From Roseovarius nanhaiticus (GTDB lineage: Bacteria > Pseudomonadota > Alphaproteobacteria > Rhodobacterales > Rhodobacteraceae), in NCBI RefSeq assembly GCF_900156535.1, contig NZ_FTNV01000002.1:1-64000 (forward strand): a stretch of 64,000 bases of DNA. Direction: 5' to 3'. Shown here one piece after another: positions 1 to 64,000 of this stretch. The translations under genes were made by a program, and so were the position numbers. The notes beneath the pieces were generated by a model, which saw nothing but the letters and a program-made list of their open reading frames with translations, searched no databases and was not told the DNA's origin. The number at the start of each line of letters is the position of its first letter. The first letter of the stretch is position 1.

Positions 1-1667
1 GCGAGACGCTTTGACGCGATATCTGGCAACCCACTCAGCGGGTAGTTTCCGTCTTCCATATCAGCGTCCCATTGTTCCAATGGAGTGCGGCCACCGAGGC
101 CACGGTGCGGCGAGTTGTGGTAGATATCCACGACCCAACGCACCAGAATGAATGCGACATCCTCGGCGTTCAGGCAGGCCCTGTCTTGCGATTTGTAGTC
201 ACCGCGCTCGATCGAATTTGAGAAGGTGCGCCCCGACAGTCGCGGCATCAAATCGGTGCTGAAAGTGCCGAAAATCCGCTCACCTGTGCCGCGCATGCCC
301 GGAACCCCCGCATGGGTCCGCAAAGTCTGAATGCGCAGATCAAGGCAACAATTGGTGAACGCCTCCGCTTTGAACGCCGGCCCATTGTCCGTGACCAGCA
401 CTTCAGGTTTCACGGCCATCGACCATGATGTTGGAGCGCCCGAGGCAGCGGCCAACTGGCCCTTATCACTCACGATCATGCGCAGACATTCCTGTGCCGC
501 ACTGGTGCAAGGGTTCCGCGTCAGTTTCATACCGAGGATGATTTTGGTCCGACAATCAATCGCCAGAACAAGCCACCAGCGCGCTTTGTCTCCATCAAGT
601 CCGATTTGATCCAGAAGCTCGGCGCCGAAGAACTCTTTAAGATTGGCAGAATGGATGATCGACTGCAGGTCAATGCACCATTCATCCATTTCAACGCGTT
701 CACCGGGGCGCGAAACCTCCAAGCCTGTGCCGACCGGACGCAGCTTCTTGATCGCATACTCCCGGCCGTGGCGGGCGATCATGACGCGCAAAGGATCCAG
801 TTTCTTGATGGCGGTGCGGACAGCGTCGCGTCCGGGGACACGAAGAGCCAGTTCACCTTTTTTAAGGCCTTTATTTGCATTATGGAATGCCCGCTGGACA
901 TCAACAACGGTTGCTTTCAGCGTTTTCCGCTCCAGCGTCAGGTAGCTTGCACGGATCGTCGACATCAGAAGCGATTGCTCTGCCGGGCGAAACCCACTGC
1001 TCCGGTTTCCACACTTGGACAGCGTGTCAGCGAGGGCAGACAGGCCATGTTTTTGATACCGGTTGTAGAGTTTGCGGAGATAATCCGCTGAGTAGAGCAC
1101 AACGCCGTTCTTGCTGCCGCCGCCGCGACCTTTGCGCACCGATTTCGCAACCGACTTCGGCAACTGTTGATGTTCCAAAGCATGATTCAACAGGTCGCGC
1201 TCGGTGACCTCTTGCCTCAAGTAGGCGGTCGCCCGGGTTTCAATCTCCTTCTCCGATGCCTCGATATCTGCCGCATTTGGAAGGATGAGACCTTCTGAAA
1301 CCATGTCTTCAATTGCCATGATCTGGACATAGCGATTGTAAAACCTCTTCTTCTGAGAAGAGTTCAGATCTGACACCTGAAACAAAGCGCCTTTCGCCAA
1401 GGGCGCGGGCTTCAAGTCATCCGGCAGATAATACCCCACCTCATGCTTGATTGCCCCGGCCGCGCTGAGACGCGAGAGCATCCCCATGCTGAATTGCTCG
1501 GTCAACCCCTGCCCGTCCGCAGGTTGCAGAAAGATCGTGTCACCCGACTTGCCGGCCCAGTCGAAACGTTTGCCCTCGATTGTCAGGCGGTCGGCCTGCT
1601 CGATCCGAAAGCCAGATTTGACAGAGGTGGATTTTGCGAAGGTATCGCCTTTAACAATAGCGTTCAT
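1..1667 (-). CDS. Mu/TnsB-type DDE transposase (Tn7-like), partial at window edge
   Basis: This is the strand-transfer transposase of a Tn7-like or Tn5053-like element. The frame stays open from ATG at 1667 to the left window edge (at least 555 residues), so the C-terminus is missing. A winged-helix or HTH-like N-terminal part leads into an rve integrase core. The DDE triad is visible as D328 (in MDEWCID), D427 (in VTDNGPAF) and E463 (in GTGERIF), with exactly 35 residues between the second Asp and the Glu as in retroviral-type integrases. Further on, the motif NSPHRGLGGRTPLEQW is typical of Mu/TniA/TnsB C-terminal parts. Its start overlaps the stop of the tnsA-like gene by four bases, so the two are translationally coupled. 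TnsC/TniB and TniQ homologues are expected to the left but are outside the window. Confidence 0.88.
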   Translation of the reverse strand, partial: MNAIVKGDTFAKSTSVKSGFRIEQADRLTIEGKRFDWAGKSGDTIFLQPADGQGLTEQFSMGMLSRLSAAGAIKHEVGYYLPDDLKPAPLAKGALFQVSDLNSSQKKRFYNRYVQIMAIEDMVSEGLILPNAADIEASEKEIETRATAYLRQEVTERDLLNHALEHQQLPKSVAKSVRKGRGGGSKNGVVLYSADYLRKLYNRYQKHGLSALADTLSKCGNRSSGFRPAEQSLLMSTIRASYLTLERKTLKATVVDVQRAFHNANKGLKKGELALRVPGRDAVRTAIKKLDPLRVMIARHGREYAIKKLRPVGTGLEVSRPGERVEMDEWCIDLQSIIHSANLKEFFGAELLDQIGLDGDKARWWLVLAIDCRTKIILGMKLTRNPCTSAAQECLRMIVSDKGQLAAASGAPTSWSMAVKPEVLVTDNGPAFKAEAFTNCCLDLRIQTLRTHAGVPGMRGTGERIFGTFSTDLMPRLSGRTFSNSIERGDYKSQDRACLNAEDVAFILVRWVVDIYHNSPHRGLGGRTPLEQWDADMEDGNYPLSGLPDIASKRL

Positions 1668-2335
1668 GACTGATGGCCTTTCCATTGGATGAGAGTATTG
1701 GGGGTCGTGCGCTCGTGGTGAACGGGCTGAAGTTCGCGCTTCGAGATCAACCGCAGGATCGCGCGATATCCGCGCTCCTTCAGGCCGACCTCATCTGTGA
1801 GGTTTTTGATGCTGATAGCGCCGCGGAGGGGACTCGCGACCTTGCGTACAGCGGCTTCCGCGTCGGGATCGCTGTCATGCAAAGCCGTGTTCAGGTTAGC
1901 GTTGTGCAGAGTGATGGGATCGATATCTGCCTCGGTCAGCAGACGCACCGAAGAGGCGAATTTCTTCTCCTGAACCCACCAGGCCACGACTTCCATCTTT
2001 CCGAGAAAGTCTTGCGACTCCAATCCTGACGTGGGCTTGACGGTGCATGCGACCCTCTCGCCGCTCGTCTTGGTGACCATCATGTCAAAGACATGGCGCT
2101 TCTCATTCCGCCAGCCGAACTTGAACAGAACCTGCTCGACGATATCCGCGACATCAGGCTGCGCATACTGGATTGACTGGTGATCCATCTCCAGCTTGCT
2201 TTCGCCCTGCATGCGGATGCCGGGGCCCGCCCCACGGACGGCATGCGTGGTGCAGTGCCACTTGGAAACGTTTTGAATTTTGCGGTCTGCCCGCGATGGT
2301 GCAGGCAATACGATGCCCTCCGAAAAAATCGGCAT
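1664..2335 (-). CDS. TnsA-like heteromeric transposase endonuclease subunit
   Basis: This 223-residue protein matches the layout of TnsA, which cuts the 5' ends of Tn7-like elements while TnsB cuts the 3' ends. The N-terminal part has the conserved VRGxxPGxRMQGESKLE stretch with a candidate catalytic Glu49. It is followed by D84 (HVFD) and T98-V99-K100. In Tn7 TnsA the last positions are Gln-x-Lys, so Gln is replaced by Thr here while the Lys is kept. The C-terminal third (about 165-223) resembles the winged TnsC-contacting region. The start at 2335 is supported by AAGGA about 8 bases upstream. The stop overlaps the start of the DDE transposase gene (ATGA). The assignment rests on motif order and gene context, not on a database search. 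Confidence 0.75.
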   Translation of the reverse strand: MPIFSEGIVLPAPSRADRKIQNVSKWHCTTHAVRGAGPGIRMQGESKLEMDHQSIQYAQPDVADIVEQVLFKFGWRNEKRHVFDMMVTKTSGERVACTVKPTSGLESQDFLGKMEVVAWWVQEKKFASSVRLLTEADIDPITLHNANLNTALHDSDPDAEAAVRKVASPLRGAISIKNLTDEVGLKERGYRAILRLISKRELQPVHHERTTPNTLIQWKGHQS

Positions 2336-3606
2336 TTTTTGTCCTTTTCACATGACGATACCGCCCGACGGAGAGACCTCCGACGCTGCCCGCAGGCTGC
2401 GATATTGATTTTTGGTTTTGTGGGTAGAGCCGCTTGTCGTCAGGCGGCTCCGGGTGCAGATGTTACGTCCTGCGGGGTGTCTGCTGCGTTACCGCTGGGT
2501 TTCGACCATGTTCTTCTTCTCCTCGGTGGCCGGGTTCTTCCCATCGCCCGCCGGGATTCGACGCAGTCGATGATAAGGTTGGCCCAATGGCTATTTCTCG
2601 AAGTAAATTATGCGTCCTGCCGGGTAACCTCCGGCGCTCAGCCCTCGCTTGAGAACCAGAAACTACCCGTCAGACCCCATCGAACAACCGTTGATTTCGG
2701 CCAAAATTTATTTGCTGCGATCCTTTCCGTCCGCTGCGGAATGAACCCAGAGAAATTGAGGGGTAATTTAAGCATCTGGTAAATATAACCTTTTATGATA
2801 TCCGATCATTCACCCTTCCAAGTGCCTGAAGGTTTTATGTTGCAGGGCCGACCGTTCATTCGAATTTGGCACAAAACCCCGCTTGTACGCGCGCCATTTT
2901 TGCAACGGATCAGTACGATCGAAATCCGGGGTGTAGGTTCGAAACACTGCCACAGGCCAAACGAGTGATTCGCAACATTGCTTCACGGGGGGCTTGAACC
3001 GTGGAAAGGCTATGCCAAGGCTTTGGCACACCCTGCGTCGAAATCTACGGCACGATGTCTCTTGCCATCGACGCGAAGGTCGCAGTGCCCAGTGTGCAAT
3101 CACATGCGAGACCTTATCGCCTTGACCCTCCCTTTTTGAAGAACTAGCAGAGGGCCTGGCATACATACAAAAAATAAACTTTTCCGGTGCCGCTCTATCA
3201 CTTCCATATATCTGACAGGACGGACGCACAGCACATGTCGGCCTTCTTGGAATTCCATTTTGCTTACGGAAAGGAGGCAAGCAAGCCGGTCAGTCTCGAT
3301 TGAGTGACCCGGCGCAAAGACATTCGATGATCATCGCTGACCAACAGCGCGCTGTGGGGACTGATCACTCCCTCGATGCGATGATCTCCATGCCCAGGTG
3401 GCTGGAAGTCGAAATTCCAAGTGGAACCGAACCCGCTCAAATCCATCCCAGGAGACTGACCATGGCAGCCTCCGCCCCATCAACCGCCGACGAAGCGTCC
3501 CGATTTACACACAGTAGAGGCCTTCGACGAAAAAGAGAGCGAAGCAGACCCAGGAACTTCCGGAATCCCCTTACAACGCCGTCCACGATGCGAACGGCGC
3601 CTCGAG
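2336..3606. other. Long stretch without a convincing gene; presumed transposon end and remnants
   Basis: No frame here has convincing protein-like composition on either strand. The stretch is more AT-rich than the core genome. Because the TnsA-like gene is normally end-proximal, the right end of the transposon probably lies within its first few hundred bases. Two weak direct repeats, CGTCCTGCGGGGT near 2466 and CGTCCTGCCGGGT near 2613, and a pair of ACCTCCgacGCT/ACCTCCggcGCT sequences (2376 and 2627) could be TnsB-type binding sites, but no terminus could be fixed. A 7-bp inverted repeat (GAGCCGC/GCGGCTC, 2427-2450) has no T-run. The frames around 2810-3446 on the minus strand have no recognisable family. 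Confidence 0.4.
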
Positions 3607-4328
3607 TCAATGCCTTGGCGCAGGGGTAAGCATGCTATCGGTGTCGAGTGACAGCGCGGACTGCCATAGCGGAGTCTTGAAGCACATGTGTGCTGCCCGC
3701 CGCTTTTCGGCTGTCTCATGGATGGACAACAAGCCAGACCATTCGAGAGGCTTCAGCACGCAATGAGAGAATGCTGCCACCTCCCGCCAGCCGTCATTGT
3801 CCCAATCAGAGTCCTCGCCATAAAATGCTTTGAAAAGGGCGCGCTCGCTGGCGCCGTTTTCCACTTCAAGATTCATGACATTCAGCCACACGTCCCAGCC
3901 GCCGACCGGGCGATCCTGCAAGCGCCCATATGATGCGTGATCGACGTCCAGAATGTAAAATGGGATCAGGTGCCGAAATAACGCGCCGGGTGCCTGTGCC
4001 ATTTGCAGGCCCCGCTTCGTCAGCCGGAATTCCTCGCGGTAATGTCGCCCGAGCTTTAATTCGACAAGCAGGAAGTGAAGAAGCTCCAGCGGCGGGAAGT
4101 CATACTCGTTGAACACTTGTGATAGCGCATCAGGTCATCATAGCTTCTACCCGGCCACTCAAAATGCTCCGCAGCCCATCGTACAAAGTACCGCTTGAAT
4201 GCCTTGGTCTTCGTGATGCCGATGGGTCCGGTCTCAACCATATAGCCCAGCGTCAACCGTGCCGCGCGAAGCAGCGGGGAGTAGATGAAATCCGGATGGT
4301 CGTCGGGCAACTGGCGAAAACTGATCAT
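3607..4328 (-). pseudogene. Frameshifted conserved hypothetical protein
   Basis: Two minus-strand frames join into one protein. The first half (4328 to about 4120) runs from MISFRQLPDDHPDFIYSP to DDLMRYHK, and the second half (about 4116 to 3607) continues as VFNEYDFPPLELLHF to the stop. The change of frame falls at CACAAGTGTTC near 4117-4121, where adding one G would restore HKVFNEY. Composition is strongly protein-like on both sides (many W, Y, F and acidic residues), so a one-base loss or a sequencing error is more likely than two genes. I recall similar roughly 240-residue proteins of unknown function in alphaproteobacteria but cannot name the family. No strong ribosome binding site precedes the start. 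Confidence 0.6.
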
Positions 4329-5054
4329 ATGATTTTACTGCTCATGCTGTTCACCGGCGCCAAATCAGCCTCCCCTCCCCCCGCAAGGCCGCCACGTCGG
4401 CTGCGCAATGACCACTTTGCCAAACTAATCGATGTTGGCACCTGCTCCTTCTGTTCTATTCCGGCACTGCTACCGCCTTTCGACTGCGGGTATTGCCAAT
4501 ATTCCGCGGCGCATGCCGATGGGTCACACTAAGGAAACTCGTCTCACCTATGGATGCCACCGCACGTGACAGCCCGGGCCGCCACACGATCCCTCAGCCA
4601 ACAATAACCAACATGGCAGCAAGATTGAGTTTGTCCTCAAGGAATTTGCTGACGTTACGAACAGAATTTACCGCGTGGGGAGGGAAAGGTATATCAACAG
4701 ACATAGCCTCCCAGCGGCATGAAGGGCCTTGCTGTCAGCGCTGGTGATAGGGCGCACCTTCTGGATCCGGCGGATCGATACCGAGCTTATCTTGATATTT
4801 TCGTTAACCCTCTCTTCCAAGGCAATCTCCGATTTCAGAAGATGCGTCTAAGGTGAAGAGGACCATGTGAGGCGGATGCTAAACGAGTAGCCGCCAGACC
4901 ATCACTTGGGCATGAAGGGCGGGAGGACTAAGCCGCTCCGCGGCATTGGCGTTCTTGGCTGATGGTGTGAATTTCCCCCAATGATGCGCATTTTGCGATC
5001 TTCCTGACCTGCCTGACGATTGGGGCCTTCTCACTCGATAGACAGGAGGCTTCC
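4329..5054. other. Intergenic stretch before the IS91-like unit; no gene recognised
   Basis: Only short frames without recognisable motifs occur here. The part from about 4,890 to 5,054 lies just upstream of the integrase start and may hold the left terminus and promoter of the IS91-type unit, including the GACAGGAGG ribosome binding site before 5055. I could not find diagnostic terminal sequences or target duplications; IS91 elements make none. Confidence 0.4.
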
Positions 5055-5943
5055 ATGACAGAGGAAAAAGTAACACCGCTGCGTCAGCGGATGATCGAGG
5101 ATATGAACATTCGGGGTTTGGCCGAGAAGACCCAGAAAGCTCATATCCGCAACGTGAAGCATTTCGCGGCGTTTCTCGGGCGGCCACCTGACACGGCCAC
5201 GCCAGAGGAATTACGCTCGTATCAGCTCAAGATGACCGAGGACGGGGTGTCGGCCAGCACGTTCAATGTGCGTATTATCTCGCTTCGCTTCTTTTTCGGC
5301 ACCACCTGCGGACGCGAAGACATGAAGCGGTTCATGCAGTTTCACCGCAAGCCCCGCAAATTACCCATCGTCCTAAGCGTCGAGGAGGTGGCCGATCTGT
5401 TGGCCCGCCGTTCCCGGGCCCGGGCTCAAGTATCGCGCTGCTCTCGGCATCAGCTACGGTGCAGGGCTGCGCGCCTCGGAGGTATGCCATCTCAAGGTCA
5501 CCGACATCAACAGCGATCGGATGCTGATCCACGTCGATGACGGCAAGGGCGGACGAGATCGCAAGGCAATGCTGTCGCCCAACCTGCTTGCGTTGTTGCG
5601 CGAGTATTGGCGCGAGTCCCGCCCGGAGGGCTGGCTGTTTCCAGGCAAGCCCAAGATCAACCCGCTGTCGCCGCGGCAATTGAATCGGGCGTTCACCTCG
5701 GCAAAACAAATGGCGGGTATCAAGAAGGCCGCAACGCTGCACACGCTCCGCCACAGCTTTGCGACGCATCTTCTGGAGGCGAACACGGATGTCCGGGTCA
5801 TCCAGGTTTTGCTCGGGCATGCCAAGCTGACCACGACGGCGCGCTATGCCCATGTGGCCACCAAGACGATCCGTAGCACGGTCAGCCCCTATGAGCAGAT
5901 CAAATTGCTGCAAGACGAGACCCTTCGACGAGGGTTGGCATAA
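5055..5943 (+). pseudogene. Tyrosine recombinase/integrase of IS91-type unit, frameshifted
   Basis: This is a site-specific tyrosine recombinase of the kind often found directly upstream of IS91-family transposases in alphaproteobacteria. The N-terminal SAM-like core-binding domain (from MTEEKVTPLRQRMIEDM) reads in one frame to about 5400. The catalytic domain then continues in the next frame as PGPGLKYRAALGISYGAGLRASEV through HTLRHSFATHLLE and LLGHAKLTTTARYAHV to 5943. The Arg, His-x-x-Arg, Gly-His and Tyr catalytic positions are all readable. The frame changes inside GCCCGCCGTTCCCGGG (about 5399-5414), where removing one C restores the expected Ala-Ala-x-Pro-Gly-Pro-Gly run. A good Shine-Dalgarno (CAGGAGG) precedes ATG 5055. 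It is likely inactive unless the extra base is a sequencing error. Confidence 0.8.
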
Positions 5944-5955
5944 CGCTCGGGGGCC

Positions 5956-7155
5956 GTGGCTCGGCCCAAGCTGGAGATCGCTGACATCTTTCGCGCTCAT
6001 GGCCCTGCATGGCGGCGGGCCAATGCAGGGCATGTCAGCCTGTGTCAGCTCAAGGTAATGTCGGCGATCGAGGCCTGCCGGACCGAGGCGCTCGGCGGGC
6101 ATGTGGCGGGCTGCACCAAATGCGGCCACCACCACATCGCCTACAATTCCTTCAAGAACCGGCACTGCCCGAAGTGTCAGGGGCCGGCGGCACGCGACTG
6201 GATGGATGCGCGCGCCGAGGATCTGTTGCCGGTCGAGTATTTCCATGTCGTCTTCACGCTGCCAGCAGAGATTGCCCGGGTCGCCTATTGGAACAAGCGG
6301 GCGGTCTACGGCCTGCTGTTCAAATCTTCGGCGCAAACGGTGATGACCATCGCCGCCGATCCCAAGCGCATGGGCGCGCGGGTCGGCATGACCAGCGTGT
6401 TGCACACCTGGGGATCGGCGCTGACGCACCACCCGCATGTCCACATGATCGTTCCCGGTGGCGGCCTGTCGCCGGGCGGGAGCCGCTGGATCGCCTGCCG
6501 CCCTGGCTTCTTCCTGCATGTGCGGGTGCTGTCCCGCCTGTTCCGGCGCCTGTTTCTGGATGGGCTAATGGACCTGCACCGCGCGGGCAAACTCACCTTC
6601 TTCGGTAATCTCGAAGGGCTGGCTGAAGCAGATACATTCGCTTCTTGGCTCGCCCCGTTCCGCAAATCCGAATGGGTGGTCTACGCCAAACCGCCCTTCG
6701 GTGGCCCCGAGGCGGTGCTGGCCTACCTGAGCCGCTATACCCACCGGGTGGCGATCTCGAACGCCCGCCTGGTCAGCGCTGATGCCGATATCGTGGCCTT
6801 CCGCTGGAAGGATTACCGCATAAAGCGCGGGGATCGCCAGAGGGTGATGCGGCTGGCCACCCACGAGTTAATCCGCCGCTTTCTCATCCACGTCCTCCCG
6901 AACGGCTTCCACCGTATCCGGCACTACGGCCTGCTGGCCAGTTCGACCCGCAAGGCCAACCTTCCGAAGATCCGCGCCTTGCTCTGCCTACAACGCCCAG
7001 AAGACACCGTTGCGCCAAGTGCCGAGGCGGAGGCCGCCCCGCTCACCCTGCGCGAGCCATGCCCCTGCTATGGCGGCCCCATGCGCATCATCGAGATCCT
7101 CCGGCGCGGGCAGAAACCGATGTCGCGCGCACCACCCAGGGAACGGTCCGCATGA
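5956..7155 (+). CDS. IS91-family HUH transposase
   Basis: This is a 399-residue rolling-circle (Y2/HUH) transposase of the IS91 family. The N-terminal zinc-binding part has Cys pairs at C53/C56 and C71/C74 (CTKCGHHH, CPKCQGPAA). The metal-binding histidines are H159, H161 and H163 in HHPHVHMIVPGGG. The two-tyrosine region is YLSRYTHRVAISN (Y257 and Y261). It appears full length. Translation most likely starts at GTG 5956, 12 bases after the integrase stop, so the two genes form one unit. Similar integrase-plus-transposase pairs are spread through Rhodobacteraceae plasmids and chromosomes. Codon use and high GC resemble the host, which suggests exchange within related bacteria. Confidence 0.93.
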   Translation: MARPKLEIADIFRAHGPAWRRANAGHVSLCQLKVMSAIEACRTEALGGHVAGCTKCGHHHIAYNSFKNRHCPKCQGPAARDWMDARAEDLLPVEYFHVVFTLPAEIARVAYWNKRAVYGLLFKSSAQTVMTIAADPKRMGARVGMTSVLHTWGSALTHHPHVHMIVPGGGLSPGGSRWIACRPGFFLHVRVLSRLFRRLFLDGLMDLHRAGKLTFFGNLEGLAEADTFASWLAPFRKSEWVVYAKPPFGGPEAVLAYLSRYTHRVAISNARLVSADADIVAFRWKDYRIKRGDRQRVMRLATHELIRRFLIHVLPNGFHRIRHYGLLASSTRKANLPKIRALLCLQRPEDTVAPSAEAEAAPLTLREPCPCYGGPMRIIEILRRGQKPMSRAPPRERSA

Positions 7156-7939
7156 TAAATCTCCTGTCATCGATCCTCTTTTACAGAATGGCACCGGCTG
7201 CTCCCTGCAAACCCTGCCAGGCTGGATTGTGCCTGCCGTCACCGGCCAGGCCGCTTGGGTGCATTCGCCCCCAATCCCTCCGTGCTGTTGGAGCAATCAG
7301 AGGGCGGATCGGTCGCCAGCCACGCTATCAGCCGCAACCAGATCCAATGGTTGCCCCAAGCGTCCGCGCACTTTCCCCATAGGCTGATCCCAGACCCCCG
7401 CGGCTTCCTCCTTCCGAGGTTTGTCAACGCGGGCCGCCACTGCAGGATGGCCACCGGTGCGCCGCGGCCCGCATCGAAAAACCTTCAGGACAGCAGACCT
7501 TCGCTGCGCTCTGGACCAACGGCAGCTGTGCGCAGGGAGCGGACATTGGGTCAATCAGCATTTTGCGGATTGCCTTTTCCCGCTAGCAGGCGAACCTATT
7601 TTAAAGAGATGGACTTCAATACTTTTTGAAATTTAGGCCGCAGGGTCTGCTTCGTCCGCGTCACGGTCCTTGATTTGTGGAGGCAAAACCCACGAAGACC
7701 TAAGGAGGTTCGCGGCAGGTTTTTACAATTACAGGGCTGATCTTCCGCGAGCCACATGAGACCGACAATATGACGTTTATTGAGTCAATCAGCTATGCTG
7801 TTGCCAAGTCGTCACTCCGCAGGGATAAATGCAGACACCATTGGGAGCGTGACCCGGCTTTGTGCCTTGAGGGACTCGCAGCCGAACAAGTTCCATGCTG
7901 ATAGCGCCTTCTCCGCCCTGGTCTTGAAATGAGTTCTCC
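7156..7939. other. Noncoding tail of the IS91-like unit and region upstream of fdsR
   Basis: No frame shows protein-like composition. The first 400 bases remain GC-rich and probably include the right end (oriIS) of the IS91-type unit. From about 7,620 onward the base composition changes to a more AT-rich stretch that should contain the promoter of the LysR-type regulator starting at 7940. No terminator hairpin with a T-run was seen behind the transposase gene. Confidence 0.45.
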
Positions 7940-8830
7940 ATGATCGACAAACTTGAAATGTTCATTGCTCTCTCCAAGGAGAAGCACTTCGGAAAGGCCG
8001 CCGAAGAACTTGGGATCACACAGCCGACCCTGTCGACGGGCATCAAGAATCTGGAGGACCAACTGGGCGTTAAACTTGTCTTTCGTGGCTCGAAATTCGG
8101 GGGGCTGACACCCGAGGGCCACAGCGCGCTCGAGTGGGCGCGGCGGATCGTCGGCGATGCGCGGCAGCTGCGCGAGGAGATGCGATTCACAAGGAATGGG
8201 TTGTCCGGCCAGTTGCGCGTCGCGGTCATTCCGACCGCTCTTACCTGGGCCGCGCAGCTCTCGGCGCGGTTCAGCGAGAAGAACCCCAATGTGCGCCTCA
8301 CGCTTTTGTCCCGCACATCCATCGAAATCCTGTCGATGATCGAGAATCTGGATGTCGATGCGGGCATCACCTATCTGGACAATGAGCCAACGGGCAGGCT
8401 GAGCACCGAACCGCTCTATCGCGAGCGCTACATGCTAGTCTGCAACAAGGCTTCGCAGTTCTACAGCCGCGACGCCGTCGGCTGGAAGGAGTTGGAGGGT
8501 GAGAGGTTGGCGCTATTGACACCTGAAAACCAGAACCGGCGGATCATCAACGGACATTTTCGCGACGCCGGTGCGACACCGGATGCCTGGATCGAATCCG
8601 ATTCCGCCGTCGTGCTTGTCGCCAATGTCGAGCGGGGCGACTGGCTGACTATCCTGCCGGCCGATATCGCGCGTTTTCTCAGTCAGGGCAAGGCGTTGCG
8701 GCTGGTGCCGTTGTCGGGCAATCTGCGCCACCCGACCGTGGGTCTGGTCGCCCCCTACCGCGAGCCGCACACCCCGACACTTCAGGCGCTTCTCAGGCAC
8801 GCGGCACAACTTGCCGAAACGAGTGATTGA
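7940..8830 (+). CDS. fdsR: LysR-type regulator of formate dehydrogenase operon
   Basis: This is a 296-residue LysR-type regulator. The N-terminal winged helix-turn-helix covers roughly residues 1-60 (FGKAAEELGITQPTLSTGIKNLEDQLG). The effector-binding fold follows (GLSGQLRVAVIPTAL onward, about 90-290) and has normal length. It sits 87 bp upstream of fdsG on the same strand, and FdsR homologues control fds operons in other proteobacteria, so formate or a related signal is the probable inducer. That role is inference from position. A dyad in the gap to fdsG is a plausible operator. The tandem orientation is worth noting because many LysR genes are divergent from their targets. Confidence 0.85.
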   Translation: MIDKLEMFIALSKEKHFGKAAEELGITQPTLSTGIKNLEDQLGVKLVFRGSKFGGLTPEGHSALEWARRIVGDARQLREEMRFTRNGLSGQLRVAVIPTALTWAAQLSARFSEKNPNVRLTLLSRTSIEILSMIENLDVDAGITYLDNEPTGRLSTEPLYRERYMLVCNKASQFYSRDAVGWKELEGERLALLTPENQNRRIINGHFRDAGATPDAWIESDSAVVLVANVERGDWLTILPADIARFLSQGKALRLVPLSGNLRHPTVGLVAPYREPHTPTLQALLRHAAQLAETSD

Positions 8831-8838
8831 TTTTTTCA

Positions 8839-8859
8839 ATCGGTAGACGGGAAACCGAT
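8839..8859. promoter_or_regulatory. Candidate FdsR (LysR-type) operator before fdsG
   Basis: An inverted repeat ATCGGT-N9-ACCGAT lies in the fdsR-fdsG gap, with a flanking CAATC/GATTG pair that extends the symmetry. It contains a T-N11-A core (T8840, A8852) as expected for LysR-type sites. A weak promoter, TTGATT (8861-8866) with 18 bases to TACCCT (8885-8890), follows directly. This assignment is by pattern only. Confidence 0.45.
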
Positions 8860-8917
8860 ATTGATTGGCTGACAAAGCTGCGCTTACCCTTGAGGCAACA
8901 TAGCCAAAAGGTCAGCC

Positions 8918-9394
8918 ATGCAAGAGACGCCCCCCCTCCCGAACGATGACGAGATCGACGCGATCCTTGCGCAGCACAAGCACCGCGAGGGCCCGCTCTT
9001 GCCGATGCTGCATAATTTGCAGGCCCGATACGGACACATTCCCGCCGGCGCGGTAGCGCGCATCGCCCATGTGCTGAACATGACCCGCGCCGAGGTGCAT
9101 GGCGTAGTTTCGTTTTACCACGACTTTCGCGAACTTCCCGCCGGTCGCCATGTTATCAAGATTTGCCGCGCCGAGGCGTGTCAGGCTGTCGGCGGCGATG
9201 TCATGGCCGAAGAAACGCTGGCAAAACTGGGCCTTGACTGGCACGGGACCACCCCGAACGGCGCCCTGACGGTCGAGCCGGTCTATTGCCTTGGCCTGTG
9301 CGCCTGCGGACCCGCGGCGATGGTGGACGGCAATGTGGTGGGCCGTCTCGATGCCCCCCGTCTTGAACGCATCGTGACGGAGGCGGGCGCATGA
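8918..9394 (+). CDS. fdsG: NAD-dependent formate dehydrogenase gamma subunit
   Basis: This 158-residue NuoE-like subunit carries a thioredoxin-fold [2Fe-2S] cluster. The four ligands are visible as C-x4-C in CRAEACQAVGGD (about residues 83 and 88) and C-x3-C in CLGLCACGPAAM (about 125 and 129). It belongs to the diaphorase part of the soluble FdsABG formate dehydrogenase and passes electrons between the alpha subunit and the FMN site. AAGG lies just upstream of ATG 8918. The last four bases overlap the start of fdsB (ATGA), which shows an operon. Confidence 0.95.
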   Translation: MQETPPLPNDDEIDAILAQHKHREGPLLPMLHNLQARYGHIPAGAVARIAHVLNMTRAEVHGVVSFYHDFRELPAGRHVIKICRAEACQAVGGDVMAEETLAKLGLDWHGTTPNGALTVEPVYCLGLCACGPAAMVDGNVVGRLDAPRLERIVTEAGA

Positions 9395-10908
9395 AAATTT
9401 ATGTTCCCATGGACAGCGCCGCCAAGGCGCTTGGAGCCGATGAGGTGGCGGAGGCCATCCGCGCCGAGGCAGCCGCGCGCGGCATTGACGTGACGCTGGT
9501 ACGCACCGGCACGCGCGGGATGATCTGGCTAGAGCCGCTGGTCGAGATCGACCGAGGCGCAGGCCGCGAGGCCTTCGGTCCCGTCGGCGCGGATGATGTG
9601 TCGGCGCTGCTGGACGGGACGCTCGAAGGGCATGGACCGGTAGAGGGCATCCCCTTCTTCGCACGCCAGACGCGTCTGACCTTTGCGAGATGTGGCGTGA
9701 TCGACCCGCTCAGCCTAGCCGACTACCAGGCGCATGGAGGCCTCGCCGGTCTGCGGCGCGCGCTTGCCATGACCGCGCCCGAAATTGTGGGAGAAGTCAC
9801 GAATAGCGGGCTGCGCGGTCGCGGCGGTGCAGGCTTTCCCACCGGCATCAAGTGGAAGACAGTGCTGGAGGCCGAGGCGCCGCAGAAATACATCGTGTGC
9901 AACGCTGACGAGGGCGACAGCGGCACCTTTGCAGACCGCATGATCATGGAAGGCGATCCCTTTACCCTGATCGAGGGGATGGCGATTGCCGGTCTCGCCG
10001 TCGGTGCGACGCGGGGCTACGTCTATCTGCGCTCGGAATATCCCGACGCGATCGCCGTAATGAACGATGCGATCCGCATCGCGCGGCAGAAGGGTGTACT
10101 GGGCGCGAGAATCCTCGGCTCGGACCGCATCTTTGACATGGAGGTGCGCGTGGGCGCGGGCGCCTATGTCTGCGGCGAGGAGACGTCCCTGCTCAACTCG
10201 CTCGAAGGCAAGCGCGGGGTTGTGCGGGCCAAGCCCCCTCTGCCTGCGCTTGAGGGATTTCTTGGGCGTCCGACCGTTGTGAACAACGTCATCAGCCTTG
10301 CCACCGTGCCAGTGATCTTTGAGCGCGGTGCGAACCATTACGCAGATTTCGGCATGGGCCGCTCACGCGGGACCGTGACCTTGCAGATCGCGGGCAACGT
10401 GGCGCGCGGCGGCCTTTTCGAGACGGCGTTCGGCATCAGCCTCGGTGAGATCGTGAATGATCTGGCCGGCGGCACACGATCGGGTCGGCCGGTCAAGGCG
10501 GTTCAGGTGGGCGGCCCCTTGGGCGCCTATATCCCCGTCTCGAATTTCGATGCGCCACTGGGCTATGAGGAGCTGGACGCCAAGGGCGGGCTTTTGGGCC
10601 ATGCGGGGCTGGTCGTCTTTGATGACAGCGCGGACATGCTGCGAATGGCGCGCTTTGCCATGGAATTCTGCGCCATCGAGAGTTGCGGCAAATGCACCCC
10701 TTGTCGGGTTGGATCGGTGCGCGGCGTCGAGACGATCGACCGTATCGCGCGCGGCGACGCCGACGCGATCCCGCTGCTCACCGACCTCTGCGAGACGATG
10801 ACCGACGGCTCGCTCTGCGCGCTTGGCGGATTTACCTCGTTCCCGGTCATGTCGGCGCTGACCCATTTCCCCGATGACTTCGCCACCCAGAAGGAGGCAG
10901 CGGAATGA
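9391..10908 (+). CDS. fdsB: NAD-dependent formate dehydrogenase beta subunit
   Basis: This 505-residue NuoF-like subunit reduces NAD. The first 110 residues or so are a thioredoxin-like extension. The NADH- and FMN-binding parts follow (GLRGRGGAGFPTGIKW, then CNADEGDSGTFADRMIME), and a C-terminal [4Fe-4S] site is seen in ESCGKCTPCRVGS (about residues 430-440) with the fourth Cys in GSLCALGGF. The length matches known FdsB. It overlaps fdsG by 4 bases upstream and fdsA by 4 bases downstream. Confidence 0.96.
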   Translation: MKIYVPMDSAAKALGADEVAEAIRAEAAARGIDVTLVRTGTRGMIWLEPLVEIDRGAGREAFGPVGADDVSALLDGTLEGHGPVEGIPFFARQTRLTFARCGVIDPLSLADYQAHGGLAGLRRALAMTAPEIVGEVTNSGLRGRGGAGFPTGIKWKTVLEAEAPQKYIVCNADEGDSGTFADRMIMEGDPFTLIEGMAIAGLAVGATRGYVYLRSEYPDAIAVMNDAIRIARQKGVLGARILGSDRIFDMEVRVGAGAYVCGEETSLLNSLEGKRGVVRAKPPLPALEGFLGRPTVVNNVISLATVPVIFERGANHYADFGMGRSRGTVTLQIAGNVARGGLFETAFGISLGEIVNDLAGGTRSGRPVKAVQVGGPLGAYIPVSNFDAPLGYEELDAKGGLLGHAGLVVFDDSADMLRMARFAMEFCAIESCGKCTPCRVGSVRGVETIDRIARGDADAIPLLTDLCETMTDGSLCALGGFTSFPVMSALTHFPDDFATQKEAAE

Positions 10909-13841
10909 AAGATTTTATCATCCCCACGTCCAAGGACGACCGCGACATGGGCACGCACGCCAAGACCGGCGCGCCCGTCACCCTGACCATCGACGGCTTT
11001 TCGGTGACCGTGCCCGAGGGCACATCCGTAATGCGCGCCGCCGCCGAACTTGGAATGCAGATTCCCAAGCTCTGCGCGAGTGACAACTTGGAGGCATGGG
11101 GGTCGTGCCGCCTTTGCGTCGTCGAAATCGAAGGCCGCCGCGGCACGCCCGCCTCCTGCACCACGCCGGTCGCCGAGGGCATGGCCGTGCGCACCCAGTC
11201 CTCGAAGGTCAAGAAGATCCGTAAGGGCGTGATGGAGCTCTATATCTCGGACCACCCGCTGGATTGCCTGACCTGCAGCGCCAATGGCGATTGCGAATTG
11301 CAGGATATGGCCGGCGCTGTGGGTCTGCGCGATCAGCGGTTTGAAGCCGGGCGCAATCACTACGATCCTCTGGGCATCGGCACGCTGGCGGCGGGCGACA
11401 TTCGCGCACGCGCACGCCCCGGCACCGGCGATTTGGGCAACCCCGAATACATCCCGAAGGATCAGTCGAACCCCTATTTCACCTATGATCCCAGCAAATG
11501 CATCGTCTGCTCGCGCTGCGTGCGTGCCTGCGAAGAGGTTCAAGGCACCTTTGCACTCACCATTGAGGGCCGCGGATTCGAGAGCCGCGTGTCGGCAGGT
11601 GCTGCGGGCGATGATTTCATGGCCTCAGATTGCGTCAGCTGCGGCGCGTGTGTGCAGGCCTGCCCCACCGCATCGCTACAGGAAAAATCCATCGTCGAGC
11701 TGGGTACGCCAGAGCGATCCGTCATCACCACATGCGCCTATTGCGGCGTCGGCTGCTCCTTCAAGGCCGAGTTGAACGGCGACGAGCTGGTGCGCATGGT
11801 TCCCTACAAGCACGGCAAGGCCAATCGCGGTCATAGCTGCGTCAAGGGACGGTTCGCCTATGGCTATGCAAATCACAAGGACCGTATCCTCAATCCGATG
11901 ATCCGGGACAGCATCGACGAGCCGTGGCAGGAAGTCAGCTGGGACGAGGCGCTGAGCTTTGCCGCGCAGCGGATGCGTGGGCTGCAAGAGCGGTATGGCA
12001 AGAAATCTGTCGGCGTCATCACCTCCAGCCGCTGCACCAACGAAGAAACCTACCTGGTGCAGAAGCTGACCCGTGCGGTGTTTGGCAATAACAACACCGA
12101 CACCTGCGCGCGCGTGTGCCATTCGCCCACCGGCTATGGCCTTGGCCAGACCTTTGGCACCTCCGCCGGCACACAGGATTTCGACTCGGTCGAGGATAGC
12201 GATGTCATCATCCTGATCGGCGCCAATCCGACCGACGCGCACCCCGTCTTTGCCAGCCGGATGAAGAAGCGCCTGCGCGCGGGGGCCAAGATCATCGTGA
12301 TCGATCCGCGCAAGATCGACCTTGTGCGCTCGGCCCATATCGAGGCATCGCACCACCTCCCGCTGCGTCCCGGTACCAACGTGGCCGTCGTCTCGGCCAT
12401 CGCGCATGTGATCGTGACCGAAGGGCTGATGGACGAGGCGTTCATCCGCGAGCGGTGCGACTGGGAGGAGTTCAGCGAATACGCCGAATTCATCAGCAAT
12501 CCGCGCCATAGCCCCGAGGCAACCGAGATGCTGACCGGCGTTCCTTCTGCCGATCTGCGCGCCGCCGCGCGCCTCTTTGCCACCGGCGGCAACGGCGCGA
12601 TCTATTACGGCCTCGGAGTGACCGAGCACAGCCAGGGCTCGACCACCGTCATCGGTATCGCAAACCTTGCCATGCTGACCGGAAATGTCGGACGCCGCGG
12701 TGTTGGTGTGAACCCGCTGCGCGGGCAGAACAACGTTCAGGGCTCCTGCGACATGGGGAGCTTCCCGCATGAATTGCCTGGCTATCGGCATGTCAAGAAT
12801 GACGACGTGCGCGAAATCTATCAAGAAATCTGGGGCGTCCAGATCGACAACGAGCCGGGGCTGCGCATCCCCAACATGCTGGACGCCGCCGTCGACGGCA
12901 CTTTCAAAGGGCTATATTGCCAAGGCGAGGATATTCTGCAATCCGACCCTGACACCAAGCATGTCGCCGCCTGCCTTGCCGCTATGGAATGCGTCATCGT
13001 GCATGACCTCTTCCTGAACGAGACGGCGAACTACGCGCATGTCTTCCTGCCCGGCTCGACCTTTCTCGAAAAGGACGGCACCTTCACCAATGCCGAGCGG
13101 CGCATCAACCGCGTCCGCGAGGTGATGAGGCCGCTCAATGGCTATGCCGATTGGGAGGTTACACAACTTCTTGCCAATGCCATGGGCGCGGGCTGGCACT
13201 ACACGCATCCCAGCCAGATCATGGGTGAGATCGCGGCGACCACGCCCAGCTTTGCCGGCGTGTCCTATGACGTGTTGGAGGAGAAAGGCTCGGTCCAGTG
13301 GCCGTGCAACGAGGCGCATCCGGACGGCACGCCGTTGATGCATGTCGATGGCTTCATGCGGGGCAAGGGACGGTTCATCGTCACCGAATATGTCGCGACC
13401 GAAGAAAAGACCGGCCCGCGTTTCCCCCTCCTGCTGACCACCGGGCGGATCCTGTCGCAGTATAACGTGGGCGCACAGACGCGGCGGACGGCCAACAGTG
13501 AATGGCATCACGAGGATTTGTTGGAAATCCACCCGCATGACGCCGACGTGAGGGGTATCAAGGACGGGCAATGGATCAAGCTGGCGTCCCGCTCGGGCGA
13601 GACGACATTGCGCACAAAGATCTCCGAGCGGATGTCACCAGGGGTGGTCTATACGACCTTCCATCATCCCGACACACAGGCCAACGTCATTACCACCGAC
13701 TATTCTGACTGGGCCACCAATTGCCCCGAGTACAAGGTGACGGCAGTGCAGGTCTCGCATTCTAACGGGCCGACCGACTGGCAGGAGGCGTATAACGCGC
13801 AGGCGGCACAATCACGCCGCATCCTGCCAGCGGCGGAATAG
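10905..13841 (+). CDS. fdsA: NAD-dependent formate dehydrogenase alpha subunit (Mo/W-bis-MGD)
   Basis: This 978-residue catalytic subunit oxidises formate to CO2 in the cytoplasm. An N-terminal [2Fe-2S] ferredoxin domain (CASDNLEAWGSCRLC region) is followed by the His/Cys [4Fe-4S] motif HPLDCLTCSANGDC. Next come two ferredoxin-type clusters (CIVCSRCVRAC and CVSCGACVQAC) and a further cluster at CAYCGVGC. The molybdopterin domain then carries the catalytic cysteine, C405 in CARVCHSPTGYG, where E. coli FdhF has selenocysteine. The C-terminal pterin-binding domain (LLTTGRILSQYN) is complete. It overlaps fdsB by 4 bases. Mo versus W cannot be told from sequence. Confidence 0.96.
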   Translation: MKDFIIPTSKDDRDMGTHAKTGAPVTLTIDGFSVTVPEGTSVMRAAAELGMQIPKLCASDNLEAWGSCRLCVVEIEGRRGTPASCTTPVAEGMAVRTQSSKVKKIRKGVMELYISDHPLDCLTCSANGDCELQDMAGAVGLRDQRFEAGRNHYDPLGIGTLAAGDIRARARPGTGDLGNPEYIPKDQSNPYFTYDPSKCIVCSRCVRACEEVQGTFALTIEGRGFESRVSAGAAGDDFMASDCVSCGACVQACPTASLQEKSIVELGTPERSVITTCAYCGVGCSFKAELNGDELVRMVPYKHGKANRGHSCVKGRFAYGYANHKDRILNPMIRDSIDEPWQEVSWDEALSFAAQRMRGLQERYGKKSVGVITSSRCTNEETYLVQKLTRAVFGNNNTDTCARVCHSPTGYGLGQTFGTSAGTQDFDSVEDSDVIILIGANPTDAHPVFASRMKKRLRAGAKIIVIDPRKIDLVRSAHIEASHHLPLRPGTNVAVVSAIAHVIVTEGLMDEAFIRERCDWEEFSEYAEFISNPRHSPEATEMLTGVPSADLRAAARLFATGGNGAIYYGLGVTEHSQGSTTVIGIANLAMLTGNVGRRGVGVNPLRGQNNVQGSCDMGSFPHELPGYRHVKNDDVREIYQEIWGVQIDNEPGLRIPNMLDAAVDGTFKGLYCQGEDILQSDPDTKHVAACLAAMECVIVHDLFLNETANYAHVFLPGSTFLEKDGTFTNAERRINRVREVMRPLNGYADWEVTQLLANAMGAGWHYTHPSQIMGEIAATTPSFAGVSYDVLEEKGSVQWPCNEAHPDGTPLMHVDGFMRGKGRFIVTEYVATEEKTGPRFPLLLTTGRILSQYNVGAQTRRTANSEWHHEDLLEIHPHDADVRGIKDGQWIKLASRSGETTLRTKISERMSPGVVYTTFHHPDTQANVITTDYSDWATNCPEYKVTAVQVSHSNGPTDWQEAYNAQAAQSRRILPAAE

Positions 13842-13845
13842 CGGC

Positions 13846-14670
13846 ATGAGGGCGCACCACCTTATCCAAAGCGTGCCGGGCGTCACCGTCCGGCACGAGG
13901 GGATGCACGACATTCGGCGCAGCCTCCCCGAGGAAACGCCGACCGCGCTGGTCTTTGACGGCACTACCGCAGCCGTGATGATGACCAGCCCAAGCGATGT
14001 CGAGGATTTCGCGATAGGCTTTGCCCTGACAGAGGGATTCATCTGCAACCTTGAGGACGTGATGGATTTCGAGGTGGTAAGCCACGCGCATGGCATCGAG
14101 GCGCGGTTCTGGCTTGCGCCCGAGCGGGCCGAGGCGGTGCATCAGCGCCGTCGCAACATGCTGGGGCCGGTTGGCTGTGGCCTTTGCGGCATCGACAGTC
14201 TCGAGCAGGCCTTGCGGCCCCTGCCGGTGCTGCCGGCGGGGGGGCTTACATTCAGCTGCGCCACAGCGCGCCAGGCTACCGATGCGCTGCGCGTGCATCA
14301 GCCGTTGCATGACCAGACCCGTGCGGTCCACGCCGCCGGGTTCATGGATGCGAGTGGCATGATCGTGCTGGCCCGCGAGGATGTCGGGCGGCACAACGCG
14401 CTGGACAAGCTGATCGGCGCGATGCTGCGCAGGGGGATCGACCCCGCCACCGGCGCCATCGTGCTGACCTCGCGCGTGTCGGTCGAGATGGTGCAAAAGA
14501 CTGTCATCGCCGGCTGTCCTGTGCTCATCGCCGTGTCGGCCCCCACTGCCCATGCGCTGCGACTGGCCGAGGGCGCGCGTCTTACGCTGGCCGCCTTTGC
14601 GCGCGGGGGCAGTTTCGACATCTACGCGCATCCCGAGCGCATCCAGACAGGAGCCTGCCATGCAGCCTGA
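13846..14670 (+). CDS. fdhD: Formate dehydrogenase accessory sulfurtransferase FdhD/FdsC
   Basis: This 274-residue protein belongs to the FdhD family, which binds bis-MGD cofactor and delivers sulfur to the active-site metal of formate dehydrogenases. The functional CxxC is present as C111 and C114 in GCGLCG. Conserved stretches DVEDFAIGFALTEGF and LAREDVGRHNALDKLIG (the latter near residue 180) are intact. ATG 13846 lies four bases after the fdsA stop. In the R. capsulatus fdsGBACD order this is the fdsC position. The 3' end overlaps fdsD by 11 bases. Confidence 0.95.
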   Translation: MRAHHLIQSVPGVTVRHEGMHDIRRSLPEETPTALVFDGTTAAVMMTSPSDVEDFAIGFALTEGFICNLEDVMDFEVVSHAHGIEARFWLAPERAEAVHQRRRNMLGPVGCGLCGIDSLEQALRPLPVLPAGGLTFSCATARQATDALRVHQPLHDQTRAVHAAGFMDASGMIVLAREDVGRHNALDKLIGAMLRRGIDPATGAIVLTSRVSVEMVQKTVIAGCPVLIAVSAPTAHALRLAEGARLTLAAFARGGSFDIYAHPERIQTGACHAA

Positions 14671-14878
14671 CAAACTGGTCATGATGGCCAACCAGATTGC
14701 CACCTATTTCGCCACCCAGCCCGGCACCGATCAAGCCGAATGCGTCGCGGCCCATCTGAATGATTTCTGGGAGCCGCGGATGCGAGCTGCCTTGGCGAAT
14801 TATCATGAAAACGGGGGAACCGGCCTGTCAGAGCTTGCCAAAGAAGCGATGCCACTCATGAGAGTGCCTGCGGCCTAA
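14660..14878 (+). CDS. fdsD: Formate dehydrogenase delta subunit
   Basis: This 72-residue protein (MQPDKLVMMANQIATYF...) fits the small FdsD family, which is needed for active Fds enzyme without being a cofactor-carrying subunit. Features are the MANQIAxYF helix, a central HLxDFWEPRM motif and a C-terminal acidic-hydrophobic tail. Its start is inside the end of fdhD (11-base overlap) behind GACAGGAG. It is the last gene of the fds operon; no T-run terminator follows directly. Confidence 0.92.
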   Translation: MQPDKLVMMANQIATYFATQPGTDQAECVAAHLNDFWEPRMRAALANYHENGGTGLSELAKEAMPLMRVPAA

Positions 14879-15368
14879 CTTGCGAGGCCGTCCGGTTCAT
14901 AGTGGATCAAAGCATAGCGCGAGTTCCGCTGGGCCGTCATGTAGCGTGTCAAAGAGCGCCGAGCCGTCGGGCCACCGCATCGCTCGATGTGCTTCAAAAT
15001 AGTCTCCGCGCGCGCAAGAAGCACTTTCGCGCTCTCAAAAGTTTGCAGGTTGAGACCCCCTGCGGATCTGGCCTCACAGATTTACGTCATGGAGGGGCTC
15101 GGAGACGCATTTGGCGACTTGGTGCATCGTTAGAACGATCGTGTCCAAATAGGTGGTATCGGACCTACTGTTCGACTTGAGGTGCCGACTATTTCGATCG
15201 TCATCATACAGACCATCGTCAGGTAAGATGTGCTGCGACGCGGCGCCGTCACCTCTTACAAAGGTCCGCTCTGGGCCGATCTCGAACAAAGATAAGGCTT
15301 TTAACTATCCTGCAAGGAGTTCAAAACGCCCCGAGCAGCATAGCTGCTTGGGGCGTTCATCATGTTTC
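14879..15368. other. No intact gene; possible degenerate minus-strand remnant
   Basis: An open minus-strand stretch from 15081 to a TAG at 14875 encodes about 68 residues with protein-like composition (segments FESAKVLLARAETILKHIE and ARRSLTRYMTAQRNSRYAL). It has no early start codon and is preceded in frame by a TAA. It may be the tail of a decayed gene. Its stop codon overlaps that of fdsD. The rest, up to the terminator at 15325, shows nothing I could recognise. Confidence 0.35.
15325..15357 (-). terminator. Rho-independent terminator of the gene at 15369-15809
   Basis: A 15-bp near-perfect stem (AACGCCCCGAGCAGC against GCTGCTTGGGGCGTT, one G-T pair) closes a three-base loop. On the minus strand it is followed by TTTTG. 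It begins 12 bases after the stop of the minus-strand gene, which supports transcription of that gene. Confidence 0.8.
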
Positions 15369-15809
15369 TCATCTGTTCATGATGTCCAGCAGACACCGGT
15401 GCGCCGCAACTTGATCAAGCACACTGTCACGGCTGTTGAGGAAGTCCTGGAACAGGCATCGCAACTCAATGAGCTCATCGCCGCGATCAGAATAGACCGG
15501 CGTTTCACGGGTTTCGCCGTGCGGGCCAAATTCGTCGTACCCCGTCTCCTCGAAGCGGTCTTCGCTGCCGAGGCATTCGGCAGCGATACTGCGCTCCAGG
15601 ATGTCCATGACGGCTGCGAAGCCGCCCTCGTCCGCCTCATCGAAGGGTTGGCGTTCTTTGAGCCGCGCGAGGCAGCGCGACACGAAAGCCACGTCTCTGG
15701 CATTGTCGCCAAGGTGGAGCGACTTGGCCCTGTCGGCTACCTGACGGCCCAGACCCACGGTCTCCGCAGCCAGGTCATCTATGTTTATTTTATTGGAAAG
15801 TAAGTGCAT
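15369..15809 (-). CDS. Hypothetical protein
   Basis: This 146-residue soluble, acidic protein starts MHLLSNKINIDDLAAETVGLG and is rich in D, E, L and R. It has no signal peptide, membrane segment or motif that I recognise. It looks alpha-helical throughout. The strong terminator just behind the stop and the protein-like composition argue that it is real. A GGGGA sequence lies about 9 bases before ATG 15809. It belongs to a minus-strand group with 15912-16325 and the broken exonuclease gene. Function unknown. Confidence 0.6.
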   Translation of the reverse strand: MHLLSNKINIDDLAAETVGLGRQVADRAKSLHLGDNARDVAFVSRCLARLKERQPFDEADEGGFAAVMDILERSIAAECLGSEDRFEETGYDEFGPHGETRETPVYSDRGDELIELRCLFQDFLNSRDSVLDQVAAHRCLLDIMNR

Positions 15810-15874
15810 CGTCGGGAATCCCCATGGTTGATAGTCAATCGTTGGGGCGACCAGTTCGGCGGCCCCTTCAAGAC

Positions 15875-15898
15875 AGCCGACCCTTGGCAGGGTCGGCT
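15875..15898 (-). terminator. Stem-loop behind the gene at 15912-16325
   Basis: A perfect 9-bp inverted repeat AGCCGACCC/GGGTCGGCT with a six-base loop lies 14 bases after the minus-strand stop. There is no clear T-run on the minus strand, so it may be an imperfect terminator or an mRNA 3'-end protecting hairpin. Confidence 0.55.
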
Positions 15899-15911
15899 TT
15901 GGTTGGGGAAT

Positions 15912-16325
15912 TCACGCAACTTGCGAGATGATGTGCGATGCTTTGCAGCGGATGTCGCTGGTAGGATCATTCTCAGCGATCAGCTTCAGCAATGCGCCGA
16001 GCTTGTCCGAGAGCAGACAGCACTCCGTGACAAATCCGGAAGCGGGGTCGATCTGGGCAAAAAGGCCGCTCTCAATCCGATCTGGATCGCCGACATGCTC
16101 CAGAGTCAGCAACCGGTGAAAATCGACCAGCTGACTGCTTTGTGCCCGGGTCAGGCGCCGTGTATGGCGCACGGCCTCACACAGCAAAAATACGCGGGCA
16201 CTGGCCGCTGGGCCGCCGAGCCTGTGGGCGGCCTCGGCCAACGCCGTCCCGTGGTCACGCAGGAAACCGCGCACATGCTCCAAGTTCGGGCAAGGCAGCT
16301 TGGTGAGTGTTTGGTAATAGGTCAT
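15912..16325 (-). CDS. Hypothetical protein
   Basis: This 137-residue protein starts MTYYQTLTKLPCPNLEHVRGF. It looks all-helical and has no recognised motif, signal or membrane segment. The start at 16325 is chosen because protein-like composition begins there; an in-frame extension to 16424 is possible. A strong AAAGGAGGA sequence further upstream is instead spaced for a TTG-started 15-codon frame that ends on this start codon (see findings). A stem-loop follows the gene. A 54-bp sequence about 150 bases upstream also occurs before the exonuclease remnant. Confidence 0.55.
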   Translation of the reverse strand: MTYYQTLTKLPCPNLEHVRGFLRDHGTALAEAAHRLGGPAASARVFLLCEAVRHTRRLTRAQSSQLVDFHRLLTLEHVGDPDRIESGLFAQIDPASGFVTECCLLSDKLGALLKLIAENDPTSDIRCKASHIISQVA

Positions 16326-16472
16326 GGGTTTCGTCCCGGGGTTGCGCTGCACCAAAGCGGCAGCTTCAAGATGCCTGTCTCCTCCTTTCCAAAGGCAATC
16401 TGGCCAGGCCCGTTGTAGCAGCAACTGGGTCCGTCGGTCTGGCTCATGTTAATGTTTGTTTGGATTCCGCCG

Positions 16473-16526
16473 CACCGGAGTTTCCGGATCTGCGCGGCCT
16501 CATGAGAGGGCCCGCGCAAGATCTGG
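16473..16526 (-). repeat. Upstream repeat, copy A
   Basis: This 54-base stretch aligns without gaps to 17184-17237 with 40 of 54 positions identical, including an 11-base core TTCCGGATCTG and the tail CAAGA. Both copies lie upstream of minus-strand genes (16325 and 17112). It may be a shared promoter or regulator site, or a duplicated upstream region. Confidence 0.55.
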
Positions 16527-16600
16527 AAATCGGGTGACGCGGGGCGTCGTCCTACGACCCACCTTCAACGCTCGTTCTCTCGTCCTCGTTTGGACGAACC

Positions 16601-17112
16601 TCAGTATTGCATCGCCTTGCGCCATGCATTTGCAGGCCCGGCACTATCCGGGCCCGCCCGATGTGGAGGGGGACGGCGTTCGAGGGTTTCGTACAGCATG
16701 TCCAGCGCCATTCCGGAAAAGATCGCCAAGGAAATCCGATGATAATCCTCGGCGGCTGGTATCGTGGCGCGACCGCTTGCTTTCATCAATTGAAAAGCCA
16801 GCGAGTTTCAAATGCCGGAGCATCCGGCACCAGCACGCGATCTCTCAGGTGCTCAAACCGATCATCCACGACGGCGCAGGCAACTGGTGCCTCTTGAAGA
16901 ACCTCCAGCGCGATGCCGTGGACGGCAGCGCTCTGAGGCGCCCAGTCAGCAAGATCCCAGCCCGGTGCAGGCCGGATCAACGTGCTCCAAGTCCGTACCT
17001 CGTCGTTTTCCAGCCATGACAGACCAACTTCGATTGGCCAGCTCTCTCGCGACAGGCTCGACGCTTCAAAGTCCAGGGTGGCGAACCTCTCCATGTCTGT
17101 ATCTGGTTGCAT
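16601..17112 (-). pseudogene. Frameshifted DEDD 3'-5' exonuclease (DnaQ-like)
   Basis: The first part, from ATG 17112 (GGAAGA upstream), reads FATLDFEASSLSRESWPIEVGLSW, with the Asp-x-Glu of the ExoI motif of RNase T/DnaQ exonucleases and a VHGIALEVL segment typical of the family. It stops after RWLFN at about 16785. The missing C-terminal part continues in another frame as LMKASGRATIPAAEDYHRISLAIFSGMALDMLYE and RPPPHRAGPDSAGPANAWR to 16601, which supplies the His and Asp of ExoIII. Adding one base at TGGCTTTTCAATTG (about 16788-16801) restores the frame. It is most likely a decayed gene of roughly 170 residues; a sequencing error cannot be excluded. Confidence 0.72.
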
Positions 17113-17183
17113 TGCTGATCTTCCTCGAAAAATGTGATGTGCCAGTGTCACGCGTGCACGTTACCCAGACGCAATCCGCATCT

Positions 17184-17237
17184 CACCGCAGATTCCGGAT
17201 CTGAGCGCTCTCACAAAGGGAGCCGCACAAGAACCGG
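17184..17237 (-). repeat. Upstream repeat, copy B
   Basis: This is the partner of 16473-16526 (40 of 54 bases identical, ungapped). It lies about 72 bases upstream of the exonuclease remnant start on the minus strand. Confidence 0.55.
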
Positions 17238-17399
17238 GCATCTTGTGAATCATGGGACACAGAATTTGGCTGATTTCGATGCTGCGGCTTTGAGTGCCCG
17301 CAGTCATCGGCCCAATTTTTTACCGACTGGAAGCGATGGACACTGCGATATTTTCAACAGATCATGACCTCAGCGCCGCAGCCCGGGGTCATTCCGCGA

Positions 17400-17431
17400 A
17401 TTTTGGCCGAAATATTTCGTTCGGCCAAAAT
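17400..17431. repeat. Perfect 12-bp inverted repeat, possible terminator or site
   Basis: ATTTTGGCCGAA and TTCGGCCAAAAT are separated by eight bases. It lies about 120 bases behind the nrdJ stop. A perfect 12-bp palindrome TGCCACGTGGCA follows at 17453-17464. The A/T-rich outer arms could serve as a bidirectional terminator, but two ordered palindromes plus a hairpin also resemble a protein-binding region. Confidence 0.6.
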
Positions 17432-17488
17432 CGTTCTAATTCAGGTTGTTAATGCCACGTGGCAAAACTAACCCCGCTTCGTGGCAAA

Positions 17489-17506
17489 CCAAAACAGCGG
17501 TTTTGG
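17489..17506 (-). terminator. Candidate nrdJ terminator hairpin
   Basis: CCAAAAC/GTTTTGG with a four-base loop lies 41 bases behind the nrdJ stop codon and is followed on the minus strand by TTTGCC. The stem is short and the T-run weak. Confidence 0.4.
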
Positions 17507-17547
17507 CATAACTACGCCCGTCCCGATATAATCCTATGTGGCGGCAG

Positions 17548-19848
17548 TCATTGACATTTCGAATGACCGCAACTGGCGCATGTCATACAGCCCTCAACCA
17601 TCCGCATCGCGTAATCGCCACAGCTGCTGCAGGCGGGACCCCGCCCGGAACCAAGGTTGACCACCTCTGCCGTGGGATCGGCTTTGAGGCCCAAGCCCTC
17701 GCCCGCAAGAAAGCCCGTCTTGACCATGTGCTGCTCCAAAATGCCGCCAATCGCCGCGAGGATCGAGGGCACGTATTTGCCCTGCATCCAGGCGCCGCCG
17801 CGCGGATCGAAGACGGCTTTCAGCTCTTCCACGACAAAGCTGACATCGCCGCCCCGCCGGAATACGGCCGAAATCATCCGCGTCAGTGCAACGGTCCAGG
17901 CGAAATGTTCCATGTTCTTGGAGTTGATGAAAACCTCAAAGGGCCGGCGGCGGCCGCCAAGGATCACATCATTCACGGTGATATAGATGGCATGGCTGCT
18001 ATCGGGCCATTTCAGCTTGTAAGTCATCCCCTCCAGCTCGGTCGGGCGGTCCAGCGGCTCGGACATGTAGACGATCTCGGCGCTGTCGCCGGTCTGGTCC
18101 GCGATTTGCGCAGGCGCCTCACCCGGCGCCACATCGGCGCTCTCACTGACGCTCAGGACGCTGCCGGTTATGTCATTGGGACGATAGGTGGTGCAGCCCT
18201 TGCAGCCGCTTTCCCATGCCTGCATGTAGACATCCTTGAACGCATCAAAGCTGATATCCTCAGGGCAGTTGATCGTCTTGGAAATACTGCTGTCGACCCA
18301 TTTCTGCGCCGCCGCCTGCATGCGCACGTGATCGGCGGGGGCCAACGTCTGGGCATTGACGAAATAGTCCGGCAGTTCGGCATCGCCGAAACGGTCGCGC
18401 CACATCTGCACAGCGTAATCGACCACCTCTTCCTCGGTCCGCGTCCCGTCCTTTTGCAGCACCTTGCGGGTGTAGCTATAGGCAAACACAGGCTCAATCC
18501 CGCTGCTGACATTGCCCGCATAGAGGCTGATCGTGCCAGTGGGCGCGATCGAGGTCAGCAGGGCGTTGCGGATGCCATGCTTGCCGACGGCGGCGCGCAC
18601 ATCCTCGTCCATGGCTTGCATTGTGCCGCTGGACAGATAGGCCTCGGCGTCAAAGAGCGGAAACGCACCCTTTTCCTTGGCCAGATCGACCGAGGCCAGA
18701 TAGGCGGCCCGCGCGATGGCCTTCAGCCACGCCTCGGTCTGCGCCGCCGCCTCTTTCGAGCCATAGCGCTGCCCGACCATCAACAGAGCATCGGCCAGGC
18801 CGGTGACGCCCAGACCGATGCGGCGCTTGGCCTGCGCCTCTGCCTCCTGCTGCGGCAGCGGAAACTGGCTGGCATCGACGACATTGTCCATCATGCGCAC
18901 GGCCGTGGCCACCAGGTCCGCCAGCGCATCCTCGTCCAGACCTGCGGTGTCGCCGAAGGGATCATTGACCAGCCGCGCCATGTTGATCGAGCCCAGAAGG
19001 CAGGCGCCATAAGGCGGCAGTGGCTGCTCGCCGCAGGGGTTGGTCGCGGCGATCGTCTCGCAATAGGCCAGATTGTTTGCCTGATTGATGCGGTCGATAA
19101 AGATCACGCCCGGTTCGGCGTAATCGTAGGTCGCCTGCATGATCCGATTCCAAAGGTCACGCGCCTGAACGGTGCGGTACACCTTGCCGTCGAACTCCAG
19201 ATCCCAAGGCCCATCCGCCTCGACGGCGGCCATGAAAGGATCCGTCACCAGAACGCTCAGGTTGAAATTTCGCAGCCGTGCCGCATCACTTTTGGCGGCG
19301 ATGAACTCCTCGATATCGGGATGATCGCAGCGCATGGTCGCCATCATGGCCCCGCGGCGCGCGCCCGCGCTCATGATGGTGCGGCACATCGCATCCCAAA
19401 CGTCCATAAAGCTGAGAGGCCCACTTGCATCGGCGCCCACGCCCTTGACCACCGCACCCCGCGGGCGGATGGTCGAGAAATCATAGCCGATCCCGCCGCC
19501 CTGCTGCATGGTCAGCGCGGCCTCGCGCAGCGCGTCGAAAATGCCGCCCATATCGTCCGGCACGGTCCCCATAACGAAGCAGTTGAAGAGCGTGACCTTC
19601 CGCTCGGTCCCCGCGCCGGCGGTGATGCGCCCGGCGGGCAGGAACTTGAAATCCTCAAGCGCGCCATAAAAACGGTCTTCCCATTTCTCGGGCTCCGCCT
19701 CGGGCGCGGCCAGCGCGCGGGCAATCCGGCGCCAGCTATCCTCGACACTTGCATCGCCGCGCTTGTCCGCGCTGCCGTCCTCGCCAGGCTGGAACCGGTA
19801 CTTCATGTTCCAGATCTGTTCGGAAATAGGGGCAGCGAAACGGCTCAT
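17548..19848 (-). CDS. nrdJ: Adenosylcobalamin-dependent (class II) ribonucleotide reductase
   Basis: This 766-residue enzyme makes deoxyribonucleotides using coenzyme B12 and needs no oxygen. Visible family features are LFNCFVMG (redox-active Cys region), QQGGGIGYDFSTIRPRG, the NPCGEQPLPPYGACLLGSIN segment with the thiyl-radical Cys, APTGTISLYAGNVSSGIEP, and CKGCTTYRPN. The C-terminal Cys-rich tail (CSSCGDYAMRM, CMTCASCGHSKC) probably re-reduces the active site. The length is normal for this NrdJ subgroup. It is a single gene; a cobalamin riboswitch was looked for upstream and not seen. Long open frames on the opposite strand are shadows of its high GC content. Confidence 0.96.
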   Translation of the reverse strand: MSRFAAPISEQIWNMKYRFQPGEDGSADKRGDASVEDSWRRIARALAAPEAEPEKWEDRFYGALEDFKFLPAGRITAGAGTERKVTLFNCFVMGTVPDDMGGIFDALREAALTMQQGGGIGYDFSTIRPRGAVVKGVGADASGPLSFMDVWDAMCRTIMSAGARRGAMMATMRCDHPDIEEFIAAKSDAARLRNFNLSVLVTDPFMAAVEADGPWDLEFDGKVYRTVQARDLWNRIMQATYDYAEPGVIFIDRINQANNLAYCETIAATNPCGEQPLPPYGACLLGSINMARLVNDPFGDTAGLDEDALADLVATAVRMMDNVVDASQFPLPQQEAEAQAKRRIGLGVTGLADALLMVGQRYGSKEAAAQTEAWLKAIARAAYLASVDLAKEKGAFPLFDAEAYLSSGTMQAMDEDVRAAVGKHGIRNALLTSIAPTGTISLYAGNVSSGIEPVFAYSYTRKVLQKDGTRTEEEVVDYAVQMWRDRFGDAELPDYFVNAQTLAPADHVRMQAAAQKWVDSSISKTINCPEDISFDAFKDVYMQAWESGCKGCTTYRPNDITGSVLSVSESADVAPGEAPAQIADQTGDSAEIVYMSEPLDRPTELEGMTYKLKWPDSSHAIYITVNDVILGGRRRPFEVFINSKNMEHFAWTVALTRMISAVFRRGGDVSFVVEELKAVFDPRGGAWMQGKYVPSILAAIGGILEQHMVKTGFLAGEGLGLKADPTAEVVNLGSGRGPACSSCGDYAMRMVEGCMTCASCGHSKCQ

Positions 19849-20113
19849 GGCACGGGACCTCGGCAGGGGAATAAAGGCGAAAATGGGCGAAGCCTCACAC
19901 TACGCCCGGCACCCCGCCCGGTCAACGGCACAAGCGGGCAAGAACGCCCTGCCCCAGCGGCAGGATCGCACGCCGCTGAGCGTACTCTCCGCCCGGCAGC
20001 GCGCTCTTTTCATCTTAGCAAAAATACTCAAATCTCGCCACGGCCAAAACACGCTGGTCGCGCCGCAATCCGCGCCCCATTGAACATCCCGCAGAGCGCC
20101 ATAGAATAGGGGC

Positions 20114-20551
20114 ATGACACCCGCCCCCCTTAATCTGATCAAGCTCAGCGTCGGCTCGGACAGCGTTGAAAGCATGGTCGCCTGGCAATCGACGCGCCGC
20201 GCACAGGGCGCTGATGGATTGCCGCGCCACGTGACGCGCATGTGGCCCAAGCGCGAGGCTGAGCTGATAGAGGGCGGCGGCTCGATCTACTGGATCATCC
20301 AGGGCGTCCTGCAATGTCGCCAACGTATCCTGCGACTCGACGAAACGGTGGGCGCCGACGGAATCAGGCGCTGCGCCATCGTGCTCGATCCGCACGTCAT
20401 ACGCACGGCTACGGCCCTGAAACGGCCCTTTCAGGGCTGGCGCTATCTTCCGGGCGCTGATGCGCCCGCGGATTTACCCGCGCAGCGACAGAACGAAGAG
20501 GCACTTCCCCCCGATCTCAGCGCGGCCCTGTCGGAGATAGGTGTGCTTTAA
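20114..20551 (+). CDS. DUF1489 family protein
   Basis: This 145-residue protein has the alphaproteobacterial DUF1489 signature: LNLIKLSVGSDSVESMVAWQ near the N-terminus, PRHVTRMWPKREAELIEGGGSIYWIIQGVLQCRQRI in the middle, and ALKRPFQGWRYL. It is cytosolic and its biochemical role is not known. It is divergent from nrdJ, which shares the 265-bp gap. A stem-loop terminator follows the stop. It is conserved widely in Rhodobacterales and Rhizobiales. Confidence 0.9.
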   Translation: MTPAPLNLIKLSVGSDSVESMVAWQSTRRAQGADGLPRHVTRMWPKREAELIEGGGSIYWIIQGVLQCRQRILRLDETVGADGIRRCAIVLDPHVIRTATALKRPFQGWRYLPGADAPADLPAQRQNEEALPPDLSAALSEIGVL

Positions 20552-20854
20552 AGGCAACAGCCGCGCGGACTCGCGCGGCTTTCCGCACGTCCTGATCTGG
20601 CAGGTCAGGCACTTTGCCGCCGACCCCCAAAAGCCAGCATAGCCCTGTAATTAAAACACAAAAACGTCCCAACCACCCTTTTTGGAACGTGCGGTTTTGA
20701 ACTTGGCAATTTACCGCCGACCTCATTCACATTTTCTTGAAACCAAGCGATTGCGCAAGTCGTTGCATCCGGTAAGCTGATCCTAAATAGGGGCTTATGA
20801 GGCGCGTGTCCGGCAGTCCCGCTGGCGCGTCTGAGACAACGAAAGGACGATCAC
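20552..20854. other. Intergenic region: terminator of the DUF1489 gene and upstream region of the barrel gene
   Basis: A terminator lies at 20559-20582. The remainder up to 20854 is AT-richer than the neighbourhood and should contain the promoter of the outer-membrane protein gene. AAAGGA precedes its ATG. No confident -35/-10 pair could be chosen. Confidence 0.6.
20559..20582 (+). terminator. Rho-independent terminator behind the DUF1489 gene
   Basis: A 9-bp stem, AGCCGCGCG/CGCGCGGCT, with a four-base loop and a short TTT tail lies 8 bases after the stop codon. Confidence 0.75.
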
Positions 20855-21448
20855 ATGAAATATCTGCTCTCCGCAGCCGCAGCTTCGGCCCTGATGGCCG
20901 GCACCGCATTCGCAGGCAACATCGAGCCCGCGCCCATGGAGCCCGTCATCGCACCGGCACCTGCGCCTGTCTTCACGTCGCCCAACTGGACCGGCTTCTA
21001 CGTCGGCGGCCAGCTCGGCTATGCAAATGTCGACACCAGCATCGCCAACGTTGACGGCGACGGCCTCATCGGTGGTCTGACCGCCGGTTACGACTATGAC
21101 CTCGGCAACTGGGTCGTCGGTGCAGGCCTTGACTACGACTGGACCGATGTCACGCTCAGCGGCGTCAACCTCGACGTCGAGAACGTGTTCCGCGCCAAGC
21201 TGCGCGGCGGCTACAAGCTGGGTGATGGCCTGCTCTATGCAACCGCCGGTTACGCCAATGTCGACGTCCAGACCCTGGGCAACGAAGACGGCTATTTCGT
21301 CGGCGCCGGCTACGAGCACCTGATCACCGAGAACATCTCGCTCGGCGGCGAAGTCCTGTACCACGAGTTCGACGGCCTGCCCGCCGGCGGCGTGAACACG
21401 GACCCCGACGCGACGACTGCTCAGGTCCGCGCGACGTTCCGCTTCTAA
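20855..21448 (+). CDS. Outer-membrane beta-barrel protein (porin family)
   Basis: This 197-residue protein has a clear Sec signal peptide (MKYLLSAAAASALMAGTAFA, cut before G21) and a short Pro/Ala linker. It then shows alternating strands rich in G, Y and D (NWTGFYVGGQLGYANVD, LRGGYKLGDGLLYATAGYAN, GAGYEHLITENISLGGEVLYHEF). It ends in TFRF with the terminal Phe used by the BAM complex. Such 8-stranded barrels resemble Omp25/OmpW-like surface proteins of alphaproteobacteria. Net charge is strongly acidic, as is common in marine species. It is a monocistronic gene with a strong terminator. Confidence 0.9.
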   Translation: MKYLLSAAAASALMAGTAFAGNIEPAPMEPVIAPAPAPVFTSPNWTGFYVGGQLGYANVDTSIANVDGDGLIGGLTAGYDYDLGNWVVGAGLDYDWTDVTLSGVNLDVENVFRAKLRGGYKLGDGLLYATAGYANVDVQTLGNEDGYFVGAGYEHLITENISLGGEVLYHEFDGLPAGGVNTDPDATTAQVRATFRF

Positions 21449-21493
21449 TTCAGCAGCCGGGCCTTCTGGCCCGGCATACTGCCAAACCAAGAA

Positions 21494-21525
21494 CGCGCGG
21501 CCCTATCGGGTCGCGCGTTTTTTTT
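21494..21525 (+). terminator. Strong rho-independent terminator behind the barrel gene
   Basis: A 10-bp stem (CGCGCGGCCC/GGGTCGCGCG, one G-T pair) with loop TATC is followed by eight T. An additional GCCGGGCC/GGCCCGGC hairpin lies just before it near 21,456-21,475. It sits between the convergent barrel gene and hisG. Confidence 0.9.
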
Positions 21526-21548
21526 CGTCCCACCAGCCTGGCTCTGCG

Positions 21549-22244
21549 TCAATCCACGCCAAGCTTGGCGATCAATTCCGACATCACACCGCGCTCGGCA
21601 TCGCTCAGCTCGGCTCGGCGCGCGCGAAAGAGCGTCGCCTGACTGCGCAGGATCACACCGTCGTCCAGCAATTTCAGATGGTTCGCCCGCAGCGTGTCTC
21701 CGGTCGAGGTGATGTCGGCGATGGCCTCCGCCGTCTCATTCTTGACCGTACCCTCAGTCGCTCCCTGGCTGTCGATCAGCCGGTAATCAGCCACGCCATG
21801 CTCGCGCAGGAAATCCCGCACGAGGCGGTGATACTTCGTTGCGATGCGCAGGCGATGTCCGTGCACCTCACGAAACGCCGCCGCGACTGCATCCAGATCG
21901 TCTAGCGTCCCCACATCGACCCAGGCCTGCGGCACCGCCAGCACAAGGTCCGCATGGCCGAAGCCCAGCTCGGCCAGCGGCTCAACCCGCGTATCCCACT
22001 GCGCCAAGGTCTCGCGCACCAGATCTGTGCCGGTGACGCCCAGATGGATATTACCCAGCGCCAGTTCGCGCGGGATCTCTCCTGCGGAGAGCAGGACCAA
22101 CTCCACATCACCCGCGCCCTCGACGATGCCAGCATATTCGCGCTCGGACCCGGTCCGGCCCAGCGTCACGCCGCGCGCCCCGAACCAGTCAAAAGTCTTC
22201 TCCATCAGCCGCCCCTTGGACGGCACGCCCAGACGCACACTCAT
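21549..22244 (-). CDS. hisG: ATP phosphoribosyltransferase catalytic subunit (short form)
   Basis: This 231-residue enzyme catalyses the first step of histidine synthesis, joining ATP and PRPP. It is the short form that lacks the C-terminal regulatory domain and needs HisZ. Conserved stretches are LGVPSKGRLMEKT, LGVTGTDLVRET and a PRPP-loop segment LIDSQGATEGTVKNETAEAIADITSTG. It overlaps hisZ by four bases (ATGA) and is the last gene of hisS-hisZ-hisG. Confidence 0.95.
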   Translation of the reverse strand: MSVRLGVPSKGRLMEKTFDWFGARGVTLGRTGSEREYAGIVEGAGDVELVLLSAGEIPRELALGNIHLGVTGTDLVRETLAQWDTRVEPLAELGFGHADLVLAVPQAWVDVGTLDDLDAVAAAFREVHGHRLRIATKYHRLVRDFLREHGVADYRLIDSQGATEGTVKNETAEAIADITSTGDTLRANHLKLLDDGVILRSQATLFRARRAELSDAERGVMSELIAKLGVD

Positions 22245-23350
22245 GCCGCACCCTCCGCGCTGAGACGCGCGACAAGGCCGGGACGGATCACACCGCCCAC
22301 CGCCGGAATCTCGCGCCCGGCCCCCAGCCGCCGGGTCAGCGCATCATAGCGCCCTCCCGAGGCGACGGGGGGCAGATCGGGATGCGCCGCGCTCGAAAAT
22401 CCAAAAACGAAACCATCGTAATATTCCATTTGCGCGCGGCCATAGGAAGTCTCGAAAGGCAGCGCCGCGATATCGACGCCGCGTGCCTCCAGCGCCTCCA
22501 ACCGCGCCGCAAGCGCGGCGACGGCGCCTGAGATGGCGGGCATGTCCACCGCGATATCGCGCAGGCGTTCCAGTGCGTTGGGGCATGTCTCGCGCACTGA
22601 CAGCACCGCCGACAGCAATGCAACCTCACCCTCGGCGATGGGCGCTGCCTCGGCATCCGCGCGCAAGGCCTCGATGCGCGCGGCGATCTCGGCCTCGCTG
22701 CGCAGACCGATCAGCGGGCCCGCATCGGCCATGGGATCCTCCATCGCCAAGAGTGCCGCACGGCTGGCGGGCACCGGGCTGCGACCCGAGAAACGTTCGA
22801 TCAACGCGCGAAACCGGCGCGGGCGCCAAACATGGCGGCGCAGCGCCGCCTTGCGCGCATCGGTCGTGCGCAGACCGTCGATGGCGGCCATCAAGATGCC
22901 GATATCGCCCGTTGCAGGCGTCACGTTCAGCGGGGCAAGAATGCCCTGCATCAGCGCAAACACCTCGGCATCCGCCTCGGCCGGGGTGGCCGCGCCCATG
23001 ATCTCGTAGCCGACCTGGAAATACTCGCTGGCGCGGCGCGGGTCGTCCTCCTGCCGGCGAAACACCTCGCCGGAATAGGTATAGCGCGCGGGCTCGGCAG
23101 CGCTTTCCATATGCATCTGCACCACCGGCACCGTGAAATCCGGGCGCAGCATCTGCTCGCCCTTCAGCGGGTCCGAGGTGACGTAGGCACGTGCGCGAAT
23201 ATCCTCGCCATAGAGATCCAGCAGAATCTCGGCTGGCTGCAAGATCGCCGTATCGACCACCGCGGCGCCTGCCGCCTGGAAAACGGCCTCGATGCGCGCA
23301 GCCTCGGCACGAATTGTGGCGCGGCTGGACGGCTGGGCCAAGTCACTCAC
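22241..23350 (-). CDS. hisZ: ATP phosphoribosyltransferase regulatory subunit
   Basis: This 369-residue HisRS paralogue has a class II synthetase-like fold. It binds histidine and activates short HisG. Seen features are [36 protein letters not shown] and [31 protein letters not shown], which correspond to motif 1/2 regions, while the C-terminal anticodon-binding domain is absent. It lies between hisS (8-base overlap) and hisG (4-base overlap). Confidence 0.93.
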
Positions 23351-24833
23351 TGGCCGTACCGCTCAGTATCTCGCGGACCTTGGCCACCATATCCGCGCGC
23401 GGCACCTCGAATTGGCTGGGCCGCTCTTTCCATTCCTCCAGTGTCGCGCTCTCGGCAATCTGCGCGCCCAGGACCAGATCCTTGATCTGCACCATGCCTG
23501 CCGCCTGCTCGTCCGCGCCCTCGATGATGGCGATAGGGCTGCGGCGCTTATCGGCGTATTTCAACTGGTTACCGAAATTTTTGGGATTACCCAGATAAAC
23601 CTCGGCACGGATGCCCGCCGCCCGCAACTCGCCCACCATCGCCTGATAGTCTGCCATGCGGGCGCGGTCCATCACGGTGACAACAACCGGTCCAACAGCG
23701 TCGGCGCCCGCGCGCCCCTGAGCGCGGAGCGCAGCCAGCAGCCGGTCGACACCGATACTGACGCCCGTGGCCGGCACCGCCTGCCCGGTGAAACGCTTGA
23801 CCAGATCGTCATAGCGCCCGCCGCCCGCGACGCTACCGAACTGGCGCTTGTTGCCATCCTCATCGAGGATGTCAAAGGTCAGCTCGGCCTCGAAGACAGG
23901 GCCGGTGTAATAGCCCAGACCGCGCACGACGGAGGGGTCAATCTCAAGTCTATCCTGCCCATAGCCTTGGGCCGCCACCAGCGCCGCGATCTCTTCCAAT
24001 TCGTCGACACCCTCGGCACCAATGGCCGAGCCTTCGACTGCGCGGCGCAAATTGGCCAGGGTCTCTGCCGCATCCGCCCCTTTCGAGGTCAGGAATGCGA
24101 TCACCGGCTCAGCCTGCGTTTCGGTCAGGCCTACTCCATCGATATACGCCCCCGAGGCATCCAGCCGCCCCTTGCCCAAAAGCTGGCGCACGCCATCACT
24201 GCCGACCTTGTCGAATTTGTCGATGGTGCGCAGAACGGCGTCGCGCTGTCCTTGATCATCCAAGCCCATGATTTCGAGCACACCGTTCAAAACCTTACGG
24301 TTGTTCACCCGCACCACGTAATCGCCGCGGGCGATCCCCACCGTCTCGAGGCAATCGGCCAGCATCGCGCAGATCTCGGCATCCGCCGCGACCGAGGGCG
24401 CGCCCACAGTATCCGCATCGCACTGATAAAACTGGCGAAACCGCCCCGGCCCCGGCTTCTCGTTGCGCCAGACAGGGCCCATCGCATAGCGGCGATAAGG
24501 CGTCGGAAGATCCTCTTTATGCTGCGCATAGACCCGCGCCAGCGGCGCCGTCAGATCATAGCGCAGCGCGAGCCAATCGCCCGGCTTCTCGCCCTCATCC
24601 TCCTGCCATGCGAAAACGCCCGCATTCGGGCGCTCGACATCGGGGAGGAACTTGCCCAGCGCCTCGACCGTCTCGACAGCCGAGCTGTCCAGCGCATCGA
24701 AGCCGTAGTGATGATAAACGCGCGCAATGGCTTCCAGCATGGCCGCGCGTTCGACAACCTCGGCGCCAAAATAATCCCGAAAGCCCTTCGGCGTCTGCGC
24801 CTTTGGGCGCGGCGTCTTCTTCTGCTTGGCCAT
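23343..24833 (-). CDS. hisS: Histidyl-tRNA synthetase
   Basis: This 496-residue class II aminoacyl-tRNA synthetase charges tRNA-His. Motif 2 is readable as [26 protein letters not shown]. The histidine-binding segment [12 protein letters not shown] and motif 3 ([13 protein letters not shown]) follow, and the C-terminal anticodon-binding domain ends the protein. ATG 24833 ([11 protein letters not shown]) is preferred over an upstream start at 24857 because GGGAG is well placed before it. It is divergent from slyX. Grouping with hisZ-hisG puts a housekeeping gene and histidine biosynthesis in one transcript. Confidence 0.95.
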
Positions 24834-25001
24834 CTCATCGTCTCCCGGAGGTCGCATGACTTGCCGCGCGGTCTAGCCCAAGCACCGCAGGTCGGCAAGG
24901 GAAGGCGCCCGGCCCATGTTTCACCTTGTCGAAATACTCAATCGACGCCCGCCACCGGCGCGGCGCTTGACGCGGCGCGCAGCGCGGGCCAAACCGAGCC
25001 T

Positions 25002-25196
25002 ATGGAACAGCTCGAAGAACAGATCGCCCATCTCACCCGCGCCGTCGATGATCTGTCGGATACGGTCGCGCGGCAAGATACCGAGATCGCAACGCTCACC
25101 CGCCGGGTCGAGATGCTGATGCGCCGCGAGGCCGCGCGCGACAGCGATGGCGGCGGCTCGGTCACCTTGGGCGATGAGCGCCCGCCGCATTACTGA
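25002..25196 (+). CDS. slyX: SlyX family protein
   Basis: This 64-residue coiled-coil protein reads MEQLEEQIAHLTRAVDDLSD and ends GGGSVTLGDERPPHY. The DLSDTVARQDxEIxxLTRRVEMLM heptad pattern and the terminal RPPHY are the SlyX signature. The function of SlyX is not established. It sits in frame inside a much longer open frame running antisense through hisS, so its true start could be missed; ATG 25002 is the conserved one. Confidence 0.88.
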   Translation: MEQLEEQIAHLTRAVDDLSDTVARQDTEIATLTRRVEMLMRREAARDSDGGGSVTLGDERPPHY

Positions 25197-25214
25197 ACGC
25201 GAAGGAAGCCTGCA

Positions 25215-25394
25215 GTGATAAAGTATATCTATCCAGACGGCACCCATTGCTACCGCGCGCTGCACACGACCCATGCGGTATTCCGCGACGACGAGGGCAG
25301 ATTGATTGCCCGCGCCGAGAAGGCGGACGGCACGCTTTACGAGTTTGAGATCAAGGCTTTCGAGTTGCTCAAGCCGGGTCGCCAATATAGCTGA
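25215..25394 (+). CDS. Small hypothetical protein downstream of slyX
   Basis: This 59-residue reading frame starts at GTG 25215 behind GAAGGAAG (MIKYIYPDGTHCYRALHTTHAVF...) and ends KPGRQYS. Composition is protein-like, with many Y, F and charged residues that suggest a small beta-sheet protein. It begins 18 bases after slyX on the same strand, so the two probably share a transcript. No family was recognised. The non-ATG start makes it easy to miss. Confidence 0.6.
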   Translation: MIKYIYPDGTHCYRALHTTHAVFRDDEGRLIARAEKADGTLYEFEIKAFELLKPGRQYS

Positions 25395-25448
25395 CGCGCA
25401 GCGCGCACCGAAGATTTGCAATCAACAACCTGCGTTCGGCGTCCCGCG

Positions 25449-28400
25449 TCACAGGTCTTGCACATCCATAACACCATCAAGGCTCTTTATCGCGCCCTTG
25501 ATCTGAGGCGTTACCGGATAGTCGCGCCCAGCCGAAAGTTCTACCTCGCCGGGCAGGCCATCGGCCATGAGGCAAAAACGGATCGGACCCGGACGTGCCG
25601 CGCGGGCCGCCTGCGCCGCGCCGTCCAGCACCCGCGCGACCGAGGCAATGGCGCCCGGCTCCTCGACAAAGATCATCAGCCCAAGGCTACCGGCATCCGC
25701 GACCACGCCGTCGATGGGCGCGACCGAGCGGGCCAATAGCTTCAGCTGCTCGGCCTCCATCGTCGCCTCGACCGTCACCACCACCTGCGCGCCCGTCTCG
25801 ATATGCTCGCGCGACTTCTCGAGCGTTTCCGAAAACATGGTGACCTCGTAGCCGCCCGTCGTATCGCTCAGCTGGACAAAGGCGAACCGGTTGCCGCGCG
25901 CCGATTTGCGCTCCTGCCGGCCCGCGACGACGCCCGCCATCTTGACCACGCAGGGCGCGCGAGCGGCCTGCACCATCACCTCGTCCAACGTCTTGACCTG
26001 CTTGCGCCTGAGCGCGGCCATGTAATCATCCAGCGGATGGCCCGAGAGGTAGAAGCCGACGGCCTTGAATTCCTCGGTCAGCCGCTCGGCGGGCAGCCAG
26101 TCGTCGACGGGTTGCAGGCGCGGCTCGGGCAGGTCCTCGCCCGCCTCGCCGAAGAGCGAGACCTGCGCGGAATTCTTCTGATCGTGAATCGCCGCCGAGT
26201 AATTCATCAGCGGCTCGATCGCGTCAAAGACGCGGCGGCGATTGCGGTCGATCTCGTCGAACGCGCCCGAACGGGCGAGCATTTCCAGCGGCCGCTTGCC
26301 GATCCGCTTGATATCCACGCGGCGCGCGAAGTCATAAAGCGTGGCAAAGGGCCGCCCCTCGCGCCCCTCGACGATCAGCTTCATCGCCTCGACGCCCACG
26401 TTTTTCAGCGCGCCCAGCCCGTAATGCAGCACGCCCTGACGCACCACGAACTGCGCGTCCGAGCGGTTGACGCAAGGCGGGGCCCAGTTCAGCTCCAGCC
26501 CCTTTTTCACTTCCTCGAAATAGACCGACAGCTTGTCCGTCAGGTGAATATCGCAATTCATCACCCCGGCCATGAATTCGGTCGGGTGGTTCGCCTTCAG
26601 CCATGCCGTCTGGTAGCTGACCACGGCATAGGCCGCCGCGTGGGATTTGTTGAAGCCGTAATTGGCGAATTTATCCAGAAGGTTCCAAACCTCCAGCGCC
26701 TTGGCGTCATCAACGCCGTTCTCCTTGGCGCCCGCGATGAATTTGGGCCGCTCTGCGTCCATCGCTTCCTGGATCTTCTTGCCCATGGCGCGGCGGAGCA
26801 AGTCGGCGCCGCCGAGGCTGTAGCCCGCCATTTCCTGCGCGATCTGCATCACCTGTTCCTGGTAGACGATGATGCCCTGCGTCTCGTCCAGGATATGGTC
26901 GATCGAGGGATGCAGCGTGTCGCGCTCGCTCAGCCCGTTCTTGACCTCGCAGAACTTGGGGATGTTCTCCATCGGGCCGGGCCGGTAGAGCGCCACGAGC
27001 GCGATGATATCTTCGATGCAGTCGGGCTTCATGCGCTTTAGCGCATCCATCATGCCCGAGCTTTCCACCTGAAAAACCGCTACCGTCTTGGCGCGGGCAT
27101 AAAGCGCGTAGGTCTTGGCATCATCCAGCGGGATCTGTCCGATATCGTTTTCGGCGCCCTCGAATGGCTCGTAGATGGTGTTGCCATCCGCAGCGACATG
27201 CAGATCGCGGCCCTCGCCGTGGATCTGCTCGATCGCGTTCTGGATCACGGTCAGCGTCTTGAGGCCGAGAAAATCGAACTTCACGAGGCCCGCCTGCTCG
27301 ACCCATTTCATGTTGAACTGCGTCGCCGGCATGTCCGAGCGGGGGTCCTGATAGAGCGGCACCAACTCGTCCAGCGGCCTGTCCCCGATCACGACGCCCG
27401 CCGCGTGGGTGGAGGCGTTGCGCAAAAGCCCCTCGACCTGCATGCCGTATTTCAGCAGCCGGTCGACGACCTCTTCATTCCGGGCCTCCTCGCGCAGGCG
27501 GTCTTCCTGGATCAGCGCCTGCTCGATGCTGACAGGCTTGACGCCCTCGACCGGGATCATCTTGCTGAGGCGGTCCACCTGCCCGTAAGGCATCTGCAAG
27601 ACGCGGCCGATATCGCGGACCGCGGCCTTGGACAAAAGCGCTCCGAAGGTGATGATCTGGCCCACCCGGTCACGCCCGTATTTCTCCTGCACGTATTGGA
27701 TCACCTCCTCGCGGCGATCCATGCAGAAGTCGATGTCGAAGTCGGGCATGCTGACCCGCTCGGGATTCAGGAACCGCTCGAAAAGCAAGCTGTAGCGCAG
27801 GGGGTCGAGGTCGGTGATGGTCAGCGCATAGGCCACGAGGCTGCCCGCGCCCGAACCACGCCCCGGCCCCACCGGAATGTCGCGGTCCTTGCCCCATTTG
27901 ATGAAGTCGGCAACGATCAGAAAATAGCCGGGAAAGCCCATGCCCTCGATGATGCCCAGCTCGAATTCCAGCCGCTTTTCGTATTCATCGACGCTCACCG
28001 CATGGGGGATCACGGCCAGACGCGCCGCCAGCCCCTCCTTGGCCTGCCGGCGCAGCTCGTCCACCTCGTCATCGGCGAATTTCGGCAGGATCGGATCGCG
28101 CCGATAGGCGGCAAAGGCGCAGCGGCGAGCGATTTCCACGGTGTTCTCGATCGCCTCGGGCAGATCGGCAAACAGGGTCACCATCTCCTTGGGCGTCTTG
28201 AAATTATGCTGGGGTGTCAGGCGGCGGCGCGGCGCGGACTGATCCACATAGCTGCCTTCGGCGACGCAGAGCATGGCATCATGCGCCTCGTACATCGCGG
28301 ATTTCGGGAAATAGACATCATTCGTGGCCACCAGCGGCAGGTCCATCGCATAGGCCATCTCGACATGGCCGCGCTCGCTGAGGCGCTCGGCCTCGGGCAG

Positions 28401-28961
28401 GCCGTCCTCGCCCGGATGGCGCTGCAATTCGACATATAGTCGGTCGCCATAGATCTCGGCCAGCTGGCGCATCATCGCCTCGGCCGCGTCCCGCTGGCCC
28501 GCGCGCAAGAGGCGCCCTATGGGCCCGTCCGGCCCACCTGTAAGGCAGATCAGGCCGCCGGAATATTCCGCCAGTTCCATGCGCGTCACATGCGGCAGCG
28601 ATCCGTCGCCACGCAGATAGAGGCAGGAGTTGAGCTTCATCAGATGCTCATACCCCTCCTCGTTCTGGGCCAGCAAAACGATGGGCGCCGGTGCGGCGGG
28701 CCGCTCGCCCGCGCGCTCGATCGGCGCGGCCTCGACATATTCCAGATCGATCTGACAGCCCATGATGGGCTGGACGCCCGCCCCCGCTGCCGAAACGGCG
28801 AATTCCAGCGCCGCGAACATGTTGTTCGTGTCTGTGACAGCGACGGCGGGCATGCCCGCATCCTGGCAAAGCCCCGGCAGCTTTTTCAGGCGCACGGCGC
28901 CTTCCAGCAGGGAATATTCGCTGTGAACGCGCAGGTGAATGAATCGGTGGGGGCTAGTCAT
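25449..28961 (-). CDS. dnaE: DNA polymerase III alpha subunit
   Basis: This 1170-residue replicative polymerase of the DnaE1 type begins with a PHP domain (FIHLRVHSEYSLLEGAVRL). The polymerase active-site motif PDFDIDFCMDRREEV lies near residue 405, with the palm and fingers region including PVGPGRGSGAGSLVAYAL upstream. An HhH region (GFNKSHAAAYAVVSYQTAWLKANHP) and a C-terminal OB-fold (VVKMAGVVAGRQERKSARGNRFAFVQLSD) follow. The length is typical of alphaproteobacteria. It is transcribed alone and is divergent from the DUF938 gene at 29099. Confidence 0.97.
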   Translation of the reverse strand: MTSPHRFIHLRVHSEYSLLEGAVRLKKLPGLCQDAGMPAVAVTDTNNMFAALEFAVSAAGAGVQPIMGCQIDLEYVEAAPIERAGERPAAPAPIVLLAQNEEGYEHLMKLNSCLYLRGDGSLPHVTRMELAEYSGGLICLTGGPDGPIGRLLRAGQRDAAEAMMRQLAEIYGDRLYVELQRHPGEDGLPEAERLSERGHVEMAYAMDLPLVATNDVYFPKSAMYEAHDAMLCVAEGSYVDQSAPRRRLTPQHNFKTPKEMVTLFADLPEAIENTVEIARRCAFAAYRRDPILPKFADDEVDELRRQAKEGLAARLAVIPHAVSVDEYEKRLEFELGIIEGMGFPGYFLIVADFIKWGKDRDIPVGPGRGSGAGSLVAYALTITDLDPLRYSLLFERFLNPERVSMPDFDIDFCMDRREEVIQYVQEKYGRDRVGQIITFGALLSKAAVRDIGRVLQMPYGQVDRLSKMIPVEGVKPVSIEQALIQEDRLREEARNEEVVDRLLKYGMQVEGLLRNASTHAAGVVIGDRPLDELVPLYQDPRSDMPATQFNMKWVEQAGLVKFDFLGLKTLTVIQNAIEQIHGEGRDLHVAADGNTIYEPFEGAENDIGQIPLDDAKTYALYARAKTVAVFQVESSGMMDALKRMKPDCIEDIIALVALYRPGPMENIPKFCEVKNGLSERDTLHPSIDHILDETQGIIVYQEQVMQIAQEMAGYSLGGADLLRRAMGKKIQEAMDAERPKFIAGAKENGVDDAKALEVWNLLDKFANYGFNKSHAAAYAVVSYQTAWLKANHPTEFMAGVMNCDIHLTDKLSVYFEEVKKGLELNWAPPCVNRSDAQFVVRQGVLHYGLGALKNVGVEAMKLIVEGREGRPFATLYDFARRVDIKRIGKRPLEMLARSGAFDEIDRNRRRVFDAIEPLMNYSAAIHDQKNSAQVSLFGEAGEDLPEPRLQPVDDWLPAERLTEEFKAVGFYLSGHPLDDYMAALRRKQVKTLDEVMVQAARAPCVVKMAGVVAGRQERKSARGNRFAFVQLSDTTGGYEVTMFSETLEKSREHIETGAQVVVTVEATMEAEQLKLLARSVAPIDGVVADAGSLGLMIFVEEPGAIASVARVLDGAAQAARAARPGPIRFCLMADGLPGEVELSAGRDYPVTPQIKGAIKSLDGVMDVQDL

Positions 28962-29098
28962 GGCGCCACTCTAGGCGAGCGCGCAGCGCATCGCCAGAGG
29001 ACATGGCCTGATCCGCACAACTGCCGCAAGGTCACGATGTTTCGTGACAGGCGCGCCGTTTCTTGTCACTCTGCAGGGGCGCAAGGAAGGAGGGCCCG

Positions 29099-29749
29099 AT
29101 GCCCCACCGCACCCAACTGCCGCCCAATGCTTCGAACGCGACACCCGACACAGGCGCGCGCCTCAGCGCCCCTGCCGCCGTACGAAATGCCGCCGTGATC
29201 GCGGAAATGTTGGCGGTGCATGGCCCGCACGAGGGCCGCGCGCTGGAGCTGGCAAGCGGCACGGGGCAGCACGTCGTCGCCTTCGCGGCGCATCTGCCGC
29301 ATATCGAATGGCAGCCCAGCGACATCGATCCGGATCGCCGCGCCAGCATCGACGCCTGGGCAGATGCATCCAACATCCTGCCCGCGATTGACCTCGATGC
29401 GACCGCCTCGGGATGGGGTGCGCGGCACAAGGGCCAGGACATGATCGTCTTGGTGAACCTCATGCACCTGATCAGCGAGCGCGAGGCGCATATTTTGCTG
29501 CACGAGGTCTCGGACGCGCTCAGACATGGCGGGCTCTTCGCACTCTACGGCCCGTTCCTGCGCGAGGGGCGACCCGTGTCAGATACAGATGCCGAATTTG
29601 ACGCCAGCCTGCGCGCCAGCGACCCCGAGATCGGGTATAAGGACGTGGATGCCATAATGCGCTGGATGCGAGATGCGGGCCTGCACCCCACAACGCCGCT
29701 GCCCATGCCCGCGAACAACCTTATGATCCTGGCACATCAGCCGCTATAG
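29099..29749 (+). CDS. DUF938 class I SAM-dependent methyltransferase
   Basis: This 216-residue protein has a SAM-binding Rossmann motif (GRALELASGTGQHVVAFAAHLPHIEWQPSD, about residues 43-72) and DUF938-family stretches (LVNLMHLISEREA, YGPFLREGRPVSDTDAEFDASLRASDPEIGYKDVDAI). The substrate is unknown. ATG 29099 is supported by GGAAGGAGG. Its 3' end overlaps the convergent amidohydrolase gene by 13 bases. Confidence 0.92.
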   Translation: MPHRTQLPPNASNATPDTGARLSAPAAVRNAAVIAEMLAVHGPHEGRALELASGTGQHVVAFAAHLPHIEWQPSDIDPDRRASIDAWADASNILPAIDLDATASGWGARHKGQDMIVLVNLMHLISEREAHILLHEVSDALRHGGLFALYGPFLREGRPVSDTDAEFDASLRASDPEIGYKDVDAIMRWMRDAGLHPTTPLPMPANNLMILAHQPL

Positions 29750-31401
29750 GTGATTTGCCCGCCGCAGATGGTGACCATGGCGCGGGCGGTATGGATCTGA
29801 TCCGGCGCCAGCGCCTCGATATCGTGCGTCAGCACCACGACATCGCCCATCTGTCCGGGCACCAGTTGACCCTTCCGGCCCTCGTTGAACTCTACCCAGG
29901 CATTGCCCGACGTATAAGAGGCCAGCGTATCCATCAGCGATTGAGGCCGCACGTCCCAAGGCGCGCCCGGGTCCAGCGGCGCAACGGCGCACTGAATGCT
30001 GCGCATCGGATCGACGGGGATGACCGGCCAGTCGGTCGAGAAGATGACGGGCGTGCCGGTGTCGCGGATGCGCTGCCAGGCGAAGGCATAGGGATATTGG
30101 TCGTCATGCAGCAATGTGCCTTGCGGGATCAGCGGAAAATAATCGCCCAGCGCCGAATGGCGCGGTTGGAGTGAGGCGACGACATCCAGCTCCTTCAGGC
30201 GCGGCAGATCGTCCGGGTGGATCACCTCGATATGCTCGATCCGGTGGCGCGCATCGCGCCTGCCATTGGCGGCGCGTGCGGCGGCATAGCCGTCGAGCAC
30301 GCGGCGCGTGGCCAGATCACCGATGGAGTGCACGCTGATCTGCAGGCCCGCCGCGTCGATGCGGCGGCACGCCTCGTTGAAATGTTCGGGCTCGAAGACA
30401 GGCTCGCCCACAGTGTCCGTGCCGGGATAGGGCCGCGTCATCCAAGCGGTATGCGTGTCGATCACCCCGTCCATGAACATCTTGACCCGCCCCGACCAGA
30501 CGCGATCGCCGGTATAGCGCCGGTGCATCTCGGCGGCCTCCTCCAGCCGGTCCAGCGGGTCATAGTTTTTCAGGTGGAACGGCACCTGCATCCGGCATTT
30601 CAGATCGCCCGATGCGTCCAGATCGCTGAGCAGCTCCAGCTGATAGAAATTGCCGTCCATGTTGTGCATCGTGGTGATGCCGTGGCTGGCCGCATGGTCC
30701 AGCCCCTTGGCAATGAGGCGGCGGTCGGCGGCGCGCTCTTCTTCCGTGGCGGGCGGCTCGGGCTCGGTCCCGGTGACATAGCCCAGCATGTCGCGCCCGC
30801 CGGTGCGGTTCAGCTTGAGGATCGGACCGAACGCGCCGGTTTCCTGCAACTCGCCCGTGGCGTTGCCGCCCGCCTCCATCACGATCACGCTGCCCTCGGG
30901 AACAGGCGCGCCATGCAGAAGGCCCGCCTGACGCAGCGCCAAAGTATTGGCCCAGACCGTGTGGATATCGGGCGAGAGCAGCGCAAGGGGCCGGTCCGAG
31001 AGGATGGCGTCCAGGTCGTGGCGCGTCGGGTTGCGCCCGTCCATCAGCCCGTAAATGGTGCTGACGGCAAAGATCATCGGCTCGTCCGGGTTGGCACCCG
31101 CGTAGGCGCGAATGGTGCGGGCGGCCTCATCCGCTGTTTCCGCGCCGCTCATATCCATGAATTCCAGCGCGGCGGAGCCTTGAAACAGATGCACGTGGCT
31201 ATCGATAAAGCCGGGCATCACCGTGCCGCCGGCTGCGTCGATCACGCGCGCGCCGGGCGCGGCCAGCGCGCGGATGTCCTCGGTGCTGCCGACCGCCAGA
31301 ATGAGCCCGCCCGCCAGCGCCACGGCGCTTGCGCGGGGCCGCGCGCTATCCATCGTCAGAACCTTGCCGTTCAGGATCACCAGATCCGCCTTTGCCGCCA
31401 T
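29737..31401 (-). CDS. YtcJ-type metal-dependent amidohydrolase
   Basis: This 554-residue cytosolic enzyme belongs to the amidohydrolase superfamily. The metal-binding HxH is seen in MPGFIDSHVHLFQG, with further His residues in ISVHSIGD and RIEHIEV and the last Asp in FSTDWPV. It resembles YtcJ/NfdA-like N-substituted formamide deformylases, but the substrate cannot be told from sequence. It is divergent from the polyamine-type transporter with a 230-bp shared gap. A role on an imported amine or amide is possible but unproven. Confidence 0.88.
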   Translation of the reverse strand: MAAKADLVILNGKVLTMDSARPRASAVALAGGLILAVGSTEDIRALAAPGARVIDAAGGTVMPGFIDSHVHLFQGSAALEFMDMSGAETADEAARTIRAYAGANPDEPMIFAVSTIYGLMDGRNPTRHDLDAILSDRPLALLSPDIHTVWANTLALRQAGLLHGAPVPEGSVIVMEAGGNATGELQETGAFGPILKLNRTGGRDMLGYVTGTEPEPPATEEERAADRRLIAKGLDHAASHGITTMHNMDGNFYQLELLSDLDASGDLKCRMQVPFHLKNYDPLDRLEEAAEMHRRYTGDRVWSGRVKMFMDGVIDTHTAWMTRPYPGTDTVGEPVFEPEHFNEACRRIDAAGLQISVHSIGDLATRRVLDGYAAARAANGRRDARHRIEHIEVIHPDDLPRLKELDVVASLQPRHSALGDYFPLIPQGTLLHDDQYPYAFAWQRIRDTGTPVIFSTDWPVIPVDPMRSIQCAVAPLDPGAPWDVRPQSLMDTLASYTSGNAWVEFNEGRKGQLVPGQMGDVVVLTHDIEALAPDQIHTARAMVTICGGQITYSG

Positions 31402-31631
31402 CTTGTCGCCCTCTCGGAGATATGCCCTGCCGCGCGCCGCGTGAGGCCGTTATCGGCGCCCAATCTGGGCCATGATCGGGCCATGGTAAATACCCCTCGC
31501 GGCCCGGCTCGACGGCTCTGCCGCCGCTGGAGACTGCGCAGATGGCCCCTTTACCTTTCGGCCCGCACCGCCCTAGTCTACCCCAAAGTGCCCGGCGCGG
31601 AATCGCGATCAAGGCCTGAAAACAGGGAAAA

Positions 31632-32744
31632 ATGCTTATGGCAAAGCAGGCCAAAGCCGCCGATCCCGGCGCCACGACCGCCAGCGACGTGATGATCCAC
31701 GCAGGCAAGGTGACCAAGACCTTCGGCCAAGGCGCGGGCAAAGTCACCGCGCTCGACGCCGTATCCGTCGACATTCGCAAGAACGAGTTTTTCACCCTGC
31801 TCGGCCCCTCGGGCTGCGGCAAGACAACCCTTTTGCGCCTGATCGCTGGATTCGAGCTACCCGATGGCGGCCAGATCCTGCTGGACGGTCAGGAAATCGG
31901 GCATCTGCCGCCCTATAAGCGGCCCGTGAACACCGTTTTCCAGTCCTACGCGCTTTTTCCGCACATGAGCGTCGCGCGCAATATCGGCTTCGGCCTCGAG
32001 ATGCAGGGCCGCCCCAAATCCGAGATCAAGGAGGCGACAGACCGCATGCTGGCGTTGGTCCAGATGGAGCATTTGGCGGATCGCCGCACCGATCAGCTCT
32101 CGGGCGGTCAGCAACAGCGCGTGGCGCTGGCACGCGCGCTAGCGCCGAAGCCGAAGGTACTTTTGCTGGACGAGCCGCTGTCGGCGCTGGACCTCAAGCT
32201 GCGCAAGGAAATGCAGATCGAGCTGAAGCGGCTTCAGGAAGAGACCGGCATCACCTTCGTCTTTGTCACCCATGACCAGGAAGAGGCGCTGACCATGTCA
32301 GACCGCATCGCGGTGATGAAGTCGGGCGCGATCCTGCAGGTCGGCGCGCCCAAGCAGATCTACAACAATCCCGCGCGCCGCTTTGTTGCGGATTTCATCG
32401 GCGATATCAACATACTGGACGGCAAACTTGCCGAAAACGGCGCCAAGGTGGTGCTGCCCGGCGGCGCCAGCGTGGGCGCGCTTCTGGCCGAGGGCGCGGC
32501 CCGCGACGGGCGCGTTTCCGTCGCCATCCGCCCCGAGAACATGGGCCTCACGGCGCCGGACGCTACGGATGCGGCGCTCAAGGGCCGTGTCAGCAATATC
32601 GTCTATTTCGGCGCGGGCCATAACCTGCATGTCCAGTTGGACGGCGGCGGCGAGGTCATGGTGCGCCGCGCGCAGTCCGAAGCTGAAATCGGTGCGCCCG
32701 TGGGCCTGACAGTGCCGGATGCGGTTCAGGTATTGGTGGACTGA
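31632..32744 (+). CDS. Polyamine-type ABC transporter, ATP-binding subunit
   Basis: This 370-residue PotA/PotG-like ATPase has Walker [10 protein letters not shown] (about residues 57-65), the Q-loop, the signature [15 protein letters not shown], Walker [13 protein letters not shown], the switch [13 protein letters not shown], and a C-terminal TOBE domain. The start at ATG 31632 follows AGGG; a second ATG two codons later is possible. It is the first gene of a four-gene transporter set and its stop shares a base with the next start (TGATG). Confidence 0.94.
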
Positions 32745-33691
32745 TGACGGATATCTCATCCTCGCACACCGATAGTCGACTGGCGGCCGCGCGCGCCGAG
32801 GTCGAGGGCGCGGCCCGGCGGCGGCGCTGGTTGCTGCTCGCGCCTGCGCTGATCGCAATCGGCCTTTTCGGGATTTTCCCGCTGTCGATCACGCTGATCT
32901 ACAGCTTTCTCAGCCCCGGCACCTATGGCGGCGTCACATGGGAATTTTCGACCGACGCCTATGTGCAGTTCCTCTTTGACCGCGATATCTTCGACGATAC
33001 TCTGCAATTCTCGGGCACTTACCTCAGCATCTATGGCCGCTCGATCGGTCTGGCCTTCGGGGCCACCGTCGGCGCGCTTCTGATCGGGTTTCCGACCGCG
33101 TATTTCATCGCATCAAAGCCGCTGGAGCAGCGCAATTTCTGGCTTTTCCTCATCACCTTGCCCTTTTGGGTGAACCTTCTGATCCGGACCTACGCAATCT
33201 TGCTGATCCTGCGCGACGAAGGGTTCATCAACATCGCCCTGATGAATATCGGTATAATCGACAGCCCTATCGGCATGCTTTACACCGATTACGCCGTCTT
33301 CGCCGGCCTGATCTACAGCTACCTGCCCTTCATGGTGCTGCCGCTCTATGCCTCGCTGGAAAAGCTGGATTTCCGCCTCGTCGAGGCCGCCTACGACCTC
33401 TACGCCAGCCGCTTTCAGGTGCTGCGCCATGTCATCATCCCGATGGCCAAGCCGGGCATCGTCGCGGGCTGCATCCTGGTGTTTATCCCCGGCCTCGGCG
33501 CCTATATCACGCCCACCCTTCTGGGCGGCGGCAAGGAGCTGATGATCGGCAACCTGATCGAGCTGCAATTCTCCAGTTCGCGCAACTGGCCCTTCGGCTC
33601 GGCGGCGGCGCTGATCCTGATGGTCGTCGTGATGGCGTCACTGATCGTTTACGTGCGCTATTCCGGCAAGGAGGCACAGGGTCATGGCTAA
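32744..33691 (+). CDS. Polyamine-type ABC transporter permease (PotB/PotH-like)
   Basis: This 315-residue inner-membrane permease has six predicted transmembrane segments (first WLLLAPALIAIGLFGIFPLSITLIY) and the EAA loop LVEAAYDLYASRFQVLRHVIIPMAKPGI that contacts the ATPase. It overlaps the ATPase gene by one base and the second permease by 8 bases. Family similarity to spermidine/putrescine permeases is clear; the exact ligand is not. Confidence 0.93.
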   Translation: MTDISSSHTDSRLAAARAEVEGAARRRRWLLLAPALIAIGLFGIFPLSITLIYSFLSPGTYGGVTWEFSTDAYVQFLFDRDIFDDTLQFSGTYLSIYGRSIGLAFGATVGALLIGFPTAYFIASKPLEQRNFWLFLITLPFWVNLLIRTYAILLILRDEGFINIALMNIGIIDSPIGMLYTDYAVFAGLIYSYLPFMVLPLYASLEKLDFRLVEAAYDLYASRFQVLRHVIIPMAKPGIVAGCILVFIPGLGAYITPTLLGGGKELMIGNLIELQFSSSRNWPFGSAAALILMVVVMASLIVYVRYSGKEAQGHG

Positions 33692-34547
33692 GCCCACGCA
33701 AACACCCGCCACAGCGGCAAGCCCCGATCCCGCGGCGCCGAAGAAGCGGCGGATGAAGGATCTGCGCAAGCAGCCCGGCTTTGACACGCTGGCCTGGGTC
33801 TGCCTCTTTTTCCTTTACGCGCCCATCGTCGTGCTTATCGTCTTCTCGTTCAACGACAACCGGTCGGTCGTCAAATGGACCGAATTCAGCCTGCGCTGGT
33901 ACAAGGCCGCGTTCGAGAATGACGGCATCCGCGAGGCCACGATGGTGTCATTGCAGGTGGCGGTCGTGGCGATGGTGTTCTCCACCATCTTTGCCACCAT
34001 GGCCGCGCTGGCCACAACACGCGTGCGCCCCTTCAAGGGCCAGACGATGGCCTATGCGGTCATCAATCAGCCCCTTATGGTGCCCGAGATCGTCACCGCC
34101 GTCGCACTTCTGGCGCTCTTCGGCTTGATCAAGCAGTCGACGGGCGTGACCGGCATTGGCTATCTGATGGTCGCACATACGGTCTTCTGCATCCCCTTCG
34201 CCTACATGCCCATCCGGGCGCGGCTGGAGGATATGAACCTGACGCTGGAGCAGGCGGCGGCAGACCTTTACGCCACGCCCGTGCAGGTGTTTCGCAAGGT
34301 CACGATGCCGCTGATGGCGCCGGGCATCGTCGCGGGCGCGATGCTGGCTTTCGTGGTGTCGCTGGACGATGTCATCATCACGCTCCTGGTGGCCGGTCCG
34401 GGCGAGACGACCCTGCCCGTCTATATCCTGACGCAGATCCGCCGCGGCATCACACCCGAAATCAACGCCGTCTCGACCGTCCTTCTGGGGCTGTCGGTGG
34501 TGCTGGTCTCGATCTTCTTTCTGATCGGGAACAAAAAACGGGCCTGA
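33684..34547 (+). CDS. Polyamine-type ABC transporter permease (PotC/PotI-like)
   Basis: This 287-residue permease has a Pro/Ala-rich cytosolic N-terminus followed by six membrane segments (FDTLAWVCLFFLYAPIVVLIVF first). The EAA loop is LEQAAADLYATPVQVFRKVTMPLMAPGI. The conserved SLDDVIITLLVAGPGETTLPVYI stretch of PotC-like proteins is present. It pairs with the preceding permease to form the membrane channel. Confidence 0.93.
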   Translation: MAKPTQTPATAASPDPAAPKKRRMKDLRKQPGFDTLAWVCLFFLYAPIVVLIVFSFNDNRSVVKWTEFSLRWYKAAFENDGIREATMVSLQVAVVAMVFSTIFATMAALATTRVRPFKGQTMAYAVINQPLMVPEIVTAVALLALFGLIKQSTGVTGIGYLMVAHTVFCIPFAYMPIRARLEDMNLTLEQAAADLYATPVQVFRKVTMPLMAPGIVAGAMLAFVVSLDDVIITLLVAGPGETTLPVYILTQIRRGITPEINAVSTVLLGLSVVLVSIFFLIGNKKRA

Positions 34548-34584
34548 GCGCCCGCAACAATTCAATCAACTGGAGGGAATTCCG

Positions 34585-35619
34585 ATGACGACATCCACCA
34601 AACATACGGCCGCGATCCTCGCCGCCGCCATCGCGGCGGCAGGCCCCGCCTGGGCCGAGGGCGAGCTGAACATCTATAACTGGGGCAACTACACGAACCC
34701 GGACCTGATCGAGAAATTCGAGCAGGAATTCGACGTCACGGTCAATCTCGACGACTACGACAGCAACGAGACGATGCTGGCCAAGGTCCGCGAGGGCAAT
34801 AGCGGCTACGATATCGTCGTGCCCAGCGACTCGACGGCGGCCATCATGATCGATCAAGGCCTGCTGGCCGAGGTCAAGCCGAACGAGATGGAGAATTTCT
34901 CCAACATGGATCCCCGCTGGATCGACGTCTATTGGGACGAAGGCCGCAACTACACGGTGCCGTGGCAGTGGGGCACGACCTCCTTTACGGTCGACACAGC
35001 CGTTTATGACGGCGAGATCAACACCCTCGGTCTTCTGTTCGAGCCGCCAGAAGTGCTTCAGGGCCGCATCAACATGCTCAACGATATGGGCGAAGTGATC
35101 AACGCCGCGCTGCGCTATCGCGGATACGAGCGCTGCAACTCGAACACCGAAGAGTTGCGTGACGTGACAGAACTGCTGATCTCCGCCAAAGAGCACTGGC
35201 GCACGATGGACTACGCCGCCATCGAAAAGTTGACATCAGGTGATGTGGATATCAGCCATTCGTACAACGGGGCGGCCATTCGCGCGCGCGACCAGCGCCC
35301 GACGCTGCAATACGCCTACCCCAAGGAAGGCTTTACCGGCTGGATGGACAATGTTGCCGTGCTGGAAGGCGCGCCAAACATGGAAAATGCAAAACTTTTC
35401 ATGAACTTCATCATGGAGCCCGAGAACGCTGCGATGATCTCGAACTTCGCACGGTATGCAAACGGGATCTCCGGCAGCACAGAATTCATGGATTCCGATA
35501 TTCAGGATGCGCCTGAATTGACCCTGCCCGCGGATGCACCGGCCCCCGATTTCGTCAAGCCCTGCCCGCAGGAAGTGACGGATCTCTACAACCGCATCTG
35601 GACGAAGCTGAAGCAATAA
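34585..35619 (+). CDS. Polyamine-type periplasmic substrate-binding protein
   Basis: This 344-residue PotD/PotF-like protein has a Sec signal peptide (TTSTKHTAAILAAAIAAAG, cleavage after AWA near residue 24). The mature protein starts EGELNIYNWGNYTNPDLIEKF, the conserved opening of polyamine-binding proteins. The acidic residues YDSNETMLAKV and the aromatic pocket YWDEGRNYTVPWQWGTT fit an amine ligand. GGAGGGAA precedes the start. It is the last gene of the transporter set and is followed by a strong terminator. Confidence 0.94.
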   Translation: MTTSTKHTAAILAAAIAAAGPAWAEGELNIYNWGNYTNPDLIEKFEQEFDVTVNLDDYDSNETMLAKVREGNSGYDIVVPSDSTAAIMIDQGLLAEVKPNEMENFSNMDPRWIDVYWDEGRNYTVPWQWGTTSFTVDTAVYDGEINTLGLLFEPPEVLQGRINMLNDMGEVINAALRYRGYERCNSNTEELRDVTELLISAKEHWRTMDYAAIEKLTSGDVDISHSYNGAAIRARDQRPTLQYAYPKEGFTGWMDNVAVLEGAPNMENAKLFMNFIMEPENAAMISNFARYANGISGSTEFMDSDIQDAPELTLPADAPAPDFVKPCPQEVTDLYNRIWTKLKQ

Positions 35620-35632
35620 GGCACTGCAGCGG

Positions 35633-35665
35633 GGGCGGGGCGCATACCGGCGCCCCGCCCTTTTT
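35633..35665 (+). terminator. Strong rho-independent terminator of the transporter operon
   Basis: An 11-bp perfect stem, GGGCGGGGCGC/GCGCCCCGCCC, with loop ATACCG is followed by TTTTT. It starts 14 bases after the stop of the substrate-binding protein gene. Confidence 0.93.
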
Positions 35666-35731
35666 CGTGCCTGCCCGTCTGTTGCAGCATTCCGCGCCCG
35701 CAAACCGGCCCAAACTCCGAGGATACCCCGC

Positions 35732-37066
35732 ATGACGCCCCCCAACGCCACCCCGCCCAAGGCCGCACCGACCAAGGTTGCCAAGACGTCGCAGGGCCAT
35801 GACGCACACGGGCCGGCCGGCGCGGCAGCACATCATGTGGCGCCCCACCCGGCGCAGCCGCCCAAGGCGCTGACGGCGCGCGAGCAAGGCATCATGCAAG
35901 GGTATCCCCCCGCTCCCGAGGCGATACCCGGCGCCAGCAACTGGGATCTGCCGCCCTTCAACCGGTGGTCCTTCAGCAACATGCGCAACCTCTTTCCCAC
36001 CGCCGACGTGCCGCGCGGCGCAGGCCCCGTGCGCGATCTGCCCGCCGCCCAGCAAGAGCTGCGCGCGATCCGCTTTGACACGCTGGCCGGTCCGCAGCAA
36101 AGCGTGGGCGACTGGCTGGACAGCAGCTATACCGATGGCTTCATGGTGATGAGCCGCGGGCGCGTGGTGCATGAAAGCTATTCCGAGGATATGGGTGCGC
36201 TGCAGCCGCATCTGTCGCAATCGGTGGCCAAATCGGTCGTCGGCACGCTGGCGGGCGTTCTGCATGGCGAGGGCCTTCTGGATCTCGAGGCGCCGATGCC
36301 CAGCCTGGTGCCCGAGCTGGCCCATTCCGGCTACGCCGGCGCGACGTTGCGCCAGGTTCTCGACATGCGCTCGGGCGTGCGCTTCAACGAAGATTACGGC
36401 ACCCCCGGCTCGGACATGACGCGCATTGACATTGCCAGCGGCTGGCGCCCGCCCGAGACCGACCACCCGCCCGCCACCATCCGCGACGTGATCCTCACGC
36501 TGCCGCAAGAGCGCGGCCATGGCGAGGGGTTCAAATACCGCTCGATCGAGACGGACGTCGTCGCCTGGGCGCTGGAACGTGCGGCGGGCGCGTCCCTGGC
36601 CGAGCTGCTCTCGGACCGCATCTGGACCCGCATGGGCGCCGAGCGGGACGCCTATTTCACAGTCGACGGCGCCGGGACCGCGCTGGCCGATGGCGGATTT
36701 AATGCCACGATGCGCGACTATGCCCGGCTGGGCCTTCTGCTGCTCGAGGGCGGCGCCTGGAACGGCCAGCAGATCATCCCCGAGGATTGGATCCGCGCCA
36801 GCGCCACCGGCGACCGCGCCGTCTTTGGCGAGCCTTACACCGCCACCTCGCCCAAGGGCGCCTACAGCCGCCAATGGTGGATCCACGACGCGGCGCGCGG
36901 CGATTTCATGGCGCGCGGTGTCTTCGGCCAGCTGATCTATATCGACCCAAAGACCGACTTTCTGGCCGTCAAGATGTCCAGCTGGCCGGATTTCCTGATC
37001 CACAGCTACACCGTCGACATGCTGACCGCCGTCACCGCGATCCGCGACGCGCTGGCCCCGGCCTGA
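35732..37066 (+). CDS. Serine hydrolase, class C beta-lactamase/6-aminohexanoate-dimer hydrolase-like
   Basis: This 444-residue protein has a beta-lactamase/penicillin-binding fold. The SxxK catalytic pair is in LSQSVAKSVVGTLAG (about residues 165-170), and a Tyr-x-Ser motif in KYRSIETD matches the second active-site element. The first 65 residues are a low-complexity Pro/Ala/His-rich tail without a signal peptide, which is unusual and suggests a cytosolic enzyme or a flexible tether. GAGGA precedes ATG 35732. It follows the transporter terminator and so has its own transcript. The substrate is unknown; NylB-like amide hydrolysis is one option. Confidence 0.82.
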   Translation: MTPPNATPPKAAPTKVAKTSQGHDAHGPAGAAAHHVAPHPAQPPKALTAREQGIMQGYPPAPEAIPGASNWDLPPFNRWSFSNMRNLFPTADVPRGAGPVRDLPAAQQELRAIRFDTLAGPQQSVGDWLDSSYTDGFMVMSRGRVVHESYSEDMGALQPHLSQSVAKSVVGTLAGVLHGEGLLDLEAPMPSLVPELAHSGYAGATLRQVLDMRSGVRFNEDYGTPGSDMTRIDIASGWRPPETDHPPATIRDVILTLPQERGHGEGFKYRSIETDVVAWALERAAGASLAELLSDRIWTRMGAERDAYFTVDGAGTALADGGFNATMRDYARLGLLLLEGGAWNGQQIIPEDWIRASATGDRAVFGEPYTATSPKGAYSRQWWIHDAARGDFMARGVFGQLIYIDPKTDFLAVKMSSWPDFLIHSYTVDMLTAVTAIRDALAPA

Positions 37067-37142
37067 GGCGATTGCACCCCGCGCCGCGCCCTGCCAAACT
37101 GAGGCAGGCGCGGCATCGGCGCGGCAATTTCAGGGGCGGCCC

Positions 37143-38360
37143 ATGCGCATCATTCACACCGCCGACTGGCATCTGGGCCACAGCCTGAACGGCTGGGCCC
37201 GCGAGGACGAACATAGCCTTTATTTCCGGCGCCTCGCCGATGTGATCGAGCAAGAAGAAGCCGATGTCCTGCTGGTCGCGGGCGATATCTTCGACAGCTC
37301 CAACCCCTCGGGCGAGGTGCAGCGCCTTCTTTACGACGCTTTGGCGTCGTTCAAGCGCCGCCGCCCGAACCTCATCACCGTGATCAGCGGCGGCAATCAT
37401 GACCCTGCCCAGCGGCTGGAGGCGCCGATGCCGGTGCTGCGCGCACTAGATGTGCATGTGGTCGCCACGGTCCAGCGCCGCGGGGGGCGGATCGACATCG
37501 ACCGCCATCTGGTGCCCATCCCCGGCCCGGATGGCACGCCCGCGCTCTATGTGCTGGCCATCCCCTTCCTGCGCGCTTCCGACCTCACCGGCCTCAACGA
37601 CGAGGGCACAGACCCGGTGGTGGATGCCGCCCGCCGCTTCTACGCCGAGATCACCGCGCAGGCCGCCGAGATCGCCGGCGATGTGCCGATCATCGCCACC
37701 AGCCACCTGCATTGCGCCGGCGGGCTGGAAAGCGAGGGCGCCGAGCGGCGCATCCTCATCGGCGGCGCCCATGCCGTACCGCCAAGCATCTTTCCCGATA
37801 GACTTGCCTATGTCGCACTCGGCCACCTGCACGGGCAGCAAACGCTCAAGGGTGGGCGCGTGCGCTATTCCGGCGCCTGCTTTCCGCTGTCCTCGTCCGA
37901 GATCCGGCACGACCACGGCGTCACCCTGATCGAGTTGCTGAATGGCGCGCTCACACACCGCCACATCTCGATCGAGCGGCCCGCGCAGATGCTGCGCCTC
38001 CCCGCCAGCGGCACCATTGCGCTGGACGACCTGCCAGCGGCGCTGGGGCAGATCGCGTTTGACGACACCTTGCCCATGGGCCTGCGTCCGCTTGTCTATC
38101 TGGAGCTTGCGCCCACCGATGCCGCCTCGGTCCTCATGGCCGATGCCGCCCGCTGCGTGGCCGAGCGTGGCCTGCGCCTGGGCGGCGCGCGCGTGCAGCG
38201 GCAGGAGCGGCATGAGGGCGAGGAGATCCCGCCGCCACCCGCCAGCCTGCGCGAGACCGACCCCGAGACGCTCTTTGTGGAGGCGTTCCGCGCCAGTGCC
38301 GGGATCGAGCCCGAGGCGCGGCACCTCGATGCCTTCCGCGACATCATCGCGGGGGAGTAA
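37143..38360 (+). CDS. sbcD: Exonuclease subunit SbcD
   Basis: This 405-residue Mre11-type nuclease has the metallophosphoesterase motifs in order: TADWHLG (D-x-H), VAGDIFDSSNP (GD), ISGGNHDPAQR (GNHD), TSHLHCAGG and ALGHLHGQ (GHxH). It works with SbcC to process DNA ends and hairpins at replication forks. The SbcC start lies three bases after its stop, so they form one operon. Confidence 0.96.
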   Translation: MRIIHTADWHLGHSLNGWAREDEHSLYFRRLADVIEQEEADVLLVAGDIFDSSNPSGEVQRLLYDALASFKRRRPNLITVISGGNHDPAQRLEAPMPVLRALDVHVVATVQRRGGRIDIDRHLVPIPGPDGTPALYVLAIPFLRASDLTGLNDEGTDPVVDAARRFYAEITAQAAEIAGDVPIIATSHLHCAGGLESEGAERRILIGGAHAVPPSIFPDRLAYVALGHLHGQQTLKGGRVRYSGACFPLSSSEIRHDHGVTLIELLNGALTHRHISIERPAQMLRLPASGTIALDDLPAALGQIAFDDTLPMGLRPLVYLELAPTDAASVLMADAARCVAERGLRLGGARVQRQERHEGEEIPPPPASLRETDPETLFVEAFRASAGIEPEARHLDAFRDIIAGE

Positions 38361-38363
38361 GCG

Positions 38364-41300
38364 ATGGATATCCTCCAGATCCGCGGCGAAAACATCGCCA
38401 GCCTCGCGCGCCCTTTCGACATCAGCCTTGATGCGCCACCACTCGACGGTGCGGGCCTTTTCGCGATCACCGGCCAGACCGGCTCCGGCAAGTCCAGCCT
38501 CTTGGATGCCATGTGCCTCGCGCTTTATGGCGAATGCCCCCGACTAAGCAGCGCTGGCGTCAGCGACACGGTGCCCGATATCAGCGGCGAGGCGCTGGCC
38601 TCATCGGATCCGCGCACACTTCTCAGGCGCGGCGCCGCGGCGTCAGGTTATGCTATCGTCCGGTTCCGCGCGCGCAGCGGCGAGGATTATGAGGCGAGCT
38701 GGTCCGTGCGGCGCGCCTATGGCAAGGCGTCGGCCCGCCTTCAGGCGGTGGAGCGCAGCGTCACGCGCCTCTCGGACGGCACGGTTCTTGAGAACCAGAA
38801 GACAGCCGTCAATGACCGGATCGTTACCCTGACGGGCCTCACCTATGACGAATTCCGCCGCTCGGTACTATTGGCGCAAGGCGATTTCGACAGCTTCCTC
38901 AGCGCGCGCACGTCCGAGCGGGCGGCGATCCTCGAAAAGGTGACGGGAACGCAGCTTTACCGCGATATCTCGAAACGCGTCTTTGCCGCGCATGGCGAGG
39001 CCGAGCGCGCGGTCGAAGACCTGGAGATGAAGCTAGGCGAGCACAGCGTGCTGACTGAGGAGGAGCGCGCCGATATCGAGGCCGAGCTGACCGCGCTGGA
39101 CACCGCCCGGCGCGAAGCCGCCGAGGTGCTAAAGGCGACGATCCGCGATATCGACCGGCACGAGGCGCTGATCGCCGCACGGACCCGCAGCATCGAGGCC
39201 GCCGAGACCGAAGCCCGCGCGCGCGCCAACTGGGAGGCCCGCAAAGACGACACCGCAGAGCTGGCCCGCCTGCGCCGCGCCGCCCGCATTCGCGCCGAAG
39301 AGGCCGAGCGACGCGCCGCCGCCGAGGCCAAGGACTTGGCCGAGACAGCCATCGATGAGGCCGCGCGCGCCGTGGACGCCGCGCGCGCCGTCAAGGATAC
39401 CGCCGAGGCAGACTGGACCAAGGCCAGCGCCGCGCAGCAACAAAGCGAGGCGCGCTTTGCCGAATTGGGTCCGATTTGGACCCGCGCCACCACGCTCGAC
39501 GCGGAAATAAAGCGCGCCGCCGAGGAAGAGGCCACCGCCGCCCGAGCGGCCGAGGAGGCCGGCGCCGAGGCTGCCGAAGCCAAAAACGCGCTGGAGCGCG
39601 GCGAGGCCGATCTAACCCAGCGCGCTGCCCGCATCACGGACTTGCAAGCCGCCGGCGACGCCGACGCCGAGGGTGATGCGCTGGTCGCGGGTTGGCCGAT
39701 CCTCAGCGACCGGCTGGAGCGGCGCATCGCCGCCAGCCACGCTGGCGCCAAGGCCCTTGAGGAGGTGCAGCGCCTGAAAGCGGGCCTCGCTGGCGCCGCC
39801 GAGCGCAGCGCGCAGATCACGGAGGCGACCTTCGAGGCACGCGCCGAAAGCGCCCGGATCGAGGAGGGCCGCACCGCCCGAACGCCCCGCCGGGACGCGC
39901 TGCGCAAGGCCGCCCCGTCCGAGCGTTTGACCCGCCTCGCGCGCAGCCGCGACACCCTCCGCACGCTGGCCGATCTGGCGCGGCAGCATGACGAGGCGGC
40001 GCGCGACGCCGCGACGTGCGCACGGGACGAGGCGACCGCCGCAGAGACGATCCATAGCAGCGAGGCCGCGAAAACCGCCGCCGAGCAGGCACAAGGCCGC
40101 GCCACCGCGCAGATCGAGGCGCTGGAGGCGCCCGCCGGTCTGGCCGAGGCGGCGCTGTCGTCCGAGGCGGCGCGCCTGCGCCTGCATCTGGTGGACGGCC
40201 AGCCCTGCCCGGTCTGCAACGCGGTCGAGCACCCCGTGCATGAGGATGACGCGGCGCGCCAGCTGGCGGACGATTTGCGCAGCCGCCTTGGCGCCGCCCG
40301 CACCGCCGCGCGCGAGGCAGCCCAAGAGATCGCGGCCGCGACTGCGCGCATCGGCGCAGCGCAGAGCCTTGCCCAGACGTCGGCGGAGCGGCGCGTGGAT
40401 ACCGAGGCGCGGCAGGCCCGACTTGCGGCCGAGTTCCATGAGGCGCGCAGGGCCGAGGCTGAAGGCCCGCTGGGTGGCACCCTGCCGGACACACCGCAAG
40501 ATGCCGGGCCGGCTTTGGAGCAACTGGCGCAACGGTTGGATGGCTGGCAGAAAAGCCTCGAGGCGGATCTGGCCGAGCTGGAGGATCTGGACAGACGCGC
40601 GCAGGAAGACGAGGCGCGCATCGCGGCGCTGGCCGCGAGCATGCGCGCCCTGCAGGACGAGCAAGCGGGCCTCGATGCGCAGAACAAATCCGCCGAACGC
40701 GCCTTGGGTACGGCGCAAAGCGCCGCAGCCGCGCAGGCCGAAACCGTCGCCGACCTCGACCGCATGCTGGAGCGCGACTTCGCCGGGCTCCGCCTCGATT
40801 GGGCGCAATTCGGCGCGGATGGCGCGGATGCGCTCGATGCGGTCAGCACACGAAAGGAGGCCCATTCAAAGGCACGTGCCGCGCTGGAGGCGGCACTGGC
40901 CGAGCGCGATGAGGCCAAGCGCCGGCAAGAGACGCTGGAGGTCGGCCACAGCGCTGCGCAAACCGCATGGGAGAAAGCCCGCGCCGCGCATGATGTCCGC
41001 GCCGACAAGACGAAGGCCCTGCGCGCCGAGCGCGCGCCATTGCTGGGCGGAGAGGACACATCCGCCCACCGGACATACTTCAACACCCGACGCAAGGCAT
41101 TGCAAGAGCAGGAAAAAACGGCAAACGAGGCGCGCAGCGCGGCGGCATCCAAACTGTCGAGCGCAGAGGCGTCTTTGAAAGCCGCACAGGACACGCGGGA
41201 TCGCGCGGTTGCGCGTAGTGCAGCGGCGGAGGCCGCTTGGCAAGGCGCACTGGCGCAGGCCGGGCTGGACGCTGAAACCGCGCAGGCGCTGCTGGGGTGG

Positions 41301-42098
41301 AGCGACCCGGATATCGCCGCGCTGGAGACCGCCATCGACACCGCCCGAACCGCGCATCTGCGCGCCGCCGAGGCGCGCGATCAACGCGCCTCCGACCTTG
41401 CCAAGCTGGAGGCCGAAGGCGTTCCCGAAACGCCCCTGCCCGAGCTGCAAGCGCGGCGCATTGCCCAAGAGGCCGCGCAGACGCAGCGCATCGAGGACGA
41501 AGCAGGCCTGCGCGGACGCCTCAAATCGGACCGGGACACGCGCGCGAAAATGGCCGCACTGGTCGCGCAAATCGCCAAGGCCAAGGCGCGGCTGGACACG
41601 CTGGCCGCGATCAACGCGGCCATCGGCTCGGCCAGTGGCGATCGTTTCTCGACCATCGCGCAGGAGGTGACGCTGGCCATTCTGGTCGAGCAGGCCAACC
41701 ACCACCTTACCGATATCAAGCCGCGCTATCGGCTGGCGCGCGGTCAGGGCAAGCTGTCGCTCCATGTGGTGGATGACGACATGGCGGGCGAAATCCGCTC
41801 GACCCGCAGCCTGTCGGGGGGCGAGCGGTTCCTCGTGTCGCTGGCCTTGGCGCTGGCGCTGGGTGCGGTCGGCGGCACCGGGACGATTTCGAACACGCTT
41901 TTCATCGACGAGGGCTTCGGCACGCTCGATGCAGGCAGCCTCGACATGGCGATCGACGCGCTCGAAGCGCTGCAGGCGCAGGGCCGCACCATCGGCGTCA
42001 TCAGCCACGTGCAGGCGATGCAGGACCGCATTCCGGTGCAGATCCGCATCAAATCCCGCGGCGCGGGTGCAAGCGAAGTGGTGCTGGACGCGGGCTGA
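38364..42098 (+). CDS. sbcC: Exonuclease subunit SbcC
   Basis: This 1244-residue Rad50-type SMC-like ATPase has Walker A AITGQTGSGKSSLLDAM near residue 33, very long Ala/Glu/Arg-rich coiled coils, and a zinc hook CPVC (C615 and C618). The C-terminal ABC signature LSGGERFLVSLALALALG and Walker B TLFIDEGFGTLD follow. The skewed coiled-coil composition produces very long open frames on the opposite strand that are not genes. It is a partner of SbcD and ends three bases before the convergent gene at 42102. Confidence 0.96.
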   Translation: MDILQIRGENIASLARPFDISLDAPPLDGAGLFAITGQTGSGKSSLLDAMCLALYGECPRLSSAGVSDTVPDISGEALASSDPRTLLRRGAAASGYAIVRFRARSGEDYEASWSVRRAYGKASARLQAVERSVTRLSDGTVLENQKTAVNDRIVTLTGLTYDEFRRSVLLAQGDFDSFLSARTSERAAILEKVTGTQLYRDISKRVFAAHGEAERAVEDLEMKLGEHSVLTEEERADIEAELTALDTARREAAEVLKATIRDIDRHEALIAARTRSIEAAETEARARANWEARKDDTAELARLRRAARIRAEEAERRAAAEAKDLAETAIDEAARAVDAARAVKDTAEADWTKASAAQQQSEARFAELGPIWTRATTLDAEIKRAAEEEATAARAAEEAGAEAAEAKNALERGEADLTQRAARITDLQAAGDADAEGDALVAGWPILSDRLERRIAASHAGAKALEEVQRLKAGLAGAAERSAQITEATFEARAESARIEEGRTARTPRRDALRKAAPSERLTRLARSRDTLRTLADLARQHDEAARDAATCARDEATAAETIHSSEAAKTAAEQAQGRATAQIEALEAPAGLAEAALSSEAARLRLHLVDGQPCPVCNAVEHPVHEDDAARQLADDLRSRLGAARTAAREAAQEIAAATARIGAAQSLAQTSAERRVDTEARQARLAAEFHEARRAEAEGPLGGTLPDTPQDAGPALEQLAQRLDGWQKSLEADLAELEDLDRRAQEDEARIAALAASMRALQDEQAGLDAQNKSAERALGTAQSAAAAQAETVADLDRMLERDFAGLRLDWAQFGADGADALDAVSTRKEAHSKARAALEAALAERDEAKRRQETLEVGHSAAQTAWEKARAAHDVRADKTKALRAERAPLLGGEDTSAHRTYFNTRRKALQEQEKTANEARSAAASKLSSAEASLKAAQDTRDRAVARSAAAEAAWQGALAQAGLDAETAQALLGWSDPDIAALETAIDTARTAHLRAAEARDQRASDLAKLEAEGVPETPLPELQARRIAQEAAQTQRIEDEAGLRGRLKSDRDTRAKMAALVAQIAKAKARLDTLAAINAAIGSASGDRFSTIAQEVTLAILVEQANHHLTDIKPRYRLARGQGKLSLHVVDDDMAGEIRSTRSLSGGERFLVSLALALALGAVGGTGTISNTLFIDEGFGTLDAGSLDMAIDALEALQAQGRTIGVISHVQAMQDRIPVQIRIKSRGAGASEVVLDAG

Positions 42099-42101
42099 GA
42101 G

Positions 42102-44081
42102 TTACCTTTCCTCCGCCAGCCACAGCCATGAGCCGTCGGCAAGCCCGCGCTCCAGCGCAGTCAGCAATGCGCCATGTGCCTTGATCGCATCGCACCTGCC
42201 GGCCTGTGCCGCGTCCAGCGCTGCGCGCACATCTTCGCGCGGCGTCTCGTCTGCACTGCGCGAGACGGCGAAGCGAAAGTAATCGCAGCCAGAGCCGGAG
42301 AGCGGCGCATTGATGTTGTCCGCGGCGCTGGCCGGCTCCTGCCCCGTGGGGGGCGCAAAGCGCGCAAGATGGTTCAGCGCATCAAGGCGCGCCTGAATTC
42401 CGTCCCGCAGCATGGGCGCACGCCAGTCCCGAACGGGCGTGGGCGCGCCCGCGGGCCGGCCCGGCGCCAGAACGTTGGGCGCAAACTCGGCGCGTTGCAT
42501 GGGGCCGAAGCGTGTGATGCGCGTCGGGCTATAGGCATGCCGGGCCTCGGCGCGCGGAAAAGCGAGGGCCAGCGTCAGCGGACGGGTCGCATCGACCCGA
42601 AAATCACGCCAGATGCGCGGCTGCTGAACCTCGCCCCGAATGCCGTGGATCACCTGCAGGCGGTCCAGGACCGGATCGACGCCGTTCCAGTCAAACCGCG
42701 CGGCGGGCGTCAGGCGCCGGGTTTTGCCGTTCCAGATCACGCTCCACTCGCTGATCGGCAAGGCGGCGGCATCACCCGAGGGGATCGCGGTGCCCGGCCC
42801 GGTCATGCCGCTGGCCATAGGCGCAAAGATGGTGAATGCGCCTTCCTCGTAAAGGATGTGCAGATGCGGGAAGATCCACTCTTCCTTGCACCCGCTCGGC
42901 GACAGCCGCGTGCCGGGCAAGACCAGATCGGGCACCGACCCCATGGGCAATGCGCTCGGCGCGCAGCGCGAGGCGGTCAAGTCGTAATCGATGGGCAGCA
43001 CCGCCGCCATCTCGCAAAACCGCGCGCCGGGCGGGCGGGCGCCGCCGGGCGGGATCACGGCGCATTCCTGCACCGCCTCGATACGGCGCGGCGCGCGCGC
43101 ATGCCCGCGCGCGGCATCCCAGATCATGCGCGCGCTGCGGCCGAATGCGAATTCCGCGACCGGGCCGATCACGGCCTCCTCGGGCCGGCTGCTGCGCTGG
43201 TCCTGATGCAGGAGCGTGACCTTCCCTCCCAGCACCGGAAATCCTGTTTCGGTATCAGGCGGTTGGCGCAGTCCCACGCCGGTCGGCGCCACTCCGTTCA
43301 ACTCGTAGCGCAGATTCAGCACCGAATAGGCAGCACTGCCGAGGGCGGATTCCTCTGACCTGAGCCGTGCATACTCGGGGTCGCTCCGGTCGTCGGGATC
43401 GAGGCCACGCGCCTCGGCATAGGCCATGCTCGCCGCTGTCGCCTCCTGATGGAGGGCCGCCGCCTTTTCATGGGCGGTGTCGATTGCCTGATCGAGGTGG
43501 CGCAGGATGAACGCATCCGCATCGCCCACGCTCGCGCTATCGCGGCCCGGATCGAAAAGCGCGTCCAGATCCGCCGCCGCCGCCGTCAGCCCGTCGCCCA
43601 GCAGATCATAGGCCACTGCCCGCCGGCTCATCATGTAGAGTATCGAGCCGGCCCGGCCCGGCACGTCACCGATGCGAAACGCCTCGGCACGCGCGGCGGC
43701 CTCCGCGATGTCATCGCTGATGCGGCGCTGCATTTCGGCGCGGTCGATCCGGCCCAGCGACCACAGCCATGGCTGCGCCTCGCTCAGATCGCCGAAGTCC
43801 ATGCCGGTCCGCCCCGCATCACCGGAAGGGGCGGCCAGCACATCCAGATAGCTGAGCGGCGTCCGGATCGGCGGCACCTCGCGCCCCGTCAGCCGCATGG
43901 ATGGCAAGAACGCCTCGCAGGCAATGATGAACGCGGCCGCCCCCGCCCATAGGGACGCGCGGCGCCATGTGGGCCACTCGCGCTTGGCCCGCGGGGCGCG
44001 CTGCGCAGCCGCCGCGCGGCGCGTCCAGACCCGCCACATCAGGATCAGCATGCCAATCAGAAAACCGAGGACCAATCCCAT
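42102..44081 (-). CDS. Membrane-anchored protein of unknown function in Hsp70 operon
   Basis: This 659-residue protein has two N-terminal membrane helices (GLVLGFLIGMLILMWRVW and ASLWAGAAAFIIACEAFL) separated by a basic Arg-rich loop. The rest is a large Pro/Ala-rich soluble domain of about 580 residues that I do not recognise. Topology suggests N-in, with the long C-terminal part on the cytosolic or periplasmic side depending on the loop. It starts one base after the stop of the J-like gene and is the third gene of the hscC unit. Function is unknown; context suggests a client, scaffold or anchor for the chaperone pair. Confidence 0.75.
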   Translation of the reverse strand: MGLVLGFLIGMLILMWRVWTRRAAAAQRAPRAKREWPTWRRASLWAGAAAFIIACEAFLPSMRLTGREVPPIRTPLSYLDVLAAPSGDAGRTGMDFGDLSEAQPWLWSLGRIDRAEMQRRISDDIAEAAARAEAFRIGDVPGRAGSILYMMSRRAVAYDLLGDGLTAAAADLDALFDPGRDSASVGDADAFILRHLDQAIDTAHEKAAALHQEATAASMAYAEARGLDPDDRSDPEYARLRSEESALGSAAYSVLNLRYELNGVAPTGVGLRQPPDTETGFPVLGGKVTLLHQDQRSSRPEEAVIGPVAEFAFGRSARMIWDAARGHARAPRRIEAVQECAVIPPGGARPPGARFCEMAAVLPIDYDLTASRCAPSALPMGSVPDLVLPGTRLSPSGCKEEWIFPHLHILYEEGAFTIFAPMASGMTGPGTAIPSGDAAALPISEWSVIWNGKTRRLTPAARFDWNGVDPVLDRLQVIHGIRGEVQQPRIWRDFRVDATRPLTLALAFPRAEARHAYSPTRITRFGPMQRAEFAPNVLAPGRPAGAPTPVRDWRAPMLRDGIQARLDALNHLARFAPPTGQEPASAADNINAPLSGSGCDYFRFAVSRSADETPREDVRAALDAAQAGRCDAIKAHGALLTALERGLADGSWLWLAEER

Positions 44082-44082
44082 G

Positions 44083-45384
44083 TCAGACCACCAGGCGCCA
44101 CAGGATCTGGGCGGCGCGGTAGCCCAGATAGGCGATCAGCAGGTTGCGCGGATCGCGGAATGTCCAGGCCCAGAGATTGTATTTCGAGGGCGGCTGCGGC
44201 GCCGGAACATGGGCCGCAGCCGCGACCTCGCGGAACTGGGGCGTGTCGCTACCGATGCGGATGTCGCGGGCCAGAACCTTGTGCAGCCACTCGTATTGCT
44301 GGCGCTGCCACATCTGCCGCCCAAATTGGTGGCTCCAGCCGAAATGCGTATCAAGAAGCCGCGCCAACTGTGGCCGCCACCAAGCGGGATAGACGGGATG
44401 CTTGGCCTCGCTCTGCCAGCCGGTGGCGGCGCAGATATGCTGGCGCAGGCGGGCGTCCAGATCCTGAAACTCATCGAGCGCCTGCAGCTCTTCGCGGTTC
44501 AGGATCGCGCGCACCACGTCGATCATGTCCCACATGTTACGGTCGAACGCCGCCTGAAGATCCTCCATCGCGCGGCTCACCGGCGAGCGGTCGACCCAGC
44601 GCCGTGCCTGCCGGTCATAGTAGGAGCCGTGCGCGTCGCCGCGCGCGGCGGTCTCCTCGCGCTCGATCATCGCGTCGATATCGGCCGGCGCGGGCAGCGC
44701 CTCGGCGGCGTCCGGTGCCTCTTGCAGCATCTCGCGGACAGCGTTGAAATCCCGCCCGCGCCAGGCGTCGGAAGGCCGCCAACGCAAGAGGCCCAGATCA
44801 TCGCGCAGGACGGCGGCCACTTCGGGCGTCAGCCAGTCTGGCGGGTCAGTCGGCAGCGGCTGCCATAAGGGGGTGCTGTGGCGCGTCTCTTCGGGGTCCG
44901 CAGCGCAGGCTATGAAGGTGAGCACGTCGGCCCGGAAGGCCGCGCCATCGACGCCGCCCGCGATCAGCGCCTCGCTCGCCTCGGCGGCGAAGGCGCGCGG
45001 TTCCGGCCCCCCGGCCAGCATCCAGCGGATCGTCTTTTCGATCAAAATGCCGGTGGGGCTGTCGCTGAAATTCCATTTCAGCGCGGGGTCGTAGTACCAT
45101 TTGACCTCGGCAGCGGGTGCGGGTGGCTGAGGCGCGGGCGGGGTATCAACCGCAGCCGGATCCTCGCCTTCGTCCTGCTGGGCCTGCGCCTCGGCGCGCC
45201 GCGCGTCGGAGCCTTTCGCGATGCGCCGCGCCGCGTCGAAATTCTGCCGCAGCGCCATGAAGGCGGCGCGGTCATCCTCGGGACGCGTGACCTTGAGCAG
45301 ACGCGCGTAGGCCGCCTTGACATCGGCCTCGGTCGCATTGCTGCGCTTCAGCCCCAGCGCCTTGAAGGGATCAGTCGAAGACAC
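44083..45384 (-). CDS. J-domain-like protein lacking HPD, DjlB/DjlC-type
   Basis: This 433-residue protein has an N-terminal J-like fold ([47 protein letters not shown], split here as helices I-III over residues 6-55). The HPD triad that stimulates Hsp70 is replaced by R34-P35-E36. A Pro/Gln/Ala linker and a long helical domain with many Trp follow. The C-terminus has a membrane-type helix ([20 protein letters not shown]). The arrangement resembles E. coli DjlB/DjlC, the partners of HscC. It overlaps hscC by 14 bases. Confidence 0.78.
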
Positions 45385-47074
45385 CGGCGCTTTCCAGCGA
45401 TTTCAGAGCATCCGCCGTGCGGTCCCGCGTCTGGGCGATGTGCCGTTTGTCATGGGTCGCCAACGCCGCGTGGAACGAGCTGAGCAGCATGCCGATCTGG
45501 TTGCGCCGCTGGCCCAGCGCGTTCTCATAGGCCGCCGTCAGGCGGCTGATCATCGCCTCGTTCACCGCCTCGTCGCGCGGGTGGATCTTGATTTTCTCCA
45601 GCTCCTTGAAGCGTTTGGCAATGGCCTCGGGGCTCATCGCGCCGGGCGAATTCTCGATGATCAGCGTCTTGGCGACGCCGGTGGACAGCGTGGTGGCCAG
45701 CACCTCCAGAACGCCCGAACTGTCATAGGTGAAGCGCACGTCCACCTTCTCATGCTCGGTCATGTTCGAAGGCAGAGACACGTTGTAGGACCCGATGCGG
45801 ATGTTGTCGCGCACATAGGGCGCCTCGCCCTGATAGATGTTCAGCGTGATGCGCGTCTGGCCCAGCTGCACGGTCTCGACCTCCTGGCTGCGGCTGGCCG
45901 GGATGGTGGTGTTTCGCTCGATCAGGGGCACGAAGATGCCGGTCTCGTGCTGATCCCCCGGCCCGGTGCGGCGCGAGGATTCGAAGCCCAGCGTGAAAGG
46001 GCAGACATCCGTCATCACCACGTCGTCCAGCGCCTTGTCCCGCGCGATCAGCCCCGCCTGCACGCCCGCGCCCAGCGCGACCACCGTGTCGGGGTCAAGC
46101 GCGTGTTCCGGGAACCGCTTGAAAAGGCGCGTGATCAGGCTGCGCACCGGGGCCATCCGCGTGGCCCCGCCCACCAGCACGATACGGTCGATATCGCCTG
46201 CCGTCAGGTTTGCGTCGCCGATGGCGCGTTGCAGAGGCACCTTCATCCGCGCGGTCAGATCCTCGGTCAGCGTCTCGAAAAGATCACGCGACAGGCTCAG
46301 CTCGCGCTCTTCCTCGCCATGGCGATAGATGACGCTGGCGCGCGGCTCGTCCGAGAGGCGATGCTTGGCCAGATCGGCCAGCGCGCGCAGACGCGACAGA
46401 TCCTGCGGACCGAGCGCATCCATCTTGGTGCCCAGCTGCTCGGCGAAATGGGCGGCGATGCGGTCGGTGAAATCCTCGCCGCCCAGAAAGGCGTCCCCCG
46501 CCGAGGAGCGGACCTCCATCACGCCCGAGAACATCTCGAGGATCGACACGTCAAACGTGCCGCCTCCCAGATCGACGATCAGAAAGGTATTCTCGGCCTC
46601 CTTGTCTTGCAGGCCATAGGCCAGGGCGGCTGCCGTCGGCTCGTTGATCAGGCGGCGCACCTTGAGGCCCGCGAGGGTGGCGGCGTGGATCGTCGCCTTG
46701 CGCTGGATCTCGTTGAAATAGGCGGGGACGGAGATGACCGCCTCTGTCACCGTCTCGCCCAGATAGGCCTCGGCATCGGTCTTGAGCGTGCGCAACACCA
46801 TGCTGGACAGATCCTCGGGCGTGTAATCCTTGCCCTTGAGGCGCGTCACCTTGTCGGTGCCCATCAGCCGCTTGAACCGCGCGGCGGTCGCGTCCGGTCG
46901 GTTGATCAGGTGATCGCGCGCCGAGGCGCCTACGATCAGCGCGCTCGCCTCGTCCATGTGGACCGCCGAGGGCGTCAGGGAAGAGCCCAGCGCGTTCGGT
47001 ATCAGCACGGCGCCGTCATCGGTAAAGACCGAGACCAATGAATTGGTCGTGCCCAGATCGATTCCAATGATCAT
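45371..47074 (-). CDS. hscC: HscC-type Hsp70 chaperone
   Basis: This 567-residue protein is a short Hsp70. The ATPase domain starts [17 protein letters not shown] and holds [13 protein letters not shown], the connect and phosphate loops [15 protein letters not shown] and [14 protein letters not shown], and [13 protein letters not shown]. The substrate-binding domain is shortened, as in HscC rather than DnaK ([12 protein letters not shown] region). ATG 47074 is chosen because MIIGIDLG is the family start. It is followed by a J-like gene with a 14-base overlap. HscC proteins are specialised stress chaperones whose clients are largely unknown. Confidence 0.9.
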
Positions 47075-47261
47075 CGCGCCTGCCCTGCTCTTGCGTGAAT
47101 TTCTGAGTATATCCGGCGCGCCCGCCGCACAACGGCAAAGGATCGCGCTTTGCGCGGCGCCCAAAGGCGTTGAATATCGCCTTCTGCGCGGTAAGGTCGT
47201 TTAAGCTGTGCATGTCGCAGCCCCCGGAATACCCCCACCCCCTTGCGATAAGGCCCCGACC

Positions 47262-49301
47262 ATGAGCCGCGACCCCCTGCTGCAGCCCTACCAGCTGAAA
47301 CACCTGACGCTGAAAAACCGGATCATGACCACCAGTCACGAACCCGCCTACCCGGTGGACGGCATGCCGACCGAGCGCTACCGCGCCTATCACGAGGAGC
47401 GCGCCAGGGCGGGCGTGGCGTTGACGATGACGGCAGGATCGGCCGTGGTCAGCCGCGACAGCCCGCCGGCCTTCAACAACGTGCTGGCCTACAAGGACGA
47501 GGTTGTGCCGTGGATGGCCGAATTGACCGATGCCTGCCATGCCCATGGCTGCGCCGTGATGATCCAGCTGACGCATCTGGGCCGGCGCACCGGGTGGAGC
47601 AAGGGCGATTGGCTGCCCTCGGTCGCGCCCTCGCATCACCGAGAGCCGGCGCATCGCGCCTTTCCGAAACAGCTGGAGGAATTCGACATCGCGCGGATCG
47701 TCAGCGACTATGCCGACGCCGCCGAGCGAATGCAGAAAGCCGGCCTCGACGGGATCGAGCTGCAGGCCTATGGCCATCTGATCGAGCAGTTCTGGTCACC
47801 CCTGACCAACACGATGGACGCGCCCTATGGCGGCGATCTGGAGAACCGGATGCGCTTTGGGATGGAGGTGCTGGACGCGATCCGCGCCCGCGTGGGCCCC
47901 GATTTCATCGTCGGCCTGCGCTATACCGCGGATGAAACCGCGCCGGGCGGCATCACCGAGGCCGAGGGGCTGGAAATCGCGCGCCGCCTCAAGGCGACGG
48001 GCCAGGTCGATTTCCTGAACGTGATCCGTGGCCAGATCCACACCGATCCGGCCATGACGGATGTGATTCCGGTACAGGGCATGCGCTCGGCGCCACATTT
48101 GGATTTCGCGGGCCGCATCCGGGCCGAGATCGGTCTGCCCACCTTCCATGCGGCGCGCATCCCCGATGTGGCGACCGCGCGGCACGCCATATCGGCGGGC
48201 CTTCTGGATATGGTCGGAATGACGCGGGCGCATATGGCCGACCCGCATATCGTCGCCAAGATCGTTGCCGGGCGCGAGGCCGATATTCGCCCCTGCGTGG
48301 GCGCCACCTATTGCCTCGACCGGATCTATCAGGCGGGCGAGGCGCTGTGCATCCACAACCCGGCCACCGGGCGCGAGCTGTCTCTGCCGCATGTCATTAC
48401 CCCATCCCCCGCGCGCAAGCGCGCCGTGATCGTCGGCGCGGGTCCGGCGGGGCTGGAGGCCGCGCGCGTCGCCGCCGAGCGTGGGCATGACGTGACCGTC
48501 TTCGAGGCGGCGAAGGATCCCGGCGGTCAGGTGCGCCTTTGCGCCCAGTCGCGCCGCCGCAGCGAGATGATCGGCATCATCGACTGGCGCATGGCGCAGT
48601 GCGCCGCGCGGGACGTCACCTTTCATTTCGGCACGTTGGCCGAGGCCGAGGATATCACGGGGCTGGGCCCCGATGTGGTGGTCATCGCCACCGGCGGCCT
48701 CCCCGACATCACGGTCCTGGACGAGGGTGCAGACCTTGCCGTCTCGGCCTGGGACATCCTGACCGGTGACGCGCAGCCCGGGGAGAATGTGCTGATCTAC
48801 GACGATGCGGGCGATCATCCCGCCCTGATGGCCGCCGAGGCGATCACCGCGGCGGGCGGTCGTGTCGAGATTATGACACGCGACCGCAGCTTTGCCCCCG
48901 AGATCATGGGCATGAACCTGGTCCCCTATATGCGCAGCCTGCAAGGCAATGGCGCCACCTTTACCGTGACGCGCACCCTCAAGGGTCTGCGCCGCGCGGG
49001 CAACATGATCGAGGCGCGCATCGGCACGGATTACTCGCCGCTCGAAGAGACGCGGCAATACGATCAGGTCATCGTCAATCAGGGCACGATCCCGCTGAGC
49101 GATCTCTATTTTGATCTGAAGCCCCTGTCGCGCAACAACGGCGCGCTGCGCGAGGCGGCAGTGGTGGCCGGGTCCGGCCCGCTCTTCGAGACGATCCGGC
49201 CCGAGGGCGGCTTTGATCTCTACCGGATCGGGGATGCGGTATCGTCCCGCAATATCCACGCGGCGATCCATGACGCGCTGCGCGCCGGGGTGCAGTGGTA
49301 G
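47262..49301 (+). CDS. NADH:flavin oxidoreductase, N-methylproline demethylase-like
   Basis: This 679-residue protein pairs an Old-Yellow-Enzyme FMN barrel (LKNRIMTTSHEPAY, MIQLTHLGRRTGW, FWSPLTNTMDAPYGGDLENRMRF) with a C-terminal FAD/NAD domain (RAVIVGAGPAGLEAARVAAERGHDVTVFEA). Between them, a Cys motif (RPCVGATYCLDRI plus C in ALCIHNP) probably binds a [4Fe-4S] cluster as in dimethylamine/trimethylamine dehydrogenases. This layout matches proteins annotated as N-methylproline demethylases in Roseobacters, part of stachydrine/proline-betaine breakdown. No other betaine gene lies next to it. ATG 47262 follows AAGG. Confidence 0.85.
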   Translation: MSRDPLLQPYQLKHLTLKNRIMTTSHEPAYPVDGMPTERYRAYHEERARAGVALTMTAGSAVVSRDSPPAFNNVLAYKDEVVPWMAELTDACHAHGCAVMIQLTHLGRRTGWSKGDWLPSVAPSHHREPAHRAFPKQLEEFDIARIVSDYADAAERMQKAGLDGIELQAYGHLIEQFWSPLTNTMDAPYGGDLENRMRFGMEVLDAIRARVGPDFIVGLRYTADETAPGGITEAEGLEIARRLKATGQVDFLNVIRGQIHTDPAMTDVIPVQGMRSAPHLDFAGRIRAEIGLPTFHAARIPDVATARHAISAGLLDMVGMTRAHMADPHIVAKIVAGREADIRPCVGATYCLDRIYQAGEALCIHNPATGRELSLPHVITPSPARKRAVIVGAGPAGLEAARVAAERGHDVTVFEAAKDPGGQVRLCAQSRRRSEMIGIIDWRMAQCAARDVTFHFGTLAEAEDITGLGPDVVVIATGGLPDITVLDEGADLAVSAWDILTGDAQPGENVLIYDDAGDHPALMAAEAITAAGGRVEIMTRDRSFAPEIMGMNLVPYMRSLQGNGATFTVTRTLKGLRRAGNMIEARIGTDYSPLEETRQYDQVIVNQGTIPLSDLYFDLKPLSRNNGALREAAVVAGSGPLFETIRPEGGFDLYRIGDAVSSRNIHAAIHDALRAGVQW

Positions 49302-49329
49302 GGCGCCGCGCCCAAGCGGCGCGCCCTAC
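49298..49329. terminator. Bidirectional hairpin carrying both convergent stop codons
   Basis: The arms GTAGGGCGC (49298-49306) and GCGCCCTAC (49321-49329) pair perfectly over 9 bp. The TAG stop of the flavoenzyme gene lies in the left arm and the TAG stop of the minus-strand DUF2189 gene lies in the right arm. It has no T-run. Confidence 0.55.
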
Positions 49330-50102
49330 TCCGCCTTAAGCCCCGCATAGATATGCCACGACGCATGGCCCAGCCACGGCAGCACCACCAACAGGCCAAG
49401 GAACGCAGGCAGCATCGCCAGCACGAGAAGGACGGCGATGAAGGCCGCCCAGCCCAGCATGATCGCCGGATGCGCCATCACCACCCGCACGCTGCGCGCG
49501 GTTGCCGTGATGCAATCCACTTCGCGGTCCAGAAGGAGCGGCAGGCCGATCACGCAGATCGAAAAGAGAAAGAGCGCGAAGCCTGCACCGACGGCTGTAC
49601 CGAAAGCCAGCATCATCAGGCCATTGGGGCTGAGGAACACCTCGCCCGAGGACATGATGTTGGTCATCGGCTTGAGCCCCAGAAAGAGCGCAAAGATCAT
49701 ATGTCCGAGGAAAAACCAGAACAGCAGCATCACCATCATCAGCGCGCAGAGCATCGGCAGGTGCCGCCCGCCCTCAGTCCAGAGCGCGCGGAAAACGCGG
49801 CCAATGCTGGGCGCCTCGCCAAGCCCGCGCAGGCGCGAAACCTCATAGGTGCCCAGCGCGGCGAAGGGCGCAATCAGAGGAAAGCCAAAGACGCCAAGAA
49901 CCAGCCAGAAGGTATGACCGGCCCAGACGGTGAGCGCAGTCATCCCCCAGCCCGCCAGCAGGCAGAGGGTCGAGACCAAAAGGCCGAAGGCGGGCGCCGC
50001 CCGAAAATCCTGCCAGCCCGCTGCCAGCGCGCGGCGCAACAGCGCCGGGGTCGGCTGGTTCAGTTCCGGCACCCCATGGGCGCGTCCTGCGGTCGTTTCC
50101 AT
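49326..50102 (-). CDS. DUF2189 membrane protein
   Basis: This 258-residue inner-membrane protein has about six hydrophobic helices (FGLLVSTLCLLAGWGMTAL, FWLVLGVFGFPLIAPFAAL, MLCALMMVMLLFWFFLGHMIF, LMMLAFGTAVGAGFALFLFSICVIGLPLLL, then two near the C-terminus). The DUF2189 hallmark PFAALGTYEVSR and LLLDREVDCITATARSV are present. Role not established. It follows the amidase gene by 3 bases on the minus strand, so they are probably co-transcribed. Confidence 0.85.
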   Translation of the reverse strand: METTAGRAHGVPELNQPTPALLRRALAAGWQDFRAAPAFGLLVSTLCLLAGWGMTALTVWAGHTFWLVLGVFGFPLIAPFAALGTYEVSRLRGLGEAPSIGRVFRALWTEGGRHLPMLCALMMVMLLFWFFLGHMIFALFLGLKPMTNIMSSGEVFLSPNGLMMLAFGTAVGAGFALFLFSICVIGLPLLLDREVDCITATARSVRVVMAHPAIMLGWAAFIAVLLVLAMLPAFLGLLVVLPWLGHASWHIYAGLKAE

Positions 50103-50105
50103 CGC

Positions 50106-51521
50106 TTATTCCCCTCGCATTGCTGGCCGCGCCTGCGGCCAAGCAGCCCGCTCATGCCACTGCTGCGCAAGGCGCAGCAGCAATCCATCACTGCCCCGTG
50201 GACCGATCATCTGCAAACCCGCAGGGAGGCCCTCTGCACCGAAGCCGATCGGCAGGTTTACAACCGGCAGGCCGATCAACCCTGCGGGCACGACCACCTG
50301 CATCCAGCGGTGATATGTGTCCATCGCGCGGCCCGCAATCTCTTCGGGATATGTCCAATTAACGTCAAATGGCCAGAGCTGCGCCGAGGGCAAAACCAGC
50401 ACATCATGCTGCGCGAACAGCTGCGCGGTGCGGCGGAACCAGTCCGAGCGGATCTCGCTCGCGCGCTGCACCTCGCGCGCGCTCATCGCGAGGCCGCGCT
50501 CGATTTCCCATAGGGCGGCCGGCTTGAGAAACGGGCGGCGCGCCGGATCGCCATGGATGGCGCCCAGACTGCCCGCCACCGCGAATGAGCGCAGCTGGGT
50601 CCAGGCGTGCCAGATCGCCTCCGCGTCAAACGGCGCCTGCAGCGCCTCGACGCTGTGGCCCATACCCTCCATCTGGCGCAGCGCGGCTTCGGAGATCTCG
50701 GTAATGCCCGGCGCATAGGGAAAGGCGCCACCCCAGTCGCCCAGCCAACCGATGCGCAGCCGCTCCGGCGCCGCATCAATGCCGCCCAGCGTCTTGGAAC
50801 CCTCAGCGCTTAGCGGCTGGCGCGGATCGGCGCCGGTCATCGTATCCAGAAGCGCGGCCAGATCGCCGGGCGTGCGCGCCATCGGCCCGTTCGTTGACAG
50901 CTGGTGAAGATACATGTCGCCCATCGGCTCGGACGGGACCGTGCCCCATGTGGGGCGCATACCATAAACGTTGTTCCAACCCGCCGGATTGCGCAGGCTG
51001 CCCATCATGTCCGACCCGTCGGCAATCGCCAGCATCCCAGTCGCCAAGGCCGCCGCCGCCCCGCCCGAGGAGCCACCCGCCGAGCGGGTGAGGTCGTAGG
51101 GGTTGCGCGTCGCGCCATGCACCGGGTTGAACGTGTGCGATCCGAGGCCGAATTCAGGCGTGTTCGTCTTGCCGATCACGATTGCACCTGCCGCCCGCAA
51201 GCGTGCTACCATAATGTCATCGGCCTCAGCCACCTCACCCGCAAACAGCGGTGAGCCACGCGAGGTAGGCAGCCCGGCAGCATTGGCAAGGTCCTTGATG
51301 GCGATAGGAATGCCGTGGAGCCAGCCCGCACGCGGCGCCGCGTCCGCCGCGTGCGCTTCCGCCATCAGCTCGGCTCCGTCCCGAAGGCTGACAACGGCGT
51401 TGACGCGTGGATTGACCGCCGCGATCCGCGCCAGTGTCGCCTCCATCAGCTCGGCCGCGGACAGATCGCCCTTCGCCAAGGCCGCGGATTGGCCGCGCGC
51501 GTCCATGTTCAAGATATCCAT
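50106..51521 (-). CDS. Amidase (amidase-signature family)
   Basis: This 471-residue hydrolase has the Ser-cisSer-Lys triad context: IPIAIKDLANAAGLPTSRGSPLF (Lys near residue 74), SAGGSSGGAAAALATGM (cis-Ser), and ADGSDMMGSLRNPAGW (nucleophilic Ser region). The usual GSDxGGS is MMGS here, a mild variation. Its native substrate is unknown; the family includes nonspecific amidases. It overlaps no neighbour and lies between the DUF2189 gene and tRNA-Ser. Confidence 0.9.
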   Translation of the reverse strand: MDILNMDARGQSAALAKGDLSAAELMEATLARIAAVNPRVNAVVSLRDGAELMAEAHAADAAPRAGWLHGIPIAIKDLANAAGLPTSRGSPLFAGEVAEADDIMVARLRAAGAIVIGKTNTPEFGLGSHTFNPVHGATRNPYDLTRSAGGSSGGAAAALATGMLAIADGSDMMGSLRNPAGWNNVYGMRPTWGTVPSEPMGDMYLHQLSTNGPMARTPGDLAALLDTMTGADPRQPLSAEGSKTLGGIDAAPERLRIGWLGDWGGAFPYAPGITEISEAALRQMEGMGHSVEALQAPFDAEAIWHAWTQLRSFAVAGSLGAIHGDPARRPFLKPAALWEIERGLAMSAREVQRASEIRSDWFRRTAQLFAQHDVLVLPSAQLWPFDVNWTYPEEIAGRAMDTYHRWMQVVVPAGLIGLPVVNLPIGFGAEGLPAGLQMIGPRGSDGLLLRLAQQWHERAAWPQARPAMRGE

Positions 51522-51647
51522 GCGGCAATATGACCGCGACGGACGCGAAGGTGCAATATGTCAGATGCGCTGGACGATCCCAGCATGCAATTTCGCGGCA
51601 AAGCGCCAGATGCCGCGGAGCTATGACGTGCTATGGACTGGGGATAA

Positions 51648-51737
51648 TGGCGGAGCGACAGGGATTCGAACCCTGGAGACGGTCTCCCGCCTACACACTT
51701 TCCAGGCGTGCGCCTTCGACCACTCGGCCACCGCTCC
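51648..51737 (-). tRNA. tRNA-Ser (GGA anticodon)
   Basis: A 90-base tRNA with encoded CCA reads from 51737 leftwards. The acceptor GGAGCGG pairs with CGCTCC, the D-arm is GGCCGAGTGG, and the anticodon loop CTGGAAA contains GGA. A long variable arm (GGCGGGAGACCGTCTC) is typical of class II tRNA-Ser, and the T-loop GGTTCGAATCC is intact. No partial copy of its 3' end was seen nearby, so there is no sign of an integrated element here. Confidence 0.97.
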
Positions 51738-51792
51738 GTTGCGCCTCTTTAACGGGCGCGCGGGCGGCAGATCAAGCGGATAATGGCGCTTT

Positions 51793-52512
51793 TCAGTTAT
51801 CGAGGTGCAGATAGACGCGGCGGTTCTGACGGCCCTTCTTTTCGATCTTGCCAATGCGCATCTGGCCGATCTCGCCGGTGCGTGCGACATGAGTGCCGCC
51901 GCATGGCTGGCGATCCACAAAGGCCGGCCCGTTCCCGATCTGCACCAGACGGATGCGCCCCGCGCCGCGGGGCGGGGCGACCGACATCGTCTTGACCAGT
52001 TCGGGGTTGGCATCCAGCTCGGCGCCGGTGATCCAATCCTCGGTTACAGGCAGATCCGCATCGACCAGCGCATTGAGCGCCGCCTCGAGCGCGTCGGGAT
52101 CCTCGGGCGCCTCGGGCATGTCGAAATCAAGTCGGCTGCGCGCCTCCGCAATGGCGCCGCCCGAAACGGGCAACGGAATCACGACAGATAGCAAATGCAG
52201 GCCAGTATGCATCCGCATCAGGCGATGGCGGCGCGGCCAGTCCAGCACCTGCTGAAGCTGCATTCCGACGGGCGGCAATGCCTGCGGCGCAGCAGGGACA
52301 AGCACGATGGCGTCCGCATCGCCCTTGACCGTTGTCGCCACATCCAGACCGCCGCCAGCCCAGCTGACATGACCGCTATCGCCCGGTTGCCCGCCCCCCG
52401 TGGGGTAGAAAATCGACCGGTCGAGAACGATGCCACCCTCGGCAGTATGCGCAACGACGCGGCCGGGTGCGTCTGCACAATAGGGATCGTCCAGGAAGAT
52501 AGGATGGGTCAT
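51793..52512 (-). CDS. Alanyl-tRNA editing protein AlaX-like
   Basis: This 239-residue free-standing editing enzyme hydrolyses misacylated tRNA-Ala. The N-terminal part shows the AlaRS-like GGIVLDRSIFYPTGGGQPGDSG. The zinc site is HxxxH in RMHTGLHLLS plus the C-x-x-x-H in QPCGGTHVARTGEIG. This is the longer AlaX class. Its start overlaps the MscS-type gene stop by 4 bases, making it the last gene of a long minus-strand set. It lies close to tRNA-Ser, though mischarging of tRNA-Ala with Ser is the usual substrate. Confidence 0.9.
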   Translation of the reverse strand: MTHPIFLDDPYCADAPGRVVAHTAEGGIVLDRSIFYPTGGGQPGDSGHVSWAGGGLDVATTVKGDADAIVLVPAAPQALPPVGMQLQQVLDWPRRHRLMRMHTGLHLLSVVIPLPVSGGAIAEARSRLDFDMPEAPEDPDALEAALNALVDADLPVTEDWITGAELDANPELVKTMSVAPPRGAGRIRLVQIGNGPAFVDRQPCGGTHVARTGEIGQMRIGKIEKKGRQNRRVYLHLDN

Positions 52513-55028
52513 CGCCCGTCTCCGCCAGCGCCGCCCGCGCCATCGGCATCATCCATACGCTGCGCCTCCTGCGCTTTGGTCGGACCCTGCGCAGCCACCT
52601 TTTCGGCGCCGTCTTCGCGGGTTTGATTGCGATCGCCCGCCGCATCGCTTTGGGCGTCGCCCTTGGATGCACCGGTCAGAGCCTCGGGGTTGCGCAGCCA
52701 GATATCGCGTTGCTGGAACGGGATCACGATACCCTCCTCGTCGAAACGCTTGGCGATCTCATGGTTCATGTCCGAGCCGACATTCATGATGAAATTCACG
52801 TCGCGCAGGATTGCGCGGATCTCGAAATCATAGGAATCCGTTCCGAAACCGCGAAAGAGGATCGTCGGCTCGGGATTCATGAGCACCATCGGGTGGGCAG
52901 TTGCGACTTCGTGCAGGATCGCCTCGACCCGCCGGGTGTCAGTCCCGCGGGCCACGCCCACCTTGACGATCACGCGGCCGACAGTGCTGCCCTTGGTGTA
53001 GTTGGTAACGACTCCGCTGACGAGGTCCGAGTTGGGAATGATCAGGTCCGAGCGATCGAAGGTCTCGATCCGCGTCGAACGCACCGAGATTTCGCGCACA
53101 GTGCCGTGCTGCCCGTTCACCTCGATCCAATCGCCCTGCCCGATGGGCCGCTCGATCAGCAGGATGATGCCCGAAACAAAGTTCGACACGATGTTCTGCA
53201 GGCCAAAACCGATACCAACCGACAGCGCACCGGCAACGATGGCGAGGCTGCTAAGGTCGATGCCCGCGCTGGTCACCGCGATCAGGGAGGCCAGAAAAAT
53301 ACCGATATATCCGACACCCGACACGATCGCATCGCGTGCGCCCATTTCCATCCGCGTCTTGGGCAAGAGCGAATTTTTCAGGGTGCCCTGCAAGAGCCGC
53401 GTGATCAAGAAACCGATGGCGAAAACCACGGCAAATGTAAGGAAGATCGTTGGCGAAATGGTCAGATCGCCCAAAGTCACGCCGCGCTTGAAGCGGACCC
53501 AAAGCTCGCTCAGATCCGCGACGCGTGCCCCCCAGGCGAGGGCAAAGAAAGGCAGCGACATAAGCGCCAGAACGAAACCCGCCAACATCGGAAAGAGGTC
53601 ATCGGACGAGCCTTCGCTCTTGCGCGTGGCCAGAACGTAGATTTCAACGACAACACCGCGCAGCACGAGGATGACAGCCAGCAGCATCAGCGACAGAAGC
53701 GACGGTATCAAAAGGCCGACAGCCGCCTTGTAATACCCGATACTGGCCAGAAGCGGCGCCCCGATCGCCACCGCGACGAGCAGCTTGACGAAGAGATTGC
53801 CGATCCGGCTGCGATACCCGCCCGACTCCGCACCCGCATCTTCGGCATCTTCCGCCGAGCTGCGGTAATGCTTGGCCAGGATCCGCGACAGCCGGATCAG
53901 AAGCAGGCCAGCCAGAACCATGACAGGGAACACCATGACGACACGCGCTTCGGGTGACCAACCTCCGCCATCCGCCAACTCGCGGATGAAATGCATAACC
54001 GCGATGATGACGCCCAAGAGGCCACCGTAAAGCCGCCCCGCCTTGCGATCGCTTGCCTCCAGCCTCAGCAAAAGGCGATTGTCGTCCTCCCGCGGAAAGA
54101 GGCGCTGCGCGAGCCAGCGCGCCACCAGAAATATCAGGACCGTCGTCAGCAGGATGTCGAGCACCCTGGCCGAATGCTCCTCGAGAAAGCCGGACAGCAC
54201 ATAGCCCTGGACCATCAGCAGAACGCCGATGAAGGGCATCAGGATCTCGCCAAGCGACATGACGAACCGGATCAGCCATTTGCCCGAGGTGACGGCCTTC
54301 GGCATGATGAGGCGCACCAGAAACTCGGCCCAGAACCGCCCGCGCACCAATAAAATGAGACCAATAAGGCCCAACACGATGGCGGCAGGCAGACGCGGCG
54401 AGACATCTGATCGGCGAACCGGGTCATATAGCGCGCCGGACATTTCGGCGCGGACATTTTCGAAAGTCGTGTAGAGCGCACTTAGCCCATCAGACCAGTT
54501 GGCAGGATTAAGCGGCGAAGGCCCGCGCTCGAGAAATTCCTCGGCCTGCCGCTCGCGGATGATGCGATCGACGTTGCGGATCATCTCGTCGGCTTCGCTG
54601 TAGGCCAGCTCGGCCTGCCGCACCGGCGCCCGCAATTCGGATAGCTGCTTGTTCAGCGCCTCGCGCTGTGACGCGATATCGGCGCCTTCGCTCTCGCCAT
54701 CGGCGGGTGCGGGGCCCAGCGCGCGGATTTGGGCCTCAAGCGTTGAAATCGCACTTGAATTGATACTTTCCGCATTGGCAAAGACGCTGCGCCATTCGGC
54801 CAGTTGTTCGCGCAGCGCCTCGAATGACGCGAGCGAAGCGCGCTGATTTTCGATGGCGTCCGCGGCGCGGCCCGCCAGATTGTTCCACGCATCGTAATCG
54901 GGCGCCGATGGCGGCTGCTGCGCATGGGCAGCGCCCGGCACCGCGACAATGGCCGTCCCGACCACGCCCAGCGCAGGCATGAATGCCAGCGCCAGCACCA
55001 GAGCCAGATGGCGCAGCAGTGCCATCAT
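52509..55028 (-). CDS. Large MscS-type mechanosensitive channel (DUF3772)
   Basis: This 839-residue inner-membrane channel has an N-terminal signal-like helix (LALVLALAFMPALGVVG), then a periplasmic coiled-coil/DUF3772 region (about 35-220) and about ten membrane helices. The MscS core is AIVAGALSVGIGFGLQNIVSNFVSGIILLIERPIGQGDWIEV, followed by the cytosolic beta domain (RSTRIETFDRSDLIIPNSDLVSGVVTNYT). The C-terminus is charged. The start ATGATG overlaps the cysK stop. It probably opens on osmotic downshift. Confidence 0.9.
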   Translation of the reverse strand: MMALLRHLALVLALAFMPALGVVGTAIVAVPGAAHAQQPPSAPDYDAWNNLAGRAADAIENQRASLASFEALREQLAEWRSVFANAESINSSAISTLEAQIRALGPAPADGESEGADIASQREALNKQLSELRAPVRQAELAYSEADEMIRNVDRIIRERQAEEFLERGPSPLNPANWSDGLSALYTTFENVRAEMSGALYDPVRRSDVSPRLPAAIVLGLIGLILLVRGRFWAEFLVRLIMPKAVTSGKWLIRFVMSLGEILMPFIGVLLMVQGYVLSGFLEEHSARVLDILLTTVLIFLVARWLAQRLFPREDDNRLLLRLEASDRKAGRLYGGLLGVIIAVMHFIRELADGGGWSPEARVVMVFPVMVLAGLLLIRLSRILAKHYRSSAEDAEDAGAESGGYRSRIGNLFVKLLVAVAIGAPLLASIGYYKAAVGLLIPSLLSLMLLAVILVLRGVVVEIYVLATRKSEGSSDDLFPMLAGFVLALMSLPFFALAWGARVADLSELWVRFKRGVTLGDLTISPTIFLTFAVVFAIGFLITRLLQGTLKNSLLPKTRMEMGARDAIVSGVGYIGIFLASLIAVTSAGIDLSSLAIVAGALSVGIGFGLQNIVSNFVSGIILLIERPIGQGDWIEVNGQHGTVREISVRSTRIETFDRSDLIIPNSDLVSGVVTNYTKGSTVGRVIVKVGVARGTDTRRVEAILHEVATAHPMVLMNPEPTILFRGFGTDSYDFEIRAILRDVNFIMNVGSDMNHEIAKRFDEEGIVIPFQQRDIWLRNPEALTGASKGDAQSDAAGDRNQTREDGAEKVAAQGPTKAQEAQRMDDADGAGGAGGDGR

Positions 55029-56056
55029 TCCGCGAACACACCCGGGATCGAGCGCGGCGCGCCCGTCATCCAATCCGGTACCGGCAGGTTTTTGCTGCGC
55101 AGGAACTCCGGATTGTAGAGCTTGGACTGATAGCGCGAGCCGTAATCGCACAAGATGGTGGCAATGGTATGCCCCGGCCCCATTTCCTTGGCGAGCCGCA
55201 TCGCGCCCGCAACGTTCACGCCGGTCGACGCGCCCATGCAGAGCCCCTCTTCATGCAGAAGATCGAACACGATCGGCAATGCCTCATGATCCGTGATCTG
55301 ATAGGCGAAATCGGGCGTGAACCCTTCGAGATTGGCGGTGATGCGCGCCTGCCCGATGCCTTCGGCAATGCTCTCGCCTTCGCTCGCCAGCTCGCCGGTG
55401 GTGTAATAGCTATAGAGTTTGGCGCCCATAGGATCGGCCAGCGCCACCTTTACGCCCTTGGGCTGGAGCGCCATGCCGACACCCGCCAGCGTGCCGCCCG
55501 AGCCGACCGCACAGCAAAAGCCGTCCAGCTTGCCGCCCGTCTGCTCCCACAATTCCGGGCCGGTCGTCTCGATATGGGCAAGGCGGTTGGCGGTGTTGTC
55601 GAACTGGTTCGCCCAGATGACGCCCGCTTCGGTCGTCTTGGCCAATTCCTTGGCCAGCCGCTCGGAATAGCGCACGAAATTGTTTGGATTGCTGTAGGGC
55701 GCGGCAGGCACCTGCACCAGCTCGGCGCCGGCAAGGCGCAGCATGTCCTTTTTTTCCTCGCTCTGCGTCTCGGGGATGACGATCACGGTCTTGAACCCCA
55801 TCGACGCACCCACAAGGGCGAGGCCGATGCCGGTGTTACCCGCCGTCCCCTCGACAATGGTGCCGCCGGGTTTCAGCTCGCCGCGCTGCACCGCATCGCG
55901 AATGATATAGAGCGCAGCGCGATCCTTGACCGACTGGCCCGGATTTAGGAACTCGGCCTTGCCCAGAATGGTGCAGCCGGTCTCCTCGCTGGCGCGGCGC
56001 AGCTTGATCAAAGGGGTGTTACCGACTGCGTCGGCCAGATCCTCGGCAATGCGCAT
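55025..56056 (-). CDS. cysK: Cysteine synthase A (tellurite-resistance locus type)
   Basis: This 343-residue PLP enzyme makes cysteine from O-acetylserine and sulfide. The PLP lysine is in NPGQSVKDRAALYI, with TAGNTGIGLAL and AVGSGGTLAGVG phosphate-binding loops. It is longer than CysK of E. coli by a C-terminal extension (GSRYQSKLYNPEFLRSKNL). ATG 56056 (MRIAEDLAD) is supported by AAAGGA. In R. sphaeroides cysK lies directly behind trgAB and contributes to tellurite resistance; the same order is seen here. Confidence 0.93.
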   Translation of the reverse strand: MRIAEDLADAVGNTPLIKLRRASEETGCTILGKAEFLNPGQSVKDRAALYIIRDAVQRGELKPGGTIVEGTAGNTGIGLALVGASMGFKTVIVIPETQSEEKKDMLRLAGAELVQVPAAPYSNPNNFVRYSERLAKELAKTTEAGVIWANQFDNTANRLAHIETTGPELWEQTGGKLDGFCCAVGSGGTLAGVGMALQPKGVKVALADPMGAKLYSYYTTGELASEGESIAEGIGQARITANLEGFTPDFAYQITDHEALPIVFDLLHEEGLCMGASTGVNVAGAMRLAKEMGPGHTIATILCDYGSRYQSKLYNPEFLRSKNLPVPDWMTGAPRSIPGVFAE

Positions 56057-56114
56057 GGCGCGTCCTTTCAGCTTGAAGCGTTGGGAGAACACTTAGGCTT
56101 GATACGTCTTGGAC

Positions 56115-57236
56115 TCAAGGCGTCCGGCGGAGCGTCGCGCGCTCCCGCGCGAGCCATAATAGCGACAGGATCAGCGGCCCGTTATCGGCCTCACCCGTTT
56201 CGATAAGACGCATTGCATCCGCAAAACCTATCAGATGAATGCGGATATCCTCGGCTTCGGACGCAAGCCCGCCAAGGCGCGGCAAGTCGTCCGGCAGATC
56301 GGCAAGACCCACGAAATTGTGAAAATATTCCGTGGAGTAGCCGGGTGTGCAGTAATAGCTGGCAATCGGCTCCAGCGCGCTGAGGGCGATACCCGCCTCC
56401 TCCTCGCACTCACGGCGCGCGGCCTCCTCGGGCGTCTCGCCGGCGTCGATGCGGCCCGCCACCGGCTCCAACATCCAAGGGCGCGGATCGCCCCGGCCAT
56501 AGGCGCCCATGCGAAACTGCTCGACCATCAGCACACGGTCCCGGACCGGATCATAGGGAAGCACCATGACGGCGTCGGTGGCCACCACCATCTCGCGGCG
56601 CACTTGCTGATCCGCGCCGGACGCAAACGTCGGATGGCGCAGGCGTTGCGTCTCGAACCGGTAGAAGCCGATATGGTTTACCTCGGTCTCCAGCGTCTCT
56701 ACGGCGCGGCTGGGCGTGTCGCTGCGGATCCGCGCAGGCACGCCCTCTGCCGCCGACAGCCGGGCCGACGCCCGCGCACGGATCATCGGCATCCGCGCGG
56801 CGAGCGTGTCGGCGTCAAGGCGCCCCAAGTAACCCATCGCCTCCTGCGCGGCGGTACGGCTGAGCGCACCATGCCGGTCCTGCCAATCGCCTAGATCAAA
56901 GGGCGCGCCGGGCGGCACAGCGCCCGGGCGCGGGAAATAAACGCGCGCGGGTCGAGGCATGCCCGCGTGATCCCGCACCTCCACCGGGGCCAGATCGTAG
57001 CCAAAGCCACCCTCATAGAAATCGAGCCGCGCAAGCAGCGCAGCATCAGGCGCGTTCAACAACAACCCCGGCGCCGCCGCGCCTGACTGATTGACGATTG
57101 TGGGATAGATCTGTCCCTCGGCCCAGAATACCGCGTGATCGGGCAGTATCGCCTGGATCACCGGCGCTTCGGCGCCCAGCACGATGTTCCGCAATTCGGT
57201 GTCACGAAGTGTGCCGTAGAGAAAGATATCCTCCAC
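56115..57236 (-). CDS. trgB: TrgB: GGCT-like domain fused to Nudix hydrolase
   Basis: This 373-residue protein has two domains. Residues 1-150 or so are gamma-glutamylcyclotransferase-like (IFLYGTLRDTELRNIVLG, LDFYEGGFGYDLAPV). The C-terminal half is an ADP-ribose pyrophosphatase-type Nudix domain with the box GRIDAGETPEEAARRECEEEAG. TrgB of Rhodobacter sphaeroides has the same fusion. GTG 57236 (MEDIFLYGTL) fits the family start and leaves 5 bases after trgA; a longer start at 57284 is possible. The second gene of trgA-trgB-cysK. Confidence 0.9.
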   Translation of the reverse strand: MEDIFLYGTLRDTELRNIVLGAEAPVIQAILPDHAVFWAEGQIYPTIVNQSGAAAPGLLLNAPDAALLARLDFYEGGFGYDLAPVEVRDHAGMPRPARVYFPRPGAVPPGAPFDLGDWQDRHGALSRTAAQEAMGYLGRLDADTLAARMPMIRARASARLSAAEGVPARIRSDTPSRAVETLETEVNHIGFYRFETQRLRHPTFASGADQQVRREMVVATDAVMVLPYDPVRDRVLMVEQFRMGAYGRGDPRPWMLEPVAGRIDAGETPEEAARRECEEEAGIALSALEPIASYYCTPGYSTEYFHNFVGLADLPDDLPRLGGLASEAEDIRIHLIGFADAMRLIETGEADNGPLILSLLWLARERATLRRTP

Positions 57237-57241
57237 CCGGC

Positions 57242-57700
57242 TCAGCTCCAGCGTCTTGACGCTGCCTCCGCCAGAACACCGCACAGCATCCCGCCGATCA
57301 ACAGAACGCCGATCAGCATCGGGTCGATCAGATATTGGGCATAATCCACGGCATTGTCGAAAATGCCGATAATCGCCTCGGCGGGGCCATCATACCGATT
57401 TTCCATGGACTGCTTGAGCATCAGATTGAGGCTTTGCAGGAAAAAGGCCCAGATGATCAGCGCCAGGACCCCGGTCAAACCATTGGCCAGCGCGTCGACC
57501 ATGCCGCGCCCCGCCCGGCTCCCAATCACGATCCAGCCGCAAAGAAGGCCCAGCACCGCATTGACGTAATTGAACCAGCCAAAGGCAGTGCCCTCGGGCA
57601 TAAGGGGGCGCACCAGATCAGAGGCAAACCAGCCCAGCGCACCCAGCGACAGGGCCGCGACAAGGCGGGCGGCGGTGGGCAAGGTACGCGTGGCGGGCAT
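57242..57700 (-). CDS. trgA: TrgA family membrane protein
   Basis: This 152-residue inner-membrane protein has four hydrophobic helices (AARLVAALSLGALGWFASDLV, YVNAVLGLLCGWIVIGSRAG, GLTGVLALIIWAFFLQSL, PMLIGVLLIGGMLCGVLAE). It matches the TrgA family, found upstream of trgB in Rhodobacteraceae and tied to tellurite resistance. The mechanism is not known. It starts 3 bases after the cfa stop and ends 5 bases before trgB. Confidence 0.9.
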   Translation of the reverse strand: MPATRTLPTAARLVAALSLGALGWFASDLVRPLMPEGTAFGWFNYVNAVLGLLCGWIVIGSRAGRGMVDALANGLTGVLALIIWAFFLQSLNLMLKQSMENRYDGPAEAIIGIFDNAVDYAQYLIDPMLIGVLLIGGMLCGVLAEAASRRWS

Positions 57701-57703
57701 GTG

Positions 57704-58924
57704 CTATCCGGGTTTTGCGATGGTAATCTGTGTCACGTCGCAGTTTCCCGCGTGAAACGATCCGGCGCAAGAGGTCAGGTAGAAATTCCACATCCGCCGA
57801 AACCGCTCGTCAAAACCCAGAGCGGCGACACTGTCCCATTGATCGTTGAAACGCTCATGCCAGCGGCGCAGCGTCTGGCTGTAACTCTCGCCGAATTCAA
57901 AGGAGCCGGCCACAGTCAGGCCCGCGCGCTCGACCTCCTGGCGCAGCACCGTGGGGCTGGGCAGCATACCGCCCGGAAATATGTATTTCTGTATGAAATC
58001 AACGCCCTTGCGATAGACATCCCAGCGCGCGTCGCTGATCGTGATGATCTGCAACGTCGCACGCTTGCCGGGGCGCAGCCGATCGCGCACGGTCTGGAAA
58101 TAAACGGGCCAGTATTGCTGGCCCACCGCCTCGAACATCTCGATGCTGGCGATGCCGTCATAGATACCCCGCTCATCGCGGTAGTCCTGCATCTTGAATT
58201 CGACCAGATCCGACAGGCCCGCCTTCTCGATCCGCTCGCGCGCGTAATTCAACTGCTCGCGGCTGATGGTGAGTCCGGTCACCTTCAATCCGCGCTCGGC
58301 CGCGGCATATTCGGCAAAGCCCCCCCAGCCACAGCCGATCTCCAGCACATGATCACCCGGCTCCACGCCCATCCGGTCGACCATCGAGGCATATTTGGCG
58401 ATTTGTGCCTTCTCCATACTCTCCTGGCCCGTCTCGAAGATGGCACTAGAATAGGTCATCGTTTCGTCCAGCCAGAGCTTGTAGAAATCATTGCCCAGAT
58501 CGTAGTGGTGGCTGATGTTCTTGCGCGCCTGCCCCTTGGAGTTCTTGCGCAGCCAGTGGCGCGCGCGTTCGAAGGCGCGGACAAAGCTCATCCCCGGAAA
58601 GCCGTCATAGACGTCCTCGTTGTCGGTGCAGATGAAATCCATCAACGCCTGCAGATCGGGTGTGGACCACCAGCCGTCGAGATAGGCGTCACAAAATCCC
58701 AGATCCCCCTCGCGGATCAGCCGCGCAAAGACGTCCGTGTTGTGCAGGTGCACCTCGCCCACCGGGCCCGGATTGGGACCCTCGGCGCGAAAGACGCGTC
58801 CGTCGGGCAGCACAAAGTCAAGCCGCCCGCGATTGACATGGCGCGCCTTGTCAAAAACAGCGGCAAAATAGCGGGGCAGATCTTTCTGGCCGTTGGTCGA
58901 AGTCAGGATCATGGCAGCGGTCAT
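57704..58924 (-). CDS. cfa: Cyclopropane-fatty-acyl-phospholipid synthase family protein
   Basis: This 406-residue enzyme uses SAM to modify unsaturated acyl chains of membrane lipids. SAM-binding motif VLEIGCGWGGFAEYAAAERG, catalytic region SHHYDLGNDFYKLWLDETMTYSSAIFE and SIEMFEAVGQQYWPVYFQ are all present. The full length is normal. In Rhodobacter a cfaA gene belongs to the singlet-oxygen RpoE regulon, as does phrA; here a photolyase gene lies directly upstream. It starts 56 bases after phr. Confidence 0.92.
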   Translation of the reverse strand: MTAAMILTSTNGQKDLPRYFAAVFDKARHVNRGRLDFVLPDGRVFRAEGPNPGPVGEVHLHNTDVFARLIREGDLGFCDAYLDGWWSTPDLQALMDFICTDNEDVYDGFPGMSFVRAFERARHWLRKNSKGQARKNISHHYDLGNDFYKLWLDETMTYSSAIFETGQESMEKAQIAKYASMVDRMGVEPGDHVLEIGCGWGGFAEYAAAERGLKVTGLTISREQLNYARERIEKAGLSDLVEFKMQDYRDERGIYDGIASIEMFEAVGQQYWPVYFQTVRDRLRPGKRATLQIITISDARWDVYRKGVDFIQKYIFPGGMLPSPTVLRQEVERAGLTVAGSFEFGESYSQTLRRWHERFNDQWDSVAALGFDERFRRMWNFYLTSCAGSFHAGNCDVTQITIAKPG

Positions 58925-58980
58925 TCCATTTTTTATCGGCGTGATACGCGTCCGCGTACTGGCCTGTCATCTTCAATCGC

Positions 58981-60402
58981 TCAGAACGAACGACCTTTAT
59001 AGGCATCGAGCGCGCGCTGGCGCCCCTCGCTCAGGCCCACGACAGGCTCGGGATAGGCATCATCCGGCCCGATGTCCCAACTGCGCGGGATCGCGTCGAA
59101 ATAACTCAGCGCGCTCTCGCTCGGCTCGTCTTGTCCTTCCACGATCCACGCGCGGGTATAGTTTCCCTTTTTATCAAATTTTTCCAGCTGCGTCTCGGGG
59201 TTGAAGATGCGGAAATAGGGCGAAGCGTCCGGCCCGCAGCCAGCCGCCCATTGCCAGCCCATCGCGTTGCTGGCGATGTCCCAGTCCGTCAGGTGATCAT
59301 CGAACCATGCCTGCCCGACACGCCAATGGGTCATCAGATGCTTGGTCAGGTAGCTGGCCACGATCATGCGGGCGCGGTTGTGCATGCGGCCGGTCACATA
59401 CATCTCGCGCATGGCGGCATCGACGAACTTGATGCCCGTCCGCCCCTGTTTCCACGCCATCACCTCGGGCGTATCGCCATCCTCGTTCCAGGGAAACTCG
59501 TCCCATTTTTCCCGCCAGTTGCGCGTGGCGATTTGCGGCGTGTGATAGATGAGATGATATGCGAATTCGCGCCAGACCAGCTCTTTCAGCCATGCCTCGG
59601 CGCCTTTCGACCCCATGTTCAGCTTGCGCATGCCGGCGTGCCAGCATTGCGCCGGGCTGATCTCGCCGAGGCTCAGGTTCTCCGACAGGCCGGACGTGCC
59701 GTTGACGGCAGGTTTGTCGCGCGCGTCGTTGTAGTCATTGATCGGATCATCGATGAACCACGCGAGCCGGTCCTGCGCGGCCTCTTCTCCGATCGTTTGA
59801 TAGGGCAGAACGATATCGGCGCCCCGGTCCATGGCGGCGCCCATGCGCCAGTCCTTCAGATCGTCCGTGCCCGGCCAGCTCTCAGGCGGGCGCAGATCCG
59901 TGGGCGCCTTCAGCGGCTCGGCCACGTCGCGGTCCTTCACCGCGCGCCACATGGGCGTGTAGACCTTGTAATAGCCGCCATCCTTCGTCTCGACCGTCCA
60001 CGGCTCGAACATCAGATGGCCCGCATGGCTTACGGCATCGATGCCGTCCTCCTTGAGGGCGGATTTCACGGCCTTGTCCCGCTCGATCGCGTCCGGATCA
60101 TAAAGGCGCGACCAATGCACCGCCCCTGCCCCGGTTTCCTCGATCAGATCCCGTAGCACCTGTAGCGCCTCGCCCTTGCGCAGGATCAGGCGGCTGCCCT
60201 TCTCGTCCAGCGTCTCGGCCAACTTCCCAAGGCCAAGGCCAAGCCGCCATTTCGGCGCGGCGCCCAGCGACGCGACGGTATCATCATGAATGAAGACCGG
60301 AATGACCGGCCCGCCAGCCTTGAGCGCGGCCGCCCATGCGGGATGGTCGCTCAGCCGCAGATCGCGGCGGAGCCATAGGAGGGTTGGTTTGCTATCGCTC
60401 AT
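58981..60402 (-). CDS. phr: Deoxyribodipyrimidine photo-lyase (class I)
   Basis: This 473-residue flavoprotein repairs UV-made pyrimidine dimers with blue light. An N-terminal Rossmann-like antenna domain (LLWLRRDLRLSDHPAW) is followed by the C-terminal FAD-binding domain with RMHNRARMIVASYLTKHL, DWDIASNAMGWQWAAGCGPDASPYFRIFNP, and the surrounding Trp residues. ATG 60402 (MSDSKPTLLW) is preferred over an upstream start at 60435. The first gene of the phr-cfa-trgA-trgB-cysK-mscS-alaX set. Confidence 0.95.
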   Translation of the reverse strand: MSDSKPTLLWLRRDLRLSDHPAWAAALKAGGPVIPVFIHDDTVASLGAAPKWRLGLGLGKLAETLDEKGSRLILRKGEALQVLRDLIEETGAGAVHWSRLYDPDAIERDKAVKSALKEDGIDAVSHAGHLMFEPWTVETKDGGYYKVYTPMWRAVKDRDVAEPLKAPTDLRPPESWPGTDDLKDWRMGAAMDRGADIVLPYQTIGEEAAQDRLAWFIDDPINDYNDARDKPAVNGTSGLSENLSLGEISPAQCWHAGMRKLNMGSKGAEAWLKELVWREFAYHLIYHTPQIATRNWREKWDEFPWNEDGDTPEVMAWKQGRTGIKFVDAAMREMYVTGRMHNRARMIVASYLTKHLMTHWRVGQAWFDDHLTDWDIASNAMGWQWAAGCGPDASPYFRIFNPETQLEKFDKKGNYTRAWIVEGQDEPSESALSYFDAIPRSWDIGPDDAYPEPVVGLSEGRQRALDAYKGRSF

Positions 60403-60430
60403 GTCAGGTCCGGTTTGTGCACTCGCGCAT

Positions 60431-60456
60431 GACATAGGGCGCGGCGCACGGGATCA
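60431..60456 (-). promoter_or_regulatory. Candidate RpoE-type promoter before phr
   Basis: On the minus strand TGATCC (60456-60451) is followed after 14 bases by TATGTC (60436-60431), about 29 bases before the phr start. TGATCC-like -35 elements mark singlet-oxygen (RpoE/ECF11) promoters in Rhodobacter. The TGA of the motif is the stop codon of the upstream aminotransferase gene. The match is short and uncertain. Confidence 0.35.
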
Positions 60457-61680
60457 AAGAACTTCGTCCAGCGCATTCATCAACTTATCAACTTCGGCCG
60501 GGCTGGTGTAGTGAACAAAGCTGAGGCGCAGAACACCATGCGCCGGATCTACGCCCATCGCCCGCAGCGCGCGCACAGCGTAGAAATCGCCGCCCCCCGC
60601 CATGATGCCATAATGGCTGAGATCGCGCGCGACCTCCTCGCCCGGGCGGTCGGTGCGCAGGGCGACGGTAGGCGCGCGGCCTGCTGCGTCACCGGGACCG
60701 ATCAAACGCACCGAATTGCGCGAGGACGCATAGTCCAGCAGCGGCTGCAGCAGCGCCTCCTCATGGGCACGCATCATGTCATGCACGCCGCGCCCCCGCG
60801 CCGCAGCATCGCCCTCCAACCCGTGATGATCCGCCAGCGCATCGATATAATCCGCCATGCCCGCACAGGCCGCGACCTGCGCATGATCCGGGCCCGCGGG
60901 GGTAAAGCGTTTGTAGAGGCTGTCCTCGTTGAAGTAGTGACCTTGGTTGGGCAGCATCATTCCAAGGCTGCGCCGGATCGCCATGATACCCTGATGCGGC
61001 CCGTAGGTCTTGTACGCCGAAAAGAGGTATATATCCGCGCCCAGCGCACCTACATCCGGGATGCCGTGGGGCGCATAGCTGACCCCATCAACGCAGACGA
61101 AGGCGCCTGCCGCATGCGCGAGTGCGGTGATCTCAGTGACGGGATTGATCTCGCCCACCACGTTCGAGCAATGGGGAAAGCAGACAAGCCGCACCCGCTC
61201 ATCCAGCAGATCCTCCAGATCGCCGGGGTCCAGATGGCCGGTCTCCGGGTTTATGCACCATTCGCGCACCTCATATCCCTCATCGGCCAAACGCCGCCAC
61301 GGCCCGGTATTGGCCTCGTGGTCCTGATTGGTCACGATGATTGCGTCGCCGGGCCGCATCCACTGGGCAAAGGCGCGTGCCAGCACATAGGTATTCTGAG
61401 TGGTCGAGGGGCCGAAGCTCAGCTCGTCCGTGTCGATGCCCATGATGGCGGCGAGCCGCGCACGAGCCTCATCCATCTCGGCGCCGCCCAATGTGCTGGC
61501 CTCATAGGGCGCATAGGGCTGCACCTTGCGCTGGCGATAAAAACGGGTCAGTCGATCAATGACGGGCGCGCATGCGTAAGAGCCGCCCGCATTCTCGAAA
61601 AAAGCCTGCCCCGCCAGAGACGGTTCGGCGAAGGCCGGGAACTGCCCGCGTACGAATTCAACGTCCAAATTGCTGCCCAT
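60454..61680 (-). CDS. PLP-dependent aminotransferase class V (cysteine desulfurase-like)
   Basis: This 408-residue PLP enzyme of the fold-type I class V group has the PLP lysine in YLFSAYKTYGPHQGIM. The cofactor-holding stretches FGPSTTQNTYVLARAFAQ and NQDHEANTGPWRRL are conserved, and the PLP-facing acidic segment is VCVDGVSYAPHGIPDV. It resembles the SufS/CsdA-like subset used by diverse amino-acid lyases; the active-site Cys loop of true desulfurases is not evident, so desulfurase activity is uncertain. ATG 61680 follows AAGGAGGGG. It has its own promoter region downstream of a terminator. Confidence 0.8.
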   Translation of the reverse strand: MGSNLDVEFVRGQFPAFAEPSLAGQAFFENAGGSYACAPVIDRLTRFYRQRKVQPYAPYEASTLGGAEMDEARARLAAIMGIDTDELSFGPSTTQNTYVLARAFAQWMRPGDAIIVTNQDHEANTGPWRRLADEGYEVREWCINPETGHLDPGDLEDLLDERVRLVCFPHCSNVVGEINPVTEITALAHAAGAFVCVDGVSYAPHGIPDVGALGADIYLFSAYKTYGPHQGIMAIRRSLGMMLPNQGHYFNEDSLYKRFTPAGPDHAQVAACAGMADYIDALADHHGLEGDAAARGRGVHDMMRAHEEALLQPLLDYASSRNSVRLIGPGDAAGRAPTVALRTDRPGEEVARDLSHYGIMAGGGDFYAVRALRAMGVDPAHGVLRLSFVHYTSPAEVDKLMNALDEVL

Positions 61681-61710
61681 CTCGGCCCCTCCTTCTGCGT
61701 TCGGGGCAGC

Positions 61711-61748
61711 AAACAACAAAGCCCCCCGACGCGCAAGCATCGGGGGGC
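61711..61748 (-). terminator. Rho-independent terminator behind the BCCT gene
   Basis: A 9-bp perfect stem, GCCCCCCGA/TCGGGGGGC (61721-61729 and 61740-61748), is followed on the minus strand by TTTGTTGTTT. It separates the BCCT gene from the aminotransferase gene downstream. Confidence 0.88.
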
Positions 61749-61778
61749 CTTGTCAGATCGGCTGAAGCTGCCTTGTGC

Positions 61779-63482
61779 CTAGGCGCGTTTTTCGGATTGC
61801 AGGCCGCGGAAGATGGCCCAGCACATGACCAGCAGCACCATTGTGAATGGCAGGCCCGTCGAGATGACAGCCGATTGCAACGCTGCCAACCCACCTCCGA
61901 TCAACAGCACGATCGCGACCGCACCCTCGAAGATGCACCAGAACACACGCTGCGTGACCGGCGCATCCACCTTGCCACCCGCCGTGATCGTATCGATCAC
62001 GAGAGAGCCGGAGTCGGACGAGGTCACGAAGAACACCACCACGAGGATGATCCCGATGGTCGAGGTGATCGTCGCCAATGGCAGCTGATCGAGCATGTAA
62101 AAGAGCTTCAGCTCGAGCGAGGCTTCCTTGGCCGCCGTGTAGCCGTCATTGACGACCTGGCTGATGGCCGTACCGCCAAAGACACTCATCCACAGCACGC
62201 AGACCAGGCTGGGGATCAGCAGCACGCAGATCAGGAATTCACGGACGCTGCGGCCCCGGCTGACGCGGGCGATGAACATGCCCACGAAGGGTGACCAGCT
62301 GATCCACCAGGCCCAGTAGAATGCCGTCCAGCCTTGCACGAAGTTGGTATCGTCACGCCCGAACGGATTGCTGAGCGGGATGAGGTTTTGCAGATAGGCC
62401 CAGAGGCTGTCCGCAAAGAAGGTCAGCAAGAAAATCGGACCGCCCACGATCAGGGTAAAGAGGAGCAGAAGGCCCGCAAGGCCCATGTTGATCTCCGACA
62501 GCACCTTGACCCCGCCATCCAGACCGCGCGCCACCGAAATCAGCGCGATCGCGGTGATGCCCGTGATCAGCAGAACCAGCAGCGTGCTGCTATCCGCGAC
62601 TCCCGATTCTTCGCTGTTGCCATAGGCGATGCCAAGGAAACTGCGCGTGCCTTCTGCGGCGTCGCCCGATCCGTAAAGGAAGGTCAGGCCCGATGCCGCT
62701 TGCTCGGCGCCAAAGCCCAGCGATGTTGCCAGACCAAAGAGCGTGGCAAAAACGGCCAGCGTGTCGATGATATGGCCGGTCCAGCCCCAGACCCGCTCGC
62801 CAAAGATGGGGTAGAACGCGCTACGCAGCGTCAGGGGCAGGCCCTTGTTGTAGCTGAACAGCGCCAGCGCCAACGCCACAACCGCATAGATCGCCCAAGG
62901 GTGCAGACCCCAATGAAAGATCGTCGCCGCCATGCCAAGGCGCGTCGCTTCGGCCTCGGATGCCGCCGCGCCCAAGGGAGCCCAGTCGGTGCGCAGACCG
63001 TTTTCAACGCTTGTCCCGCCCAGCGAACTGCCGAAATGGCTCATGGGCTCGGACACGCCGAAGAACATGAGGCCAATGCCCATGCCCGCCGCGAAAAGCA
63101 TCGCAAACCAGCCGATGTAGCTGTAGTCGGGCGTCGCCTCGGTCCCGCCCAGCCGGATCGAGCCGTAGGGGCTGACGATCAGGAAGAGGCAGAAAATCAC
63201 AAAGATATTGGCGGCGCTGAGGAAAAACCAATCGAATGTCTTGGTCACGAAGTCGAACGACCATGAAAACATGGCATTCGCCTGATCCGGCAGCGCCAAC
63301 GCGAAAAATACGAAGGCGACAATAGAGATGCCGGCCATCGCAAAGACAGGGTTGTGAAAGTCCAGGCCGAAAGGCCCGATCTTCGTTTCGAAATTGTCCT
63401 GACCGATTTCGTAATCTGTTTCGATGATGTCGGAATTTCCTTCTGGAGCAGGTATTCCCTGATCGTCAACTGTGTCGACCAT
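61779..63482 (-). CDS. BCCT family transporter (betaine/carnitine/choline type)
   Basis: This 567-residue inner-membrane transporter has 12 predicted helices. The family signature GMGIGLMFFGVSEPMSHF and the aromatic box region FYWAWWISWSPFVGMFIARVSRGR (shown here in part) are present. Acidic N-terminal tail of about 40 residues precedes helix 1. AAAGGA lies before ATG 63482. BCCT carriers import glycine betaine, choline, DMSP or similar osmolytes; the ligand cannot be assigned. No betaine-degrading gene is adjacent. Confidence 0.93.
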   Translation of the reverse strand: MVDTVDDQGIPAPEGNSDIIETDYEIGQDNFETKIGPFGLDFHNPVFAMAGISIVAFVFFALALPDQANAMFSWSFDFVTKTFDWFFLSAANIFVIFCLFLIVSPYGSIRLGGTEATPDYSYIGWFAMLFAAGMGIGLMFFGVSEPMSHFGSSLGGTSVENGLRTDWAPLGAAASEAEATRLGMAATIFHWGLHPWAIYAVVALALALFSYNKGLPLTLRSAFYPIFGERVWGWTGHIIDTLAVFATLFGLATSLGFGAEQAASGLTFLYGSGDAAEGTRSFLGIAYGNSEESGVADSSTLLVLLITGITAIALISVARGLDGGVKVLSEINMGLAGLLLLFTLIVGGPIFLLTFFADSLWAYLQNLIPLSNPFGRDDTNFVQGWTAFYWAWWISWSPFVGMFIARVSRGRSVREFLICVLLIPSLVCVLWMSVFGGTAISQVVNDGYTAAKEASLELKLFYMLDQLPLATITSTIGIILVVVFFVTSSDSGSLVIDTITAGGKVDAPVTQRVFWCIFEGAVAIVLLIGGGLAALQSAVISTGLPFTMVLLVMCWAIFRGLQSEKRA

Positions 63483-63834
63483 GCGTTATCCTTTCCCTGG
63501 TGGCCATGCCCCGTCTGCGCAACCTGCGCCGTCCGGAACCGTGCCAACCGTTTCCTTTTTGCGCGCAGCAGTTTTTGCGCGATCTTGCCGTCTGAAGCTG
63601 TACGACCCAATGCCGCCCAGCTTCGACAGAGCGATATTCGCCTGAACCTTGACGACGAAGTAGAGTGGTACAGTAACAAGACATCACAGGGGATCGCAAC
63701 CAAAGCGGCACCGATCGGTCCAAAAGCGACCTCAGGCTGGCGCAGCGCGGCGTACCCAAAGGCCAAAAGACCCCACCAAGCATCCTTGGCGGGGGCCTCG
63801 TCCGAACCTGCAAGCGGTCAAAACCGGTGGGCGG
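63483..63834. other. Intergenic region between BCCT and protease genes
   Basis: No gene was found. The left part should hold the BCCT promoter. The right end contains the terminator of the protease gene at about 63,766-63,794. Confidence 0.6.
63766..63794 (-). terminator. Rho-independent terminator behind the Do-type protease gene
   Basis: The stem CCCCACCAAG/CTTGGCGGGG (with one G-T/A-C irregularity) has a CATC loop and is followed on the minus strand by TCTTTT. It lies about 40 bases behind the protease stop. Confidence 0.78.
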
Positions 63835-64000
63835 TTACTCCTCGGACAGGGTCAGCGCGACAAAGCGCGGCTGCCCGTTCGAGCGCACCAACAGCAGGAT
63901 CGACTTGCGGCCCGCCTCGCGCGCGTCCTCGATGCGGCTTTCCAGCTCGGCAATGCTGGTCAGGGCTTGCTGGCCTGCCTCGGTGATCACGTCGCCCGCG
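63835..64000 (-). CDS. C-terminus of a DegP/Do-family periplasmic serine protease, partial
   Basis: Only the last 54 codons are in the window. They read GDVITEAGQQALTSIAELESRI, then SILLLVRSNGQPRFVALTLSEE and the stop at 63835. This is the second PDZ domain end of Do-type proteases, which degrade or refold periplasmic proteins under envelope stress. The catalytic domain is outside the window to the right, so the subfamily (DegP, DegQ, DegS-like) cannot be told. Confidence 0.8.
   Translation of the reverse strand, partial: AGDVITEAGQQALTSIAELESRIEDAREAGRKSILLLVRSNGQPRFVALTLSEE

Follow-up and report, generated by a model that had tools for sequence, protein, structure and literature searches.

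In a 64,000-nucleotide stretch of the Roseovarius nanhaiticus genome (hereafter the window), we describe a minus-strand row of three genes that hints at a chaperone unit linking the cell interior with the periplasm. The row runs from hscC through a J-domain protein gene to a gene for a membrane protein that we call P3, spans 42102..47074, and recurs in the same tight order in 5 of 54 other hscC loci that we fetched, giving six loci with the window's own. The reading to which we give about even chances is that the genes encode a membrane Hsp70 unit of the HscC/DjlC type, in which P3 would be an added subunit, docking the J protein and presenting a domain to the periplasm. A co-inherited partner with a probable periplasmic part would offer a handle on the membrane role of HscC.

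The three-gene locus

The first gene, hscC (45371..47074), encodes an HscC-type Hsp70 of 567 amino acids (P0001), the second (44083..45384, with a GTG start) a 433-residue protein (P0002) with a profile match to solved J domains, and the third (42102..44081) the 659-residue P3 (P0003). These genes and all features placed within them below lie on the minus strand. hscC and the J gene overlap by 14 bases, and a single base separates the J gene from P3; the tightly packed row reported in an earlier note on this DNA is therefore as described. A convergent gene (38364-42098) finishes 3 bases away from the P3 end of the unit and is preceded by a calcineurin-like phosphoesterase gene; a divergent gene lies at 47208 on the hscC side. 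We take the convergent gene to be sbcC and the divergent one to encode an oxidoreductase. Our search for sigma-70-like promoters between 41900 and 47400 returned none against 0.7 expected, and no clear upstream motif common to the loci was found. The neighbouring oxidoreductase was matched in 41 of 60 genomes of the genus. None of the 29 relatives' oxidoreductase loci returned, each with 1.5 kb on either side, held an sbcC tail, so the insertion site is unreadable.

Elsewhere in the window, a 794-residue open frame (38957-41341, minus strand) lies antisense to a 1244-residue gene and is probably an effect of high GC content with no gene behind it. A single minus-strand frame at 56115-57284 fuses GGACT-like and NUDIX domains.

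Spread of the unit across hscC loci

The 54 loci came from a scan of genome contigs with peptides of the window's HscC, which biases the set toward relatives of that protein and leaves E. coli out. In 53 of them a J domain starts close to where the HscC match stops, no more than 10 bases ahead of that point and no more than 85 bases past it; the remaining locus (L065) has no J domain beside hscC. P3 homologs stand as the third gene in Pseudooceanicola spongiae (L015), Tateyamaria (L016), Amylibacter (L017 and L029), and a Hyphomicrobiales metagenome-assembled genome (L018), at 18-32% identity to the window's P3. The J gene starts inside the end of hscC in all six loci, and P3 begins anywhere from a 20-base overlap with the J gene to a 1-base gap after it. 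In a tree of 55 HscC rows, from which L065 and L066 were left out, the HscCs of these six loci form one clade (support 100/97), so the loci do not count as six separate events. The upstream neighbours that could be named (3 of 9 neighbour proteins) differ: an Ada-like protein in L015, a CehA/McbA-like protein in L016, and an oxidoreductase in L029.

A profile built from the six P3s found no further P3 in the 54 hscC loci, although in three of the 49 loci without P3 (L020, L037, and L039) the sequence stops within the J gene or directly behind it, which makes them uninformative. The profile matched one gene in each of the five homolog genomes, none in the genome of L044, and none beyond the two already known in 33 genomes of the L017 genus. 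Among 394 family genomes, where scoring covered no more than three candidates per genome and misses are possible, it matched the window's own genome alone. Searching the same 394 genomes under the same limit with the single P3 sequence gave the own genome and one brief match over the membrane segments, broken by an internal stop and not confirmed by the profile. In 100 relatives (40 of the class and 60 of the genus, the own genome among the 60), it hit the own genome only. No P3 was found in plasmids or in a P3-queried scan of the genome contigs. The same collection yielded five P3 homologs by way of HscC, so single-P3 scans miss distant P3s. As far as these searches reach, we reject the idea of P3 as a widespread family. 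The conserved neighbourhood that the earlier note had called for is present in these five fetched loci. The note would have been refuted by a membrane protein occurring mostly away from hscC; within the searches made, full P3 matches stood only beside hscC, which favours the note.

Three loci labelled Acidobacteria (L030, L031, and L033) have hscC inside the Hyphomonas clade of the tree, and the J protein of a fourth so labelled (L066) groups with that clade; all four are probably misbinned. In Pseudorhodobacter ferrugineus (L068:8001-9488), hscC looks broken, with no full open frame and a long branch, and the J gene is open.

HscC

The window's HscC matches Pfam HSP70 (E 1.4e-135), and shares 43% identity with E. 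coli HscC and 39% with the DnaK of its own genome. That genome encodes this single DnaK at another site and contains one more short match resembling Hsp70. PADLOC gave one weak match (E 0.0019). HscC-type Hsp70s are described as having a length of 550-580 residues, a deletion corresponding to DnaK residues 76-101, a small deletion in the loop with DnaK D211, and, in the substrate-binding domain, 4-8 extra residues in loop L1,2 (PMC8215388). Each of these hallmarks is found here: the protein has 567 residues, has in common with E. coli HscC a 24-residue gap at DnaK 76-101, and carries after the linker an L1,2 insertion of 10 residues relative to its own DnaK (4 in E. coli HscC). The two HscCs also have in common a 3-residue gap in what we take to be the D211 loop. 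Likewise, we take HscC R141, Q339, and P392 to correspond to DnaK R167, Q378, and P419, all three of which are kept in the alignment. According to a review, these DnaK residues contact Asp35 and Pro34 of DnaJ (PMC8215388). The interdomain linker, placed by alignment with the own DnaK and E. coli HscC, reads VVMTD (residues 352-356; 46007..46021), whereas the own DnaK has VLLLD. HscC is rare, with matches at E <= 1e-140 in only 6 of 394 family genomes, the own genome counted.

The J protein

Like J proteins of the DjlB/DjlC type, the window's J protein has an N-terminal J domain (residues 1-70; 45175..45384), which aligns to other J domains and for which the model gives helices at 19-30 and 39-70. 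At the place of the HPD motif, sequence and alignment read RPE (residues 34-36; 45277..45285). Relative to HPD, the change from His to Arg is not conservative, and that from Asp to Glu is. The earlier note had pointed out that this J protein lacks HPD. The RPE is real, but the loss of HPD is not special to this locus: neither HPD nor HPE occurs in any of 55 J domains adjoining hscC, comprising 54 from 53 loci (L028 has two) and the window's own. The window's J protein therefore belongs to a wider HscC-linked trait. RPE is found in 20 of these domains and RPD in 9; most of the others are DQ, DR, or N forms. An acidic residue occupies the third loop position in 37 of 55, with alignment gaps counted against, and helix II (AYA..LK) is conserved.

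By this alignment, the HPD-less loop is a trait of HscC-linked J proteins and goes further than the printed case of E. coli, where DjlB and DjlC both read HPE. Replacing the H or the D of HPD abolished stimulation in the systems tested (PMC8215388, PMC13254874), and a remark in a 2026 review names HPE as apparently the sole tolerated replacement (PMC13254874). The 55 domains run against that remark and make it testable with purified HscC/J pairs. At two Mesorhizobium loci (L019 and L020), the loop reads NIN, without His, Pro, or Asp at the HPD positions. L028 (2080-4239) has tandem J genes after hscC, both with RPE, the first with a hydrophobic tail and the second with a weaker one.

The J domain is followed by two copies of a middle domain, at residues 96-228 (44701..45099) and 252-376 (44257..44631), which match each other by hhalign at E 1.6e-10 and probability 96.9. 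Copy 2 is the part common to shorter J proteins, and the J proteins of all six P3 loci have the duplicated middle domain. In a structural comparison with VIA-align, the middle domain reached only middling Z scores, with helical proteins.

The chain closes with a modelled helix (residues 412-432; 44089..44151) that would make a marginal membrane helix, with a hydrophobicity of 1.34 and with Arg423, Gln426, and Arg430 in it. Across the J proteins of the six P3 loci, tail hydrophobicity is 0.82-1.46 in five and 1.85 in L018, compared with at least 1.5 in 19 of the 20 other J tails in alignment A4. An Arg at the centre of the tail (positions 9-11 of the tail window) is present in 6 of 6 P3-locus J proteins vs. 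1 of the 20 others. Such a weakly hydrophobic, Arg-bearing tail reads as one that needs a membrane partner, and a Glu in a P3 membrane segment (below) would be a candidate. We downgraded the idea that P3 loci have an Arg-Glu membrane pair of their own because 13 of the 20 other tails, all without P3, have an Arg somewhere in the tail window, one of them central. These fall into six Ponticaulis-type tails with Arg at positions 4-11 and seven Hyphomonas-type tails with Arg at 14-17.

P3

P3 matched nothing in Pfam, NCBIfam, PADLOC, or PHROGs; when all six members were compared with Pfam, two single weak matches appeared (best E 0.055), and the P3 profile gave no significant match to PDB structures (best E 0.84). 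The suggestion that P3 lies outside known families thus holds in those four collections and among solved structures. A first predicted membrane segment (residues 1-19; 44025..44081; hydrophobicity 1.97) is present in five of the six members, being weak (1.43) in L015 and lacking in L016. The second (residues 44-62; 43896..43952) is present in all six and includes the invariant Glu56, four residues before the invariant Pro60. Net charge is greater before this segment than after it in five of six members and equal (1 and 1) in L015. From this charge excess, the large C-terminal part of P3 should lie, and probably does lie, in the periplasm. That part contains six cysteines in five of the six members and eight in L018, and five cysteine columns are invariant across all six.

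The structure prediction that the earlier note proposed gave a poor model (mean pLDDT 50.5, pTM 0.33) that suggests long helices and a strand-rich region. The putative helical region (~104-272; 43266..43772) comes from this low-confidence model, with pLDDT of 64-88 in blocks within 111-260, except 141-150. The putative strand-rich region (~290-491; 42609..43214) draws on both alignment and model and includes the invariant Cys340, 356, 373, and 398. BAR-like helical matches from a fold search were discarded, given TM-scores near 0.1 and the poor model.

Relation to known systems

The closest known system is that of E. coli, whose HscC-type Hsp70 is linked to two J proteins, DjlB and DjlC, that also depart from HPD and that carry a membrane helix at the C-terminus, where the window's J protein has a marginal one. 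DjlC, which inserts into the plasma membrane, stimulates HscC; hscC mutants show cadmium and UV phenotypes, and cadmium sensitivity arises when either hscC alone or djlB together with djlC is lost (PMC8215388). HscC overproduction lowers sigma-70 activity, and E. coli HscC is reported to bind the housekeeping sigma factor (PMC3861889). The window's J protein differs from the E. coli pair in reading RPE in place of HPE and in its middle part, which is unlike theirs (18-19% identity over alignment A3). The E. coli hscC neighbourhood has DUF1266 genes and a Sel1 protein but no P3, so the third partner does stand outside the known HscC/DjlB/DjlC set, as had been claimed. The broader claim of a novel HscC unit with two anchored partners is partly supported: P3 is new to the set, but its recruiting of Hsp70, or even its binding to the J protein, is an inference, and a membrane-inserted HscC partner was already published in DjlC (PMC8215388). 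At the level of titles and the starts of abstracts, the literature searches gave no description of a third gene in hscC units.

Two other systems are partly alike. In HscA-HscB-IscU, a specialised Hsp70 with a J protein of its own serves one dedicated client (PMC8215388), although HscA is a separate Hsp70 type and P3 is a membrane protein unlike IscU, to which no family match ties it. Pam18/Pam16 are membrane-bound J proteins that place mtHsp70 at a membrane complex, and Pam16 also lacks HPD (PMC13254874); that arrangement works alike in part, and we claim no membership in it. By contrast, the window locus has no second J protein, and within our searches P3 matched no translocase subunit.

What the unit may do

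In the reading that we favour, the three genes would form one inner-membrane chaperone unit. HscC would be its cytosolic Hsp70, and the J protein, with its J domain, two helical-domain copies, and C-terminal membrane helix, a dedicated co-chaperone that carries HscC to the membrane. The altered loop would have to work with the acidic residue kept and the histidine not. A P3 membrane helix would touch the J protein at its polar tail helix, leaving the large cysteine-bearing part of P3 in the periplasm, where an event such as a ligand, a metal, or a damaged envelope protein could be coupled to the ATP cycle of HscC in the cytosol. Alternatively, HscC may act on membrane proteins gathered by P3. 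The sequences directly show the gene order and how it is conserved, the J domain, the hallmarks of HscC, the restriction of P3 to a single HscC clade, and the Glu, Cys, and central tail Arg kept in all six loci. From these we infer the topology, the J-P3 contact, the ATPase stimulation, the signal, and the clients. An unlikely variant makes this a transmembrane signalling unit in which P3 would sense the periplasm (redox, metal, or envelope damage) with a disulfide-bearing domain and switch HscC through polar helix contacts with the J protein; the targets of HscC could then be membrane proteins or the housekeeping sigma factor that the E. coli protein is reported to bind (PMC3861889).

The main alternative, possible but somewhat doubtful, is that P3 is a dedicated client with an unrelated envelope job, whose insertion, folding, or assembly depends on help from the other two proteins, much as IscU is served by HscA/HscB. 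A chaperone encoded with its one client would give equally strict gene linkage, Hsp70s with few clients are known in HscA (PMC8215388), and P3 is large, cysteine-bearing, and membrane-crossing. However, the extra copy of the J protein's middle domain and the polar tail within the same clade suit a standing partner better than a passing client, and the L039 J protein itself has 391 residues after its transmembrane segments. At least 46 hscC loci keep hscC and the J gene without P3, so HscC needs no P3-like client in general. A further reading makes P3 a bystander whose envelope role has nothing to do with HscC, caught downstream of the operon in the clade ancestor and retained because it shares the promoter. 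Its association with one HscC clade, when 49 other loci (three of them uninformative) are without it, would fit such an origin, but retention in 6 of 6 clade members from several genera, down to 18% identity and always within a 20-base overlap to a 1-base gap after the J gene, makes this highly improbable.

Doubt may also be turned on the J protein, which, having neither the His nor the Asp, could be a pseudo-J protein (type IV) that holds or restrains HscC at the membrane and does not stimulate it. This would agree with the loss of stimulation on H or D replacement in the systems tested (PMC8215388, PMC13254874) and with the lack of HPD and HPE in all 55 J domains. Yet a defective J gene would not stay beside hscC in 53 of 54 loci, helix II is conserved, and the third loop position is acidic in 37 of 55. 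HscC keeps its counterparts of DnaK R167, Q378, and P419, and E. coli DjlC stimulates HscC with an HPE loop (PMC8215388). We therefore regard a J protein that only holds or restrains HscC as quite unlikely.

Parallel arrangements

Other HscC loci show arrangements that resemble the P3 unit in outline, with transmembrane (TM) segments predicted from hydrophobicity. L044, L039, and L047 form another HscC clade (support 100/100). In L044, a J protein with one predicted TM segment is followed 19 bases later by a third gene encoding two TM segments and a long C-terminal part; in L039, a single J protein has three predicted TM segments ahead of its 391-residue end. Homology of the L044 third protein to P3 was not supported (hhalign E 0.24), and searching 394 family genomes with it turned up a single weak match, short and interrupted by two stops. 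It is at best weakly alike to the L039 end (hhalign E 0.11), which in turn has no detectable relation to P3. The J proteins of L058, L059, and L062 have 253-269 residues after the last TM segment and are mutually related there, and that of L042 has 180, whereas among the 54 J proteins classed from the loci, 40 stop no more than 60 residues past the last TM segment. By these predictions, HscC-linked J proteins seem to have been joined to a large portion across the membrane on more than one occasion. In Bradyrhizobium macuxiense (L041:9722-11446), the HscC-linked J protein has Sel1 repeats and no predicted TM segment; a Sel1-repeat gene, ybeT, lies near hscC in E. coli too.
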